Shown here: positions 1-64,000 of the stretch, piece by piece
Layout: each line of letters starts with the position of its first letter
Numbering within the stretch: the first letter of the stretch is position 1
NCBI GenBank assembly: GCA_011525625.1
Contig: WYAX01000012.1
Location: 620,001 to 684,000, forward strand
Direction: 5' to 3'
DNA length: 64,000 bases
Source of the DNA: Nitrospira defluvii
Lineage (GTDB): Bacteria > Nitrospirota > Nitrospiria > Nitrospirales > Nitrospiraceae
Translations under genes and position numbers: made by a program
Notes under the pieces: model-generated
Databases searched by the model: none
What the model was told of the DNA's origin: nothing
What the model saw: the letters and a program-made list of their open reading frames with translations, nothing else

Positions 1-2
1 TC

Positions 3-2096
3 GGATTGAGCACGGAGGTCAGCCTTAGAAATCAAGCGGGGGGGCGACTGTGTTCCGAGGCATTGACGACGGATCTCACATCGAACGGCGCCTGTGTCCG
101 CCTCTCGGTCGACGAGGATGTGCTTGGCTCTGAGCTTGAACTGCGGTGGACATCAGCCAGCGCTCCTCAGGGCATGTCCGGGGATGTCATGCCGTCCGGG
201 CTCTGTTCGGTGGTGGGTGAGGTCGTCTGGACGAAGCCTGGTTCGGCCGATGCGCGCCCGGGGTGTGTGCCGGTGGCAGGGCGGACCGTGTTGGCGGGAG
301 TGCGGTTTCTTCCGGTTGCGAAGCAGGCCGAAGATGTCATCGAACATCTATTGGCGCAGGTCCCAGCCGGAGGCGTGGAGTCTCGATCGGAAGGTCCTTC
401 CGTCATCAGTGAGTTTTCGGAATGTGCCCGTCCTTCAGGAGACCGAATCGTGCTGTGCCATGACCGTTCGCGCACGGCCTCGGTCGACGATGCGCCGATT
501 GTGATCTTGGCTCCCGGATATGGGGAGAGCAAGCGCGACTATGTGCCGCTGGCGTATTACCTCGCGGGCAACGGCTTTCATGTCGTGCGATATGACAATG
601 TCAATCATGTCGGGGAGAGTGACGGCCTGGTCACGCAATTCCGTCTTGAGGACATGGAGACTGATTTGGAGACCGTGCTCGACTATGTGGCCGGTCAATG
701 GCCTGGTCGCCCCATCGGTCTTGTGGCCACCAGCCTCGCCGGACGTGTGGCTCTCAAGGTCACAGGGCGTGTCCCCCACGTGCGCTTGCTGATGTTGATC
801 AACGGCATTATGGATGTCCGGCATACGTTGCAGGCGGTTCACCAAGAGGATCTGATCGGCGAGCATCTGGGCGGTGTGCGCAAGGGCGTAGTGAATATCC
901 TTGGGCTGACGATCGATGCCGATCGGTGGCTTGCGCATGCGGTTCAGGCTGGGTATGCGGATGTCGCTACGACACAGCGCGATGCCGAGCGTTTGCGGAC
1001 TCCGGTCGTGTTGTTCCATGCCGAGCAGGATGCCTGGGTCGATCCGGCGTCCATCGCTGCCGTGGCTGAGGCAATGGGTCCGAATCTGCGCCACTCCTTT
1101 GAGGTACCCGGTGCCTTGCATCGCCTCCAGGAAAGTCCGCGAAAGGCCCGGACCGTCTATCGCCAAATCGCCTTGTGTTGTCAGCAGGAGCTGTGGCCGG
1201 GGCGGCGTCAGGAACGGATCGTGGAACCCTCGCATCGGGAGATCGGGGCGCAGAATCGGGTCGAACGTGAGCGGAGCAAGACGCGCCGGCCGATGAGAAA
1301 GTCCGACCACGTGGCCTTCTGGCAGGACTATCTGCACAATTTTCAGACCATCCCGAATGTGGCCGACTTCTGGCGGCTGATGGATCATCTCTATCGTTTA
1401 ATGGGCGAGTGTCACCAGGGAGAACGGATTCTGGATGCGGGTTGCGGGAACGGCAACTTCGGCGTGTTTCTCCAGCTGAATGAGGCGTTCCGGCAGCGAT
1501 ATGCGCGTCGCGGGAACTTCCTTTCACCTGAATACGTGGGACTCGATTTTGTGCCTGCGGCGTTGTCGCAGGCGCAGGTCAACTTCGAGCAAGTGGCCGC
1601 GGCGCTGCAGGGACAATTTTACGAAGGGTTGCGGGCTTATGTGCCGATGTCGATGCGCCTGTGCCAGGCGGACTTGGAAAGCCCGCTGCCGTTTCCGGAC
1701 CAGTCCTTCGATCGTGTCGTCTGCAACCTCGTGCTCGGCTATGTGCGCGATCCGTTGTCGACGCTGAGAGAGTATCTGCGCGTCTTGGCTCCTCACGGAC
1801 GGCTGGTGATTTCCAATCTGAAACCCTACGCAGACCTCTCAGCGATCTATCGTAATTTTGTGGAGACGGCACAGACGCCGGATCAGATCGAGGAAGGTCG
1901 TCGTCTCCTTGATAATTCTGGTAGAATCAAGGAACGCGAAGGCGAAGGCACGTTTCAGTTCCACTACCAGGCTGAATTCGAAGGACTCTTACGCGCAGCG
2001 GGTGTGTCGCGCCCGCATGTGTATTCCACGTTCGGGAATCAAGCGCTTATTGCCGTGGCCGACAAGGGCCGGGCCAATGTCACGATTGCCGCATGA
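3..2096 (+). CDS. PilZ-like / alpha-beta hydrolase / SAM methyltransferase fusion (5' end outside window)
   Basis: Three modules are visible in one reading frame (numbering from the TTG at position 6). Residues about 1-118 resemble a PilZ-type domain that has lost its first residues. Residues about 140-395 are an alpha/beta hydrolase related to LuxD-type acyl hydrolases: the nucleophile elbow ATSLAGR puts Ser243 in place, with Asp342 or Asp346 and His372 as likely partners. Residues about 430-690 are a class I methyltransferase with the SAM loop LDAGCGNG at 476-483. No stop precedes the first possible start, and the PilZ-like part seems short, so the true start probably lies before the window. 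A histidine kinase follows 33 bases later on the same strand. The substrate of either enzyme is unknown. The domain calls for hydrolase and methyltransferase are firm; PilZ is inferred from the overall pattern. Confidence 0.75.
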   Translation, partial: GLSTEVSLRNQAGGRLCSEALTTDLTSNGACVRLSVDEDVLGSELELRWTSASAPQGMSGDVMPSGLCSVVGEVVWTKPGSADARPGCVPVAGRTVLAGVRFLPVAKQAEDVIEHLLAQVPAGGVESRSEGPSVISEFSECARPSGDRIVLCHDRSRTASVDDAPIVILAPGYGESKRDYVPLAYYLAGNGFHVVRYDNVNHVGESDGLVTQFRLEDMETDLETVLDYVAGQWPGRPIGLVATSLAGRVALKVTGRVPHVRLLMLINGIMDVRHTLQAVHQEDLIGEHLGGVRKGVVNILGLTIDADRWLAHAVQAGYADVATTQRDAERLRTPVVLFHAEQDAWVDPASIAAVAEAMGPNLRHSFEVPGALHRLQESPRKARTVYRQIALCCQQELWPGRRQERIVEPSHREIGAQNRVERERSKTRRPMRKSDHVAFWQDYLHNFQTIPNVADFWRLMDHLYRLMGECHQGERILDAGCGNGNFGVFLQLNEAFRQRYARRGNFLSPEYVGLDFVPAALSQAQVNFEQVAAALQGQFYEGLRAYVPMSMRLCQADLESPLPFPDQSFDRVVCNLVLGYVRDPLSTLREYLRVLAPHGRLVISNLKPYADLSAIYRNFVETAQTPDQIEEGRRLLDNSGRIKEREGEGTFQFHYQAEFEGLLRAAGVSRPHVYSTFGNQALIAVADKGRANVTIAA

Positions 2097-2129
2097 TGAC
2101 TCGACTCAGGCCATGCCAGAGTACCTGAT

Positions 2130-5100
2130 ATGAAAGTGCTCGCATTCAGCGCGCTGGTGAATGCGCTGGCTGCGACGGGGCTCGGACTGTTTGTCTATTT
2201 CCGGGATCCTGCCGCGGCCCGCAACCGCATCTACGGGCTGTACTGTCTGAGCATTGCCTTCTGGAGCATCTTTTACTGCGGCTGGCAGCTCACCGAGTCG
2301 AAAGACCTCGCGGTCAGCCTGTTGCGCCTGGTGATGGCGGGCGCGTCCCTCATTCCTGTCTTGTATTTCCACCACACGGTCACCTTTCTCGACATTACGG
2401 CACGCCATGCCAGAGCGTTGAAGCTCGGCTATGCCTTGGCCGGGCTCTTCCTGCTGGCGGATACGACGCCCTGGTTTGTCGCAGGGGTGCGTCCGGCGAT
2501 GTCCTTTTCCTTCTGGCCGGTGCCGGGCCCGTTTTTCCACCCGTTTCTGCTGTATTTCCTCTGGTACGTCGTCTACGCCACCTCGCTGGTCGGCGTGGCC
2601 TTGCGGGATGCCAACGGCATCCGGCGTCATCAGTACGCGTACATGCTGGTGGCGAGCGTCATCGGCTACGCGGGCGGCGCAACGAACTTCCCCCTCTGGT
2701 ACGGGATTCCTCTCCTGCCCTACGGCACGGTGCTGATCACGGTCTACACTGCGTTGATGGCCTATACGATTGTCCGGTATCGCCTGATGAACATCAGTGT
2801 GGTGCTGAACAAAGGTCTCGGGTATGCCATCGTGTTGGCGATCATCGTCGTGGCGACGTCGATCGGGGCCATCCTCAGCAATCGTGCTACGGGGCAATCC
2901 ACCCCCCCCCTGTTAGCCGGGACATTATTTCTGATTTGTGCGTTTTGGGTCCTGAGCAACAATCCTCGCTCGTCTTCCAATACGGTCTTCAGTGCAGTGT
3001 GTGGGGCGGCCTGCCTGTGGTTGTTCGGCTGTTTCATGCTGTTCTCGGCGTCCCGCGAGGATGAGGCGCTGTTCTGGGTGCGGGTGATCTATACAGGAGT
3101 CGTGTTTCTGCCCGCCTTGACCTATCACTTCGCGCAGCGGCTCGCCTGGGGGGCGGTGCAGGATCGGTTCATTCTCTGGAACTATCTGGTCGGAGCGCTG
3201 TTCTGGGGCCTGCTGTTCACGCCGTATCTGGTAGATGGCCAGTATCTTTATCAGTGGGGGCGGTATCCAAAAGCCGGCGTCCTCCATCCATGGCTGGTAG
3301 CCTATGTGGTCACGGGGGGCGGTCTCGCTGCCTACCGGCTGTATCAAGGCTACCGATTCCATCTCGCCTCTACCCCGCTCCTTGGCGCGCAACTCAAATA
3401 TACCTTCGTCGCCTTGGCATTGGGATTTCTCGCCTCGTTGGATTTTCTTCAGAACTACGGCGTGAATTTCTATCCGGTGGGGTATTTGCTCGCGGGGTTG
3501 TCGGTGACGGTTGTGGCGTATGCGATTGCTCGATACGACCTCATGGACATCTCGTTCGTCCCGAGCCGTCCCAAGGTCATGCTGTCGATCAAATTGATGG
3601 GGCTCATTCCCGCCTACATGATGATTTTACTCGTCATTCGAATTTTCACCGGCACGTTCCACTATTTACTCGCCGGCGTGCTGTTCGGATTGTTTGTCAT
3701 CGTATCCAGCGGTTTGGCGAACCTTCAGAAAGGGGTGGAGCGTGCGATCGGACAGACGCTCTTTCGGGAACGGTATGACGCCTACGATACGTTGGTGCAA
3801 TTCTCCCGATCTCTGGTGGCGATTCTGGAACTGAAGTCGCTCACGAAGGAATTGGTGCAAACACTCGCCCGCGTCATGAACATCAAGACCGCGTCGGTGT
3901 ATGTGCTCGATAAGGAGCAAGGTGTCTACAGTCTGACCGCGTCCTATGGATTTGTGACTCGTGATGTCGCAGTGCCTCCCATTAAAATGGAGAGTGAATT
4001 CCCGCGCGTGTTGCTCCGGACGGAGACGGCGCTGGTCCGGGAAGAAATCGAATATGACAAGGCCGATACCGACCACCTGGGCCTGTTGGATACCTTGAAG
4101 GGGTTGGAGTCGGAGGTGTGTATTCCCCTGGTCAGCAAGGAGCGGCTCGTCGGATTCTGCAATTTGGGGCGCCGTGCGAATCATGGAATGTATTCCACCG
4201 AAGAGCTGGCGCTGCTCAAAACCCTGGCGCAACATGCCGCGATAGCGATCGACAACGCCTTGCTGTACGAGGACCTCCGGCGTTCGCAATTGTTGATGCG
4301 TCGTACAGACCGGCTGCGGTCGCTGGAGACCATGGCCGGGGGGTTCGCCCATGAAATTCGAAACCCGTTAACCTCGATTAAGACGTTCGTGCAACTGGCG
4401 CCGGATCGACGGGACGACGTGGAGTTTATGGAACAATTCAGTCAGGTGGTGTGTGAAGACGTGGAGCGGATTGAACGATTGGTGCATGAAATTCTGGACT
4501 ACGCCCGCTACATGACGCCGAAGCTGACGCAGGAGAATCTCAATGACGTGGTGTCCTCCTGTCTGTATTTTATCGAGGTGAAGGCCAGCAGCAAAGCCAT
4601 TACGATTCAGAAGGAGCTCGAGGCCGATCTGCCGTATGTCAAACTGGACCGGCAGCAAATCAAACAGGTGCTGCTGAATTTGTTCATTAACGCCATGGAA
4701 GCCATCGGCAGTGAGCAGGGGGGCCGACTGTCGGTGCGAACGAGGAGGTTGGTCAAGCCGGCGAACGAGCCGTGGGTGCAGATTGAAGTAGAAGACAGCG
4801 GGCCTGGAATCGAGCCTCAGGATCTTGATCACATTTTTGATCCGTTTTATACGACCAAGCACGAGAGCGGCGAGCGTGAGGGGACCGGTCTCGGCCTGAC
4901 GATTGCCCACCAAATTGTGCAAGAGCATGGTGGGTACGTGGAGGTGCTGAGTGAGCTGGGGCATGGAACGAAGTTCATGGTGAATCTCCCCGTGAATCCG
5001 CCGCTGGCCGAGTGGCAGGCTGCACAGCCCGCGTATGATGATGGCCGAAAGCTGGCGGGATCATTCCTGGCCAGACCTCACTTGGGGCTTGATGAACAAT

Positions 5101-5138
5101 TCGGCAAGCCTGGCCCGACAGTCAAGGCCAGAACCTGA
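2130..5138 (+). CDS. Membrane sensor histidine kinase with tandem 7TM sensor modules and GAF domain
   Basis: A 1002-residue kinase. Residues about 1-475 are membrane-embedded, with roughly fourteen hydrophobic segments that divide into two similar halves. The first half ends in YTIVRYRLMNISVV and the second in YAIARYDLMDISFV, which suggests a duplicated HisKA-7TM type sensor. A GAF domain follows at about 550-715, then a HisKA dimerisation helix with the phospho-acceptor in FAHEIRNP (His741), and a HATPase domain with NLFINAMEA (about 850), DSGPGI (about 889) and GTGLGL (about 917). The catalytic part is of the NtrB type and looks fully functional. The upstream fusion gene is 33 bases away and may be co-transcribed. 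No response regulator gene is adjacent. A run of nine C lies at 2902-2910 inside the second module. It is similar in outline to PrsK-type kinases, but I would not assign that name. Confidence 0.88.
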   Translation: MKVLAFSALVNALAATGLGLFVYFRDPAAARNRIYGLYCLSIAFWSIFYCGWQLTESKDLAVSLLRLVMAGASLIPVLYFHHTVTFLDITARHARALKLGYALAGLFLLADTTPWFVAGVRPAMSFSFWPVPGPFFHPFLLYFLWYVVYATSLVGVALRDANGIRRHQYAYMLVASVIGYAGGATNFPLWYGIPLLPYGTVLITVYTALMAYTIVRYRLMNISVVLNKGLGYAIVLAIIVVATSIGAILSNRATGQSTPPLLAGTLFLICAFWVLSNNPRSSSNTVFSAVCGAACLWLFGCFMLFSASREDEALFWVRVIYTGVVFLPALTYHFAQRLAWGAVQDRFILWNYLVGALFWGLLFTPYLVDGQYLYQWGRYPKAGVLHPWLVAYVVTGGGLAAYRLYQGYRFHLASTPLLGAQLKYTFVALALGFLASLDFLQNYGVNFYPVGYLLAGLSVTVVAYAIARYDLMDISFVPSRPKVMLSIKLMGLIPAYMMILLVIRIFTGTFHYLLAGVLFGLFVIVSSGLANLQKGVERAIGQTLFRERYDAYDTLVQFSRSLVAILELKSLTKELVQTLARVMNIKTASVYVLDKEQGVYSLTASYGFVTRDVAVPPIKMESEFPRVLLRTETALVREEIEYDKADTDHLGLLDTLKGLESEVCIPLVSKERLVGFCNLGRRANHGMYSTEELALLKTLAQHAAIAIDNALLYEDLRRSQLLMRRTDRLRSLETMAGGFAHEIRNPLTSIKTFVQLAPDRRDDVEFMEQFSQVVCEDVERIERLVHEILDYARYMTPKLTQENLNDVVSSCLYFIEVKASSKAITIQKELEADLPYVKLDRQQIKQVLLNLFINAMEAIGSEQGGRLSVRTRRLVKPANEPWVQIEVEDSGPGIEPQDLDHIFDPFYTTKHESGEREGTGLGLTIAHQIVQEHGGYVEVLSELGHGTKFMVNLPVNPPLAEWQAAQPAYDDGRKLAGSFLARPHLGLDEQFGKPGPTVKART

Positions 5139-5246
5139 AGGGGCCGGCTCGTTTCCGATACCTGATGCGGTGCGCTGCGCAATGGTGAGGCTGGCAGCAC
5201 GTCTGCTTGAACGTGGCGGCCAAGCACACATTCTGTGTCGAACGGT

Positions 5247-6230
5247 TTAGCCGTGCAAGTCTAGCCACTCGACGATTCTATTTTCCGCCCAGAATCGATC
5301 TTCTTCCTGGGTGTGTTTTTGAAAAAACCCACAGTGCCCCCCAAACCGGAGCATCGCCGTCGTGACGTACTTATTGCCGCGGATGCCAGGCGTGTCGAAT
5401 ATGGGGGGCGGTATGAATGGGTCATCCTGGGCGGACATGATCAGGGTGGGAACCGCGACATTGTGCATGACGTGACGGGCCCCCGCACGATCATAGTAAT
5501 CGGCGGCATTCCGATAACCTCCATCGCGAGCCGTGTATATCTCATCGAATTGCGAGATGGTCTTGATCTCCCGCAGCGGGGAGACGTCCCATCGTCCAGG
5601 AAACAACGTTGCCTTACGACGCAAGCGTGCTTTCAGGCTTGCAAGAAAGTGCGAATGATAAAGCCAGTTCCTAGGTGACTCTAGGGCCGCCACGCATTGC
5701 GTGGGATCGATATTGGGGCTTACAGCCACGACTCCAGCCAACGCTGATGCCGATCGTCCGATTTCCCCCGCCGCCTTGAGGAGCAGATTGCCGCCCATTG
5801 AATATCCTACGAGCCAGATGCGTGGCAGGCGATCCGTGTCGATCAATTCGCGAAGAATTGCCAAGTAGTCGGCGCTGAGCCCGCTGTTGTAGAGCGTCGG
5901 TGTCAGGTGATCGGTTCCGCCGCAGGTACGTTGGTTCATGCGAACCACGTTATATCCAGCCCGGAACGCTTTGGCGGCCATGCCGCGCATGTAGTGTGAC
6001 TCCGCGGAGCCCTCCAATCCGTGAACCAACAAGACCGTTGAGGTAGCAGTGGGATTGTCTTGCCAGTGACACATTCCGAGAAGCTGAGTGTCCGGCGCAG
6101 TGGTGAACACGCGCGTGGTCTGCGGAAGGCCTTGCGCCCAGTGACGTCGAGGCCAGTACCGAGGCACCAACGTCATCAAGTGAGGATTACGGAGCAACAC
6201 GGGAGGGCTGAATTCATCTAAAGAACGCAT
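5247..6230 (-). CDS. YheT-family alpha/beta hydrolase
   Basis: The protein opens with LLRNPHLMTLVPRYW, the typical start of the YheT/UPF0017 hydrolases, and has the oxyanion region LLVHGLEGS, the nucleophile elbow VGYSMGGN (Ser144) and a C-terminal FGGHCGFF that supplies the catalytic His. These are cytoplasmic esterase-like proteins whose natural substrates are poorly known. I chose the ATG at 6230 because it places the family's first conserved block near residue 11. An upstream in-frame TTG at 6275 would add 15 residues with no better ribosome site. The gene points towards the kinase gene (convergent) and away from the aldolase-family gene on its other side. Length (327 residues) is normal for the family. 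Confidence 0.88.
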   Translation of the reverse strand: MRSLDEFSPPVLLRNPHLMTLVPRYWPRRHWAQGLPQTTRVFTTAPDTQLLGMCHWQDNPTATSTVLLVHGLEGSAESHYMRGMAAKAFRAGYNVVRMNQRTCGGTDHLTPTLYNSGLSADYLAILRELIDTDRLPRIWLVGYSMGGNLLLKAAGEIGRSASALAGVVAVSPNIDPTQCVAALESPRNWLYHSHFLASLKARLRRKATLFPGRWDVSPLREIKTISQFDEIYTARDGGYRNAADYYDRAGARHVMHNVAVPTLIMSAQDDPFIPPPIFDTPGIRGNKYVTTAMLRFGGHCGFFQKHTQEEDRFWAENRIVEWLDLHG

Positions 6231-6374
6231 GCCAACGCCATCATAAACAAATGGGGATGGTGCTGCCCACTGCAAATGGTTGTCTTGTGGCGATCACCGG
6301 TTACCGCGGCCTTAAGGGTTTTCGGTGGCTAGCCGATAACAAATGCTGGAGAGACGCTTTTACAGGAGGCAGGT

Positions 6375-7001
6375 ATGCTGACGGCGATCGGCGATGTGAT
6401 GCGGCGAGTGTACGAGCGAGGGTGGATTACAACTCGAGATGGGAACATCAGCATGCGAAAGCGGGATGGGAAATATCTCTATATCACGCCGTCCGGATGG
6501 CGGAAGACCATTGTCCATCCCGAGCACGTTGTGCGGTTGGAGGTGATTGCCGATCCGGCCACCGGATTGCTAGTCCCTAAAGTGCGTGAGGGGCAACAGC
6601 CTTCCGGCGAGCTCTGGATGCATTGGAATCTTCAGCGGGATACAAGGAAAACGCGCACGGTTGTCCATGTTCATGCGACCCATATCGTGGCCGCCATGTA
6701 TGCGGGCATTAATTTACAGCAGATGAGTGCCGAGTTTCCGGAAATTTCTCGGTACACCCGTGTCGGACGCACGGTTCCTGCATTGCCTGCGTTGTCTCGT
6801 GATTTGGCCGATGTGACAGCAGAATGCTTAGGTCTCAGGTCCGATGGGAGTTTGGATTTCGACATCGTGGGGCAAACGAATCACGGCGTGTGTGCCGTGG
6901 ATACAGACCCATGGGCGGCCTATGAGCATATTGAACGCCTGGACCATATCTGCGAAATCGTGCTGAAAAGTGGAATCGCTGCACGCTCGATTGGGCAATA
7001 G
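6375..7001 (+). CDS. Class II aldolase/adducin family protein
   Basis: A 208-residue protein of the class II aldolase fold, which includes L-fuculose-1-phosphate aldolase, ribulose-5-phosphate epimerase and methylthioribulose-1-phosphate dehydratase. The expected zinc and catalytic residues are present: Glu79 in PSGELWMH, His98 and His100 in VHVHATH, and His170 in TNHGVC. The N-terminal TTRDGNISMR block is the usual phosphate-binding region. The ATG follows an AGGAGG ribosome site at about 6364. The substrate cannot be read from sequence: no methionine-salvage or sugar genes lie beside it. A strong hairpin at 7072-7102 lies downstream, next to the boundary of the mobile island. Confidence 0.85.
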   Translation: MLTAIGDVMRRVYERGWITTRDGNISMRKRDGKYLYITPSGWRKTIVHPEHVVRLEVIADPATGLLVPKVREGQQPSGELWMHWNLQRDTRKTRTVVHVHATHIVAAMYAGINLQQMSAEFPEISRYTRVGRTVPALPALSRDLADVTAECLGLRSDGSLDFDIVGQTNHGVCAVDTDPWAAYEHIERLDHICEIVLKSGIAARSIGQ

Positions 7002-7071
7002 GCATCCAGGTTCAGGGCAGTCCTGGAGAGGATCAAAAGCAAAAGAAAAAGGTTGGTTGCTGGTCCAAAAA

Positions 7072-7102
7072 GGGGGCTCTCGGTATGTTGCCGAGAGCCC
7101 CC
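7072..7102 (-). terminator. Strong hairpin, probable bidirectional terminator
   Basis: A perfect 12-bp stem (7072-7083 with 7091-7102) encloses a 7-base loop. On the minus strand the stem is followed by five T, so it should end transcription of the exported-protein gene coming from the right. On the plus strand the tail is poorer, but it may also stop the aldolase-family transcript. Confidence 0.7.
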
Positions 7103-7116
7103 TGTGTATTTCTAGA

Positions 7117-7130
7117 TTGGCTCCACGGGC
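7117..7130 (+). other. Candidate att-site remnant of tRNA-Asn
   Basis: Thirteen of fourteen bases match, in the same orientation, the + strand sequence at 17715-17728, which is the 3' end of tRNA-Asn. This is where a left attachment site would be expected if the 7.1-17.7 kb island had inserted at the tRNA 3' end. The match is short and could be chance. Confidence 0.35.
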
Positions 7131-7182
7131 CTTATTCCAGTCGCACGCTACAATTCCATATGTCTAGAAACGTTTCCTGTTA
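7122..7182 (+). repeat. 61-bp direct repeat, copy 1
   Basis: About 55 of 61 bases are identical to copy 2 at 8317-8377, in the same orientation. The two copies bracket one gene, the exported protein on the minus strand. A GC-rich hairpin lies a short way to the left of each copy. The element may be a recombination site left by successive insertions, or the scar of a local duplication. Confidence 0.8.
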
Positions 7183-7205
7183 AACAATAGCCTCCTAGTA
7201 TCCCA

Positions 7206-8081
7206 TTATATACGTCCTTCAGGGTAGTGTCCGCGGAGTATTTGCTCAATGATTGGGTCTCTCAGTTCAGCCACAGTCCCTGATCGTTCTATATTATCCA
7301 TCCACACGGCGAGGTAATCAGGAGCAGAATCTTCCGGTGTAACGGAACTGAACTTAAACTCTTGATCTATGCTAGTTCCCTTAAAAGCAAAAGCAATATT
7401 TTCTTGGGAGGCCACTGTCGAACCATCCGTTACATCGTACTGCGCATTACCTGTTAGATCGGAAGCTAGTCCCTCTATCTTCGCTACATTGATTTCGGCT
7501 TTTGTTCCATTCGCATGTTTGAAAGTAACCTCAATTTGGGCAGATAACAGTTCGGAGATTACTATGGGTCTAATGGTGGCCAGGGACTTAATAAATCGAT
7601 TGCACTTACTATTGTATTGTTTTTCAAGATCCATCAAATCTACCGCAACGTGCTTAACATTCTTCCATCTTATATGAGCGGTCGAGGCATTCGAGTAGTT
7701 GACTTGGATTCCAAGAAAGATCCGTAGAAGCTCAAAACCTCCTCGTGCTTCAAAGTCCTGTCCGCGTTCGAAATCTGGGAGAATTGCTGGTTGAGCGGGC
7801 AAGACTCTTAAATTGGGAAAGCAACTTTTTTGATCGAGCTTTACTGATTGGCCAGCAGGAGAAATTATAGTGCCCGCAATAAACCTGCTACTTGGCACAT
7901 AAAAGAGTGTCCATCCCTTTCCCTGCAGGTAAGCTCTGATTTGCTCCATCGGGTCCAAAAATATACTTTGTGACTGCGTAGGCGAAGAAATCTGCTGAGA
8001 CAAAGCCGAAGAAATGAATGTGTGAGAACAAATAGCCACAACAACTACGGAAGAGAGTAGCAAACGTGTAAAAAGCTGCAT
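7206..8081 (-). CDS. Exported protein of unknown function
   Basis: I do not recognise this family. The 291-residue product begins with a clear signal peptide (basic start, hydrophobic stretch LLLSSVVVVAICS, then small residues near ALS), so it is likely secreted or periplasmic. The mature part is mixed and soluble, with no transmembrane helix or known catalytic motif. The ATG at 8081 is chosen because it follows a very strong GGAGGAGG site; an in-frame TTG lies 18 bases upstream. The gene sits alone between two copies of a 61-bp direct repeat at the left edge of the mobile island, and a hairpin with a T-tail lies beyond its stop. It is visibly richer in A+T than the chromosome around it, which suggests it was acquired. 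Confidence 0.7.
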   Translation of the reverse strand: MQLFTRLLLSSVVVVAICSHTFISSALSQQISSPTQSQSIFLDPMEQIRAYLQGKGWTLFYVPSSRFIAGTIISPAGQSVKLDQKSCFPNLRVLPAQPAILPDFERGQDFEARGGFELLRIFLGIQVNYSNASTAHIRWKNVKHVAVDLMDLEKQYNSKCNRFIKSLATIRPIVISELLSAQIEVTFKHANGTKAEINVAKIEGLASDLTGNAQYDVTDGSTVASQENIAFAFKGTSIDQEFKFSSVTPEDSAPDYLAVWMDNIERSGTVAELRDPIIEQILRGHYPEGRI

Positions 8082-8433
8082 GTTTCCTCCTCCTCTCAAG
8101 CCAAAGATGAAAACGACCTAGCGACCGTAACCAAAGTATGGGCTTATCGAGTTTGGGCAATTGAGCGCGATATTATGTCAATGATGAACCCGGGTCAATC
8201 AAGCCCATGATGAATTAGAGAAATGTAACCATTTCTAGTGCTCTTCTAGAGACGTAAGCTCCCCTCGGGGAGGTTTGCTAGCACCGCTGACTTAACCTCC
8301 ACCTAATAGAACGGCATCCACGGGTCGTATTCCAGTCGCACGCTTCAATTCCATATGTTTAGAAATGTTTCCTGATAGGCCTCGCGATCCCTTGTCACCG
8401 TACGGAGTGTGGAAGCAGCTTCTCGTTAGTGCC
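8082..8433. other. Intergenic region with nested inverted repeat and direct repeat
   Basis: No gene is supported in these 352 bases. They hold a nested inverted repeat: GTGCT at 8238-8242 pairs with AGCAC at 8280-8284 around the short palindrome at 8259-8272. Copy 2 of the 61-bp direct repeat follows. The rest looks like upstream DNA of the exported-protein gene and downstream DNA of the defence operon. Confidence 0.6.
8317..8377 (+). repeat. 61-bp direct repeat, copy 2
   Basis: Second copy of the repeat at 7122-7182, with about six mismatches. It lies between the stop of the HEPN-like gene (8434) and the start of the exported-protein gene. Confidence 0.8.
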
Positions 8434-9123
8434 TTAAACTCCTCCTTTGATCCGTCCCAACTCTTGGAGGACATTATTGATCATCGAAATGATTGCGTCC
8501 GCCTCACTCCAGGATGGGGCTTCGTTGCGATGGGCAAAACGATTTCTGAATACCCCATAAAGACCAGCAAGCAAATCGCGCATCGCCTGACGCTCAGACT
8601 CGTTTAATGATTGAATTGTTGAACCCTTGCCAAAGATCTTATTTACGAGTTCTGGCCCATCAAGGTCCCTAGAAGCACCAAAATTTTTGCAGAGCCTCTC
8701 CTTGAGCACCACAAATGATTTTCGGATCGCTGAATCCACCTGTCGATGGGCCAAAAGATCGGAAATCGATTGCACTAATTCGAAATCATAATGGTCAGGA
8801 TTCTCGCACCATGAGTGGAAGGCATTCTCTAAATCTTCAATGTCGTAGTCACAGATACTTTCAATATCGCTGACGCAAGAACGACGATCATTCTTTCCCA
8901 ACCAGTATTCCATAAACTTAATATGCCGGGCGGCATGGGAGTTGTTTTTGACGGAATCTGGCAGCATCTCGTTAAGACGTTCATAAAGCGTTCGCAGACT
9001 TTTGACATCGAGCAAAAGATCATCTGCTTTAGCATTTTTCGCATGAAATTTGTTTCGTAGATTGGCGGCATAATCCCTAAATCGCAAGAACTCTTCGCGC
9101 ACTCTATGCTGATATATGAACAT
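8434..9123 (-). CDS. HEPN-like protein resembling the TIGR02391 (Ymh) family
   Basis: A 229-residue protein. Its last 100 residues match the pattern of the TIGR02391/Hypoth_Ymh family: a conserved helical block, an LDGPELVNKIFG segment, then GLYGVFRNRFAHRN. The last block contains R193-x4-H198, the HEPN-type motif found in many toxin RNases. RNA cleavage is an inference from that motif. The N-terminal half is helical and unassigned. The ATG at 9123 is preferred over a TTG at 9138 because GGAG lies just before it. It is the third gene of a minus-strand run after the SIR2-Argonaute gene and the Abi_C-like gene, so it may be part of the same defence system. It has lower GC than the chromosome on either side. 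Confidence 0.65.
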   Translation of the reverse strand: MFIYQHRVREEFLRFRDYAANLRNKFHAKNAKADDLLLDVKSLRTLYERLNEMLPDSVKNNSHAARHIKFMEYWLGKNDRRSCVSDIESICDYDIEDLENAFHSWCENPDHYDFELVQSISDLLAHRQVDSAIRKSFVVLKERLCKNFGASRDLDGPELVNKIFGKGSTIQSLNESERQAMRDLLAGLYGVFRNRFAHRNEAPSWSEADAIISMINNVLQELGRIKGGV

Positions 9124-9270
9124 TTTGCTCCGACACAAACTAAATGTCGCTGTGGTTTCGCTTCAGAATGTTTTTGAGTGAAAGTGAGTCTGAAGAAAGT
9201 GTCCAAATGCTGAGTGTGGTTCTCGACCCGAGGCGTCACTTCCTTTCATCACTAGAAATTCCAGCGGCCA

Positions 9271-10002
9271 CTATCGAAATTTGGCATCAAAAAATCTAAG
9301 CAAAGATCGACTGATATTAATGACTAACAGCGCCTCATCATGATCAAGCAAATCCTGATTAGGATGCGCCAGGCTAGCCTGATTGCGAAGAGTTCCGAAT
9401 GAATCAATAATACTGCCGCTTGTCCTGAGGATACGTTTGATATCCTCAGAACGGGGACCCAAATTGGAAAGGGCAGGATGTTGCTCTAGGAGAGCTTTTA
9501 ATAATTGGTTCGGGCTTGGAGTTGCGGGATATTGTATGCCTGCCTGATCGCATGCGGCTTTCAAAAAGTCATGTAATCCTGTATGTAGACGATCAACCGC
9601 ACTTGTTGGGCCCCTAGTCCTAAGTAGCTCTTGAGCATCGGCCAGTGCTGCCAATCCGGAATCAGTTACGGTGCCTGGAACAACATCTGGCACTTCAAGG
9701 CCACTCACCTCCGACTCGAGTTCGGTAAATGCACCGGGTTCATTTTTTTTGAGCCAACGATTAATTGGGGCATATTCGAAAAGAATGCGCAGATTTTCTG
9801 TATTTTTAAGAATGTGCGCTACTGCATCCAATGCATTCCCGCGGTAATCGTCATCGCCCCAGTTGAGGCTTCGTAACAGACGTGGGTGACGGTCTATCCA
9901 TTCATCGGTTCCTGTTAAATAACCGATTTCAGTCCACTCTGAGGAACTGAAGGTAGCTTGAACCGCTCGCGCAAAGGTGAGAATTTTTTGGCCACGTTCC
10001 AT
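9271..10002 (-). CDS. Abortive-infection C-terminal (Abi_C) domain protein
   Basis: A 243-residue protein. The C-terminal 110 residues fit the Abi_C domain: DRLHTGLHDFLKAACDQAGI followed by a helical segment ending in FGTLRNQASLAHPN. That segment carries R206-x6-H213, a HEPN-type active-site spacing. Proteins with this domain occur in phage-defence loci and as suspected RNases; activity here is inferred. The N-terminal half is not recognised. The ATG at 10002 has GAGG seven bases upstream and is preferred over a TTG at 10017. The gene follows the SIR2-Argonaute gene by about 100 bases on the same strand, so joint transcription is likely. Confidence 0.72.
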   Translation of the reverse strand: MERGQKILTFARAVQATFSSSEWTEIGYLTGTDEWIDRHPRLLRSLNWGDDDYRGNALDAVAHILKNTENLRILFEYAPINRWLKKNEPGAFTELESEVSGLEVPDVVPGTVTDSGLAALADAQELLRTRGPTSAVDRLHTGLHDFLKAACDQAGIQYPATPSPNQLLKALLEQHPALSNLGPRSEDIKRILRTSGSIIDSFGTLRNQASLAHPNQDLLDHDEALLVINISRSLLRFFDAKFR

Positions 10003-10106
10003 CAATAACCTCAACAATAATCCCTGACCTGCCGAGAACCTCAGGCAATGTTCCGATTTACACCATGTGGCTCCATCACGGCCCCATCAAGTTTCAACAT
10101 TCGCAG

Positions 10107-13100
10107 TTAGATAAACAATCTGTAATCATAGGTTTCCGATCCAAACCGCGACATTAGTTGCCCGACTTTTGCAATTGCGGATGAACTTTCCAAAGTCGCG
10201 GGAAATTGGCCATAAAGGTCACAAGAGTTCCAGTCCATCTTTGAAAGCCCAAGAATTTCACGAGCGACTGTTTCAATGGGAGCCTGTCCGGCAAAGCGAG
10301 TGATCCTGAGGGGGCTAGGTATCCGTGACTTTCCTTGGAAATAAGTCTTGTAATCTTTTATGTTTTTAACCGCACCATGTACCCAAAGAAGAGCCTGATC
10401 GTTTCCATAAACCAAAACGGTGTTCCGTTTGACGGGAAACCCATCTACAGACTGCTTGCTCTTGTCATAAGATAGGAACCGCCACGAAGGTTCCTCCTCG
10501 ACAGTAATCATTTCAACCTCCGCTACTCCTTTCAGAGATTGCGTTAAGCCCTCCTGTTCGGAGCCTACGAAAGGTGTTCGCTTATGGATTACAACTCTAT
10601 GGGGAAGTTTTTGGTATGTTTGGTGAAACAATTGTCTTACCTGATAGCCAATGCTAATTGCGTCGTCTTTCTTGAGAAAGGGATTGTCCTGTATCCAGAT
10701 TGGGTCTTGTATTCGACTTACATGATAACGAAGCCCTTGGCCGGCGGCGTCATAGATGTGGCTGCATCCTAGAACAACCCCTTTTTCTTTCCCCTTTGTC
10801 ATGCCATATCCGATTCCGACAAAAACAGTATCGTTATCATTCGTTTGAAGTACAAAAGGCGTCCTCACAGACTTGACGTAAAGAGCCTGTGCCAACCACC
10901 ACAATATCTCGCACTGATATTGTTTAAATAACGTATCCTCTCTTAAGAACTGTGTCCGCACATTTCTTTGGGCGCAATAAGCTTTGATATAGTCATGCAG
11001 ATCTACGTGGACTCCATCGTCCTCTACAACCTCGAAGGACTTCCAAGCTTTAGGAATAAGAATAATCGCCACATCAGTAGTGCCAAGGCTAATCAAATTG
11101 TCCACGGCTCGTGTAATTCCGGAGCATACCTCTGTCTGAGCAGCACGCAGGTTCACGTTTGAATATTTAAGCGGGAGGGTTCTCCATTCTTTTGCTCCGC
11201 GATCTGGTATCCGAAGTGGAATACGATATGTCTGTTGGAAGCCAGGGAAAGGAAAAAGGTATTCTGATTTGGACTCTACCGCCGAATGGCCCGACAGGAG
11301 TTTCGCAAGATAGGAACTAAGCGCTTGCTCGCAACCCTGCGGACAAATAACTCCAAGTTTAACTTCTCTATAGTAACCGGTACGGGTAAGCTCCAGGTCA
11401 TAGGGACCATAATGAACAACGCCGCGCAATGGATGAACATCTTGTCCGGGTATAGGTGACTTCTCGGTCCCAAAGACTAAAGGGTGCTCTGGAAGTATGG
11501 TAGCTTCAAAGCACTCACCTGGTCGCTTGGGAGAACAAGCGCGCGAGACTTGGGAGCGCAGTAGCATGCGCGCATATGGAAGGGGACGAGACACCTTAAA
11601 GGTGAATGGGTCGAAGGGGGCACCTGGAAATTGAAACACTCGAGATGAGTCATGACCAAGAATACGATCGCACCATTCTTCTACAGCTTCATTGTAAGCT
11701 TTATTCCATTGTCCTCCCAATAACTGCCGTTTAATATCCTTTACCGCTTCAAGAGTGGCTTCTTCCCCATTCGCCTGAACAACATGGATATCTGGTACCA
11801 GATTTACAAACTGTTTACCCGTGGCGAAACTCAGACTTATTTTTACTGCTTCATACGCAAGGTGTCGGACGCCGGAATATAATGTGTGCCGAAATCGTGA
11901 TTTATCCCACAGAATACGTTTGCGTTTTCCCGTTCTTTCTAACCCTGTAGCAACCGAGATGGAAAGTTGGAGCGCATCTAATAAAATACCACCGACTACT
12001 GTTTTAGCTGTTTCGGCTGGTTGAAGAGGGGAGAGCGCCAGTTGTGATGTGAGACGTCCAGCGAATACTGCTGATATTTTTGTGGCATCTCCTACTGCTA
12101 AAACTTTCCCTTTTAGCAGACCAGCCGAGATCGATTCAGTGCCAATTGCTGCCCTTAAGTCTCGCCACCCTTTAATGCCGGACGCTTCGAATTGATAAAT
12201 TCCTTGGGGTAGTTCTATTGACAGGGCGTTGCCCTTAATCCAGTCATCATCCATTGCGTAACCTGTTAAGCGAAATTCGGAACGCAATGGTGCGGCAGCG
12301 GTGCTCAAATTCTGTACTTCGACAGCATCTTGTCCTGTCCGAAAAATGTAACGACCCAAGCGAAGCATAAAGTCATCAAAACCATCTATTTCGATAAGGT
12401 TGCCGGAAAATCCGTTCTTCCTCGCCATTTCAATTAATCCGCTGATACGAGGAGAAACAGTCTCGTTACCTTTCACGCACCAGTAGATTCCCCCGCCCGA
12501 GCAAGTTCCTCTATACGCACCTTCCAACGTAGACATTATGCTTTCGTCTCGTCCGCCATACCCTAATACAATAATAGGTTGGCTTCTCAATCGAGACATG
12601 AGGGCTGTACAAAGTTCAGTCTGCAACGTTTGTGTCTCGCCAGAAGTATTTTTTATGCGGTCGTATCTGTAATCACCGTGCAAAGCAATCAGATACCCAT
12701 GGTTTTCCCCGTCCCTGACTTCACAAATCCGTGCTGCTGAATCAAGCCCGATTTCCTTCAAAGGCGTTGTGTGATCGGGACTTCTTGACTGTCGAACCAA
12801 TCCATCAAAGTTTGTTGTCCAAATCCATTGCAGAATGTTGCGATTCTGCAACATTGCCAATAATTTATACCCCATCTGTGGAACGACGTTAGAAAGGCGA
12901 TTGTTGAAATATGCAGTGCGATCCTCACTTCGTGGGTAACACCTTTCTATGTAATAAGCGTATTCACTATCGTGGCCTAGCGCAGGGTAACATCCTTGGG
13001 TGTCGAGCCACTTCTGTATCTTCTCTTGGGTAGCTGGAAGGCTTATGTCAGAAAAAAGGCTGGGGGATAGTGTCGGGTTTGCCGACAAGAATATTTCCCT

Positions 13101-13253
13101 TTTCCACTCCCATATACATTGGTTAGCTGTTGGAATTCCCGAGCTGGCTGACGCCCCAGCACCCAAAAGCACCATATATTTACCAGGGACTACTCCAATG
13201 GATCGGATAAGAGCGTGCTGATCGAATGACATATATTTAAGATTTTTCTCCAT
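10107..13253 (-). CDS. Single-chain SIR2-APAZ-short Argonaute protein (SPARSA-like defence effector)
   Basis: A 1048-residue fusion. Residues about 10-300 are a SIR2 domain with LLGAGASASSGIP, TTNFD (Asn148, Asp150) and ALHGD (His192), so NAD+ hydrolysis looks possible. Residues about 310-570 fit an APAZ region. From about 585 the sequence reads like the start of a short prokaryotic Argonaute (LPEHPLVFG, then VVHYGPYD), followed by a MID domain (LHDYIKAYCAQRNVRTQ; Lys757 and Gln768 may hold the guide 5' phosphate) and a PIWI domain. The PIWI nuclease residues are absent: VGIGYG at 812-817 has no Asp, and IHKRTPF lacks the second acid. In known SPARSA systems a guide-loaded Ago triggers SIR2 to destroy NAD+; usually the two parts are separate proteins. 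ATG at 13253 is chosen; a TTG at 13268 and an ATG at 13232 are alternatives. AT-rich and clearly acquired. Confidence 0.88.
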   Translation of the reverse strand: MEKNLKYMSFDQHALIRSIGVVPGKYMVLLGAGASASSGIPTANQCIWEWKREIFLSANPTLSPSLFSDISLPATQEKIQKWLDTQGCYPALGHDSEYAYYIERCYPRSEDRTAYFNNRLSNVVPQMGYKLLAMLQNRNILQWIWTTNFDGLVRQSRSPDHTTPLKEIGLDSAARICEVRDGENHGYLIALHGDYRYDRIKNTSGETQTLQTELCTALMSRLRSQPIIVLGYGGRDESIMSTLEGAYRGTCSGGGIYWCVKGNETVSPRISGLIEMARKNGFSGNLIEIDGFDDFMLRLGRYIFRTGQDAVEVQNLSTAAAPLRSEFRLTGYAMDDDWIKGNALSIELPQGIYQFEASGIKGWRDLRAAIGTESISAGLLKGKVLAVGDATKISAVFAGRLTSQLALSPLQPAETAKTVVGGILLDALQLSISVATGLERTGKRKRILWDKSRFRHTLYSGVRHLAYEAVKISLSFATGKQFVNLVPDIHVVQANGEEATLEAVKDIKRQLLGGQWNKAYNEAVEEWCDRILGHDSSRVFQFPGAPFDPFTFKVSRPLPYARMLLRSQVSRACSPKRPGECFEATILPEHPLVFGTEKSPIPGQDVHPLRGVVHYGPYDLELTRTGYYREVKLGVICPQGCEQALSSYLAKLLSGHSAVESKSEYLFPFPGFQQTYRIPLRIPDRGAKEWRTLPLKYSNVNLRAAQTEVCSGITRAVDNLISLGTTDVAIILIPKAWKSFEVVEDDGVHVDLHDYIKAYCAQRNVRTQFLREDTLFKQYQCEILWWLAQALYVKSVRTPFVLQTNDNDTVFVGIGYGMTKGKEKGVVLGCSHIYDAAGQGLRYHVSRIQDPIWIQDNPFLKKDDAISIGYQVRQLFHQTYQKLPHRVVIHKRTPFVGSEQEGLTQSLKGVAEVEMITVEEEPSWRFLSYDKSKQSVDGFPVKRNTVLVYGNDQALLWVHGAVKNIKDYKTYFQGKSRIPSPLRITRFAGQAPIETVAREILGLSKMDWNSCDLYGQFPATLESSSAIAKVGQLMSRFGSETYDYRLFI

Positions 13254-13476
13254 CCGGTGAGGAATCAATCATAAGACGGTTTGATAAATATTTAGTCATG
13301 TGAATGCTCATAACAATTGCCACCGTTAACCAAGTAAAAATCCACAAGGGTTTTTGTTCACGCGAGGATAACAAAACGGTTGCCGAGCTGGAAGCACTAT
13401 CTGGTTCAATGAAATGACATGAATGCTACTTTGACCATATAGATCAAGTGAAGCGGGGGCTGCGCCCCCGATCCCC

Positions 13477-13517
13477 CCGGCCGTCCGGTCCATTGGTCCG
13501 GAACGGCCGGGCGGCCT
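13477..13517. repeat. GC-rich imperfect palindrome
   Basis: The arms CCCGGCCGT and ACGGCCGGG enclose a second pair, CCGGTCC and GGTCCGG, with a one-base bulge. A smaller GGGGGC-TGC-GCCCCC hairpin lies directly to its left. There is no T-tail, so it does not look like a normal terminator. Such structures are common at replication or transfer origins of small mobile elements, but that role is a guess here. Confidence 0.5.
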
Positions 13518-13654
13518 CGTTGGGCGGAATTCTTCTTCGAGTAATCCCCGTGTTCAGTAAGTCCTATCTTGCTCATCTCGCCTTTCGGAGACTTTCGAAG
13601 GGGACGGCCAAGCTAACGCATCGCCGTCATCATTGGATAGCTGCCGTTCAGTGA

Positions 13655-13694
13655 GGCCCTATCACCCCTGGAAGACGCAGGGCGTGAAAGGGCC
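13655..13694 (-). repeat. Interrupted hairpin beyond the replication-like genes
   Basis: GGCCCT pairs with AGGGCC, TCAC with GTGA and CCTG with CAGG, with small internal mismatches, around a GAAGACG loop. CCCTATCA in the left arm recurs inverted at about 13711-13718. It lies just past the stop of the Cys-rich protein gene, so it may be a factor-independent terminator without T-tail or a replication-origin hairpin. Confidence 0.45.
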
Positions 13695-13722
13695 TATCGG
13701 GTGCGACTGAATGATAGGGTGT

Positions 13723-13974
13723 TTAGAGTCGGGATTTGCGGAAGGTGAGGCCAGCGCAGGCGCAGCACAGTAGGATTTCTCTGGCAACGCCGTCACTCTG
13801 GTAACAGACACGTCCCCACATCAGATCCGCCTGGCAAAACTCGCACAAACGTTCTTGGCTGTGTGCCGCGCAGAGCCAACCCTTTCGGACTCGATCGTAG
13901 ACTAGGCCAGGGCGTCCGCAGCAGGTCGGGCCAAACAAGGAGTCGATTTTTCGAACGCAGGTGTGAGCGGTCAT
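13723..13974 (-). CDS. Small Cys-rich protein, putative zinc-binding
   Basis: I do not recognise an exact family. The 83-residue product has nine cysteines, most in CxxC-like pairs (TCCGRP, CEFCQADL, CCACAGL), plus WLCAAH, which is typical of small structural zinc ribbons. Its ATG overlaps the stop of the HUH-like gene upstream (ATGA, 13971-13974), so the two are translationally coupled. Such proteins often accompany replication or transfer genes on integrative elements. Function is unknown. Confidence 0.6.
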   Translation of the reverse strand: MTAHTCVRKIDSLFGPTCCGRPGLVYDRVRKGWLCAAHSQERLCEFCQADLMWGRVCYQSDGVAREILLCCACAGLTFRKSRL

Positions 13975-14717
13975 GGTTTCGAAAAAGTCAGGCCTTTGCC
14001 TAAAACCAGTTGCAGAATGAATCCGTCAAACCAGATGGCATGCCCGGCGAGTAGGTCCTCCCAGGTTTTAAAGAGCACGACGCGAGGGATTTCGCTTTCC
14101 CCTCGAATGCGACGAAAGGCATTCCTGCTCGACCATTGATTGCGCATGTCTTCCCACAGAGTACTCATGGGGAAACCGAGCGACCGTTTCCAGGACCAGC
14201 ACATATTTACGTAACCTGATTGATCCTGAACGTATTGGCTGATGACGTATCGGCTGAGGCGGTTGCGGGAGCGATGCCCCGGTTGGTAAGCCTTGATCCA
14301 GACCACCGGAGCCCCGTGGAGGCTTTCCCATTGTGCAGAGAGCCATTCTTGGGAGATCCAAAACCGCCGAGCGCGTTCACCATCGGGGACTCGCCAAGCC
14401 CAAAAGATATGCAGCACGCCGTGACCTTCTTCCGTGCGAACTTGGTAATACTCCAAGCCTCGAAAGCCGAGCTGTCGTTCGATGCGTTGGCGTAGTTGCT
14501 TGTGGTGATAGGTCAGTTTGTCGGCCTGACCACCTTCTGCGGTGGACAGGGTGACCCACAACACCTGAAAGTGATGGGCCTCCCAAAACCACAACAGCGA
14601 ACGAACTCGCTGATATCCACGCTTTTGTTTGCGCGACCATTCAGGCCTCACAGGACGCCCGCCTGATTCAGGGACTTGTGGGCCTGATTCGAATCTGGAT
14701 GAATAGGCCTCAGCCAT
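13971..14717 (-). CDS. Putative rolling-circle replication initiator-like (HUH) protein
   Basis: A 248-residue protein. It shows, in the right order, the three motifs of rolling-circle Rep proteins in weakened form: a beta-strand VLWVTLST, a His-rich motif EGHGVLHIFWAW (one of the two HUH histidines is replaced by Phe), and a Tyr-rich helix SRYVISQYVQDQ that could carry the nicking Tyr. The ATG at 14717 has an AGGAG site; the open frame continues upstream to 14897 but without support. The location in an island with XRE regulators, ImmA and a recombinase fits a replication or mobilisation role. Since the HUH core is imperfect, an alternative is a derived DNA-binding protein. Confidence 0.5.
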   Translation of the reverse strand: MAEAYSSRFESGPQVPESGGRPVRPEWSRKQKRGYQRVRSLLWFWEAHHFQVLWVTLSTAEGGQADKLTYHHKQLRQRIERQLGFRGLEYYQVRTEEGHGVLHIFWAWRVPDGERARRFWISQEWLSAQWESLHGAPVVWIKAYQPGHRSRNRLSRYVISQYVQDQSGYVNMCWSWKRSLGFPMSTLWEDMRNQWSSRNAFRRIRGESEIPRVVLFKTWEDLLAGHAIWFDGFILQLVLGKGLTFSKP

Positions 14718-14904
14718 GAAACGTCTCCTGAGATGGTGGAGGTGGCGATAAAGCTGGGGGAAGCGAATCCATAGGACTCGTGGAACTACTGACAGGCAAG
14801 CCGGTGAGTCGTCGCGCACCCTGGAGCAGAAGAGCCTGCAAGCGTGAGCTGCGCTCTTCTCGCGTGTGTGAATTGACGGAGATGAAATGGACTTCAATCT
14901 TCAT
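14710..14904 (-). CDS. Possible small protein between the XRE and HUH-like genes
   Basis: A 64-residue open frame starts inside the end of the XRE gene and stops just inside the start of the HUH-like gene, an arrangement that fits translational coupling. The first 30 residues look protein-like, and the tail is rich in Ser and Pro. No ribosome site is clear and there is no known family. It is offered because the 177 bases between the neighbours would otherwise be empty. Confidence 0.35.
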   Translation of the reverse strand: MKIEVHFISVNSHTREERSSRLQALLLQGARRLTGLPVSSSTSPMDSLPPALSPPPPSQETFHG

Positions 14905-15160
14905 GTAAATGCCCATTGGGCAACACATCGTCATGAGAAAGTTCAAGTGTTGTTTCAGTCTGCAACTCGAACAGTTCATCCACAGTACAGCCGAAATATT
15001 CAGCGAGGAGAAGGGCGACCTGCAGACTCGGGACCGCCTTGCCCTGCTCCAGTTTGGTGACGTAGGAACGATTCACCCGTATCCTGCGTGCCAGGGTGGC
15101 CTTGGAAATACCACGTTGCGCTTGCCGCGCTCGCCATTCTTTCAGGTGATTTTTGATCAT
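14894..15160 (-). CDS. XRE-family helix-turn-helix regulator
   Basis: An 88-residue regulator. A Cro/C1-type helix-turn-helix covers about residues 8-62: ISKATLARRIRVNRSYVTKL is the recognition unit, and QVALLLAEYFGCTVDELFEL is the usual closing helix pair of XRE proteins. It is divergent from a second XRE gene starting at 15267, so the roughly 105 bases between them should hold operators for both. This head-to-head arrangement is what one expects of a lysogeny-type switch in an integrative element. It probably controls the HUH-like and Cys-rich genes downstream of it. Confidence 0.82.
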   Translation of the reverse strand: MIKNHLKEWRARQAQRGISKATLARRIRVNRSYVTKLEQGKAVPSLQVALLLAEYFGCTVDELFELQTETTLELSHDDVLPNGHLHED

Positions 15161-15266
15161 GTGCAGCCTCCGTGAAGCGCACTATAGGCTCTCGTTGCCT
15201 AATGGTCAAGATAGTCAAAAGATTTTATGTTGACTGTGCGACAACAATTCCGCTATAGACTGCCCC

Positions 15267-15647
15267 ATGAATACTCCAGAGCTCAATCGAGAGACTCCCC
15301 AAGCCCCTCAGGGGTTTCGCCTGCTGGTCAAAAAGCGAATGGAAGAGGTCAATCTAAGTCTACGGACTGTGGCCGCCGAAACGGGGATTTCCCCGGCGTA
15401 TCTTTCGCGTTTGTTATCCGGCGAACGGGGACTCCCGCCAGACGATGAGATGATTCTGAGACTGGCCGAGGTCCTGCGCATCGATCCGCCTGAGCGGCTG
15501 CTTGTGGAAGCGAAGCGAGTGCCGGATCTGCTGCTTCCGGCCCTCTTGAGTGCTCACCAAGCCGTGTCGAGCGCAGAACTGAAGGAGGCGATGAAGCAGT
15601 TAAAGGCGGTGATTGTCCAGCAACGAAAGAGGAGATTTCGGCGATGA
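15267..15647 (+). CDS. XRE-family repressor, partner of the ImmA-like protease
   Basis: A 126-residue protein. The helix-turn-helix at about residues 17-75 includes LSLRTVAAETGISPAYLSRL and a closing ILRLAEVLRIDP. The C-terminal tail is helical and basic. The stop overlaps the start of the metallopeptidase gene (ATGA, 15644-15647). In ICEBs1 and related elements an ImmR repressor is cleaved by the ImmA protease encoded by the next gene, which releases excision. The same gene pair here, ahead of the recombinase, suggests the same logic; cleavage itself is inferred. Confidence 0.83.
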   Translation: MNTPELNRETPQAPQGFRLLVKKRMEEVNLSLRTVAAETGISPAYLSRLLSGERGLPPDDEMILRLAEVLRIDPPERLLVEAKRVPDLLLPALLSAHQAVSSAELKEAMKQLKAVIVQQRKRRFRR

Positions 15648-16213
15648 AGACGGTATCTGGTCTGCTCTCCTCATTCATCCAATGGTTGCGACGACCGGAA
15701 CGCTTTATTCAGAAACTCCAAGCCATCTATCCCCAGTGCCAAACCCTCCCATTCCACAATCAAGAAGATGCTGCTGCTGAACAGGGCGTCGAGTTGCTTG
15801 AAACCACGTTCAGTCCCAAGATTGAAGGGATAACGACCAGGGACGAGGGCCAGGTCATCATTGTGACTCGACGTGGCCTCAGTCCGCTGAATCGACAATT
15901 TGTCATCGCCCACGAGTTGGGCCATGTTCATCTGCATCTTCCCGACATGAAAGATACGGACGAACCAGCGTTGCTCACTCCGAATGATCACCGAGACATC
16001 GAGGCCGATGCCTTCGCCCTCGTCTGGCTGATGGGGTCCTTACCGAAAGAGCGACTGGAACGAGAGGTATTCCTGTACGTGCTCAATAATCGAGAAATGG
16101 CCTGGCGCGCATTGCGTGTGATTGGCTATGTGGCATGGTACCACCAGCGCATCCGCTTGGCGAACTGGCTGGAACGCGCCTGCTTGGCCCTACAAGAGAA
16201 AGGAGCGGCATAA
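15644..16213 (+). CDS. ImmA/IrrE-type metallopeptidase
   Basis: A 189-residue protease of the ImmA/IrrE (DUF955) family. The zinc motif HELGH is at residues 90-94, preceded by NRQFVIAHELGHVHLH, and the downstream ligand region is DIEADAFALVWLM. Members cleave XRE-type repressors, which fits the coupled repressor gene just upstream. The recombinase gene starts within its stop codon (TAATG at 16211-16215), so repressor, protease and recombinase form one transcription unit. DNA damage or another signal may therefore control excision of the island. Confidence 0.88.
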   Translation: MKTVSGLLSSFIQWLRRPERFIQKLQAIYPQCQTLPFHNQEDAAAEQGVELLETTFSPKIEGITTRDEGQVIIVTRRGLSPLNRQFVIAHELGHVHLHLPDMKDTDEPALLTPNDHRDIEADAFALVWLMGSLPKERLEREVFLYVLNNREMAWRALRVIGYVAWYHQRIRLANWLERACLALQEKGAA

Positions 16214-17757
16214 TGGCAGTTACCCCCGTCCCGACCATTTGCGGGCTCTATACGCGCGTCTCGACGCGGAATCAGGCAGACACCGAATACAGTTCTCTCG
16301 AAACCCAGCGCGAAAAGCTTGAGGCTTACTGCAAGAGCCAGGATCAATACGTCATTTATCGAGTCTATGAAGACGCTGGCTTCTCGGCAGATACGATGAA
16401 TCGACCGGCCCTGAAGGAAATGCTGCAGGATATTCGGACTGGACGGATCTCCTGTGTGCTGGCGTACAAAATTGATCGCTTAACCAGATCCGTGAAAGAT
16501 TTCCATGTCCTGATGGATTTGTTCGACCGCCACGGCGCGAAGTTCGTGTCGATTACCCAAAGTCTTGATACGCATCATCCGATGGGGCGACTGCTGCGAA
16601 ACATCCTCCTCGACTTTGCCCAATTTGAACGGGAAATGACGGCGGATCGTACCCGAGACAAGATGCAGCAACGGGCCACGAAAGGCCTCTGGAATGGGGG
16701 AATCGTTCCGTTTGGCTATCGCAACGAAGATAAGCGCCTCGTCAGGCATCCCGAAGAAGCTCCCTGCGTGCAATTCATGTTTCAGCAGTTTGCCCAAGAC
16801 CCATCACTGACTCGACTTCGTGCCGAGCTCCATCGCAGAGGATGGCTTTCGAGGAGCGGGAAGCAGTGGGGGAAGATGACGCTGGCCTATATCCTGGCGA
16901 ATCCCGTGTATTGCGGGCGCACGCAGTTTAACGACCAACTATTCCAAGGGGAACACGAAGCGTTGATTGAGGAGGGGCTGTATCACAAGGTTCAATCACT
17001 CCCTCGCGATCATGGCCGAGCGGTTACCAAGATCCAGCGGACATTTCTTCTCAAGGGATTGCTCAGATGCAGTGTCTGCCAGTCGTTTATGAGCCCTCAC
17101 TACACGCAGAAGCGCCGCAAGGATCAATCAATCAACCGAATTGCCTACTACCGTTGCACGAAGACCATGCAGCACAGCAACAGCGTCTGTACCATCAAAG
17201 CCCTCAATGCCGACGCGGTAGAACATCAGGTTGTTGAATATCTATCAACCCTGAGCCAGCAAGCGGAATGGGTAAAAGTCTCAGTCGAGGAGTTGAACCG
17301 GGACCAAAAGGAGCAAGTGCGACCATTGGAACAGGAGGCCATTCGACTGAAGACGAGCCTGAATCGGCTGGAACGCGAAATAGATCGATTAGTGCGAGGG
17401 GTAGGGCAGGGGACTGTATCCGTCCAACGCCTTGAAGAGGAGATGCGCCGGCAGCAGCAGGAACAACATAGCCTAGAAACTCAATACCAGGCCGTGCAAC
17501 GCCAGATCCAGGAACATACGGCGAGTGAATATGATGCAGAGGTTGTGCTACGCAACCTGAAGAACTTTCAACGGATTTTCGGGGCTTTGCTTCCGAAAGA
17601 GAAGATGGAAGTGCTGCGGTGTTTGGTGCGGGATATCATCGTCCACCCCGACAAGCTCGTCTTTAATATCTTTGAACTTGCCGAGGTGGGAACGAGTTCG
17701 CAAGAGCGTAAAGGTTGGCTCCCCGGGCAGGACTCGAACCTGCGACCAGCCGGTTAA
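16213..17757 (+). CDS. Large serine recombinase (site-specific integrase), 3' end inside tRNA-Asn
   Basis: A 514-residue large serine recombinase. The resolvase domain starts at CGLYTRVST (catalytic Ser17) and includes YKIDRLTRS. A recombinase domain follows, then a zinc ribbon (LRCSVCQSF with YRCTKT and SVC) and a coiled coil near 370-460. The ATG at 16213 follows an AGGAG site and overlaps the ImmA stop; the frame is open further upstream but only inside that gene. The last 13 residues (WLPGQDSNLRPAG) are read from the 3' part of tRNA-Asn on the opposite strand, and the TAA stop falls in the anticodon. That placement means the gene end was fused to the tRNA by integration. It is the likely integrase of the island. 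Confidence 0.92.
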   Translation: MAVTPVPTICGLYTRVSTRNQADTEYSSLETQREKLEAYCKSQDQYVIYRVYEDAGFSADTMNRPALKEMLQDIRTGRISCVLAYKIDRLTRSVKDFHVLMDLFDRHGAKFVSITQSLDTHHPMGRLLRNILLDFAQFEREMTADRTRDKMQQRATKGLWNGGIVPFGYRNEDKRLVRHPEEAPCVQFMFQQFAQDPSLTRLRAELHRRGWLSRSGKQWGKMTLAYILANPVYCGRTQFNDQLFQGEHEALIEEGLYHKVQSLPRDHGRAVTKIQRTFLLKGLLRCSVCQSFMSPHYTQKRRKDQSINRIAYYRCTKTMQHSNSVCTIKALNADAVEHQVVEYLSTLSQQAEWVKVSVEELNRDQKEQVRPLEQEAIRLKTSLNRLEREIDRLVRGVGQGTVSVQRLEEEMRRQQQEQHSLETQYQAVQRQIQEHTASEYDAEVVLRNLKNFQRIFGALLPKEKMEVLRCLVRDIIVHPDKLVFNIFELAEVGTSSQERKGWLPGQDSNLRPAG

Positions 17758-17791
17758 CAGCCGGCTGCTCTACCAACTGAGCTACCGGGGA
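17716..17791 (-). tRNA. tRNA-Asn (GTT)
   Basis: A full 76-nt cloverleaf on the minus strand: acceptor TCCCCGG pairs with CCGGGGA, the D-arm is AGCTCAGTTGGTAGAGC, the anticodon loop carries GTT, the T-loop is GTTCGAGTC, and GCCA ends the gene, so CCA is encoded. The 3' half lies under the end of the recombinase reading frame. The gene appears intact, so integration rebuilt it. Confidence 0.96.
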
Positions 17792-17854
17792 ATGAAGGTG
17801 TAGTCAATAACCGACGCATTGTAACAAAACTAAAGTGTGAAGGGGGAGACTTTT

Positions 17855-18124
17855 TTAGATGCCGAAATCGTCGGTCTCGTCCTCATCCGAAGAGGCGTCT
17901 GTATTGCCTTCCGCCAGCGCCGCAAAATGTCTCGCCCAGGTGAGATATAAGTTTCCACTATCTCGCATCGTATCGGCGGCTTTGACAAGCTTTTCTGCTA
18001 GTTCAGGATCTTTTCCGCTGGCATGTATGGCTGCAGCCTGCCGTTCGATAGCTTTGGGGTATTCGTTCAGCAGACCCGCAATATCGCGGAGGAGTTCATC
18101 GAGCACATTGTCTTCCCGTTCCAT
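17855..18124 (-). CDS. Small acidic helical protein of unknown function
   Basis: I do not recognise a family. The 89-residue product is almost entirely helical (KAIERQAAAIHASGKDPELA in the middle) with a very acidic tail (SSDEDETDDFGI) and no signal or membrane segment. The ATG at 18124 has a GAGGAGG site and is preferred over an upstream start at 18163, which would lie inside the terminator of the oxidoreductase operon. The gene is therefore transcribed on its own, between that terminator and tRNA-Asn. Confidence 0.7.
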   Translation of the reverse strand: MEREDNVLDELLRDIAGLLNEYPKAIERQAAAIHASGKDPELAEKLVKAADTMRDSGNLYLTWARHFAALAEGNTDASSDEDETDDFGI

Positions 18125-18150
18125 GGAACCTCCTCGAGTGCTCATCTCAA

Positions 18151-18185
18151 GAAAAAACCCCATAGCGTGGGACGCTATGGGGTTT
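18151..18185 (-). terminator. Intrinsic terminator of the 2-oxoacid oxidoreductase operon
   Basis: A perfect 13-bp stem (18156-18168 with 18172-18184) with a 3-base loop, followed on the minus strand by a run of T. It lies 20-50 bases past the stop of the ferredoxin-like gene. Confidence 0.9.
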
Positions 18186-18203
18186 ATGAGACCAAGTGCC
18201 CGC

Positions 18204-18482
18204 TTATCCTTGGTAGGCTTGTCCGAGGGCGGCGGACTCGGACTTATGGCTCATCAACTGCCCGGTGGCGCTAACGGCCTGCATTTCGATCGCTTCGTGC
18301 TTGGCGGCGTTACAAACAACGACGCAAAGCTCGCATCCCTTGCAGCGATCAATCGTGACTTCGGCCACCATCTTGGTGACATTGAGGTCTAAGCAGTTGG
18401 CTTCGGGGCAATACATGATACAAAGGCGACAGCCCTTCTTTGCCACGCACTTTTCGTCGATGACTTGAGCTACGTTATACAT
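18204..18482 (-). CDS. 2-oxoacid:ferredoxin oxidoreductase, ferredoxin-like (delta) subunit
   Basis: A 92-residue iron-sulphur protein with two 4Fe-4S motifs: CVAKKGCRLCIMYCP (the first spacing is C-x5-C instead of C-x2-C) and CKGCELCVVVC. It would pass electrons from the catalytic subunits to soluble ferredoxin. The last gene of the five-gene minus-strand operon, it is followed by a strong terminator. The unusual first spacing and the C-N rather than C-P after the second motif are visible oddities, but are not enough to doubt cluster binding. Confidence 0.88.
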   Translation of the reverse strand: MYNVAQVIDEKCVAKKGCRLCIMYCPEANCLDLNVTKMVAEVTIDRCKGCELCVVVCNAAKHEAIEMQAVSATGQLMSHKSESAALGQAYQG

Positions 18483-18505
18483 GCGACGTGGTTCCTTCTC
18501 TCTCG

Positions 18506-19213
18506 TTAAGCCGCAACGGCGGGATTCCCGACTCGCAACTCGACCTTGTTCTTCTCAGCCCATTCGCTTGCGATCTCGTAGGCTCGCTTGACCGTCGCCA
18601 AGTTTTTCGCCAATAACATTTCCTTCTTGGCGAATTTTTTCTTGATTGCCTCGTCCAATGAGGCCGTTCCACCAGATGCCACGAATTTCTTCCCGAAACG
18701 CTCCTGCAACGCACCATCGAGAGCTTCCATTGAGACGCATTTGGTAATACCTGCGACTGAGCCGATCATCGACATGTTCGTAGAAAGCTCAGTACCCGCC
18801 ACTTCAATCGCGAGCTCAGTTCCAGCGATATAGAATAAGGACACATTCAGATCTTTGAGCCGCTGAATGTCCTCTTCTGACAGAAGAGGCTGGGCTGAAT
18901 TGATGATCACGACACCGCCTTCCTTCACACCAGAGTAGAAGGGCATCGTATAGCTTTTCCCCATCGTAATGACCTGAGGGTGAAATACTTCGATCACATC
19001 GGGAAACACCAATTCTCCTCGATCGTAGATCCGTTCAATCCCGATGCGGCAGTAGCTTTCTGCCGGTGCCATACGCTTTTCAGCGCCGAAGAATGGATTC
19101 GATATGGAAAACTTTCCGTCTCGGTTGGCGGCCATGGCCATGACATGGGCTGCCGTCACGGCGCCTTGCCCACCCAATCCGGACATACGGATATTGAGCC
19201 TTTTCTTGATCAT
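18506..19213 (-). CDS. 2-oxoacid:ferredoxin oxidoreductase, gamma subunit
   Basis: A 235-residue gamma subunit. It opens with LNIRMSGLGGQGAVTAAHVM, the glycine-rich start of the family, and has the NPFFGAEKRMAPAESYCRIG block typical of the POR gamma fold. The gamma domain takes part in CoA binding and inter-subunit contacts. Start at ATG 19213 with GGAGGT upstream. It lies 18 bases after the beta gene and 24 before the ferredoxin-like gene, so it is in one operon. The enzyme may use pyruvate, 2-oxoglutarate or another 2-oxoacid; sequence reading does not decide which. Confidence 0.9.
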   Translation of the reverse strand: MIKKRLNIRMSGLGGQGAVTAAHVMAMAANRDGKFSISNPFFGAEKRMAPAESYCRIGIERIYDRGELVFPDVIEVFHPQVITMGKSYTMPFYSGVKEGGVVIINSAQPLLSEEDIQRLKDLNVSLFYIAGTELAIEVAGTELSTNMSMIGSVAGITKCVSMEALDGALQERFGKKFVASGGTASLDEAIKKKFAKKEMLLAKNLATVKRAYEIASEWAEKNKVELRVGNPAVAA

Positions 19214-19230
19214 GAGTGACCTCCGGTTCC

Positions 19231-20133
19231 TTAAGCTTTTCCCGCTAACTGCTTGGCGGCGGCTTTGCGTTCCTTGTCTTTTGCGGCCAACTCGGCCAAG
19301 AACTGCTTTGCGGGCTCGCTGACGTACTCTTTGTAGGCGAATCGCTCAGTCGGCTTTTCAGAGTCACGCATTTCCTGAAGGCCTTCCATGCTGTTCTTGC
19401 CGATTTCCAAAATGCATGGTGTGTACAATTGGATATAGGTCGGTCCAATTTCACGCGCAATGAGGACAGAGTTCCGAATGACCTTTTCAACAAGTGACGG
19501 CTTGCTCACGGTGCAGTTGACCACGTAGTGACAGCCAGACTCCCGTGCAATTTCAGGGAGACGGACTTTGTCGAATAATTTCCCCACTGGGGCCATTTTT
19601 GCAACGAAGCCCTTTTGCATCAGGCCGCTTTCCTGGCCACCCGTGTTGGCATACAGCTCGTTGTCGAAACAGATGGTCGTGAATTTCTCCTGGCGGAACC
19701 AGGCCTGCAAGGTCATGTCGAGGCCGATGTCAACCGTGGCACCGTCGCCCGCAAGGACGACGACGTCCTTGACGCGATCCGGAAATCGCACGCTGAGTGC
19801 TCGCTTCAATCCGGATGCAATTGCGTTTTGGTTGCCGAAAAGGGAGTGAATGTTGTGCACGGCCACCATGGGGAACACCAAGCTGGTACAGCCGGTAGAG
19901 CCAACCATGACCGTATCTTCCGGGTTGGGAAGAGAAGCCAGGATATAACGAAAGGCCATCGATTCGGGGCAGCCAGCACACAATGAATGCTGCTCGATCA
20001 ATTCCTTCGAGGTTCCGATGTCCTTCCAGCCGCGGTCCTCTTTGCCGTAGGTCGCACTCTGGACCAAATCTTGGTAGTCCGAGGGCATGATGTCATATAG
20101 GTCCGGCGAAATTTTGATTCGCTCTTTGCTCAT
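19231..20133 (-). CDS. 2-oxoacid:ferredoxin oxidoreductase, beta subunit (TPP-binding)
   Basis: A 300-residue beta subunit, the site of thiamine diphosphate binding. Visible marks are HSLCAGCPESMAFRYIL near the N-terminus, GSTGCTSL, and the TPP/Mg loop GDGATVDIG followed by FDNELYANTGGQESG. The cysteines near the start and middle fit a 4Fe-4S cluster in this subunit. With the alpha subunit it makes the catalytic core that oxidises, or in the reverse TCA direction carboxylates, a 2-oxoacid. Start ATG 20133 with GAGGAGG. It follows the alpha gene by 70 bases. Confidence 0.93.
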   Translation of the reverse strand: MSKERIKISPDLYDIMPSDYQDLVQSATYGKEDRGWKDIGTSKELIEQHSLCAGCPESMAFRYILASLPNPEDTVMVGSTGCTSLVFPMVAVHNIHSLFGNQNAIASGLKRALSVRFPDRVKDVVVLAGDGATVDIGLDMTLQAWFRQEKFTTICFDNELYANTGGQESGLMQKGFVAKMAPVGKLFDKVRLPEIARESGCHYVVNCTVSKPSLVEKVIRNSVLIAREIGPTYIQLYTPCILEIGKNSMEGLQEMRDSEKPTERFAYKEYVSEPAKQFLAELAAKDKERKAAAKQLAGKA

Positions 20134-20203
20134 GTGTGCCTCCTCAAGGCTTATCTGTCGCGAAAGTGATAGCTTGGTTCACTGTTTCACCACGGGGCTA
20201 ATG

Positions 20204-21415
20204 TCAGCTGCCCCTGCCAGCCAGTGACTCAGAACGCAGGCCGAGGGCTGTCTTGATCTCGGAAGCGATAATTTCCGGTGGCATGGTCATGCCGCCGCAC
20301 ACATGTGGACCGGCATGTACGCGATCGCTATTGGGAATAGTGGCCTTGATTTCCTTCGCCAGCCATCCCGTCACATTAAACTCTGGCACAAAGATGTGCT
20401 TCGCATTCTTCGTGGCTTCACGAATTTCCTCTCCTGGCCAGGGGCGGAGCGATTTTACTTTTACCAACCCGCAACGCACGCCTTCGTCCTCCAGCAGACG
20501 GATGGCCTCTCGCCCCTGTGACACCGCGGTGCCTGAAGCAACAATGACGACCTCTGCATCGGTGTTTTCCGTATCAACCAGGCCATTGATCCACTTGATC
20601 GTGTGTTTGCGAGATCGTTCCACTGCCGCCCAAATTTCCTGTTGCCAGGAAGCGTGGGTTGCATAGCTGATATAGTTGCTTTTCATGATGAAAGGATCGC
20701 GCATCATGCGGACCGGCGGACACTCCATGTCCATGCAAGGGACGGGTGAGCGATAAGGATCGTAAGGCGGGAGGCACATCTCAGCGGGTGTCAGATTGAC
20801 GACGTCTTTGGTGTGGGTCACGAAGAAGCCATCGCAACATAACGCCAACGGCAAATGCACTTCCGGTTCTTCCGACACCATGAAGCCTTTGAGAATCCAA
20901 TCAAAGAAGTCTTGTGCCGTTTCTGCATGCCAAACGAGCATGCCTGTATTCAAGAGATACGAAATTTCAATGGTATCAGGCTGAATTGAGAGCGGAGAGT
21001 TAATGCCCCGACATGTGACAATCATTTGGATGGGCAAGCGCGCACCGGCCCACATGGGGAAGTTTTCCATGGCACGCATCGTTCCTGGCCCTGCCGTCGT
21101 CGTAAACACGCGCGCTCCGCCGAACGCGGCTCCAGCGCATTGGGACATGACGGCAAACTCACTCTCTCCGCGGAAGTAATCACCGATATAGCCCTCGGCA
21201 AACAGCTCACCGATGAGGGCTGCGGCCTCACTCTGCGGTGTAATCGGGTATGCGATCATGACGTCGCAGCTCGCGCGCCGTAAGGCTTCCTTAATCACTT
21301 CGCTACCGGTATAAAAAGACGGGGTGCGCGGGGCCTCGTGCATCATTTTCCACGCGTCTGTATAGGTCTGTCCCTTTTTATTCTGTGTCCCGATGTGGGA
21401 TTTTGTTTCCGCCAT
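20204..21415 (-). CDS. 2-oxoacid:ferredoxin oxidoreductase, alpha subunit
   Basis: A 403-residue alpha subunit. Typical segments are AYPITPQSEAAALIGELFAE, FTTTAGPGTMRAMENFP (active-site loop region) and, in the C-terminal domain, VIVASGTAVSQGREAI. It binds the pyrimidine side of TPP together with the beta subunit. The ATG at 21415 has AAAGGAGG upstream. It is the second gene of the operon, 44 bases after the fifth-subunit gene. The split alpha/beta/gamma/delta layout plus an extra subunit is the form known from Hydrogenobacter and Nitrospira, where these enzymes serve the reductive TCA cycle. Confidence 0.92.
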   Translation of the reverse strand: MAETKSHIGTQNKKGQTYTDAWKMMHEAPRTPSFYTGSEVIKEALRRASCDVMIAYPITPQSEAAALIGELFAEGYIGDYFRGESEFAVMSQCAGAAFGGARVFTTTAGPGTMRAMENFPMWAGARLPIQMIVTCRGINSPLSIQPDTIEISYLLNTGMLVWHAETAQDFFDWILKGFMVSEEPEVHLPLALCCDGFFVTHTKDVVNLTPAEMCLPPYDPYRSPVPCMDMECPPVRMMRDPFIMKSNYISYATHASWQQEIWAAVERSRKHTIKWINGLVDTENTDAEVVIVASGTAVSQGREAIRLLEDEGVRCGLVKVKSLRPWPGEEIREATKNAKHIFVPEFNVTGWLAKEIKATIPNSDRVHAGPHVCGGMTMPPEIIASEIKTALGLRSESLAGRGS

Positions 21416-21458
21416 GGATTCGGCCTCCTTTCGATCGTTAGAGGTGCTTCGAACCTAG

Positions 21459-22094
21459 TTAGTTGGAAGCGCTAGTCTTCGCTGTTGTCAGCCGTGGTTT
21501 AACCGTGCCTTTGAGTTTGCGCATCCACTCGCCCAACTTCAGGATTTTTTCGACTGAGGCGTCTCTGAAGGAGAGCATCGCATCTTCATGTCCAGCTTGT
21601 GCACACATTGCGACTGTATAGCAGGAGGTACCACCACGGATAATCTTCAATGATAGGTTAGCCTGGTGGCAGTGCACCCCGATGAACATGCAGCAGTCGA
21701 TCTTGTTATGCCAGATCGTCAGATTGGGGTGGTTAGGGTTAATTTCGACTTCAGGATTGATCTTGGGATATTTGGGGCGATAGTCCGGCATCGGAATCAG
21801 CATGGGCTTTTGACCAGGCTGTACGCACTCTTTCAAAGTCTCATAAAGGCTTCGAACTGCTGCGGCTTTCTTCGCGGCCTTTTCGTTCCATGCCCACAGC
21901 ACGAGCGGGCCAGGGAAAATCGTGGGAACCTGTGCCATGAGAAACTGGCGCGCTGCCTCTTCGTAGGCTTTTTCTTCCGGAACGATGACGCCGTTGATAT
22001 GAGCCTCACCAGGGTTGGGAAGATAAATCCCCATCGAGGCTGCGGCCGGTGGCAGGAAGTGTTCGGGGCCTGGTAACACGCGATACTGAGTCAT
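21459..22094 (-). CDS. Fifth (epsilon-like) subunit of the 2-oxoacid:ferredoxin oxidoreductase
   Basis: A 211-residue protein that heads the operon. It has no TPP or Fe-S motif. The middle holds KIDCCMFIGVHCHQANLSLK with clustered Cys and His, and the end is helical. In five-subunit 2-oxoacid oxidoreductases (for example porE or forE of Hydrogenobacter) an extra protein of similar size is encoded with the others; its task is unclear. I assign it mainly from position. The ATG at 22094 follows GAGAGCAGG and is preferred over an upstream start at 22124. Confidence 0.7.
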   Translation of the reverse strand: MTQYRVLPGPEHFLPPAAASMGIYLPNPGEAHINGVIVPEEKAYEEAARQFLMAQVPTIFPGPLVLWAWNEKAAKKAAAVRSLYETLKECVQPGQKPMLIPMPDYRPKYPKINPEVEINPNHPNLTIWHNKIDCCMFIGVHCHQANLSLKIIRGGTSCYTVAMCAQAGHEDAMLSFRDASVEKILKLGEWMRKLKGTVKPRLTTAKTSASN

Positions 22095-22452
22095 TCGAAC
22101 CTGCTCTCTTTTTGGGGTTAACAAACTTGGAGAAGGGACACCATCGGTTAAAGCGTGGGGTCAACGCACTCTATGCTTCCTCGATATTTTTCTGCAACCA
22201 AGCAGAAGGCCCACTTTGGGGAAATTAAGGGCCAGCGCGTATGAAGGCACTTAGGTCTTTTGAACTACAGGAATCAGATGCTCATGAGTTGCGCTAAGTG
22301 CGCATTATAGGTGGCAATCTTTTGAGTTGTCAATCGAGGGGAGGCGCAATCCGCGGACTGGGCGATGCGTTAGTGACGAGTGCCAGGAGGCCTCATGTGA
22401 GCGGATCGCGGATAATGACCACGTGCGGGGTGCGGCCACGAGCTTCAGGAGC
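22095..22452. other. Leader and promoter region of the oxidoreductase operon
   Basis: No gene is supported in these 358 bases. They hold the minus-strand promoter at 22304-22333 and about 200 bases of transcribed leader before the first gene. No known riboswitch was recognised in the leader. To the right of the promoter nothing else was seen before the YciI-like gene stop. Confidence 0.6.
22304..22333 (-). promoter_or_regulatory. Sigma-70 promoter of the oxidoreductase operon
   Basis: A full-consensus pair on the minus strand: TTGACA (22333-22328) and TATAAT (22309-22304) separated by 18 bases. Transcription would start near 22297, leaving about 200 nt of leader before the ATG at 22094. Confidence 0.8.
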
Positions 22453-22758
22453 TTATTGGGAGGGAGTGGGTGTTGTGGAAGTTGGCGCTTCAGGGAAGAC
22501 TTGATGAAAGGGATGGACTTCAACGCGTTCAAAAATTCCATGGACGGTGTAGGGGTCTTCCGCTGCAAACTTTTGTGCTTCTTCGAGTGAGGAGGCTTCC
22601 ATGATGATCAGGCTTCCGGCCTGGTCCGTGAATGGTCCAGCAAGCAGAACTTTCCCCTGGCGATGGAGCGGCTCTAGGTTGGAGAGGTGTGCGGGGCGAT
22701 GAATTTTTCGCTTGGCTTGCCCGTCCGGCCCATCGAAGCCGAGAATTACGAATTTCAT
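22453..22758 (-). CDS. YciI-family protein
   Basis: A 101-residue protein of the YciI/YCII fold. The N-terminal MKFVILGFDGPDG, the RPAHLSNLEPLHRQGKVLLAGPF block with its conserved His, and EDPYTVHGIFERVEVHPF match the family. Members are small dimeric proteins with a His-Asp pair and mostly unknown substrates. It lies 7 bases after the DUF2203 gene on the same strand, so both are likely one transcript. A short Ser/Thr/Pro tail at the C-terminus is extra compared with minimal members. Confidence 0.85.
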   Translation of the reverse strand: MKFVILGFDGPDGQAKRKIHRPAHLSNLEPLHRQGKVLLAGPFTDQAGSLIIMEASSLEEAQKFAAEDPYTVHGIFERVEVHPFHQVFPEAPTSTTPTPSQ

Positions 22759-22764
22759 TGTAAA

Positions 22765-23193
22765 TCAATCGTCCCTTCCCGATGCGGACGTGCCGTCAAG
22801 AGGGTGGCGGTCCTTGTAGCCGCAGGAGGTCTCATGCCACCACCGAATCTCGTCCTCACCGAATTTCCAACAGAGGTATACAATCCTTCCCTCGTGCTTG
22901 TAGGGAAAGTCGCACAGGCCAAGATCGACGTCTTTGACCACCACGCCAAGCTCATGAATTGCTTGCAGATTACCGCTAATATCATGCAGAGCCTGAATGT
23001 AGGATGCGCCGACTGGACTGCCGCCGCCGAGTGAGGCTTTGAGGCTCGCCTTGTGAATCTCATTTTTGGTGTTCGCAATGACGGTTTTGGCTCGACGGAC
23101 AGTGATAAATCTTTGATTCAGTTGAGGAAGAAGTTCGTTGGCCTCAGCTAATGTGAAAATGCGATCGGGTGTGTCGTGATCAGATTTTGCCAT
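22765..23193 (-). CDS. DUF2203 family protein
   Basis: A 142-residue protein of the DUF2203 type: it starts with RIFTLAEANELLPQLNQRF, has a helical middle, and ends with the characteristic VYLCWKFGEDEIRWWHE block. Function is unknown for the family. The ATG at 23193 fits the family's start; the frame is open to 23343 upstream but that part overlaps the rho promoter region and has no family match. It is followed closely by the YciI-like gene and is divergent from rho. Confidence 0.82.
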   Translation of the reverse strand: MAKSDHDTPDRIFTLAEANELLPQLNQRFITVRRAKTVIANTKNEIHKASLKASLGGGSPVGASYIQALHDISGNLQAIHELGVVVKDVDLGLCDFPYKHEGRIVYLCWKFGEDEIRWWHETSCGYKDRHPLDGTSASGRDD

Positions 23194-23656
23194 GTGTGTG
23201 TCCCGCGGGTTCTTTAACACAACACCTCCTGGGCTGCAACCGAGGTCTGTACGTCGCAGTGGGTAGCGGTGAAGGTTGAGGGGGACTAGGGAGGAACTTC
23301 TACGCAGGCGAAGCAACTCAAATGGGCCATTAGATGTTGACAATGTGCACGATGGGCGATAATATCAGCCTAACTTCGCGGCTTATACTAAAAAGTATCG
23401 CCTCAGTACATCAGCTCCCGAGACCCATCTCAATCGTAAAATATCCCAAGGTAGTACAGTATCGAGTGTTGAATAGCGCGTTACTTTCGTTTCTGCAAAG
23501 TCTCAACCGAAAACGCCTTCATCTAAAGCGATCCTGCCATAAACAACCAACGGGTTGACATCCAGACGATCACTTCCGTGAATTTGGCTCATGAGTACTA
23601 AATCGTATTTCTCATTTTGGGGAGCTATCGGGTTGAGAGCCTGGTAGGGAAGAGGT
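23194..23656. other. Divergent intergenic region and long leader of rho
   Basis: No gene is supported. The rho promoter lies at 23337-23365 and about 285 bases of leader follow. The leader is fairly C- and T-rich in places, as expected where Rho loads. A short inverted repeat (ATACT/AGTAT) is at about 23385-23397. Confidence 0.55.
23337..23365 (+). promoter_or_regulatory. Sigma-70 promoter upstream of rho
   Basis: TTGACA at 23337-23342 and TAATAT at 23360-23365 with 17 bases between. The predicted start near 23372 would give a leader of about 285 nt before the rho ATG. In Escherichia coli the rho leader is long too and is the site of self-control; the same is possible here. Confidence 0.7.
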
Positions 23657-24928
23657 ATGACACAGGTTAAAGGGGAAGTTATGCATCTCGCGGAGCTCAA
23701 ACAGAAGTCGATTGCCGACCTGAATGATGTGGCGCGAGACTTAAAGATTGAGGGGGCGGCGAACCTTCGCAAGCAGGAACTCATCTTCGCCATTTTGCAG
23801 GCGCAGACGGAGAAAAACGGAGTTGTCTTTGGCGAGGGGGTGCTGGAGACCCTCCCGGACGGGTTCGGCTTTCTCCGCGCTCCGGACTCGAACTATCTGC
23901 CGGGTCCAGACGACATCTACATCTCCCCATCGCAGATCCGTCGATTCAACCTTAGAACGGGCGATATCGTGTCTGGGCAAATCCGTCCGCCCAAAGAAAG
24001 TGAGCGGTATTTCGCGTTACTGAAGGTAGAAAAGGTTAACTACGAGGATCCGGAAGTCGCGCGCGACAAGATCCTCTTCGATAACCTCACGCCTCTGTAT
24101 CCTGAGGAGCGGCTTAACCTCGAGTTTGATCGTGAAGAATACTGCACGCGTGTTATGGACCTTACTACCCCAATTGGGAAAGGTCAGCGGGGCTTGATTG
24201 TCGCGGCGCCCCGAACCGGAAAGACGATGCTCTTGCAGGCAATCGCCCGTGCGATTCTCAAGAACCACAAAGAAGTCACGCTTATTGTTCTGTTGATTGA
24301 TGAGCGTCCGGAAGAAGTGACAGATTGGCAGCGCCAGGTGAAAGCGGAAGTCATCAGCTCGACGTTCGATGAGCCGGCTCAGCGGCATGCGCAGGTGGCG
24401 GAAATGGTGCTGGAGAAGGCGAAACGGCTCGTTGAACATAAGAAAGATGTGGTGATTTTGCTCGATAGCATTACCCGGCTGGCACGGGCCTACAATACGA
24501 TCGCCCCTCCCAGTGGGAAGGTGCTCTCGGGTGGTCTGGATTCCAATGCCTTGCAGCGACCCAAGCGTTTCTTCGGCGCCGCCAGAAACATTGAAAACGG
24601 CGGTAGTTTGACCATCATGGCGACCGCCCTGATCGATACCGGAAGCCGTATGGACGACGTGATTTTCGAAGAATTCAAGGGAACCGGTAACATGGAAGTG
24701 CACTTGGATCGGCGGTTGGCCGATAAGCGTCTCTTCCCGGCTATCGATATCAGCCAGTCGGGTACTCGCAAGGAAGAGTTGTTGGTCGACCGCGACCGTT
24801 TGAACAAGATGTGGATCTTGCGAAAGGTTCTGAGCCCGTTGGGAACAATGGAAGCAATGGAGTTCCTGATGGACAAGATCGGTGGGACGAAAACCAATCA
24901 GGAATTCCTGCAATCGATGAATCGGTAG
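23657..24928 (+). CDS. rho: Transcription termination factor Rho
   Basis: A 423-residue Rho, the hexameric RNA helicase that ends transcription. The Rho N-domain ([20 protein letters not shown]) and cold-shock RNA-binding domain with [14 protein letters not shown] and [15 protein letters not shown] are complete. The ATPase has the Walker A APRTGKT, the Walker [15 protein letters not shown] and the Q/R-loop region [11 protein letters not shown]. Length and order match standard Rho with no insert. The ATG at 23657 follows GGGAAGAGG; a second ATG at 23681 is the usual start in many homologues, so the first 8 residues are less certain. Confidence 0.97.
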
Positions 24929-25028
24929 GTTGCCGCTTGCCAGTGTGGGTGACTCCAGTGTAAAGTCGTGCACCCTGGCGAGCAGGACCGGGCGAGTTCA
25001 ACGAATCAAGGGCAGTAGAGGAGTAGGC

Positions 25029-25235
25029 ATGCAAAAGGGTATTCATCCAGTCTACCGGGAAGCGACTGTGCACTGCGCTTGTGGAAACACGTTCAAGACG
25101 CGATCGACCATTGGAGACATCAAAGTCGACATTTGTGCGGGATGCCATCCGTTCTTTACGGGAACGCAGAAAATCGTCGACACGGAAGGGCGTGTCGAAC
25201 GGTTCAAGAAGAAGTACGCCAAAAAAGATAAGTAG
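25029..25235 (+). CDS. rpmE: 50S ribosomal protein L31 (zinc-binding type)
   Basis: A 68-residue L31. The start [19 protein letters not shown] and the paired motifs CAC and CAGC show the zinc-carrying (C+) form, which holds structural Zn and can act as a zinc store. The ATG at 25029 has GAGGAG upstream; the frame is open earlier but without support. It lies about 100 bases after rho and is followed by an intrinsic terminator, a common rho-rpmE-prfA order. Confidence 0.96.
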
Positions 25236-25254
25236 GTCCAGTCAGGACATCACG

Positions 25255-25294
25255 GAGACCCTGCTTCCTTTTGGGGCAGGGTCTCTTGTTTTTT
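25255..25294 (+). terminator. Intrinsic terminator after rpmE
   Basis: A perfect 10-bp stem (25255-25264 with 25276-25285), an 11-base loop and the tail TTGTTTTTT. It separates rpmE from prfA, which starts 35 bases later. Confidence 0.85.
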
Positions 25295-25329
25295 GGGGTG
25301 ATGCGGGCTGCGGCCGGAATGAGCGACAT

Positions 25330-26412
25330 ATGGAAGACGGGTTGATCAAGAAGTGGGAGGGGATGGCGGCGCGGTACCAGGAGCTGACCAATCAGCTGAT
25401 GGATCCAACTGTTCTTAATCAGCCGGGTATGATTCATAAGCTCAACAAAGAGCGGACAGAATTAGAGGAACCGGCCCAGCAGTTTGCGGCCTACCGTGAG
25501 CTGAAGAAACAGCTCGAGGATGTGGCTATCCTGCTTCAGGACCATTCGACGGGAGGCGAGATGAAGCAGCTGTTTGCTGAGGAGAGTGCCCAGCTCAATC
25601 AGCAGGTGCTGGATCTTGAAACTCGTGCCAAAGATTTTTTGACGCCGAAAGATCCGCGCGACGAGAAGAACATGTTTCTCGAAATCCGGGCGGGAACGGG
25701 CGGGGACGAAGCCGCGTTGTTCGCGGGGGATCTCTTTCGTATGTATGTCAAATACGCTGAGCGCCATCGCCTTCGCCTGGAGGTGGTCGATGCATCCGAG
25801 ACCGGTATCGGCGGCTACCGGGAAGTCATCGCGCTCTTGGAGGGGAAGGGAGCGTTCGGCCGTCTCAGATACGAGAGTGGCGTACATCGAGTGCAGCGCG
25901 TCCCTACCACTGAGGCGAGCGGAAGAATTCATACATCGACGGTCACGGTAGCGGTCATGCCTGAGGTGGACGAGGTCGACGTGCACATTGATCCGAAGGA
26001 CTTGCGCATCGACACATTTTGCTCGTCGGGCGCCGGAGGGCAGAGCGTCAACACAACCTACTCGGCTGTCCGCATTACGCACATACCGACAGGCGTGGTT
26101 GTGAGTTGCCAGGATGAGCGCTCTCAGCTCAAAAATCGCACGAAAGCGATGCGGACATTGCGCGCGCGAATCGTGGAAGCCGAGCGGGAGAAGCAGGAAG
26201 CGGCGATTGCGCAAGACCGGAAATCGCAGGTCGGGAGCGGTGATCGGAGCGAAAAAATCCGTACGTACAATTTTCCGCAAAACCGCGTGACCGATCATCG
26301 GATCGGTTTGACGGTTCACAAGCTTGACCAGGTATTGGCGGGCGACTTGGAAGAAATCGTCCAGGCGTTGCGCGCGCATTATGAGCACTTGGCCAGCCTG
26401 GAGACGAAATGA
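25330..26412 (+). CDS. prfA: Peptide chain release factor 1
   Basis: A 360-residue RF1, which reads UAA and UAG. The peptidyl-hydrolysis motif GGQ is in [17 protein letters not shown], and the stop-codon reading region is [19 protein letters not shown]: the tripeptide here is PTT, a PxT as in RF1 (Escherichia coli has PAT) rather than RF2's SPF. The start at ATG 25330 gives the usual N-terminus; the frame is open upstream across rpmE only by chance. Its stop overlaps the prmC start (ATGA), so the factor and the enzyme that methylates its GGQ glutamine are co-translated. Confidence 0.96.
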
Positions 26413-27341
26413 GCCGGGTATCACGCGGCACCGTCGCGGCTGCTATCCCCACGATTCGCATTGTGGTAGACGAGGCGGAGCGCCGCTTGGCTGCCGCCGG
26501 AATCGAGCAGCCTGCCTTGGAAGCGGCCTGGTTGTTGGAGCATGCGGTAGGGATATCGCCGCTCATGCAGCGCGTACATGCGGGTCGTGAATTGACCGTC
26601 ACGGAATCCGAATGCATGCGAATTCTTGTCTCGCGTCGTGCCCGTCGTGAGCCGTTGCAATATGTGCTTGGTACGCAGGAGTTCTGCGGAAAGGCGTTTC
26701 AAGTGACCCCTGCGGTCCTGATCCCACGTCCGGAGAGTGTGCTGTTGGTTGCGGAAGCGGTTCGTCGTTGCGCAAACCTTCCGGCCGCCACGGTTGTCGA
26801 CGTGGGGACCGGTTCCGGTTGTCTGGCGGTGTCCGTGGCGCTGGCCTTGCCGGAGGCGCGAGTGTTCGCGATCGATCTCTCGGCTGAAGCCTTGCTGGTT
26901 GCGCGACGCAATATGGTTCAGCACGGGTGTGATGCCCGTATCGACTGCCGTGAGGGGGATCTCCTGGCCCCACTCGATGAGGCGGAATGGCTGCAGAAGA
27001 TCGATGTGATTGTGTCGAATCCTCCTTATATCGCTGACGGTGAGATGTCGACGTTGCAACCGGAGGTGGGGGGCTTTGAGCCTCGATTGGCATTGGCCGG
27101 AGGGCCGGATGGTATGGAGGTGCATCGACGCCTCCTACAGCAGGCCCCGACCTATTTGAGGTCGGGTGGCGCGCTTCTCATGGAAGTCGGACTCGGTCAG
27201 GCTGCGGCAGTCTGCCGCGTCGCGGAGGAGGGAGGGTGGTTTCGCGCAGCCACTGTCCTGCACGATGATGCCGGAATTGGTCGTGTCGTGTGCTGTGAAA
27301 AACGTGAGTCGCGAAGGGAAACTCTTTCGAGTAATAGCTGA
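26409..27341 (+). CDS. prmC: Release factor glutamine methyltransferase
   Basis: A 310-residue PrmC, which methylates the Gln of the GGQ motif in RF1 and RF2. The N-terminal helical domain spans residues about 10-110, the SAM loop is [17 protein letters not shown], and the catalytic NPPY is in [17 protein letters not shown] at 26409 overlaps the prfA stop. A basic C-terminal tail of about 20 residues ([14 protein letters not shown]) is longer than in most homologues. murA follows after 45 bases. Confidence 0.94.
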
Positions 27342-27386
27342 CAAGGGCGGGGAGGCCGCAACGACGCGTCGGCCCAATTGAAACCT

Positions 27387-28643
27387 ATGGATCAGATCAT
27401 TATTCATGGCGGCCGCCGGTTGGCAGGAGCCGTTCGCATCAGCGGGGCGAAAAACGCCGCCTTGCCGATCCTCGCCTCGACGATTCTCGGGGGAGGAGAG
27501 TGTGTGCTCTCGAACATGCCGAGCGTGGTGGATGTGCTCACCATGGGAAAGTTGCTCAGGATGTTGGGCATTGCGGTCGTCCAGGAGGGGGAGCATACGG
27601 TTGCGCATGCCCAGTCCATTGCGTCAACGGAGGCCCCCTACGATTTAGTTCGGACGATGCGTGCGTCGGTGTTAGTGTTGGGCCCGCTCGTGGCCCGAAT
27701 GGGTGAAGCGAAAGTATCGCTTCCCGGAGGGTGCGCTATCGGATCTCGACCGGTGAATTTTCACTTGGCCGGCCTGGAAAAGATGGGCGCCTCGGTTGAA
27801 ATCGAGCACGGGTACATCAAAGCGACGGCACGTCGTTTGCGCGGAAGCCGGATTTATTTCGACATACCGAGCGTCACCGGCACTGAAAATCTCATGATGG
27901 CCGCGGTGCTGGCCGAAGGGACCACGGTACTTGAAAATACAGCAAAGGAACCGGAAATCGCGGATCTGGCCGATTTTCTCGTCAAGCGGGGCGCACGCAT
28001 TGCCGGTGCGGGGACGGACATGATCACGATCGAAGGGGTGACGGAACTGCACGGGGCTGATCATGACGTGATTCCCGATCGTATCGAGGCCGGGACCTAT
28101 CTCGTGGCCGGCGCCATTACCGGAGGTGAGGTCTCGGTCGAGCGTTGTCGCCCTGAGCATTTGGAACCGCTGTTGGTAAAATTGCGGGAGAGCGGGGCGG
28201 AGTTGGCGGAAGAGGGAGGGCGGGTCCGCCTCAAGATGAACGGGCGCTTGAAAGGAACGAATGTTCGAACCAGCCCGCATCCAGGATTCCCGACCGATAT
28301 GCAGGCACAGTTTGTCGCTCTGATGGCCGTGGCTGAAGGCACCAGCGTGGTGACGGAGACCATTTTCGAAAGCCGGTTCATGCATGTGGAGGAACTGCGC
28401 CGCATGGGCGGGGATATTCGCGTGGAAGGCAACCGGGTGCTGATTACGGGCAAGGAACGGTTGACGGGTGCTCCCGTTATGGCCTCGGATCTCCGGGCCA
28501 GTGCCGGTCTGATTGTGGCCGGTCTCGCGGCTGAAGGCACGACGGAGGTGTCCCGTGTCTATCATCTCGATCGAGGATATGAACGGCTTGAAGAAAAACT
28601 GAACGCGTTGGGCGCGAGCATCGAGCGGAGGAAGGGGAAGTAA
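27387..28643 (+). CDS. murA: UDP-N-acetylglucosamine 1-carboxyvinyltransferase
   Basis: A 418-residue MurA, the first committed enzyme of peptidoglycan synthesis (transfer of enolpyruvate to UDP-GlcNAc). It opens with [20 protein letters not shown] and has the catalytic Cys116 in [13 protein letters not shown], the fosfomycin target; this Cys (not Asp) predicts a sensitive enzyme. The inside-out alpha-beta barrel halves are complete. The ATG at 27387 has no strong ribosome site; a TTG at 27378 is an alternative. It is followed by hisG only two bases after its stop. Confidence 0.95.
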
Positions 28644-28645
28644 CC

Positions 28646-29314
28646 GTGAGGGCGAGGAGAGCCGTGGAGGAGCGACCGAAAGGTCTGACAATCGCGCTGT
28701 CGAAGGGGAAACTACTTGGCCCGGTGCTGGAATTGATGAAGCAGGCTGGGTATGACAGCCCCGGTCTCTCCGCCGAGAGCCGAAAGCTGGTGTTTGACTG
28801 TTCGGCCAACGACGCCAGATTTCTCATCGTCAGACCGACCGATGTGCCGACTTACGTCGAACATGGGGCCGCCGACGTTGGAGTGGTGGGAAAGGATGTG
28901 CTGTTGGAGCAGGACAGCGACGTCTATGAGCCGTTGGATTTAAAGGTCGGAGCGTGTAGAATCTCCGTCGCCGCTTTGCAGGGCCAACCGTCGCCGGACC
29001 GTTGGTCGTCCAAGATTCGCGTGGCGACAAAGTATCCCAACGTCACTGAGCGCTATTTCAATCAGCGCGGCGTGCCGGTCGAGATCGTCAAATTGTATGG
29101 ATCGATCGAACTGGCTCCCCTGGTCGGCTTGGCGGATCGAATTGTCGATCTGGTTGAAACGGGGAGCACCTTGAGGGCCCATGACCTTGCAGAGGTGGAG
29201 GTAATCACCCACTCCACTGCCCGCTTGATCGTCAATCGGGCCAGCCTCAAGCTGAAACACGAACCCCTGAAGGTGTTGATCGAACGGCTGCGCGTAGCTG
29301 TGGCGACTGAATAG
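28646..29314 (+). CDS. hisG: ATP phosphoribosyltransferase, short form
   Basis: A 222-residue HisG, the first enzyme of histidine synthesis (ATP plus PRPP). It has GLTIALSKGKLLGPVLEL at the start, DVPTYVEHGAADVGVVGKD in the middle, and the PRPP loop DLVETGSTLRAHDLAEVE. It lacks the C-terminal regulatory domain, so it is of the short type that usually needs HisZ; no hisZ is in this window. It starts at GTG 28646 with GGAGGAAGGGG upstream, just after the murA stop. It is the first gene of the his cluster. Confidence 0.94.
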   Translation: MRARRAVEERPKGLTIALSKGKLLGPVLELMKQAGYDSPGLSAESRKLVFDCSANDARFLIVRPTDVPTYVEHGAADVGVVGKDVLLEQDSDVYEPLDLKVGACRISVAALQGQPSPDRWSSKIRVATKYPNVTERYFNQRGVPVEIVKLYGSIELAPLVGLADRIVDLVETGSTLRAHDLAEVEVITHSTARLIVNRASLKLKHEPLKVLIERLRVAVATE

Positions 29315-29400
29315 CGCGCCGACCTATCCCACGCGGGTAGCCGTGGAGGTTCGAGAGAGTGCCGTTGCTACGTCTGGCGTGCGGCGGCAGGACGGGAGTC

Positions 29401-30684
29401 ATGACCATTTTTGCGAGTACCGATCGGGGATTTGCCAACGCATTGCGGAAAATTGCGACCCGTTCGCGTTCGCAGGGGGCGAGTGTTGAAAAAAGTGTCC
29501 GCGTGATTCTCCGGGCTGTCGAGCGTGGTGGAGATCGGGCGGTCCTGCGGTATACCAAGAAGTTCGACCGGCTTGCGTTGACGCTGGATCAGGTTCGTGT
29601 GACGTCTGAGGAAGTCAAGGACGCGTACTATCACATTCGCAAGGATGAAGGGGACTCGCTTCGATACGCGGCGGAACGGGTACGCCAGTTTCACGAACGC
29701 CAGCGAACCAAAACCTGGATGTATCAGGAGCAGACGGCGACGCTCGGTCAGACGGTGACGCCGCTTGATGCGGTCGGCATATACGTACCTGGCGGAAAGG
29801 CCGTCTACCCCTCGTCGGTGCTCATGTGTGCTATTCCCGCAAAGGTGGCCGGGGTACGCCGGATCGTCATGTGCACGCCGACCCCGAAGGGGGAGATCAA
29901 TCCTTATTTGCTGGTTGCCGCCGACATCGCCGGCGTCGACGAAATTTATCGTGTCGGCGGGGTGCAAGCGATCGGTGCGATGGCCTTCGGCACAAAGACG
30001 ATTGCCAAGGTGGATAAGATTGTGGGGCCCGGCAATATGTACGTCGCGACCGCCAAGCGGCTGCTGTATGGCACGGTAGGCATCGATATGGTGGCTGGTC
30101 CCAGTGAGTTGCTGGTCGTGGCGGATGATGATGCGAAGCCGGCGCACGTCGCGGCGGACTTGCTTTGCGAGGCAGAACATGATGAGGATGCACAGGTATA
30201 CCTCGTGACGACCTCGGCATCCTTGGCGAAAGAAGTCGTGCGGTTGATTCAGCTGCAGCTGAAGGGGTTGCAGCGGGAAAAAATCGCCGCCAAGTCGATC
30301 GCGCGACATTTTGCGGCGTTCGTGGTCCCCACCATGGACGACGCCATCGAGGTGGCGAATCAGATTGCTCCCGAACATCTCACGTTGTCTGTCGATCGAC
30401 CCTTCGATTATCTGGAGCAGGTTCGCCACGCCGGAGCGTTGTTCCTGGGACGATACACGCCGCCCGCTGTGGCGGATTACGTGGCGGGTCCCAACCATGT
30501 GTTGCCGACCGGCGCGACGGCGCGTTTCTTCTCCCCGCTCTCCGTCAATGACTACGTGAAGGTCAGCAATATCGTGCATTACACAAGGGAAGAATTGACG
30601 AAAGCCAAGGATCACATCGTCCGACTGGCGCACATCGAAGGCTTCGATGCGCACGCGAAATCAGCCCAAAGCAGGTTCTCATGA
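29401..30684 (+). CDS. hisD: Histidinol dehydrogenase
   Basis: A 427-residue HisD, which carries out the last two oxidations to L-histidine using NAD+ and zinc. Visible signatures are [15 protein letters not shown] near residue 120, [13 protein letters not shown], and AEHDEDAQ with the zinc-site residues, plus [10 protein letters not shown] and GPNHVLPT. The ATG at 29401 puts the family's first conserved segment ([13 protein letters not shown]) near residue 6; a GTG at 29359 with GGAGG further upstream would add 14 residues and cannot be excluded. The stop overlaps the hisB start. Confidence 0.94.
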
Positions 30685-31286
30685 AACAGACCGGCGCTCC
30701 GAGACAAGCTGCGCTTCATCGTGCCACGAAAGAAACCGATATCCGCGTCGAGTGGGTGCTGGACGGGAGCGGGCACGGACAGATCGACACCTCTATCCGG
30801 TTTTTCGATCACATGCTGGAGCTGTTAGCCAAGCATGGATTCTTCGATCTCACGGTTCAAGCGAAGGGTGATATCGACATCGACGAGCACCACACGGTGG
30901 AAGACGTCGGCATCACCATGGGCAAGGCGCTGCATCAGGCCTTGGGGGAGAAGGCAGGGATTAAGCGGTTCGGGTGGGCCTCAGTGCCCTTGGATGAAAC
31001 GCTCGCTCAGGTGACGCTGGATCTCAGTGGGCGCCCATACCTGGTGTACAACGTGAATTTGCCGGATCGGAAGATCAAAACGTTCGACTTGGGCCTGTTC
31101 GAGGACTTTTTTCAAGCGTTCGTGACCCATGGGGGGTTGAATCTTCACGTCAATCTCAAGTATGGGCGCAATCCTCATCACATCATGGAAGCCATCTTCA
31201 AAGCGCTGGCTCGGGCGTTGGATCAGGCCACTATGGTGGAGGAGCGGTTGTCGGGGACGGTTCTGTCGACGAAGGGAAGTCTCTAG
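30681..31286 (+). CDS. hisB: Imidazoleglycerol-phosphate dehydratase
   Basis: A 201-residue single-function HisB (dehydratase only, with no phosphatase domain). The manganese ligands sit in [17 protein letters not shown] and [16 protein letters not shown], and in the mirrored repeat [11 protein letters not shown] and [19 protein letters not shown]. The ATG at 30681 overlaps the hisD stop (ATGA), so the two genes are coupled. Histidinol-phosphatase must be encoded elsewhere. Confidence 0.95.
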
Positions 31287-31361
31287 TTCCCGTTGGTGGG
31301 GTCGGGGTGGATCACCATTGGGTGGTCGGCGGTGCCTCATCGCGGATCTTCGAGCGTCATC

Positions 31362-31970
31362 ATGATCGCCATCATTGATTACGGCATGGGTAATTTGCGG
31401 AGCGTCTTCAAGGCCTTCGAAGCCGTGGGGCATCAGGCCGTGGTGACGCGTGATCCTCGAGCCATTGCGAATGCCGACCATGTCGTGTTGCCTGGCGTGG
31501 GAGCGTTCGGTGATTGCATGGCGAATCTCGAACGGTATGAGTTAATCACCCCCATTCAGGCCGCGATCCAGTCGGGCAAACCGTTCCTGGGCATTTGTCT
31601 GGGACTCCAGTTGCTGTTCACGGAGAGCGAAGAGTTCGGAGCTCACAAGGGGCTCGGGATCATTCCCGGCCGTGTGAAAAAATTTGCGCTGGGTCCCTCT
31701 CTGAAAGTTCCGCATATGGGGTGGAATGACATTCAGGTCGTCCGGCCCTCGCCTCCATTGGCCGGGATTGCGTCGGGTAGCTACTGTTACTTCGTGCATT
31801 CCTATTATGTCGAACCTGCGGATGAGACGGTCATCGCGACCGTCACCGAGTACGGAAAACCGTTTGTCTCGGCGGTATGGAGGGACAACGTGGTGGCCTG
31901 CCAGTTCCATCCCGAAAAAAGCCAAACCGTCGGCCTGCGGCTCATCAAGAATTTCGGTGCCTGGACGTGA
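31362..31970 (+). CDS. hisH: Imidazole glycerol phosphate synthase, glutamine amidotransferase subunit
   Basis: A 202-residue class I glutaminase that feeds ammonia to HisF. It starts IAIIDYGMGNLRSV, has the nucleophile in GICLGLQLLF (Cys) and ends with the His-Glu pair in CQFHPEKSQ. The ATG at 31362 gives the normal start; the frame is open upstream to 31293 without family match. The next gene begins within its stop codon (GTGA at 31967-31970), which suggests translational coupling. Confidence 0.95.
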   Translation: MIAIIDYGMGNLRSVFKAFEAVGHQAVVTRDPRAIANADHVVLPGVGAFGDCMANLERYELITPIQAAIQSGKPFLGICLGLQLLFTESEEFGAHKGLGIIPGRVKKFALGPSLKVPHMGWNDIQVVRPSPPLAGIASGSYCYFVHSYYVEPADETVIATVTEYGKPFVSAVWRDNVVACQFHPEKSQTVGLRLIKNFGAWT

Positions 31971-32701
31971 GCGCACTAGTGTTTCGCTGCCTGCCGGCGT
32001 TGCTGACCGCCCTACTCATCGTCGGCTGCAGCGGGACGAAGGTGACGACCAAGGTGTCTGCACAAGCAGCGAAGTATCCTATCCGGACGATCGCACTGAT
32101 TCCGTTCGATACCATCACCACGCCTCAAATTGTTGATCCCAGCGGTCCGGCATTTTCCGTGCCTTCCGGCGCTCGACGGTCTGATATCGCGCCAACCGGC
32201 TCCCCGGCGACCGATCAATTTGTGCGTCAGACGCAGGTCGTACCGCAGGCCGCCGGCGAAAAAATTGCCGAGTTGTTGTGGACGAAACTGAAGGCCAAGC
32301 CAGGCTTGCGCGTGCTCTCTCCCAACGACGCGCGGTCCGCGGTGCGAGACCTTTCCGGCGGGGCTGCGGCTGAGGCGCCCCCCGCTCATAAAATCGCTCA
32401 GCGTCTTGGGGCAGATGCGGCATTAATTGGGAAGGTGCTGGTCTATCAAGAGCGTGTGGGGAGCCGGCTGGGAGCGGATCCACCGGCCGCTGTGGGGTTC
32501 GAAGTGAAGCTGGTGGCACCAGACGGGATGGTCTTGTGGGAAGGTAATTATTACGAAAAACAGCGGCCTATGACAGAAGATTTTATCGGCTTCATTCAGC
32601 GATCTGGTGGGTTTGTGACTGCGGATGAGTTGGCGGCGTATGGGGCTTCCGAATTGGCGGAGGTCTTCCCCTACGGTGGGGCGGCCGGGGGGGCTCCATA
32701 G
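31967..32701 (+). CDS. Putative lipoprotein encoded inside the his operon
   Basis: I do not recognise a specific family. The 244-residue product starts at a GTG that overlaps the hisH stop. It has a lipoprotein signal: a hydrophobic stretch ALLTALLIV before a Cys at residue 21 in the lipobox IVGC. The mature part has an IALIPFDTI segment and a later region KIAQRLGADAALIGKVLVY that resemble lipoproteins with a TolB/GNA1162-like fold (a strand followed by a family helix and strand). An outer-membrane or periplasmic anchor is expected. It lies between hisH and hisA on the same strand (23 bases before hisA), so it is co-transcribed with the histidine genes, for no obvious metabolic reason. Confidence 0.75.
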   Translation: MSALVFRCLPALLTALLIVGCSGTKVTTKVSAQAAKYPIRTIALIPFDTITTPQIVDPSGPAFSVPSGARRSDIAPTGSPATDQFVRQTQVVPQAAGEKIAELLWTKLKAKPGLRVLSPNDARSAVRDLSGGAAAEAPPAHKIAQRLGADAALIGKVLVYQERVGSRLGADPPAAVGFEVKLVAPDGMVLWEGNYYEKQRPMTEDFIGFIQRSGGFVTADELAAYGASELAEVFPYGGAAGGAP

Positions 32702-32723
32702 TGGATTTGTGGCAGGTGAATGC

Positions 32724-33449
32724 ATGCGTGTGATTCCGGCGATTGATCTGAAGGACGGGCGTTGCGTGCGGTTGCGGCAGGGTGATATGGCGGCTGAAAC
32801 CGTGTATTCGGAGGACGTACCTTCGGTCGCGCGACGGTGGCAGGAACAGGGGGCCGACCTCATTCATGTCGTCGACTTGAATGGTGCAGTCGATGGGGAG
32901 CCCAAGAACCTGCCTCAGATCGAGGCGGTGATGAAGAGCGTCAGCGTCGAGGTGCAGGTTGGTGGAGGCATCAGAAGCATCGAGACCGTCAGAACATATC
33001 TCCAGGCAGGAGTGGCACGAGTGGTGCTCGGGACCGCCGCCCTCACAGATCGAGGGTTTCTCGCGCAGGCCTGTCGGGAATTTCCGCGGCGGATTCTCCT
33101 CGGCCTTGATGCGCGAGACGGTAAGGTGGCGGTGAAAGGGTGGACCACGGTGTCGGAGACGAGAGCCATCGACCTACTCAAGGAGCTTGCCGCCCATGAG
33201 CTGGGTGCTGTCATCTATACGGATATTGCACGCGACGGCATGTTGAGTGGGCCGAATCTCGCGGCATTGCGGGAAGTGGTGGAGAGTTCTTCATTGCCAG
33301 TTATCGCCTCAGGCGGCATCACGCGGGTGGAGGATTTGCAGGCGGTGCAGGCGTTTGGTCCGCGTGTCGAGGGGGCCATCGTCGGGAAAGCGCTGTATGA
33401 CGGTAAGTTGGACTACGCGGCGGCGGTTGCAGCCATCCGGAATCGTTGA
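32724..33449 (+). CDS. hisA: Phosphoribosylformimino-5-aminoimidazole carboxamide ribotide isomerase
   Basis: A 241-residue HisA, a TIM barrel catalysing the Amadori rearrangement of ProFAR. It starts [20 protein letters not shown] with the catalytic Asp8 and has the second acid in [11 protein letters not shown], with the phosphate loops QVGGGIRS and IASGGITR. The ATG at 32724 has AGGTG upstream. The frame is open upstream only because it overlaps the lipoprotein gene. Confidence 0.95.
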
Positions 33450-33520
33450 GGATTTTCTGTGAGGGTTGGAGAGAGAACCGTTTCGTTTCACGTTTCACGT
33501 TTTACGCGTCACGCACTCAT

Positions 33521-34306
33521 ATGTTGACCAAACGCATCATTCCATGTCTGGACGTCAAGGATGGTCGGGTCGTCAAGGGCGTGAGTTTTGTGAATTTGCG
33601 CGATGCCGGAGATCCCGTGGAAGTAGCCACCGTTTACGACCGTGAAGGGGCGGACGAATTGTGCTTCCTGGATATTACGGCTTCACACGAAAATCGCAAA
33701 ACTATTATTGACGTGGTGGAGCAGACGGCTGCCCGGGTCTTCATGCCGGTCACGGTGGGCGGCGGCGTGCGCACACTGGACGACATTCGTGCATTACTCA
33801 ATGCCGGGGCCGACAAAGTGAGTATCAACACCACGGCTGTCCAGCAGCCGGAATTCGTACGTGAGGCGGCGCAACGGTTCGGCACGCAGTGCATCGTGGT
33901 GGCCATCGATGCCAAACGGAATGAGTCCGGCGGACAGTGGCAGGTGCATACACATGGCGGGCGGAAGGCGACCGGGTTGGATGCAGTGGAATGGGCTCAG
34001 CGCATGGAAGGATATGGCGCCGGAGAGATTCTGCTGACCAGCATGGATCAAGACGGTCGGCAAAATGGGTACGACTTGGCGTTGACGGCCTCGGTGTCCG
34101 AGCGCCTCACGATTCCGGTGATCGCCTCGGGAGGGGTGGGGACCTTGGAGCATTTGTACGATGGGCTGGTCAAGGGAAAAGCCGATGCTGTGTTGGCCGC
34201 CTCGATATTCCACTACCGAACGCATACGATTCAGCAAGCCAAGAACTATTTGCGGGAACGTGGCGTGCCCGTTCGGCTCGGCGTCGTCCCGCAGGAACAG
34301 ATGTGA
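33521..34306 (+). CDS. hisF: Imidazole glycerol phosphate synthase, cyclase subunit
   Basis: A 261-residue HisF barrel, which closes the imidazole ring with ammonia from HisH. Signatures are [19 protein letters not shown] (Asp11), the loop [21 protein letters not shown] with the second catalytic Asp, and [12 protein letters not shown]. The ATG at 33521 is the usual start. The 70 bases before it hold short direct repeats of a GTTTCAC word. The stop codon overlaps the hisIE start. Confidence 0.95.
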
Positions 34307-34989
34307 TGACGCAGGACAGTCGGGATTTGACGTTTGACAGACAGGGGCTGCTTCCTGCCGTGATTCAAGACTGGCTGGACGGGACCGTCCTGATGGTGGG
34401 TTTCATGAACCAGCAGGCTATCACCAAGACGCTGGAGACGAAGTTCGTTCACTTTTGGAGTCGCTCACGCCAAAAGTTGTGGCGGAAAGGGGAGTCGTCC
34501 GGCCATGTGCTGCGGGTGAAAGACCTCTTTGTCGATTGTGATCATGACACCATCCTTGTGAAGGCGGAACCGGTCGGGCCAACCTGTCATACCGGTGAGC
34601 GCGCCTGTTTTTTTGTCAGAATGACGGAGCAGGGGCAAGCCGGTGAGGCGAAGACTCAGGATGCCGGGGGAGGGATCCTGGAGCGCATTTACCAGACCAT
34701 CCTGGAGCGGAAGGCCAACCCCCAGCCTGATTCCTATGTCGCGAAGTTGCTGCAGGGTGGAGCAGACCGGATCTTGAAGAAGGTGGCCGAAGAGGCCGGT
34801 GAGGTGATCATCGCAGCCAAGAATAAGAAGCGAGAAGAGATCGTCTACGAAACCGCCGATCTGCTTTTTCACACGCTTCTTGTGCTGGGCTATCACGACG
34901 TGACGCTTGGCGACGTGTATCGTGAGTTAGGCTCCCGGTTCGGGAAGTCGGGGATTCGTCCGGAGCCGGGAGGGGGAGCAGGTGGATAA
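34306..34989 (+). CDS. hisIE: Bifunctional phosphoribosyl-AMP cyclohydrolase / phosphoribosyl-ATP pyrophosphatase
   Basis: A 227-residue fusion carrying two early steps of histidine synthesis. Residues about 1-110 are HisI: LMVGFMNQQA, WSRSRQKLWRKGESSGH and the metal-binding DCDHDTILV with CHTG and ACFF. Residues about 120-220 are HisE: ILERIYQTILERK, then KLLQGGADRILKKVAEEAGE with the acidic MazG-like helix and ADLLFH. The ATG is within the hisF stop (TGATG), and the GTG of the HIT gene overlaps its end. Confidence 0.95.
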   Translation: MTQDSRDLTFDRQGLLPAVIQDWLDGTVLMVGFMNQQAITKTLETKFVHFWSRSRQKLWRKGESSGHVLRVKDLFVDCDHDTILVKAEPVGPTCHTGERACFFVRMTEQGQAGEAKTQDAGGGILERIYQTILERKANPQPDSYVAKLLQGGADRILKKVAEEAGEVIIAAKNKKREEIVYETADLLFHTLLVLGYHDVTLGDVYRELGSRFGKSGIRPEPGGGAGG

Positions 34990-35326
34990 CTGCATTTTCT
35001 GTCGCATTGTGGCTGGTACTATTCCGGCAACGATTGTCCATCAGGATGACCAGGTGCTGGCGTTCGAAGACATCAATGCCCAGGCCCCCGTCCACATCCT
35101 GGTGATCCCCAAACGACATGTCGCGGCAGTTCAGGATTGCGCAGACGGCGATCAGGCATTGCTGGGGAAGCTCCTGTTGACCTGTGCGGAGGTGGCGCGG
35201 GCTCATAATCTGAATGGATCCGGTTATCGTATCGTCACGAATACGGGGGCGGACAGTGGACAGACCGTGTTTCATCTCCATCTGCATGTGCTCGGCGGAA
35301 GGACTATGGGCTGGCCTCCCGGGTAA
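34982..35326 (+). CDS. Histidine triad (HIT/HINT) nucleotide-binding protein
   Basis: A 114-residue HINT-type protein. The histidine triad is at residues 98-102 in HLHLHVLGG, and the start DNCIFCRIVAGTIPATIVH is standard for the branch. These proteins hydrolyse purine nucleoside phosphoramidates. It begins at GTG 34982, overlapping the hisIE stop by eight bases, so it is the last gene of the histidine cluster. It contains the CxxC (Cys4, Cys7) often found at this position. Confidence 0.92.
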   Translation: MDNCIFCRIVAGTIPATIVHQDDQVLAFEDINAQAPVHILVIPKRHVAAVQDCADGDQALLGKLLLTCAEVARAHNLNGSGYRIVTNTGADSGQTVFHLHLHVLGGRTMGWPPG

Positions 35327-35343
35327 GCGGTTCGCCAACTCGA

Positions 35344-35373
35344 TTGACACTTGTGGGGCCCGTTTGTTAGTGT
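35344..35373 (+). promoter_or_regulatory. Probable promoter of dnaG-rpoD
   Basis: TTGACA at 35344-35349 and TAGTGT at 35368-35373 with 18 bases between. The -10 element is weak. The gap of 131 bases before dnaG and this element suggest a separate start for the replication/transcription pair. Confidence 0.5.
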
Positions 35374-35457
35374 GAACGGTCAACTTTCAATCGCGTCAAA
35401 GGCATCCAGTCGTGTATCCGACCGGTTGGATCCCTGCGGGCACTAGCGAGGACCGCC

Positions 35458-37302
35458 GTGGGCCAAGGCCTGATTTCGGACGACGTCATCAACCAAATCA
35501 GAGACCGAGTGGACATCGCGGAGATCGTGGGCCAACATGTGGCGTTGACGCGGGCCGGGCAGAATCTTAAGGGCCTCTGTCCATTCCATCAAGAGAAGTC
35601 TCCCTCCTTCACAGTTAGTCCTTCGCGACAGATCTTCCATTGTTTCGGCTGTGGAGCCGGGGGCAATGTCTACACATTCCTCATGAAACTGACGGGGGCG
35701 GCCTTCCCCGAAATTGTGCGAGATCTGGGGCGCAAGGTAGGGGTCGATGTTCCGGAATCGAGCGGTGGATATTCCAATGAAGTACGCGCACAGCTTGGTC
35801 GATTAGAACGATTGAACGCGGCAGCTGGGGCCTGGTATCGACGGATGTTGACGGAGGGTACGGCGGGAGCCCAGGCTCGTGTCTATCTCGAAAGTCGTGG
35901 CATTCAACTCAATACGTCCGAGCAATTCAAAATCGGGTTTGCTCCGCCCGAATGGGACGGATTAACCAAGGCCATGCTCAAGGAGGGATTCGCCGCGTCG
36001 GACCTTGTTGCCGCCGGGCTCTCAATCCCGCGGGATCAGGGCAGTGCGCCGAAAACCGGAGTATCCGGGCACTATGATCGTTTTCGCTCCCGCGTGATGT
36101 TTCCGATCGTCGATTTGCGGAAGCGCATCGTGGCCTTCGGCGGGCGTATTGTAGGGGAGGGCACGCCCAAATATCTGAATTCGCCTGAAACACCCATGTT
36201 TAAGAAGGGCCACACACTGTTTGCCTTGGAGGCGGCCCGTGAGGCGGCAGGGCAGCAGCAGACGCTGATCATCGTCGAAGGCTATTTCGATGCGGTGGCC
36301 CTCCATCAGGCCGGGATCCGCCATGTCGCGGCTACGTTAGGTACCGCCTTAACCCCGGAGCATATCGCCGTGATCAGGCGGTTCGCGTCGAATGTCGTGC
36401 TGTTGTTCGATCCGGATCAGGCGGGAGTGAGAGCTGCCTTGCGGACACTGGATTTGTTCGTCAACAGCGCGCTCAGCGTCAAGGTGGTGTCGTTGCCGGA
36501 AGGTGAAGATCCTGACACGTACGTCCGAAAATATGGTGCTGAGGGGTTTACGGAGCGGCATCAGACGGCGCCCAGCCTATTGGATTTTGCGGTGGAGCAC
36601 AGTTTGCGGACTGCAGAGGCCGGCACTGTTGAGGACCGGATCCGTGCGGTGGACGCGGTATTGCGTATCCTCCAGAAAAGCGCACATCCCATCGAACGGG
36701 AAGAGCGGATTCGTCTGGTGGCGGAACGCCTGGGACTGAGTCAGCAACGGTTGATCGATCGGTATCCCACCCTGGCGGCTCAGGGTGCGCGCCGCCCTGA
36801 GCGAGAGGCGAAGATTCCGTCCCCGGCGGGGCCCTCCAAGCTGAAGGGAAATCCCGAGGAGCGTGACCTCGCGCATTTGCTGGTGCAGGGGAGTTTATCG
36901 GCACAGGACCTAGGAAAGTTGTCCCCGGAGGCCTTCTCGGTTCCGGCGTATCGTCGGCTGATTCATTGTGCGATGCAGCATCTGGGGCAGGATGGCCGCG
37001 TGTCGGTGGGTGATCTCCTGGATGCGCTCATCCATGATGAAGAGTGCGGCACGCTGATTTCTGAACTGTCGATGCTGGAGCAACATTATGACGATGTTCC
37101 GGCACATATTGCCGGGTGTTTGGAGACGTTGGAGCGACGAGGCCGGGAGCGGACCATGGGGGCCTTGATTCAGGAGTTGAAGGCTGCGGAGCGAGAGCGA
37201 CGGGAAGATGATGTGCATCGCCTGAACAGATTGATTAACGATATGCGGATTCGGAAAGCCGGCGTGGCGCCGGTTGCGCTGACGTCTGCGGTGAAGGAGT
37301 AG
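35458..37302 (+). CDS. dnaG: DNA primase
   Basis: A 614-residue DnaG, which makes RNA primers at the replication fork. The zinc finger is [16 protein letters not shown] with CFGCGAGG (residues about 41-65), followed by the catalytic core with the TOPRIM motif [14 protein letters not shown] (about 270) and the acidic DPDQAG (about 321). The C-terminal part (about 465-610) is the helical helicase-binding region and is poorly conserved. It starts at GTG 35458, and rpoD begins two bases after its stop, so the pair is probably co-transcribed. Confidence 0.96.
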
Positions 37303-37304
37303 GT

Positions 37305-39110
37305 ATGCCGAAACAAGAATTACTCGGCGAGGTGAAGAAGCTCATTAATCTGGGGAAAGAAAAGGGTTTCCTCACATACGACGATCTCAATAGTACCTTG
37401 CCCGCGGATGTCGTCTCCTCGGATCAGTTCAGCACGATCATGACGATGTTCGGGGAGATGGACATCGAGATTGTGGAGTCCGCCGAAACCGAGCGTGCCC
37501 CAAAAGCTGTGGAGAGCGACGACACCATCGAGGAAAGCGAAGAGGCGGACTCATCGGAGGAGAACGAGAAAGAGATCGACCTCACCCCGGGGGCACTCAG
37601 TCGCACCGATGATCCGGTCCGTCTCTATCTCAAGGAGATGGGTAGTGTAGCGTTGCTGAGCCGCGAGGGCGAGATCGAGATCGCCAAGCGGATCGAGGAG
37701 GGGAAAAAGGATATTGCGACGGTCGTCTATGGCCTGCCGATGACCCTGGAGTTTGTCCTTAATCTGCGTGATCAACTGAAGAACGGCAAGATTGATGTGC
37801 GGGAGATTGTGCCGGTTGTTGAGACGGAGGAGGACTTTGAGGAAGAGGCCGTCGAAAAGGACTACGAGGAGTTACGGGTCAAAACGCTGGATTCCCTGAA
37901 TGCGGTGCGTAAGGTGTCGGCCTCGTTGAAAGACCTGTACGACAAGGCCCGCCATGTTGGCGCCGACCCCGAGAAGCTGAAGAAGCTTCGTAAGCAGATC
38001 GATACGGTGCGTGGGCAGGTTGTGGATAAGATGGAGTCAGTCAACCTCCACGGCGTCCTAAAGGATCGTATGACCCAGCGGGTGCGCGACCTCAACCTGC
38101 TGTTCCGCCAGGCGGAGCGTGAAGTGACGAGCTGTCAGCGGCGGTTGGGTGTCGGCGGCGAAGCCGGCGCAGAGTTGCTGAAAAAGTTGTGCCGAACCCA
38201 CAAGGATGTGCTGGCCGTCAAGCGCAGAACCGGTCTCTCCGAAGAAGTTCTGCAAGACATCAAGAAGCATTATCAGGCTGCAAAGGGTCGCATCCGTCAG
38301 TTGGAGGAAGAAGAGGCACTGATTTCGGCCGAAGAGATCAAGGACGCGGTCAAGCATCTGGATGTGGCGGAGGAAAAGGTCAAGCGCGGGAAGGCGGAGC
38401 TGGTCGAGGCCAATTTGCGGTTGGTGGTGAGCATCGCCAAAAAGTACACGAATCGCGGGTTGCAGTTCCTGGATTTGATTCAAGAGGGCAATATCGGCCT
38501 GATGAAGGCGGTCGACAAATTTGAGTATAAGCGGGGATACAAGTTCAGCACGTATGCCACCTGGTGGATTCGGCAAGCGATTACCCGTGCGATCGCCGAT
38601 CAGGCGCGAACCATCCGCATCCCGGTTCATATGATCGAGACGATCAACAAGCTGATCAGGACTTCCCGGCATCTGGTGCAGAAGCTCGGGCGCGAACCGA
38701 CGCCGGAAGAGATCGCGGAGCGGATGGACTTGCCGCTTGATAAAGTGCGGAAGATTCTGAAAATCGCGCGCGAGCCGATCTCCCTCGAAACTCCGATCGG
38801 CGAGGAAGAGGACAGCCATCTGGGCGACTTTATCGAGGACAAGAAAGCCGTGTCCCCGTTGGAGGCCGCGATCCGGTATGATTTGCAACGTCAGATCAAT
38901 GGGGCGCTGGAGACTCTGACGCCGCGTGAAGAGAAAGTTCTCCGCAAGCGGTTCGGCATCGGCGAAGCCACCGATCATACGCTGGAGGAAGTGGGACAGG
39001 ACTTCGAGGTGACTCGCGAGCGTATCCGGCAGATTGAGGCGAAGGCCTTGCGTAAGCTCAGGCATCCGAGCCGGAGTAAGAAATTGCGCAGTTTTGTCGA
39101 GAGCCTCTAG
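37305..39110 (+). CDS. rpoD: RNA polymerase primary sigma factor (sigma-70)
   Basis: A 601-residue housekeeping sigma factor. Region 1.1 is at residues 1-75, followed by a very acidic linker, and region 1.2 begins at [11 protein letters not shown] (about 104). There is a long spacer before region 2 ([20 protein letters not shown], then [20 protein letters not shown], about 365-430). Region 3 follows, and region 4 ends in the [23 protein letters not shown] (about 565-590). The complete region 1.1 shows a primary and not an alternative sigma. It recognises promoters of the type described elsewhere in this window. Confidence 0.97.
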
Positions 39111-39130
39111 ATTTGGGGGCCGAGCCTTGT

Positions 39131-39159
39131 TTGACTCTGCGGTATCGGCAGCCTAAAAT
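39131..39159 (+). promoter_or_regulatory. Promoter of the CAU tRNA
   Basis: TTGACT at 39131-39136 and TAAAAT at 39154-39159 with 17 bases between, about 64 bases before the tRNA 5' end. Confidence 0.7.
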
Positions 39160-39222
39160 CGAGCCGCTCGAACCAACGGTGCCAAGAAGCGAACTGCAGC
39201 TTGCTGCGTGGCTGGGAGGATT

Positions 39223-39299
39223 GGGCCCATAGCTCAGGTGGTTAGAGCGGCTGACTCATAATCAGCTGGTCCTAGGTTCAAGTCCTAGTGGGCCCACCA
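39223..39299 (+). tRNA. tRNA with CAU anticodon, probably tRNA-Ile2
   Basis: A 77-nt cloverleaf: acceptor GGGCCCA, anticodon loop CTCATAA (CAT), T-loop GTTCAAGTC, and an encoded CCA. It is not an initiator tRNA, since the first pair is G-C and the anticodon stem lacks the GGG/CCC run. The acceptor carries C4-G69 and C5-G68, which TilS uses to pick tRNA-Ile2 for lysidine modification, so it probably reads AUA. An elongator tRNA-Met cannot be excluded. Confidence 0.9.
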
Positions 39300-39341
39300 G
39301 CCTGAGCATCTTCCGGTCGTTTCAGTGCGAGGGGCGTCAGC

Positions 39342-40151
39342 GTGGCGCTACCCTCAGACAACCTCAAGGAGCCTGTGAACCTACAGCTTTCTCCCCTCAT
39401 TGAACTGCAGAAGCTCGACCTCCGCATTGCCGATTTAAAAGAGCAGCGGCGAAGAATACCCGAACGTCTCGAGGCGAGCCAGGTTCCGGTTCGCGAAGTG
39501 AAGCAGGTGTTGCAGGAGGCCACAACCTCGGTCGACGCGTTGAACAAGGAACGCCGTAGCCAAGAGAAGGACCTTGAAGCGCATGAAGACCGGATCGGCA
39601 AAATGAAGGACCGTGCCGCGCAGTTGAAGACCAATCAGGAATACCAGGCGCATCTCTTCGAAGTGGAGTTGGCGAATAAGAAGCGGGGGGAGTTCGAGGA
39701 AAAGATCTTGCTGGTGATGGAGCAGGTCGAGCAGGCGCAACGGACCATCACCGCTGCTCAGGCCCAGCTGAAAGAGTCGGAGGCCCTCTTCCTCAAAGAG
39801 AAGGCTGTGTGGGACGAAAAGGATCGGGGGCTTGCAGCGGAACTGGCCGAATTGGAGGCGAAGCAGGCGCAGTCGGCAGGGCAAGTTGAGAAAGGGCTCT
39901 TCGCGCGGTACAACAAGTTGAAAGCCATGCGAAAGGAGCCGGCCCTGGTGCTGGTCAAGGACGGCATCTGCGTCGGGTGCCGGTTACAATTGCCCCCGCA
40001 GCTGGTGTCTCAGGTGAAACGGGGAGAAGACGTGCATACCTGCCCATACTGCTACAGGATGTTGTATTGGGAGGGCGAGCCTGGGCTCGCAGAAAAGCCG
40101 GCCGTGACGCAGGACCAGGCTAAAGATCTTGAGGTCGGCGAATCCGTGTAG
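39342..40151 (+). CDS. Coiled-coil / C4 zinc-ribbon protein
   Basis: A 269-residue protein of the DUF164 type. Residues about 15-185 form a long coiled coil rich in Glu, Lys and Gln, and the C-terminus is a zinc ribbon with CVGCRL and CPYCYRML. Related proteins occur in most bacteria with unclear roles and suspected nucleic-acid binding. It starts at GTG 39342 with GAGGGGC upstream; a GTG at 39375 after AAGGAG is an alternative. It lies just after the tRNA. Confidence 0.85.
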   Translation: MALPSDNLKEPVNLQLSPLIELQKLDLRIADLKEQRRRIPERLEASQVPVREVKQVLQEATTSVDALNKERRSQEKDLEAHEDRIGKMKDRAAQLKTNQEYQAHLFEVELANKKRGEFEEKILLVMEQVEQAQRTITAAQAQLKESEALFLKEKAVWDEKDRGLAAELAELEAKQAQSAGQVEKGLFARYNKLKAMRKEPALVLVKDGICVGCRLQLPPQLVSQVKRGEDVHTCPYCYRMLYWEGEPGLAEKPAVTQDQAKDLEVGESV

Positions 40152-40254
40152 CAGATATTGACGAAGCCCGCCAGGTCCTTCCGACCCTAGAACGCACAGG
40201 TTTCTGACATCCAACCACAGCAGCATGTCGTTTGCTCGGCGGTGTCGCCCGGCG

Positions 40255-40914
40255 CTAGGGCTCAGGCAGCACTTGTTGTGTTGTTTTGAAGTGCAGTTTC
40301 GCGACGGCGCCCAATCGATCGCGTCCATATTTCTTCACGACCATGCGTCCAGCCAGCGCCACTGATGCTGATGCGCCCTTCGGCAGCGTGGTGTTCACCT
40401 CCTGTGACAGCCGCTGGAGCCTCCACAAAAAGTCCGCACGGGCGAGTATCGACGCTGCCGCGACCGCCAGATCCGACTCCGCTTTCGTCCGTTGGACCAG
40501 CCGGATCCGTTTTCCTTTCTCCTGCAGCGCGGTAAGAATCAACCGTTCGTCGCCGAACTGATCGGCAATGGCGAGGTCGCAGTCGACCTGCTGGAGCAAA
40601 TTCTCGAGCGCTCGTGCGTGGCCCCAGGCCAGGAGACGATTCAAGTTTTTGATTTTCGCGTACAGCTCGTTGTACCGTTGCGGCCCAATGGCGACGACGC
40701 TGTGTGGACAGAGCAGCCGGATATCTGGCGCCATTTCGAGTATTCGTCCATCAGAGATTTTCTTGCTGTCCCGCACCTGCATGAGGGCCAGGTCCTGCTC
40801 TGACGTGGGTGTGACGAAGACGGCGGCAATCACCAGCGGTCCGAAATAGTCACCCTTGCCGGACTCGTCGATCCCAATACGGTTGAGTGATGAGAGCGTC
40901 GTGGTGGCCGGCAC
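40255..40914 (-). CDS. rnhC: Ribonuclease HIII-like, without N-terminal domain
   Basis: A 219-residue RNase H type 2. The active-site block RIGIDESGKGDYFGPLV (Asp15, Glu16) is of the HIII type, where HII has GxDE-GRG-PLVG, and DQFGDE supplies a further acid. Catalysis cuts RNA in RNA-DNA hybrids. It is short: true HIII proteins have an extra N-terminal TBP-like substrate-binding domain of about 80 residues, which is missing here. The start is uncertain; I chose GTG 40914 with GGGAG upstream, since the frame's first TTG at 40983 gives only weakly conserved extra residues. It is divergent from the M48 protease gene. Confidence 0.85.
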   Translation of the reverse strand: MPATTTLSSLNRIGIDESGKGDYFGPLVIAAVFVTPTSEQDLALMQVRDSKKISDGRILEMAPDIRLLCPHSVVAIGPQRYNELYAKIKNLNRLLAWGHARALENLLQQVDCDLAIADQFGDERLILTALQEKGKRIRLVQRTKAESDLAVAAASILARADFLWRLQRLSQEVNTTLPKGASASVALAGRMVVKKYGRDRLGAVAKLHFKTTQQVLPEP

Positions 40915-40999
40915 TCGGTGAAACTCCCAGTGGAAACGGGTGGGGCGGAGCGGTAATCTAACAGAGCTCACCAAGCTGGTCAATTTGCGGAGGCGTGCG

Positions 41000-41890
41000 A
41001 TGGCATGTGAACGGCATCAGAGTATTCGGTGGCAATCTATCGCATCATCCAGGGTGCAGTGGTTCCTGCTCTGCATCGTGATGATGCTGGTGACGACCGG
41101 TTGTCAAACCAATCCGTACACGGGACGTTGGCAGCTGATGATGATGCCGATGTCGCAGGAAGTGCAGATGGGGGCGCAGGCCTATGCCGAGGTTAAAAAC
41201 GACCCGAAAATGAAACCGTCGACCGATCCGCGTGAGATCGAGCCGGTCAAGCGGGTGGCAGCGAGAGTGATCGAGGCCGCCAAACGATCCCAATACAGTG
41301 AGATGGCCAACCAGTTCGAGTGGGAAGTGACGGTCATCAAGGACGACAAGACCATGAACGCGTTTGCCCTGCCTGGCGGAAAAATCGCCGTCTACACCGG
41401 CATTTTCCCGGTCGCGAAGACGGAATCGGGGCTTGCGGCAGTGATGGGCCATGAGGTTGTGCATGCGTTGGCCCGGCATGGCGGAGAGCGCATGAGTCAG
41501 AATACGTTGGCGCAGACCACGTTGCAAGCGATCGGCATAGCGCTTGGGGTGAGTGGGGCCAATCCGGTTGTCTCCCAGGCAGGGATGGCGGCGTTGGGTG
41601 TGGGGGCTCAAGTCGGGGTGTTGCTCCCGTTCAGCCGGAAACACGAGTCGGAGGCGGACTACGTGGGCGTGTTGCTGGCGGCGGATGCCGGTTACGACCC
41701 GCGTGAGGCCATTCACTTGTGGCAGAGAATGGGCGAGTTGTCCGGCGGGAAATCGCCGTCCGAATTCATGTCCACTCACCCCAGCCATGAAACCAGAATT
41801 CAGCAGCTTGAAGAATGGATGGCCGAAGCGATGCCGATCTACCAGTCCAAGCCGCCTGCACCGAACAGCGAGTTGCCGGCACTCCGCTGA
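41000..41890 (+). CDS. M48-family metalloprotease, lipoprotein
   Basis: A 296-residue peptidase of the M48 (BepA/LoiP-like) group. It has a lipoprotein signal (hydrophobic WFLLCIVMMLV before the lipobox VTTGC, Cys35) and the zinc motif HEVVH at residues 151-155, with the downstream ESEADYVGVLLAADAGYDP ligand block. Such enzymes help quality control of outer-membrane proteins in the periplasm. The ATG at 41000 follows GGAGG; the frame is open upstream but not supported. Confidence 0.92.
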   Translation: MACERHQSIRWQSIASSRVQWFLLCIVMMLVTTGCQTNPYTGRWQLMMMPMSQEVQMGAQAYAEVKNDPKMKPSTDPREIEPVKRVAARVIEAAKRSQYSEMANQFEWEVTVIKDDKTMNAFALPGGKIAVYTGIFPVAKTESGLAAVMGHEVVHALARHGGERMSQNTLAQTTLQAIGIALGVSGANPVVSQAGMAALGVGAQVGVLLPFSRKHESEADYVGVLLAADAGYDPREAIHLWQRMGELSGGKSPSEFMSTHPSHETRIQQLEEWMAEAMPIYQSKPPAPNSELPALR

Positions 41891-41985
41891 GGCGTACCTC
41901 GACTCAAGTGTCCGACGGGTCGCGGGGTACGCGTCGCCGAAGGTCCGTGCCGGGGCATGCCTTGAGACGCATACCCCGGCACAAT

Positions 41986-43419
41986 CTAAAAGTAGGTGGC
42001 GGCCGATACCACCACCGCATTGTCGTGAATGCGCTGACTGGTATTGGGATTGAACGCACGCATGCCGAATTGATACGAGACCTTGAACACCGTGTCTTCG
42101 ATCGGGCGGAAATTCAGTCCGAGACTCAGCTGTTCGAGATCGCCGAATCCTCCGATGGCATCCCGGTTGGTGTCCACCTTGTCCCACCGAACCACCGCCG
42201 TCAGGGTGGATCCCTCCGAAAAACGTCGCGGCAACATCCGCCGCAGCATCTCCGGCATACAGTGATAATTCCCCTGGATGTAGTACCCACTCATTCGCTG
42301 CGGTCGCAGGCGTCCTGTGTCGGGATCGATGGCCGGACTGCCGTCCAGATTCCGGGAATTGTTCTTTACATAGGCCCACGCGGCTTCGCCGATCAGTTCA
42401 AAGGGACCTCGTTGCATTGTCCAATCCAGGACAAAGATCGACAGCGACCGTTTGCTCTCCGGATCATAGGTGCCATGGTATCCGGATCCGGCGATTTCGA
42501 CCCCTAACACTGGGCTATAGGCCACGCGTCCGACTATGGCCTTACCGCGGTTGTTGTCGAACCCGTCGTCCGTCAAGGATTTGCGTTGCCTTGAGTTTTT
42601 TAACCCACTGGCCTCTCCAATCCTGGCCGTCCCATCCGGTTGAAAACCGTTCGGTCCTTGCGTGATATAGAACTCGTAATCCATCTTGGCGTAGCGGCCT
42701 GGATAGAACGTACCGTAGAAGCCGGCGCCGGCTTCGGACATGGTGGTCGGGATGATGAGTTGGTTGACCAATGGGCGATCGGTGAGATCGTTCAAGGGAG
42801 AGTCGTGCAAGAGGTTGAACTTGCCCACGGGTAAAAGAATGATGCCTGCGCGGAGGTTGAGTGGCTCGTGGATGAGGTAGTCGACGTGGGCGAACTCCAG
42901 GCTGACCTCTGTCTCGGTTCCTTCGCGTATGCCATGTTCGATTTCGAGCTCGGAGGCGAATTTCACATGCTCCGTAATGTCGGCGTAAATAAAGGGGACG
43001 AAGCGTTGCTGGTCGAACGAGCTGTTCGTACTGCCGATACCGGGATTGCTGCCGGCCGCTCCCGCGCCATTGTCGATTACGTCTCTTCGGTGATTGCGGT
43101 ATTGGAGGTCGAAGTACCCGCCGACAAAGGCTTTGGGGGCGTTGACGAAGGGTTTGGCATAGATCATGGTTCCGGAGCCGGACGTGCCAAAGGAAAGGGG
43201 CGCTTGTGTATTTTTCCGAGAATCCCGCGCGATATCCGGGAGGACCGTCCCGGCCGGAGACCCGGATGAATCGGGCGGAGTGGCCGACTCGGGCGACTCG
43301 ATCGGTGGGAGCGCGCGCTGAAGTTGGCGATTGTGCTGCTCGAGTTCTTGCAGACGTTGCTCCAGTTTGCGCATGCGAGTTTCGACGCGTTCGTCGTCTG
43401 CGAGGGCGTCAGGCGCCAT
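41986..43419 (-). CDS. Porin-like outer-membrane protein, no signal peptide visible
   Basis: A 477-residue beta-barrel-like protein. Residues about 10-35 form a heptad coiled coil (RMRKLEQRLQELEQHNRQLQ), then a Pro/Ser-rich link, then many alternating aromatic strands, ending in TYF with a C-terminal Phe, the barrel-assembly signal. Trimeric porins with coiled-coil necks look like this. The oddity is the start: at the first ATG (43419) the protein begins APDALADDE, the tail of a signal peptide, and the same frame upstream holds a stop after about nine codons with no hydrophobic stretch. No ribosome site is visible. The 5' end may be truncated by rearrangement or wrongly joined next to rnpB. 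Confidence 0.7.
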   Translation of the reverse strand: MAPDALADDERVETRMRKLEQRLQELEQHNRQLQRALPPIESPESATPPDSSGSPAGTVLPDIARDSRKNTQAPLSFGTSGSGTMIYAKPFVNAPKAFVGGYFDLQYRNHRRDVIDNGAGAAGSNPGIGSTNSSFDQQRFVPFIYADITEHVKFASELEIEHGIREGTETEVSLEFAHVDYLIHEPLNLRAGIILLPVGKFNLLHDSPLNDLTDRPLVNQLIIPTTMSEAGAGFYGTFYPGRYAKMDYEFYITQGPNGFQPDGTARIGEASGLKNSRQRKSLTDDGFDNNRGKAIVGRVAYSPVLGVEIAGSGYHGTYDPESKRSLSIFVLDWTMQRGPFELIGEAAWAYVKNNSRNLDGSPAIDPDTGRLRPQRMSGYYIQGNYHCMPEMLRRMLPRRFSEGSTLTAVVRWDKVDTNRDAIGGFGDLEQLSLGLNFRPIEDTVFKVSYQFGMRAFNPNTSQRIHDNAVVVSAATYF

Positions 43420-43547
43420 TGCGAAACACTTGGCCCGGGGATTTTATTGACAGATCGGTAGTCGAACTAAGAGCGATGGAGGAATGGTGCGATCGTGCTG
43501 CGTGCAGACTGTGCGGGAACGCTCAGGTTGGCACGAAGATCGGTGGC

Positions 43548-43577
43548 TTGAATCGCTCGGCCTACGAACTTTATACT
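43548..43577 (+). promoter_or_regulatory. Promoter of rnpB
   Basis: TTGAAT at 43548-43553 and TATACT at 43572-43577 with 18 bases between. Transcription would start near 43583, where the predicted first helix of RNase P RNA begins. Confidence 0.75.
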
Positions 43578-43582
43578 GAACT

Positions 43583-44018
43583 GGCGCGCTGGGGGGACAC
43601 GGGTGATCGCTCGTCGAGCAGGCTCGGCGGGAGGAAAGTCCGGACTCCAAGGGCAAGGACGCTGGATAACATCCAGGCGGAGCGATCCGACACCAGCACC
43701 ACAGAAAACAAACCGCCGATGGCCGCTGTTGGAGACCTTGGTTTCTTCCGGCGGCTCAGGTAAGGGTGAAACGGCGGGGTAAGAGCCCACCGCGGTGATG
43801 GCGACATCAACGGCACGGTAAGCGTCGTCCGGAGCAAGACCAAATAGGGAGACGCCCGCGGGCTCGTAGAGCTCAGCGGAAAGGCCGGCCCGGCCGAAGT
43901 CTCCGGGTAGGTTGCTTGAGGCTTGAGGTAACTCGAGTCCCAGAGAAATGATCATCCCCGGGTGAGCGCAAGCTTCACGCGGGACAGAATCCGGCTTATA
44001 GGGTTTCTCCAACGCGCC
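43583..44018 (+). ncRNA. rnpB: RNase P RNA, type A
   Basis: The catalytic RNA of RNase P, which trims tRNA 5' ends. Universally conserved segments appear in order: GAGGAAAGTCCGG (about 43632), CAGAAAACAAACCGCC (about 43700), AAGGGTGAAACGG (about 43762), GGTAAGAGCCCACCG, ACCAAATAGGGAGACG (about 43838), and the closing GGGACAGAATCCGGCTTATAG (about 43981). The ends GGCGCG at 43583 and CGCGCC at 44013-44018 form the first helix, with about 13 of 14 pairs including G-U. A T-run follows. The glutaredoxin-like gene on the other strand ends inside it (43952). Confidence 0.95.
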
Positions 44019-44257
44019 CTTTTTATCGCTTTGCGAAGCTCTCCCCCGGTGACTTTGCCGGAAAGAATTTCCCGGTCGTCCAGCAGTATCACGGGTATCC
44101 GATCACCATAGTGCAGACGCAGGTGTTCGTCGTTGTCGACGTCGACGATGGTCAGTTGAAAGGCGAGATCCTCTTGCACCTGGGCAGCCACGCGGGCTAC
44201 CACATGGCACAAGTGGCATTCTCGGCGGGACATGATGGTGACGCGCATGGGGCTCAT
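43952..44257 (-). CDS. Glutaredoxin-like protein (DUF836 type)
   Basis: A 101-residue thioredoxin-fold protein with a CHLC redox pair near residue 14 (VTIMSRRECHLCHVVARV) and the cis-Pro in RIPVILLDDREI. It is related to the short glutaredoxin-like DUF836 proteins. I prefer the ATG at 44257 (GGAG about nine bases before) to a GTG at 44284. Its last 22 or so codons overlap rnpB in antisense, and the C-terminal residues (basic, Arg-rich) are not conserved family sequence, so the frame may simply run into the RNA gene. Confidence 0.8.
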   Translation of the reverse strand: MSPMRVTIMSRRECHLCHVVARVAAQVQEDLAFQLTIVDVDNDEHLRLHYGDRIPVILLDDREILSGKVTGGELRKAIKRARWRNPISRILSRVKLALTRG

Positions 44258-44350
44258 CGGGAGTCGGCTCCACAGTCCGAGCACGTTCGTATAGCACGGG
44301 GCGGTGATCGAGACCAGTCTGTTGCGCAGAGGATCCGCTTCTCGGCTCTC

Positions 44351-44380
44351 TTGACCTCACTTGCGGGCTGGTGATACGAT
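44351..44380 (+). promoter_or_regulatory. Probable promoter of ilvB
   Basis: TTGACC at 44351-44356 and TACGAT at 44375-44380 with 18 bases between. Transcription would start near 44387, leaving about 120 nt of leader before the ilvB ATG. No leader peptide or attenuator was recognised. Confidence 0.5.
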
Positions 44381-44507
44381 CCGCCATCTTACCCGTTGAT
44401 TTTTCAGAAAGATCGTAGCAGTCTGTGTCGCGAATGTGTCGTAGCGCGGCGGTGTTGTTCGTTCAGACATCACGTCCTTCGCCTCGATGCGCGAAGGGGA
44501 GGTTGAT

Positions 44508-46286
44508 ATGAAGTTGACAGGGTCTGAAATCCTCATCGAGTGCTTAAAGGCGGAAGGCGTGAAAACGATTTTCGCTCTGCCGGGTGGTGTCGTGCTGAAG
44601 ATTTTCGACATGCTCCACCAGCAGAAGGACATCGAGGTCGTCTTGACCCGGCATGAACAGGGCGCCGGGCATATGGCGGAAGGGTATGCCAAGGCCACGG
44701 GGAAGGCTGGTGTCTGCTTAGTAACGTCCGGACCCGGCATGACGAATGTGATTACCGCGTTGGCCGACGCCTATATGGATTCGGTTCCGCTTGTGTGTAT
44801 CAGCGGGCAGGTGTCGACGAGTTTGATCGGAAATGATGCGTTTCAGGAAGCGGATAACATCGGCCTGAGTCGCCCCTGCACGAAGTACAACTTCCTTGTG
44901 AAAGATGTGAATGACCTGGCCACGACCATCAAGGAAGCGTTCTACATTGCGACGACCGGGCGTCCCGGGCCCGTGCTGGTAGACATACCGAAAGATGTGT
45001 CCATGGCCAAAGCCGAGTTCACCTATCCCAGCTCCGTGGCGATTCGCGGGTATAACCCGACGTACGAGGGCAATAAGTGGCAGATCAAGCAGGCCGCTGA
45101 AGCGATCATGAAGGCAAAGAAGCCGATTCTCTATGTCGGCGGTGGCGTGGTGTTCTCCCAGGCGGCCAAGGAATTGCTGGAATTGGCGGAGATGACGCAG
45201 ATTCCTGTGGACATGACGCTGATGGGGCTCGGGGCCTTCCCCGGGGAACATCCCTTGTCGATGGGCATGATGGGCATGCATGGGACCTACTGTGCCAACA
45301 TGGCCGTCCACTATTCTGATCTGGTCATTGCAGTGGGGGCGCGTTTCGATGATCGAGTGACGGGCAAGGTGTCGGAGTTCTGTCCGTTCGCGAAGGTGAT
45401 TCACATCGATATCGACCCGACCTCGATCCGGAAGAATATTCATGTCGACATCCCGATTGTGGGTGATTGCAAAGCCGTGTTGCGGGAGTTGAACCAAATT
45501 CTCCGCGCCACGGTGAACGGCAATCAAAAAGATCTGCGTAAGCCCTGGTGGAATCAAATCCGTGAGTGGCAGCAGGCCCACCCGCTGGCCTACCAACAGG
45601 ACCCCGATGGTGCGATTAAGCCGCAACACGTCGTCAAAAGGCTGTATGAATTGACCAAGGATCGAGACCCGATCGTGGCGACAGACGTGGGGCAACATCA
45701 GATGTGGACGGCCCAATACTTTAAGCTTGCCAGGCCGAATCGCTGGTTGACCTCGGGTGGGTTGGGCACGATGGGGTTCGGCCTCCCTGCGGCGATGGGC
45801 GCACAGGCGGCGTTTAGAGATCGTCTGGTGCTCTGCGTCGCCGGAGACGGCAGCATCCAAATGAATATGCAGGAAATGGCCACCGCGGTGGTGTCGAAGC
45901 TGCCGGTCAAGGTCATCATCCTGAACAACCGGTTCCATGGCATGGTGCGTCAGTGGCAGGACCTGTTCTACGAGGGGCGGTATGCCTCCAGTTATCTGGA
46001 GACAACGCCGGATTTTGTGAAATTGGCCGAAGCCTACGGCGCGGTTGGTTTGCGCGCCAGCAAGTTGGGGGATCTCGACGCAGTGTTGAAAGAAGCCGTC
46101 AGCACTGAGAAGCCGGTGATCGTGGATGTTCCGACCTATCCCTTCGAGAATTGTTACCCGATGATTCCTGCCGGCGGTTGCAATCACGAGATGATTCTCG
46201 AAGATCCGCCGGAATTAAAACAACGAATGGCAGGTGGACCCAGTGTCGGGTCCGACGAAAATAAAGATACTATTCTGACTGCGTAG
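44508..46286 (+). CDS. ilvB: Acetolactate synthase, large subunit
   Basis: A 592-residue acetolactate (acetohydroxyacid) synthase, the first common enzyme of valine, leucine and isoleucine synthesis. The TPP-activating Glu is in TRHEQGAGHMAEGYA, the TPP/Mg loop is GDGSIQMNMQEMATA, and VRQWQDLFYEGRYASS is the typical C-terminal segment. The ATG at 44508 follows GGGGAGG and is preferred over 44487. The small subunit gene follows, so the regulated heteromer is complete here. Confidence 0.96.
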   Translation: MKLTGSEILIECLKAEGVKTIFALPGGVVLKIFDMLHQQKDIEVVLTRHEQGAGHMAEGYAKATGKAGVCLVTSGPGMTNVITALADAYMDSVPLVCISGQVSTSLIGNDAFQEADNIGLSRPCTKYNFLVKDVNDLATTIKEAFYIATTGRPGPVLVDIPKDVSMAKAEFTYPSSVAIRGYNPTYEGNKWQIKQAAEAIMKAKKPILYVGGGVVFSQAAKELLELAEMTQIPVDMTLMGLGAFPGEHPLSMGMMGMHGTYCANMAVHYSDLVIAVGARFDDRVTGKVSEFCPFAKVIHIDIDPTSIRKNIHVDIPIVGDCKAVLRELNQILRATVNGNQKDLRKPWWNQIREWQQAHPLAYQQDPDGAIKPQHVVKRLYELTKDRDPIVATDVGQHQMWTAQYFKLARPNRWLTSGGLGTMGFGLPAAMGAQAAFRDRLVLCVAGDGSIQMNMQEMATAVVSKLPVKVIILNNRFHGMVRQWQDLFYEGRYASSYLETTPDFVKLAEAYGAVGLRASKLGDLDAVLKEAVSTEKPVIVDVPTYPFENCYPMIPAGGCNHEMILEDPPELKQRMAGGPSVGSDENKDTILTA

Positions 46287-46393
46287 GAGAAGGGCCTGCA
46301 GGCCGGTAGTGCCGTGCATCATTGATGACCGGAGAGACGGCCCTTTTGGGGCGGACGCTCCGAGGCTACCGGGTGTGCGCTCGTGGGAATGCC

Positions 46394-46912
46394 ATGGAAC
46401 ATATTATCTCAGTAACCGTAGAGAATAAATTTGGCGTGTTGTCCCGCGTGGCGGGATTGTTCAGCGGACGCGGGTTCAATATCGAGAGTCTGTCCGTTGC
46501 TCCGACCCTCGATCCCTCGATGTCGCAGATGACGATTGTCACGTCAGGCGATGAGCGGATCGTGGAGCAAATCGTCAAACAACTTAACAAGCTGATCGAT
46601 GTGATCAAAGTCGTGGACCTCAATGAAAGCGACTTCGTTTCACGGGAGACGGCGTTGATCAAGGTGCATACGAAGGCAGAGGACCGTGCCGAAGCGCTGC
46701 GAATCGCCGATATTTTCCGGGCCAACGTGATCGACTCGACGCCATCGACCTATACGATTGAGGTCACCGGCGATCCCAAGAAGCTCGAGGCCATCATCAA
46801 CCTGCTCCAGCCCCTCGGCATTAAGGAGCTGATTCGGACGGGGCGAGTGGCGATTGCGCGTGAGGCGATCCGGCCGGCCGTCAGCCAACCGAAGAAGCTC
46901 GCACGCGAATAG
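46394..46912 (+). CDS. ilvN: Acetolactate synthase, small (regulatory) subunit
   Basis: A 172-residue regulatory subunit. The ACT domain HIISVTVENKFGVLSRVAGLFSGRGFNIESL at the start carries the valine feedback site, and the second domain (residues about 85-165) ends with the usual PLGIKELIRTGRVAIAR. The ATG at 46394 gives the normal start; the frame is open upstream without match. It lies about 107 bases after ilvB. Confidence 0.95.
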   Translation: MEHIISVTVENKFGVLSRVAGLFSGRGFNIESLSVAPTLDPSMSQMTIVTSGDERIVEQIVKQLNKLIDVIKVVDLNESDFVSRETALIKVHTKAEDRAEALRIADIFRANVIDSTPSTYTIEVTGDPKKLEAIINLLQPLGIKELIRTGRVAIAREAIRPAVSQPKKLARE

Positions 46913-46974
46913 CGCGCATCCTCTCTGTGCAGCTGTCGTTTCCATCCATGTGCCCTATGAACATTCAGGAGTGA

Positions 46975-47991
<1,017 letters not shown>

Positions 47992-48040
47992 CCCTGTGGA
48001 CGGGTTCCTCGTGGTAGCATGGTAAAGGGCCTGGAGGTGT

Positions 48041-48691
48041 ATGGCTGATCGAGCGGTCGGGATGCCGATCGTGAAAGAAGGATTGCCGTTTGTCGGCAGT
48101 CTCGTTGGTTCGACCCTGCTGTGTGGGCTGGTAGGATGGACTATTCCCGCGGTGGTGAGCGGCGGGTTTCTGCTCTTCACCGGGTGGTTCTTTCGAAACC
48201 CGAGTCGAACCATTCCTCAACAACCGAATGTGGTGGTCTCGACCGGGGACGGTAAGGTCATTGCGATCGAGGAAGAGTTCGAACCGCGGTATTTGAAGGA
48301 AAAAAGCATCCGCGTGACGGTGTTTCTGAACGTGTTCGACGTGCATGTGAACCGAATGCCTTGCGCCGGAACCGTCGAGGGAGTGAGTTATCAGCCCGGA
48401 CAGTTTCTCGTCGCAAGCAAGCCGGAGGCAACGCTCCGGAATGAACAGAATGCCGTGATGCTGAAAACCGAGTCCGGTGCCAAGGTTCTCTGCGTGCAGG
48501 TGGCCGGGTTGATTGCTCGGCGGATCGTGTGCTGGGTCGGGCAGGGTGACCGCGTGCAGCGCGGTGAACGGTTTGGACTGATCAGGTTCGGTTCGCGGAT
48601 GGACACGTTCCTTCCCCTGGGCTCGAAGATTTGTGTGTCGATCGGTGACCGGGTCAAGGGGGGCGAAACCATCGTGGGGGAACTCCGATGA
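48041..48691 (+). CDS. psd: Phosphatidylserine decarboxylase (short type)
   Basis: A 216-residue decarboxylase proenzyme that makes phosphatidylethanolamine. Two hydrophobic helices are at the start (residues about 17-50). Self-cleavage to the pyruvoyl enzyme is expected at the Gly-Ser of RFGSRMD near residue 185; the short form with this motif is the archaeal-type PSD and not the LGST-type. The conserved VFLNVFDVHVNR holds the catalytic His. The ATG at 48041 follows GGAGG. The stop overlaps the pssA start (ATGA). Confidence 0.94.
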   Translation: MADRAVGMPIVKEGLPFVGSLVGSTLLCGLVGWTIPAVVSGGFLLFTGWFFRNPSRTIPQQPNVVVSTGDGKVIAIEEEFEPRYLKEKSIRVTVFLNVFDVHVNRMPCAGTVEGVSYQPGQFLVASKPEATLRNEQNAVMLKTESGAKVLCVQVAGLIARRIVCWVGQGDRVQRGERFGLIRFGSRMDTFLPLGSKICVSIGDRVKGGETIVGELR

Positions 48692-49488
48692 AGTCACCAA
48701 CTATGAAACCTCAGTTCGCGAGGGGGAATCGGAAGCGACAGGCGATGTACCTGATCCCCAACCTCTGTACTACGGGGAATCTCTTCTGCGGCGTGTTTGC
48801 GATCCTGTCGGTATTTAACGGGCAGCATCTGTCGGCTGCCATCGCCATCCTGGTGGGCATGATTTTCGACATGCTGGACGGAAAGCTGGCGCGGCTAACG
48901 AACAGTACGGGGCAGTTCGGCATTGAGTACGATTCCCTGTCCGATGTCGTGTCGTTCGGTGTCGCTCCAGGGCTGCTGATCTATTCATACGCGTTGAGCG
49001 GACAGGGTACCTTCGGTGTGGCGGTGATGTTCGCCTATGTCGCCATGGGTGCGGTCCGGCTGGCTCGATTCAACGCCACGGTGAGCAACGCCGACAGCAA
49101 ATACTTCACTGGGTTGGCCATCCCGGCGGCGGCCGGGGTAATTGCCTCGCTGGTGATCTTTGACTTGCACATCACTCAGCTGGGCTCGGAACTCAAACCG
49201 CTGCTCATCTTGGTGATTACGTTTGCCCTGGCGTTCTTGATGGTCAGTACGATCAAGTATCGCAGTTTCAAGGACCTCAAATTCCGGCGGGGTGATCACT
49301 TTACGTATCTGGTCTGGGGCATTCTGGCGTTGATGTTGATTGTCGCGTGGCCTCAGGCTATGCTGTTTGTGGCGTTCGGTGGTTACGCCATGTCCGGCCC
49401 GGTGTCACGCGTGTGGACGATGGTGGCCAAGGGCGCCGGTAAACCGGTTACGAAAGTCGATGGGCCGGTGTTGGATTCGAAAGAGTAG
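48688..49488 (+). CDS. pssA: CDP-diacylglycerol-serine O-phosphatidyltransferase
   Basis: A 266-residue membrane enzyme making phosphatidylserine, the substrate of the preceding gene product. The CDP-alcohol motif is complete in DMLDGKLARLTNSTGQFG followed by EYDSLSD (D-G-x2-A-R-x8-G-x3-D-x3-D). About seven hydrophobic helices follow. psd and pssA form a two-gene phospholipid unit between ilvC and the leuA T-box. Confidence 0.95.
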   Translation: MKSPTMKPQFARGNRKRQAMYLIPNLCTTGNLFCGVFAILSVFNGQHLSAAIAILVGMIFDMLDGKLARLTNSTGQFGIEYDSLSDVVSFGVAPGLLIYSYALSGQGTFGVAVMFAYVAMGAVRLARFNATVSNADSKYFTGLAIPAAAGVIASLVIFDLHITQLGSELKPLLILVITFALAFLMVSTIKYRSFKDLKFRRGDHFTYLVWGILALMLIVAWPQAMLFVAFGGYAMSGPVSRVWTMVAKGAGKPVTKVDGPVLDSKE

Positions 49489-49524
49489 CATTGGCGTTGA
49501 CGAGGAGTAGTAGGGAGCGTCAAC

Positions 49525-49752
49525 CGAACTGAGAGAGCTGGTGGACGGTGCAAACCAGCCGGTTGCCTTCTGAACTCACCTCTGAGCCGGATTCGTGAAC
49601 CCCGTATCGACGGGTGGTAATGAGTCCCGACTGATCCCCGTTATGGATCGTATGAGGGTGTCGGATGAAGAGGGCTTCATCCGGTGCTGAATCAGGGTGG
49701 TACCACGAGGCTCACAAGGCCTTCGTCCCTGTCCAGGGGCGGAGGCTTTTTT
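49525..49752 (+). promoter_or_regulatory. T-box riboswitch leader of leuA (leucine specifier)
   Basis: A T-box leader that senses uncharged tRNA. The Stem I region has GAGAGCTGGTGG (about 49532) and CGGTGCAAACCAGCC (about 49546). The specifier segment CTGAACTCACCTCTGAG has CTC (Leu) at 49575-49577 after GAA. The T-box core AGGGTGGTACCACG at 49694-49707 is followed by a terminator hairpin at 49718-49752 with a run of six T. Uncharged tRNA-Leu would favour the antiterminator and allow leuA transcription. The gene it controls starts about 150 bases later. Confidence 0.92.
49718..49752 (+). terminator. T-box regulated terminator
   Basis: The arms GCCTTCGTCCC and GGGGCGGAGGC pair with one bulge and G-U pairs, and TTTTTT follows. 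The left arm overlaps the sequence that the T-box core would engage in the antiterminator. Confidence 0.8.
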
Positions 49753-49903
49753 ATTGCCCGCATGCTGAAACGGGCTTCCAACTGTGTTCTCGGCTTGAAA
49801 ACATCCTCAATGTACCCACGAGGGTATGCCTCGGGTGTTTTCTCCGCCTGTGGCCGCGTTGGAAAGCCCGTTTGAGCATGCGGGAGATCAGGAGGAGGTT
49901 GCC

Positions 49904-51451
49904 ATGACTCGGATGATCAGAATATTCGATACGACGTTACGGGACGGCGAGCAATCGCCGGGAGCGAGCATGAACGTCGAAGAGAAGCTGATGATCGCCA
50001 AGCAATTGGCACGCCTCGGCGTGGATATTATCGAGGCGGGGTTTGCCTACAGTTCACCGGGAGACTTCGAGGCCGTGCGACGGATCGCTTTGGAGGTTGA
50101 GGGCCCGGTGGTCTGTAGTCTTGCGCGAGCAAGGCCGGAGGATATCACCAGGGCGTCGGAAGCGTTGAAAGGGGCCCCGCGCGTCAGGATCCACACGTTC
50201 TTGTCTACGTCCGACATCCACTTGAAGCATCAATTCCGGATGACGCGCGACGAGGCCAAGAAGCGGGCGGTGGACATGGTGCAGTTGGCGCGCACCTATG
50301 TGGACGACGTGGAGTTTTCTCCTATGGATGCCAGCCGTTCCGATCCCGCGTACTTGTGTGAGGTGATTGAAGCGGTGATTGCGGCCGGAGCAGGCACGAT
50401 CAATATTCCCGATACGGTCGGCTACGCCGTGCCTCAGGAGTTCGGTGAGCTGATTCAACGCATCAGGGACAGGGTGCCGAATAGCGGACAGGCCGTGATT
50501 TCAGTGCATTGCCACAACGATTTAGGCTTGGCGGTGGCGAATAGTCTGGCGGCGGTGGTGGCAGGCGCGGGGCAGGTGGAGTGCACCATCAATGGCATCG
50601 GCGAGCGGGCCGGGAACACCTCGCTGGAAGAAGTGGTCATGGGACTCCGGACCCGCAAGGATTGGTATGGGGCCGATACCAAGGTCGTGACGGAGGAAAT
50701 TGCCAAAACGAGTCGTCTGGTGAGCAAGATCACGGGGATGGTCATTCAGCCGAACAAAGCGATTGTCGGTGCCAATGCGTTCGCCCACACGTCAGGGATT
50801 CATCAAGACGGGTTGCTGAAGGATAAAACCACCTATGAAATCATGCGACCGGAGTCGGTGGGGCTGGAACAGGTCAAATTGGTGATGGGCAAGTTGTCCG
50901 GGCGTCATGCGTTCCGCCAACGGTTGGAGGATCTTGGCTACAAGTTGAGCGAGGAAGAGGTCAATCACGCCTTTGAGCGGTTTAAGCGGCTGGCGGATCA
51001 GAAGAAGGAGATCTACGAAGAGGATCTCGAGGTCATCGTATCGGAGGAAATTGCGAAGATGTCCGAACGGGTGGTCTTGAAGTCGTTTCAAGTGGAAAGC
51101 GGCACCAACAAGGTTCCGAAGGCGACGGTCGAATTGGAAATCGACGGAAAATTGGTGTCCCACAGCGGAACGGGCGATGGACCGGTGGATGCGGTCTATC
51201 GGACGATTGCGGCCATGACGCAGACCAAGAGCAAATTGTTGATGTTCGGCGTGAATGCCATCACTGGCGGGACCGATGCCCAGGGGGAGGTGTCGGTGCG
51301 TCTGGAAGAGGATGGGCGAACGGTCTCCGGACATGGGGCGGATACCGACATCATTACGGCGGCGGCGAGAGCCTACCTCAATGCGCTCAATAAGCTGGCG
51401 TACTTTGCGGCGAAGCAGGCGGAAGGGATTCAGAAGGTCAGCTTGATTTGA
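49904..51451 (+). CDS. leuA: 2-isopropylmalate synthase
   Basis: A 515-residue LeuA, the first step of leucine synthesis (acetyl-CoA plus 2-oxoisovalerate). The N-terminal HMGL-like domain has [16 protein letters not shown] and [15 protein letters not shown] with its metal ligands, and the C-terminal third is the leucine-feedback dimer domain ([20 protein letters not shown] and following). The ATG at 49904 has GGAGGAGG and the family's normal start; the frame is open from 49826 without support. Control is by the T-box leader in front and, by family knowledge, allosterically by leucine. Confidence 0.96.
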
Positions 51452-51550
51452 TCCCAACCTGCACGGTAGATTCCTCCCTTCGGTCGGTACGGGTGTGTCG
51501 ACTCGGGCAGGCGACGTTTATGTGTGGATCCATCATGATCAAGGTACGGT

Positions 51551-51913
51551 ATGTTCGGCACGCATCGTGATTGCTGCCCGGAATTTCTTGCCGGCGATCA
51601 CACCCGGTTGCGGGAACTGCTGCACCCGGCCAAGGCCGACCTGAAACTGGGCTATAGCCTGGCTCACGGATTCCTCGATCCCGGCAAGCAGTCCCTCTGG
51701 CACCGGTTGACATCCTCGGAGGTGTATTACTTCATCGCCGGCTGCGGCCTGATGAAGGTGGACGAGGAATCGATGCCGGTGGAGGCCGGTTCGGTGATTT
51801 ATGTGCCGCCTGGTGCCAAGCAGGCCCTGCTGAATACCGGAACGAATCCGATCGAATTTCTCTGCCTCGTCGATCCCGCGTGGAAGGCGGAAGACGAGGC
51901 GGTCGTTGAATAG
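51551..51913 (+). CDS. Cupin-fold protein
   Basis: A 120-residue single-cupin protein. The barrel is clear from GYSLAHGFLDPGKQS, EVYYFIAGCGLMKVDEE, SVIYVPPGAKQALLNTG and PIEFLCLVDPAW. Metal ligands are partly changed: in the first motif HRLTSSEVYYF has one His and one Glu, and the second has only the Gln of AKQAL. A binding or sensing role is as likely as an enzyme. It sits between leuA and leuB with 18 bases to leuB, so it is in the leucine operon. Confidence 0.82.
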   Translation: MFGTHRDCCPEFLAGDHTRLRELLHPAKADLKLGYSLAHGFLDPGKQSLWHRLTSSEVYYFIAGCGLMKVDEESMPVEAGSVIYVPPGAKQALLNTGTNPIEFLCLVDPAWKAEDEAVVE

Positions 51914-51931
51914 CCGAGAGGAGAGCGCGAC

Positions 51932-53008
51932 GTGAAAGCGAGAATTGCAGTCTTGGCCGGTGACGGAGTCGGCCGCGAAATTGTTCCGGAAGCGGTTAAG
52001 GTATTAAAGGCCGTGGCAGTGAGGTACGGGCATACCTTTGAATTTCAGTCGGCCGATGTCGGGGGGCATGCTATCGACAAGGTCGGCGTGCCGCTGCCGG
52101 CAGAGACCCTCACCATCGCCAAGCACAGTGACGCAGTGTTGCTGGGAGCCGTGGGCGGTCCGAAATGGGAAGGGTTGGAGTATAGCCTTCGCCCCGAGCG
52201 GGCCCTGCTTGGCTTGCGAGAACAACTGGGGCTCTATGCGAACCTTCGTCCGGCGAAACTGTATCCCATGCTGGCCGATGCCTCGACATTGCGTCGCGAG
52301 GTCATCGAAGGCATCGACATGCTGGTGATCCGTGAACTCACCGGCGGCATCTATTTCGGCAAGCCGAAAGGGATTGAGAAATTGCCCGGTGGCGGCGAGC
52401 GCGGGGTCAATACCGAAGTATATACGACCGAGGAAATCCGCCGGATTGCGGTGGTGGCCTTCGAGGCGGCGCGCAAGCGTCGGAAGAAGCTCATGTCGGT
52501 CGACAAGGCGAACGTGCTGGAGTCGTCTGAGCTTTGGCGGCGAGTGGTGACCGAGGTGCAGAAAGACTACGCCGATGTGGCCCTGAGTCACATTTATGTG
52601 GACAATTGTGCGATGCAACTCGTGCGAAATCCACGGCAGTTCGATGTGCTGCTCTGTAATAACATTTTCGGCGATATTCTGAGCGATGAGGCGGCGATGC
52701 TCACTGGGTCGATCGGCATGTTGCCGTCCGCCAGCGTCGGAGCAAAAGTCGGACTGTTCGAGCCGATTCACGGCAGCGCACCGGACATCGCGGGAAAGAA
52801 TATTGCGAACCCGATTGCGACCATTGCTTCCGCCGCCATGATGCTGTCGTACGCCTTTCAGTTGGATAAGGAAGCGGCGGCCATTGACCAGGCGATCGTC
52901 AAGACGCTCGAACTCGGATACCGTACCAGGGATATCCATGCCGAAGGGATGCGGCTGGTCGGTACCTCGGAAATGGGCGATGCCATCCTGCAGAATCTTC
53001 CTGCATAA
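51932..53008 (+). CDS. leuB: 3-isopropylmalate dehydrogenase
   Basis: A 358-residue LeuB, NAD-dependent oxidative decarboxylase of leucine synthesis. Key blocks are [20 protein letters not shown] (the substrate Arg residues and the Leu side-chain contacts), [29 protein letters not shown], and the metal-binding [21 protein letters not shown] and [14 protein letters not shown]. It starts at GTG 51932 with GAGAGG upstream. No leuC/leuD genes are in this window, so isopropylmalate isomerase is elsewhere. Confidence 0.96.
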
Positions 53009-53013
53009 GCCCC

Positions 53014-54228
53014 ATGACACCCGGTGTGACACCATCTGGAACCATTGAGACCCTGGCGGGGGACGGCGAGCCTGGGTATGCCGGTGACGGCGGGCCGGCC
53101 ACTGCGGCGTCATTAAACGAGCCGAAGGGGTTGTGCGTGGATTCGCAGGGCCATCTCTATATTGCGGATTCGGAAAACCATGTGATCCGGCGGATCGATC
53201 GAACCACCGGGGTGATCACCACCGTAGCGGGAATCGGTCCTGCGGGAACGATGGCCCAGGTTTCGATGCCGGAGCCGGCGGTCGTCGGGAGCGCTGAGGA
53301 CGAAGATCCCTTCGCGGACAGTTCCGACGACAAGACGAAGGCCTATACCCAAGTCACCGATTTGAGCGGCACCGTTCGCTACGTGACGGGTGGGCGGCTG
53401 ACCGTCGAACAGGATTCCGGAGACGGTGGCCCTGCACGTCGCGCACGTCTGAATTTTCCCAGTGCCGTGGCTGTCGATCGGGCGGGGAATCTCTATATTG
53501 CGGATACCATGAACCACCGGATCCGGAGAGTCGACGCAAGGACCGGCCTGATCAGTCATGTGGCTGGTACCGGGCAGGCGCGATATTCTGGAGACGGTGG
53601 GCCGGCGGCCCAGGCCGCAATCAATGAGCCGACCGGATTGGCCGTCAACGATCACTATGTATATATCGCGGACCAAAGCAACAACCGTGTTCGCCGGGTC
53701 GACCTGGCCACCGGTGTGATCACTACCGTCGCCGGAGACGGGACCGCAGCCTACAGCGGTGATCATGTTTCTGCCACTGAAGCGAGTTTGGCCGGGCCCA
53801 GCGGCGTGGCGTTAGGCGCCGATGGTGTGCTCTATATTGCGGACACCTTCAATAGCCGAATCCGGTCGGTCGATCCGACAACAGGCCGGATCGACACGGT
53901 GGCGGGGGATGGGGGATCCTACCGATACCAGGGACCGGAAGAGCCCAATTCGCCGAGCATGTCGCGCCCGGCCGCCATTGCGGTTGGCCGGGACGGTCGG
54001 GTGTATTTGACGGATTCGGACAGTCACTTGATCCGGGTGTGGGACGGGCGTGCCAACACCATTTCGCGCGTATCGGGGACCGGTGTCGCGCAATTCGGTG
54101 GAGATGGCGGTGAGGCGCTGGCGGGAAGTCTGAGTTATCCATTCGGTGTAGCGGTCGATGCGGACGGGACCGTGTATGTGGCGGATACGTTTAACCACCG
54201 CATCCGGATTCTGAGGGCAACGGCGTAA
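53014..54228 (+). CDS. NHL-repeat beta-propeller protein
   Basis: A 404-residue protein of about six NHL repeats. The recurring unit reads like GDGGPATAASLNEPKGLCVD, then LYIADSENHVIRRID and TGVITTVAG. There is no signal peptide, so it would stay in the cytoplasm unless exported by another way; many relatives with the same repeats are extracellular. Its task is unknown: these propellers usually bind other proteins or ligands. It starts five bases after leuB and ends seven before asd, so it seems to be a true member of the leuB-asd transcript. Confidence 0.85.
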   Translation: MTPGVTPSGTIETLAGDGEPGYAGDGGPATAASLNEPKGLCVDSQGHLYIADSENHVIRRIDRTTGVITTVAGIGPAGTMAQVSMPEPAVVGSAEDEDPFADSSDDKTKAYTQVTDLSGTVRYVTGGRLTVEQDSGDGGPARRARLNFPSAVAVDRAGNLYIADTMNHRIRRVDARTGLISHVAGTGQARYSGDGGPAAQAAINEPTGLAVNDHYVYIADQSNNRVRRVDLATGVITTVAGDGTAAYSGDHVSATEASLAGPSGVALGADGVLYIADTFNSRIRSVDPTTGRIDTVAGDGGSYRYQGPEEPNSPSMSRPAAIAVGRDGRVYLTDSDSHLIRVWDGRANTISRVSGTGVAQFGGDGGEALAGSLSYPFGVAVDADGTVYVADTFNHRIRILRATA

Positions 54229-54235
54229 GGACAGC

Positions 54236-55258
54236 ATGATGTTGAAGAAGAAACAGGCCTATACGGTGGCGGTGCTCGGGGCGACGGGGGCCGTCGGAAA
54301 AGAAAGTCTGGAAATTCTCGAAGAGCGTAACTTTCCGATCGAGACGTTGCGGCTCTTTTCGTCGAAGCGCTCCGCCGGCGAGGTGTTGTCGTGTCAGGGC
54401 AAAGAATACACGGTTGAGGAACTGACGGAGGCCTCGTCCTTCGCCGGCGTCGACATCGCCTTTATTTCCGCCACCGACGCCATCAGTCGCGATTATGGTG
54501 CACGATTAGGCGCGGCGGGTGTCGTCGTCATCGATGACAGCGCCGTGTTCCGAATGGATCCGAACGTCCCGCTCGTGGTGCCCGAGGTCAATGCTGCGGC
54601 GTTGCAGTCTATGAAGCGGGGCATTGTCGCCATTCCGAACTGCACGACGACTCCGTTGGTCATGGCGCTCAAGCCGCTGCGTGATGCGGCCGGCATCAAA
54701 CGTGTGATCGTGACGACGTTTCAGTCGGTGTCCGGCACCGGGGCGGCCGCGATGGATGAATTGATGGACCAGACGAAAGCGCTCATCTCATTTCAGGATG
54801 TGAAGGTGCAGGTCTATCCGCATCAAATCGCGTTTAACCTCCTTCCGCAGGTGGGATCGTTCGGCGAGGGCGGCGATTGCTCTGAAGAAGTGAAGATCGT
54901 CCAGGAGACCAGGAAAATTCTTGAGATGCCGTCACTGCGGGTCACGGCGACCACGGTGAGGGTGCCGGTGTTGCGCTGTCACTCGGAAGCAATCAATGTG
55001 GAACTCGAGCGTCCGTTGAAGGTCAACGACGCGCGGGCCGCCATTGCCGATATGCCGGGGGTGATCGTCTACGATGATCCCGTGAAGAAACTCTACCCGA
55101 TGCCCTTTGACGTGTCCGGCAAGGATGAGGTCTACGTGGGGCGCGTTCGAGTCGATGAGTCGGTCACCAACGGGTTGAATCTGTGGGTCGTCAGCGACAA
55201 CCTGCGGAAGGGGGCCGCGCTCAACGCCGTTCAGATCGCCGAATGTTTGATACAATGA
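54236..55258 (+). CDS. asd: Aspartate-semialdehyde dehydrogenase
   Basis: A 340-residue Asd, which makes the semialdehyde used for lysine, diaminopimelate, methionine and threonine. The NADP loop is VAVLGATGAVGKESLEIL, the catalytic Cys136 is in IPNCTTTPLV, and the catalytic His lies in the VPVLRCHSEA segment. ATG codons at 54236 and 54239 are both possible; AAGGA lies before them. The gene follows the NHL gene closely. Confidence 0.95.
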   Translation: MMLKKKQAYTVAVLGATGAVGKESLEILEERNFPIETLRLFSSKRSAGEVLSCQGKEYTVEELTEASSFAGVDIAFISATDAISRDYGARLGAAGVVVIDDSAVFRMDPNVPLVVPEVNAAALQSMKRGIVAIPNCTTTPLVMALKPLRDAAGIKRVIVTTFQSVSGTGAAAMDELMDQTKALISFQDVKVQVYPHQIAFNLLPQVGSFGEGGDCSEEVKIVQETRKILEMPSLRVTATTVRVPVLRCHSEAINVELERPLKVNDARAAIADMPGVIVYDDPVKKLYPMPFDVSGKDEVYVGRVRVDESVTNGLNLWVVSDNLRKGAALNAVQIAECLIQ

Positions 55259-55261
55259 ACA

Positions 55262-55516
55262 ATGGATGCCTGGAACGGGATAGGCCGTCTCCTGATCGTC
55301 GCAGGCTTGGCCCTCGCGGCTGTCGGTCTGGTACTGACGCTGGCAGAGAAATGGCCTGGTATCGGTTCGCTGTTCGGTTGGGTCGGAAGGTTACCCGGTG
55401 ATCTCTCGATTACGCGAGAGCGATTTAGCCTCTATGCTCCGATCGCGACCAGTCTTGTGCTCAGCATTCTGCTGAGTCTGCTCTTTTACGTCCTTTCATG
55501 GCTCTTTCGCCGCTGA
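55262..55516 (+). CDS. DUF2905 family membrane protein
   Basis: An 84-residue protein with two transmembrane helices (about 8-27 and 60-80) and the family signature GRLPGDLSITRERFSLYAPI between them. The loop should face the periplasm or cytoplasm; no function is known. It starts four bases after asd, and the next gene (SpoIID-like) begins inside its end (55498), so they are coupled. Confidence 0.9.
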   Translation: MDAWNGIGRLLIVAGLALAAVGLVLTLAEKWPGIGSLFGWVGRLPGDLSITRERFSLYAPIATSLVLSILLSLLFYVLSWLFRR

Positions 55517-56712
55517 TTCCACATCGGTTCTTCAGAATGGCTGTCGTCGCGGGGGGCATGGTGTGGCTTTCATTCGTTTCTGCCCATCCCTCCTCTGCTG
55601 AATCCATTCGGGTGTTGTTGGCGCAGGAAGCACCGTTCCTGGATGTGCGCTCAGAGGGTGCCGTTGCGTTGGTGAGTGAGAGCGGCGAGACGAAGACGCT
55701 GCACGGGCCGATTCATCTCACCGCTCGGGGGGACGGGTTCTATCTCGACGGCCGACGTCTCGCAGGTGGGCAGGTGCAGCTTCGCCCGCTCCGGCACAAC
55801 CTGACGTTGCTTATCGGGAAGGACGGAGGAACCGGCGCGATGACCCCGCTCCCGATCAGCGGTGCCGTGCGGGTGTTGCGGAAAGGCCATGCGCTCTCCG
55901 TCGTCAACCAGGTGGATTTAGAAGAGTACGTCAAAGGTGTGGTGCCGTCAGAAGTCAGCTCGGCCTGGCATCCGGAAATGTTGAAGGTGCAGGCGGTAGC
56001 GGCGCGAACGTACGCCCTGTACAACAAGATGTTAAGTGCTGCGCGGGAGTATGACGTGGTCGCCACGATTCAAGATCAGGTCTACCGGGGGCGGGTGGGT
56101 GTGGATCGCCGGGTCGAAGAAGCCGTTGAATCGACGCGCGGGATTGTGGTGACCCATCAGCAGGCGCCGATCTATGCGGCATTTTCCTCCACCGCCGCCG
56201 GCCCGACCGAAGATGCCGTGAATGTGTGGGCCAATAAAGATTTGCCCTACTTGAAAGGCGTGGAATGTCCGTTTGATTTGGAATCGCCCTACTATCAATG
56301 GAAAGCCAGCGTGAAGATTGAGCAGCTGGAGCACAATCTCCGCCGCCAAGGATTTTCCGTGGGCACGATTGCAACGATCACCCCGATTGCCTATAGTCGT
56401 GCCGGGCGAGTCGCCCGTTTACGCATTCTGCATTCCGGCGGCGAGACGATCTTGCGTGGGGAAGACCTTCGCAAGGCGGCGGGATATACCGTGATCCCGA
56501 GTACCCAGTTTGAAGTCGAATCGATCGGCGCCGAGGTGGTCTTTGCCGGATACGGAGCAGGCCATGCCGTGGGGCTCTGCCAATGGGGCGCGAAAGAGTT
56601 GGCGGAACTCGGCTATTCCTACAACAGCATTCTGCAGTACTACTATCCAGGGACCGAGTTGCACAATGCCGCCCGGTCGCAACTTCTGATGCCGGTGATT
56701 CCAACCCCCTGA
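55498..56712 (+). CDS. SpoIID/LytB-domain protein
   Basis: A 404-residue secreted protein. A signal peptide covers about residues 12-35 (FFRMAVVAGGMVWLSFVSA), and the SpoIID/LytB domain covers about 125-395, with VVPSEVSSAWHPEMLKVQAVAARTYA containing the catalytic Glu of the lytic-transglycosylase-like fold, and YGAGHAVGLCQWGAKELAELG near the end. In sporulators SpoIID cleaves denuded glycan; in other bacteria such proteins act in the cell wall. It overlaps DUF2905 by 19 bases, and its stop overlaps the queA start (TGATG). Confidence 0.9.
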   Translation: MALSPLIPHRFFRMAVVAGGMVWLSFVSAHPSSAESIRVLLAQEAPFLDVRSEGAVALVSESGETKTLHGPIHLTARGDGFYLDGRRLAGGQVQLRPLRHNLTLLIGKDGGTGAMTPLPISGAVRVLRKGHALSVVNQVDLEEYVKGVVPSEVSSAWHPEMLKVQAVAARTYALYNKMLSAAREYDVVATIQDQVYRGRVGVDRRVEEAVESTRGIVVTHQQAPIYAAFSSTAAGPTEDAVNVWANKDLPYLKGVECPFDLESPYYQWKASVKIEQLEHNLRRQGFSVGTIATITPIAYSRAGRVARLRILHSGGETILRGEDLRKAAGYTVIPSTQFEVESIGAEVVFAGYGAGHAVGLCQWGAKELAELGYSYNSILQYYYPGTELHNAARSQLLMPVIPTP

Positions 56713-57752
56713 TGTTGCTCAGCGAGTTTGATTTCCCATTCGACCCGGTGCTCGTGGCCGACCATCCTGTGCTCCCGCGCGATCAGGCACGGTTGTTGGT
56801 CATGGAGCGCTCGAGCGGGATGAGGACCCATCGCCGGGTCGCGGATCTGCCCTCGTTGCTCAGTCCAGGCGATCTGGTGGTGGTGAACAATACCAAAGTG
56901 ATGCCGGCGCGCGTGCCGGCCAAAGTGCGGTCGACCGGAAAACTTCTGGATTTGCTGTTCGTGCAAGACCTTGGACAGAATGTGTGGGAGGTGCTGATCA
57001 AAGGGCGATTTCGACCCGGGGCCCTGATCGATTTCCCGGGTGGTGCCAGCGGTGAGATCGTGGAACGGAGCCAGGCTCGAACGACCATGTTGGTCAGGGG
57101 CGTCACCAACGTGTATGACCTGATGCATGAGGCCGGTACGATGCCGCTCCCTCCGTACATCAAGCGTGAGCCGTCACCGGAGGACCGGGGGTGGTACCAG
57201 ACGGTGTTCGCGCAACAGGAAGGCGCGATTGCGGCGCCGACCGCGGGGTTACACTTCACAAAACAGTTGCTGGAGTCGATGGCGGCAAAGGGAATCGGGA
57301 TGACGCAGGTGACGTTGCATGTCGGCCCCGGCACGTTTCGTAGCGTGAAAAGTGAGCGGATCGAAGATCACCGCATGTTGTCGGAGCAGGTGGAGGTGTC
57401 TTCCGCCGCGGTCGAGCAGATTCAGCGAACACAACGGAGCGGCCATCGTGTAGTTGCGGTCGGGACCACCGTCGTGCGCGCGCTGGAGACGGCGGCTGGC
57501 GGAGGACGTGGGATCGCGCCGTTTCAGGGACCGGCCGACCTGTTTATCACCCCAGGGTTTCCGTTCCAGGTGATCGATGCGCTGGTGACGAATTTTCATT
57601 TGCCGCGGACCACCTTGCTGATGCTGGTGTCTGCGTTTGTCGGCGTGGAACCGCTTCGCGCTGCCTACCATGAAGCGGTGGCACAACGGTACCGGTTCTA
57701 CAGTTATGGGGATGCGATGCTACTCGGGGCGGGGTGGCCGGTCGCTACATAA
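56712..57752 (+). CDS. queA: S-adenosylmethionine:tRNA ribosyltransferase-isomerase
   Basis: A 346-residue QueA, which transfers ribose from SAM to make epoxyqueuosine on tRNA wobble G. It starts LLSEFDFPFDPVLVADHP, with RDQARLLVMERSSG, and has the typical FRPGALIDFPGG and EQEGAIAAPTAGLHFT-type block (here FAQQEGAIAAPTAGLHFT) and the C-terminal ALVTNFHLPRTTLLMLVSAF. The ATG at 56712 fits the family; the frame is open upstream only through overlap with SpoIID. The stop overlaps the minus-strand gene after it by eight bases. Confidence 0.95.
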   Translation: MLLSEFDFPFDPVLVADHPVLPRDQARLLVMERSSGMRTHRRVADLPSLLSPGDLVVVNNTKVMPARVPAKVRSTGKLLDLLFVQDLGQNVWEVLIKGRFRPGALIDFPGGASGEIVERSQARTTMLVRGVTNVYDLMHEAGTMPLPPYIKREPSPEDRGWYQTVFAQQEGAIAAPTAGLHFTKQLLESMAAKGIGMTQVTLHVGPGTFRSVKSERIEDHRMLSEQVEVSSAAVEQIQRTQRSGHRVVAVGTTVVRALETAAGGGRGIAPFQGPADLFITPGFPFQVIDALVTNFHLPRTTLLMLVSAFVGVEPLRAAYHEAVAQRYRFYSYGDAMLLGAGWPVAT

Positions 57753-58443
57753 GTTCTTTGTGGATTTTGACGGGGACTTTGCTCTTCATCGATTCGGAAT
57801 AGGCCATCAACGCGCGTTGCTGCTTTTGGAACAGCAGGTTCTGATACACCCGCTCCTTGATGATGGCGGCTTTGGCCGGATCGGACTCTCCTTCCCGTGA
57901 AGCCAGGGTCTGTGCTTCGGCGGATTCGGACGGCGTCAAGGCCACAGCGTCCATGATGACCAATCGTGCTTTGTTGGTGAGGATATCCTTGGTTTCCATG
58001 GCTTCGAAGGAGGCCGGTGTCAACCGGTTTGCCGCCAACAGCCGCCGATAGGATTCGGGGTCGAAGGCGCCGTTCTTCTGAAACTCCGTCCGCTGCATGA
58101 TCGCCTTCCGTAAATCTTCGTCGGACACCGTCAGCCCCATTTCCTTTGCGACGTGGAGCCACATGCGGTTGTCGATGAGCTGGTCCAGGACGAATTGTTT
58201 GAGGAACTCGTCCTTGATCTCGTTCTGTCCTTTGTCTTTGTAGAAGCGGTACGTATTTTCATAAGCCCGCCGATATTCATCGAGCGGGACGATCTGGTCA
58301 CCCACGGAGGCGACGACGTTGCCGCTTTGCTGGCCGAACCCCCACCAGCCCATCGTGATGACGAACGCCAGGGCGAGAATGCCCATGATGGATTTCAAAA
58401 ACCATGGATAGTCGTGAGCGGCTTCGCGCAACAGCTTGATCAT
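57745..58443 (-). CDS. SurA/PpiD N-terminal domain-like chaperone without PPIase domain
   Basis: A 232-residue protein. An N-terminal helix (residues about 17-34, IMGILALAFVITMGWWGF) would anchor it in the inner membrane facing the periplasm. The rest is the SurA_N-type chaperone fold: VGDQIVPLDEYRRAYEN, FVLQLIDNRML-like helices (FVLDQLIDNRMWLHVAKEMG) and ILTNKARLVIMDAVALTPSE. PpiD proteins go on with a parvulin domain, which this one lacks; it stops soon after the chaperone fold. It is convergent with queA. Confidence 0.8.
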   Translation of the reverse strand: MIKLLREAAHDYPWFLKSIMGILALAFVITMGWWGFGQQSGNVVASVGDQIVPLDEYRRAYENTYRFYKDKGQNEIKDEFLKQFVLDQLIDNRMWLHVAKEMGLTVSDEDLRKAIMQRTEFQKNGAFDPESYRRLLAANRLTPASFEAMETKDILTNKARLVIMDAVALTPSESAEAQTLASREGESDPAKAAIIKERVYQNLLFQKQQRALMAYSESMKSKVPVKIHKELM

Positions 58444-58552
58444 CGAGAGCGCCTCTTGTCGGCAAGGTTTCGCGGATTCTACTCAGGCGGCGACAGCAAA
58501 GGCAAGACCTAGAATCGCATGGCGCGCGGGTGTGAGAAGATTGCGACTTTGT

Positions 58553-58581
58553 TTGTGCAGGTTCGAGAGATTTGTTATAGT
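58553..58581 (+). promoter_or_regulatory. Probable promoter upstream of the RDD gene and mre cluster
   Basis: TTGTGC at 58553-58558 and TATAGT at 58576-58581 with 17 bases between, about 25 bases before the RDD gene start. Confidence 0.55.
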
Positions 58582-58605
58582 GACGACGAATTGGGGAGAT
58601 TTCCG

Positions 58606-59064
58606 GTGGCGGAGGAGGCAATCGGGCACAGCCCGGTGGAACTGGGTGTCTATCCCAAAGCCCAGGTGCTGAATCGCTTTATCGCCAAAACGATCGATCT
58701 CCTGATCGTGGCGGCGGCGGGTAAACTGGTCCCTCCAATCGGTGTTCTTGCCGGACTTGCCTACATTCTGCTGGCCGACGGATTTGGTGGTGGTCGCAGT
58801 GTCGGGAAGCGGCTTATCGGGCTTCAAACCATCGTCCCACGTACACGGGATCCGGCGGGCTTCCGGGAGTCGATCATCCGTAATCTGCCTTGCGGACTTG
58901 CCCAGCTGGCGTTTGAAATTCCGTATGTGGGTTGGATCGGGTGGGGAGCGCTGCTCTCGCTGGAAGGCTTGCTGGTCATCGGGAATGACCAAGGGCGCCG
59001 GTTGGGCGATGACATCGCCAAGACGCAGGTGCTGGAAAGCGGACAGTTGGATGTGTCGGATTGA
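58606..59064 (+). CDS. RDD-family membrane protein
   Basis: A 152-residue protein with the RDD domain: LNRFIAKTIDLLIVAAAG with the Arg and Asp of the name, GRSVGKRLIGLQTI, and GRRLGDDIAKTQVL near the end. Three or so transmembrane helices are expected. Function is unknown for most members; some are sodium/proton antiporters. The GTG at 58606 follows GGGGAG and gives the natural family start; an ATG at 58519 would add a 29-residue region that overlaps the promoter. mreB follows after 47 bases. Confidence 0.85.
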   Translation: MAEEAIGHSPVELGVYPKAQVLNRFIAKTIDLLIVAAAGKLVPPIGVLAGLAYILLADGFGGGRSVGKRLIGLQTIVPRTRDPAGFRESIIRNLPCGLAQLAFEIPYVGWIGWGALLSLEGLLVIGNDQGRRLGDDIAKTQVLESGQLDVSD

Positions 59065-59072
59065 ACGTGTAA

Positions 59073-60161
<1,089 letters not shown>

Positions 60162-60179
60162 CCTCCATCCCGAGTGTGG

Positions 60180-61061
60180 ATGGCTATATCGCGCTCTACA
60201 TACGGCACCCGGCGTCTCGCCATCGTCTTGTTCGCCTGCCTGCTGATCGCCCTCTTTCTGCTTCCTAGCCAAAGCCAGAGGTTGTTGCAGTATGTCGGAG
60301 GCCCGTTGGGGCAGGTTCTGAGTGTGCCCCTGGCCGCATTCTCCACTGTGGATCATGGGATCTCCGAAACCTGGAGCGGCTATGTGGCGTTGCAGGCGGT
60401 TCATGAAGAGAACCGCCAGCTCCGTCGCGACATCGACTTGCTCAAGGGCCAGAACAATCAGCTACGGGAGTCTGTAGCGGCGGCGCAACGGTATGAGACG
60501 CTCCTGAGCTTCAAACAGCAGTCGCCTTCGCAAACCGTGGCCGCGCAGGTCATCGGTCGGGATGCCACCAACTGGTATCGCGGGATGATTCTCAATAAGG
60601 GTGAGGGCGACGGGGTGCGACCGGAAATGGGCGTAGTCACTCCTGCTGGGGTTGTCGGGCGCATCGTCAAAACCAACTCCACGTCGTCCGTTGTCCTGCT
60701 CGTCACCGATCCTAACAATGCGATTGCCGGTGTGGTGCAGCGGACCCGCGACGAAGGTGTCGTCGAAGGCACGAGTAACGGTCGCGCGCGACTCAAGTAC
60801 ATTCCGCTGTTATCGCGGGTTCAAGCGGGCGACCGGGTCGTCACCTCCGGGTTGACCGGAACCTTTCCACGCGGGCTGGCGATCGGAGGGCTGACCCAGG
60901 TCGAAAAATCAGAAGGCGATCTGTTTCAGTCGGCCGAGATCGAGCCGGAAGTCGATCTATCCAAACTGGACGAAGTACTGATCATTACGGCCCCCTATGA
61001 CGATGCCGAGGCCGCACAGAAGTTATTGCAGGAAATCCATGGGGATCGAAAGAAGCCATGA
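60180..61061 (+). CDS. mreC: Rod shape-determining protein MreC
   Basis: A 293-residue bitopic protein: one transmembrane helix (about residues 13-33), a coiled coil (LQAVHEENRQLRRDIDLLKG), then the two periplasmic beta barrels with LNKGEGDGVRPEMGVVTPAG and GDRVVTSGLTGTFPRGL. It scaffolds the elongation complex. I give the ATG at 60180; a GTG two codons earlier is also possible and neither has a clear ribosome site. The stop overlaps mreD (ATGA). Confidence 0.93.
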   Translation: MAISRSTYGTRRLAIVLFACLLIALFLLPSQSQRLLQYVGGPLGQVLSVPLAAFSTVDHGISETWSGYVALQAVHEENRQLRRDIDLLKGQNNQLRESVAAAQRYETLLSFKQQSPSQTVAAQVIGRDATNWYRGMILNKGEGDGVRPEMGVVTPAGVVGRIVKTNSTSSVVLLVTDPNNAIAGVVQRTRDEGVVEGTSNGRARLKYIPLLSRVQAGDRVVTSGLTGTFPRGLAIGGLTQVEKSEGDLFQSAEIEPEVDLSKLDEVLIITAPYDDAEAAQKLLQEIHGDRKKP

Positions 61062-61558
61062 AGTTTCTCTTGTACCTGCTCCTGGCGTTGGTCGTGGTGC
61101 CCTTTCAGACCACGCTGCTGCATTACTTCAGTGTGTTCGGAGTCCGTCCCGATCTTGGGTTAGTGGCTGCCTGCCTTGTGGGGTTTCTTGGGGGCGAACT
61201 TGACGGGTTGATCCTCGGCCTCATTCTGGGATGCTTTCAAGACATGCTGTCCGCGGGAGACCTTTGGATCAATGTGGTGACCAAGGGGGGCAGCGGGTTT
61301 TTGGCCGGATTGGCCGGGCGCCATATGGCGCATATCACGCCGGCGGTCATGACGGCCGGGCTGGCCATTATCTCCTGCCTGTCGAGCGCGGTGTTTCTCT
61401 ACTCCTTGAATCCGGCCGACTTGGATGAAGTGTGGCTGGGGGTGCGCTCCACGATTGTCGTGCAAGCGGCGCTTGATGCGGCTGTCGGTGCCGGTCTCTA
61501 TTTGTTGTTCCGACAACGCTGGTCCGATGATCGGATGGTAACGGAGGGGATGCTCTAA
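61058..61558 (+). CDS. mreD: Rod shape-determining protein MreD
   Basis: A 166-residue integral membrane protein with about five hydrophobic helices and the typical VFGVRPDLGLVAACLVGF and GLILGLILGCFQDMLSAG blocks. It partners MreC. The ATG at 61058 overlaps the mreC stop. Confidence 0.92.
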   Translation: MKFLLYLLLALVVVPFQTTLLHYFSVFGVRPDLGLVAACLVGFLGGELDGLILGLILGCFQDMLSAGDLWINVVTKGGSGFLAGLAGRHMAHITPAVMTAGLAIISCLSSAVFLYSLNPADLDEVWLGVRSTIVVQAALDAAVGAGLYLLFRQRWSDDRMVTEGML

Positions 61559-61602
61559 ACCGGGCCCGACGTTCCGCGAAGGGCAGACACGAGCAGGCGA
61601 CC

Positions 61603-63486
61603 ATGGCGACGGCAGGATTCAACGATTCCGAGCTCCTGGATCTTCAGCGGCGGCTGGTCATTCTGCGTGTGGGCCTCCTGCTGGTGGTGGGGCTGCTTGC
61701 CTTGCGCCTGTGGCACCTCCAGATACGCGAAGGGCCCTATTACCGGGACCTTTCAGAGAATAACCGGACACGTTCAGTGGTGCTGGAGCCGGCGCGAGGG
61801 CTTATTTTCGACCGGAACGGCCTCCTGCTGGCCAATAATGTGCCGAGTTTCGCCCTGTATGTCACACTGGAAGATGTGAAGGATCGCGCGGCGCTGGTGG
61901 GGCAACTGGCCTCGCTGCTCAGCCTTGATCCGGAGCTGATTCAAAAGAAGCTGTCGATCGGCAAGGGTGGCAAATTGCAGCCTCGCAAAATCAAAGATCG
62001 GCTGACCTTACGCGAGGCGACGCTGATTGAGTCTCACCGGTTGGATCTGCCGGGAGTAATGATCCAGGTCGAGTCACAGCGGAACTATCCCGCCGGGGAC
62101 GTGGCGGCGCATCTGTTGGGGTATGTCGGCGAGGTCTCAGCCGACCAGCTTGAAAAACCGGATTTTGCGGACCTGCATCAGGGCAGCATTGTCGGTCAAT
62201 ATGGCGTTGAAAAATGGTTCGATCGTCAAGTGCGCGGGCGGGCGGGGCAGAAGAGTGTCGAAGTCGATGCGCTCGGCCATGAAAAACGTGCCATCGTGTC
62301 GGACAAGCCGGTGGCGGGGGATGATCTCTACCTCACCATCGATGCCCGGCTTCAGAAGATAGCCGAAGATCTTCTAGGCGAGGAATCCGGGGCGATCGTG
62401 GCGCTCGACCCCACGAACGGCGATATTTTGGCGATGGCGAGCCGTCCGGGATTCGACCCCAATGTGTTGTCCAAAGAGTTGAGCAACAAGCAATGGGTGG
62501 AGATCGTACAGAATGAACGCCGCCCGCTGAACAATCGGGCCACGCAAGGACAGTATCCTCCCGGCTCGACCTTCAAAGTCATCATGGCGGCAGCCGCACT
62601 CGAATCCAACACGGTGACCCCGTCGACCATGGTGCGGTGCAACGGCGGGTATCAATTCGGCAATCGGCTGTTTCGTGACTGGAAACAGGGCGGGCATGGA
62701 TCGGTGGACGTGAACGACGCGTTGATCCATTCCTGTGACGTCTACTTTTATACCGTCGGCCAGCGTATGGGAATCGATACGATTGCCGAATACGCGAAAC
62801 AGTTCGGTTTGGGACAGGAAACCGGGGTGGAATTGCCGTCCGAACGGGTGGGCATCGTCCCGTCCACGGCCTGGAAGCAAAAGGCCCGCAATCAGCCCTG
62901 GTATCCGGGCGAAACCATTTCTGCCGCCATCGGGCAGGGGTATGTGACTGTCACTCCGCTGCAGATGGCCAGCGTCATCGGCACGGTTGCCAATGATGGG
63001 GTGTCGGTCAAGCCGCGATTGGTGCAAGCGGTGATGAATCGGGCCACCGGTGAACGGGCTGAATTCCCGCCGGCGGTTCGCGGGAAGGTGGCGGTGAAGC
63101 CGGCGACCATTGCGCTCATCAAGGAGGCGCTGGCCGACGTGGTGACCAAGGGAACGGCGACGCGGGCCAAGTCGTCCCTGGTCACGATCGGTGGAAAAAC
63201 CGGAACGGCCCAGACGGCAGCGCTGCGCACCGGCCCCGAGAAAGATATTCCGAAAAAATTTCGGGATCACGCGTGGTTCGTGGCCTTCGCGCCGGTCGAG
63301 GCTCCGCGCATCGCTGTGGCTGTCCTGGCCGAGCATATGGGACATGGTGGGTCCGCCGCCGCGCCTCTGGCGAAAGAGGTGATTGAAGCCTATGTCAAAG
63401 CGTATCCCGAAGTTCTCCACGCTGTTCCTTCTAATGGGCGGGTAACGTCGACTGCACCGGCAGTCGGCACGAGACCGAACTTGTGA
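61603..63486 (+). CDS. mrdA: Penicillin-binding protein 2 (transpeptidase of elongation)
   Basis: A 627-residue class B PBP. One transmembrane helix is at about residues 20-40, followed by the pedestal domain (about 55-235) and the transpeptidase domain with the catalytic Ser322 in GSTFK, the SCD motif in HSCDVYFY, and KTG at 532-534 in GKTGTAQ. The ATG at 61603 fits the family start. It cross-links new glycan with RodA, whose gene starts within its stop codon (TGATG at 63484-63488). A 30-residue Thr/Ser tail follows the domain. Confidence 0.95.
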   Translation: MATAGFNDSELLDLQRRLVILRVGLLLVVGLLALRLWHLQIREGPYYRDLSENNRTRSVVLEPARGLIFDRNGLLLANNVPSFALYVTLEDVKDRAALVGQLASLLSLDPELIQKKLSIGKGGKLQPRKIKDRLTLREATLIESHRLDLPGVMIQVESQRNYPAGDVAAHLLGYVGEVSADQLEKPDFADLHQGSIVGQYGVEKWFDRQVRGRAGQKSVEVDALGHEKRAIVSDKPVAGDDLYLTIDARLQKIAEDLLGEESGAIVALDPTNGDILAMASRPGFDPNVLSKELSNKQWVEIVQNERRPLNNRATQGQYPPGSTFKVIMAAAALESNTVTPSTMVRCNGGYQFGNRLFRDWKQGGHGSVDVNDALIHSCDVYFYTVGQRMGIDTIAEYAKQFGLGQETGVELPSERVGIVPSTAWKQKARNQPWYPGETISAAIGQGYVTVTPLQMASVIGTVANDGVSVKPRLVQAVMNRATGERAEFPPAVRGKVAVKPATIALIKEALADVVTKGTATRAKSSLVTIGGKTGTAQTAALRTGPEKDIPKKFRDHAWFVAFAPVEAPRIAVAVLAEHMGHGGSAAAPLAKEVIEAYVKAYPEVLHAVPSNGRVTSTAPAVGTRPNL

Positions 63487-64000
63487 TGATTGATCGGGTG
63501 ATCGACAGTCGAGGGCTCGATAGTTTCGATCTGCGCTTCATGGGGCTGGTGGCGGTCATCCTGTCGGTCGGGGTGCTCTCCATCTACAGCGTGACGCATT
63601 CGCAGGATACGGCGTTCCCGTTTTACCTCAAACAGCTGGTCTGGATTCTCCTGGGAACGGTGGCGTTCCTGGTGATGTATCTGTCGGACTACCACAAGAT
63701 CGCGCGCTTGGCCTACCCGACCTACGCAGTCATTTTGATTATGCTGGCGGTGGTGCTGTTCATGGGAAAATCCAGCCGAGGGGCTCAGCGGTGGATTCCG
63801 ATCGGCCCCTTTGCCTTTCAACCGTCGGAGTTTGCCAAGTTGGTGCTGGTTTTGGTGTTGGCCAACTATTATTCCCGGGCCCCTCGCGTCGGCTGGTTGC
63901 ATCGGGTGGTCTTGCCGGGCCTGATTGTGTTGCCGGGCCTGTTGCTCATTCTCAAGCAGCCGGATTTGGGCAGTGGTCTCAGCTTTTTGGCGGTCTACGC
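63486..64000 (+). CDS. rodA: Rod shape protein RodA, SEDS glycosyltransferase (3' end cut by window)
   Basis: The first 171 residues of RodA are present. Recognisable segments are SRGAQRWIPIGPFAFQPSEF and LKQPDLGSG, where the Asp of the second is the catalytic residue of the SEDS glycan polymerases, with several hydrophobic helices between. The ATG at 63486 overlaps the mrdA stop, as usual for this pair. The remaining part of the gene lies beyond position 64000. Confidence 0.93.
   Translation, partial: MIDRVIDSRGLDSFDLRFMGLVAVILSVGVLSIYSVTHSQDTAFPFYLKQLVWILLGTVAFLVMYLSDYHKIARLAYPTYAVILIMLAVVLFMGKSSRGAQRWIPIGPFAFQPSEFAKLVLVLVLANYYSRAPRVGWLHRVVLPGLIVLPGLLLILKQPDLGSGLSFLAVY

Follow-up and report, generated by a model that had tools for sequence, protein, structure and literature searches.

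A leucine-type T-box riboswitch precedes leuA in Nitrospira

Within the window, the whole 64,000-nucleotide stretch of DNA analysed here, the leader of leuA is, with a probability of roughly 0.9, a canonical full-length T-box riboswitch of the leucine type that would act by transcription attenuation, judging from its sequence and from comparison with its relatives. Searching the window with cmscan against Rfam 15 matched the T-box family RF00230 to the forward strand at positions 49488–49733 with 95.5 bits (gathering score 93; E-value 1.1e-19 for the window), and the match covered all model positions from 1 to 219. The 4.6 Mb genome has no other T-box. The gathering score is barely exceeded, and the matches of many relatives fall under it, as expected because the group is GC-rich and distant from the family's seed. 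An initial annotation of this DNA had proposed a T-box with a full core and a terminator, and the covariance search bore this out: Stem I, Stem II, Stem III, the antiterminator and the terminator could all be located. The annotated span of 49525–49752 had the correct end, since the T-run of the terminator reaches 49752, but its start missed about 37 nt at the 5′ side of Stem I. Stem I begins at about 49494, immediately 3′ of the pssA stop codon (49488), and 49525 lies inside it. The same annotation had called the genome Nitrospira-like, consistent with a LeuA that shares about 97% identity with the LeuA of Ca. Nitrospira defluvii, and from the genus we infer that the host is a chemolithoautotroph.

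The gene that follows the T-box, at 49904–51451 on the forward strand, is leuA, encoding 2-isopropylmalate synthase, as the annotation had it (NCBIfam TIGR00973, leuA_bact, 736 bits; NF002086), and a Shine-Dalgarno-like sequence, AGGAGGAGG, lies just before it at 49890–49898. Directly upstream of the T-box is pssA (48688–49488, forward strand; TIGR00473). The gene order is ilvB-ilvN-ilvC-psd-pssA-[T-box]-leuA-cupin-leuB-NHL-repeat-asd, in which the cupin and NHL-repeat labels were read from translations and not from a family search, and leuB (51932–53008, forward strand; TIGR00169) is, from this order, probably on the same transcript as leuA. A co-oriented pssA stands directly upstream in 137 relative loci, commonly 12–60 nt before a AGGAGTAGTA motif, and pssA relatives precede the T-box in other families as well. 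The leuC gene lies elsewhere in the genome and has no T-box. A scan for promoters, limited to sigma-70-like sites, recognised none. Because the T-box sits after pssA within the run ilvBNC-psd-pssA-[T-box]-leuA, its control probably extends to the leucine branch alone, with the shared ilv genes left ungated. Just upstream of ilvB, the window also contains a class A RNase P RNA (43591–44014, 281 bits).

Compensatory changes maintain two mutually exclusive folds, an antiterminator and a terminator

The antiterminator occupies 49694–49730 of the forward strand and comprises two helices, A1 (49694–49697 with 49727–49730) and A2 (49705–49710 with 49721–49726), identified from pairing in 32 sequences. 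An intrinsic terminator at 49716–49752, found by a terminator scan and by covariation, consists of a 15-bp stem (49716–49749) followed by the T-run. The strand CCTTCGTCCCT (49720–49730) is common to both structures: its partners are AGGG and ACGAGG in the antiterminator, and the 3′ arm in the terminator. The two folds therefore exclude each other. Across the 32 sequences, chosen to be diverse, 99.4% of cells were paired in the antiterminator, with double-sided changes in 3 cells of 2 pairs, and 96.3% in the terminator, with double-sided changes in 7 cells of 3 pairs; in a control in which partners were slid by 1–3 columns, 39–63% of cells were paired and double-sided cells numbered at most 2. 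Where the shared strand has changed, the 5′ strand of the antiterminator and the 3′ strand of the terminator have both changed to match, which is strong evidence for two mutually exclusive folds. The terminator stem and tail have a predicted energy of -24.6 kcal/mol, and the antiterminator region reaches at best -11.7 kcal/mol, in a fold that keeps the A1 and A2 pairing; a stronger terminator is expected because the switch needs tRNA to stay open. Nearly all relatives have a T-run 3′ of the terminator.

These observations also bear on whether the T-box might act mainly on leuA translation or RNA stability and not on transcription termination, which we consider improbable. Translational T-boxes are known elsewhere, and a second strong hairpin (49756–49886) lies near the ribosome-binding site. 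However, the antiterminator shares sequence with a strong, T-run-bearing terminator whose pairing is maintained by compensatory changes, the T-box contains no anti-Shine-Dalgarno pairing, and the second hairpin is absent from some relatives that retain both T-box and terminator.

The T-box motif permits A or G at the position that forms the foot of helix A2. In the window this pair is A–U (49705, 49726) in place of a G–U wobble, and among 167 loci it is A–U in 156, G–C in 3 and G–U in 8, with every G–U outside the host family. A conserved G–U at the A2 foot rejects charged tRNA by sensing its 3′-aminoacyl end, according to a review (PMC7583486). This wobble is a conserved detail of solved examples and not an Rfam membership criterion, and we do not claim the A–U foot as novel.

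The specifier and the bulge match a leucine tRNA

Stem I extends from about 49494 to 49587 on the forward strand. In the cmscan alignment, and in columns invariant among 18 species, it has a base with GA/UGA motifs, together with AGTA, AGAGAG and GGUG...GCAAACC apical parts, so that both the specifier loop and the AG(A)GA and GGUG apical motifs are present. At the aligned specifier position, 49575–49577, the codon is CTC (Leu), the specifier that the initial annotation had named, and the next base is a purine, A49578; a Leu codon followed by a purine fits the leuA gene downstream. We compared 170 leader loci from two overlapping sets, one of whole genomes and one of named GTDB genomes. Of these loci, 168 have CTC as the specifier and 2 have CTG, so that it is Leu in all 170, and the base 3′ of it is a purine in every locus, varying only between A and G. 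The two CUG loci (L026 and L033) represent a natural synonymous change in two lineages of the host family, one that would recruit tRNA-Leu(CAG). The window genome encodes five Leu tRNAs, among them tRNA-Leu(GAG) and tRNA-Leu(CAG), both with ACCA ends.

Downstream of Stem I, the sequence CCGTTAT at 49638–49644, an F-box-like part of Stem IIA/B, matches, in the cmscan alignment, the model's conserved CCGUUAU, and a Stem III hairpin spans 49661–49686 (cmscan alignment and sequence; both on the forward strand). The T-box bulge, TGGTACC, lies at 49698–49704 and is found in 166 of 167 loci scored. Its UGGU is complementary to the 3′ ACCA of tRNA-Leu(GAG), which in this genome has A73 and ends in ...GGCACCA. 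In the leuA leaders of related genomes, the Leu specifier, the bulge and the switch helices are all kept.

This conservation makes it very improbable that the T-box is a relic which has lost its response to tRNA. The genome has a single T-box and its helix A2 wobble is replaced by A–U, as might be seen in a relic, but a T-box is present in 109 of 109 good-quality genomes of the family, its specifier and bulge were called invariant, and its switch helices are compensated. A specifier read in another frame, as ACU (Thr) or UCA (Ser), and hence the sensing of a different tRNA, is scarcely credible: ACU overlaps CUC and is likewise invariant among the loci, but the alignment puts CUC where the specifier belongs, and the purine needed 3′ of it varies only between A and G, CUG replaces CUC in the two variant loci, which leaves Leu unchanged (in the +1 frame, UCR becomes UGG), and the target gene is leuA. 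We also rejected a leucine leader-peptide attenuator, as a leucine-rich ORF is absent; a scan of the leader ahead of the terminator found no ORF of at least 20 amino acids that carries a stretch of Leu codons.

The best reading thus remains that charging of tRNA-Leu controls leuA, given the specifier, the matching tRNA and the compensated, mutually exclusive folds. Direct control of leuA by charging of tRNA-Leu(GAG), as initially annotated, is supported in this form with one amendment, which is that the element lies inside an operon and would gate leuA together with the genes that follow. Computation gives the match to RF00230, a conserved specifier that reads Leu, the fitting tRNA, the pair of exclusive folds and the order of the genes, and from these we infer tRNA binding, charging dependence, read-through and transcript start sites as follows. 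Transcripts would arrive from ilvB-ilvN-ilvC-psd-pssA, or from a promoter inside pssA, and run directly into Stem I, where the CUC specifier would pair with the GAG anticodon of tRNA-Leu. With uncharged tRNA, ACCA would pair with UGGU of the bulge and hold the antiterminator, and transcription would read on through leuA and probably also through leuB and asd. With charged tRNA, the strand 49720–49730 would instead enter the stronger terminator and transcription would end. Leucine synthesis would in this way be switched on while leucine tRNA is uncharged, and the upstream genes common to leucine and isoleucine/valine would stay outside T-box control.

The T-box is found throughout the host family and patchily beyond it

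In the host family, Nitrospiraceae, 138 of 147 sampled genomes carry the T-box, including every good-quality one, and the nine genomes that lack a match are all at most 89% complete. A sample of 57 genomes across the order contained the T-box in 21 of 21 members of the host family and in 0 of 36 genomes from three sister families. Elsewhere in the phylum its occurrence is patchy, with 12 further genomes carrying one. The gene 3′ of the T-box is leuA nearly everywhere we checked, and in most of the readable cases from the phylum outside the family.

A dispersed palindrome occupies the leader at two sites

Outside the T-box, the stretch from the terminator to the ribosome-binding site of leuA holds a copy of a previously undescribed palindromic hairpin (49756–49886, forward strand; 116 bits with our model R1), and the segment 49745–49903 has a predicted fold of -82 kcal/mol (z -7.8). 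The core of the palindrome, ACGTAC-N4-12-GTACGCCTC, has 28 matches in the genome, compared with 0 for a reversed control. A covariance model built from 27 copies has 95 matches in the genome, a count that includes weak ones and second-strand matches of the same palindrome, and 41–72 in four relatives. The arms vary among copies yet covary, with 99 double-sided cells compared with at most 26 for slid partners.

Under simple ORF calling, 13 of 30 copies begin no more than 1 base from the stop codon of a co-oriented ORF, which suggests either a site preference or a role at 3′ ends. Loci with a palindrome placed in this way, the stop often being TAG, include L265, L270, L272, L273, L275, L276, L279, L280, L286, L289 and other loci. 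Of 79 named relatives, 53 have the palindrome in their leuA leader, and there are relatives with an empty site.

We rejected three identities for the 49756–49886 hairpin. It is not part of the T-box, as it is missing from some relatives that retain the T-box; it is not a known RNA family, having no notable Rfam match; and it is not a RAYT-mobilised REP, the genome having a lone, weak Y1_Tnp gene to which we found no link. Like REP and BIME-like repeats, the palindrome is a dispersed extragenic element with tens of copies, at times in tandem. Unlike them, it is about 130 nt long, with a constant core and arms that are specific to each copy yet complementary, and it has neither a linked partner transposase nor an Rfam family.

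Nine genomes of a neighbouring genus (L069–L075, L077 and L079) carry a further copy, in reverse orientation, within Stem I of the T-box itself (for example L069:1986–2211 and L074:1615–1839). The insertion site is on the 5′ strand of Stem I, just before AGAGAG, and the specifier and switch helices are intact. Shortened Stem I palindromes occur in L076, L078 and L086, and L107 has a remnant. In most carrying loci, the palindrome is predicted to project as a side hairpin from a Stem I that is otherwise complete.

Most likely, the palindrome is a mobile or recombining element that the leader tolerates. It occupies two sites, one between the terminator and leuA in the window genome and most relatives, and one on the 5′ strand of Stem I in a clade of relatives. 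Colonisation of the leader at both sites with perhaps some recruitment as a working part, such as an insulator, a processing site or an extension of Stem I, is a tentative idea that we regard as unlikely. Were it true, the palindrome would turn Stem I into a three-way junction bearing a hairpin of about 110 nt and would leave the specifier and the switch helices intact. The Stem I insertions offer natural tests of extra RNA load on a T-box sensor.

Discussion

T-boxes are best known from Firmicutes, as the initial annotation had remarked in presenting this one, but T-boxes upstream of leuA outside that phylum have already been reported in Geobacter and Pelobacter (PMC2494555), and a 2013 survey described T-boxes in Firmicutes, Actinobacteria, Chloroflexi and Thermus/Deinococcus as well as Geobacter (PMC3766115). 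The elements of Geobacter sulfurreducens and Pelobacter carbinolicus resemble the Nitrospira one in being typical T-boxes directly upstream of leuA in a non-Firmicute, and differ from it in belonging to another phylum. Because of these Geobacter reports, the Nitrospira leuA T-box is not a new kind; it is a known kind of switch in a little-described bacterial group. We found no Nitrospira T-box named in the open-access surveys that we read, and an entry in TBDB, which claims coverage of major phyla (PMC7778990), is possible.

With the long-Stem I attenuating T-boxes (RF00230; for example the glyQS type of Firmicutes, PMC7583486), the Nitrospira element shares a Stem I that has a specifier loop and apical T-loop elements, Stem II with its F-box, Stem III, an antiterminator with the UGGNACC bulge, and the terminator. 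It differs from them in being GC-rich, in its A–U foot of helix A2 in place of G–U, in its position after pssA within an ilv-pss-leu run, and in the Stem I palindrome of some relatives.

The T-box is present in every good genome of the family, absent from the sampled sister families and patchy in its recurrence in the phylum, which makes its origin, ancestral or transferred, testable on a tree. With this finding, the family that includes a major nitrite-oxidising genus gains a canonical tRNA-sensing T-box, which would gate the leucine branch of a branched-chain amino acid operon.
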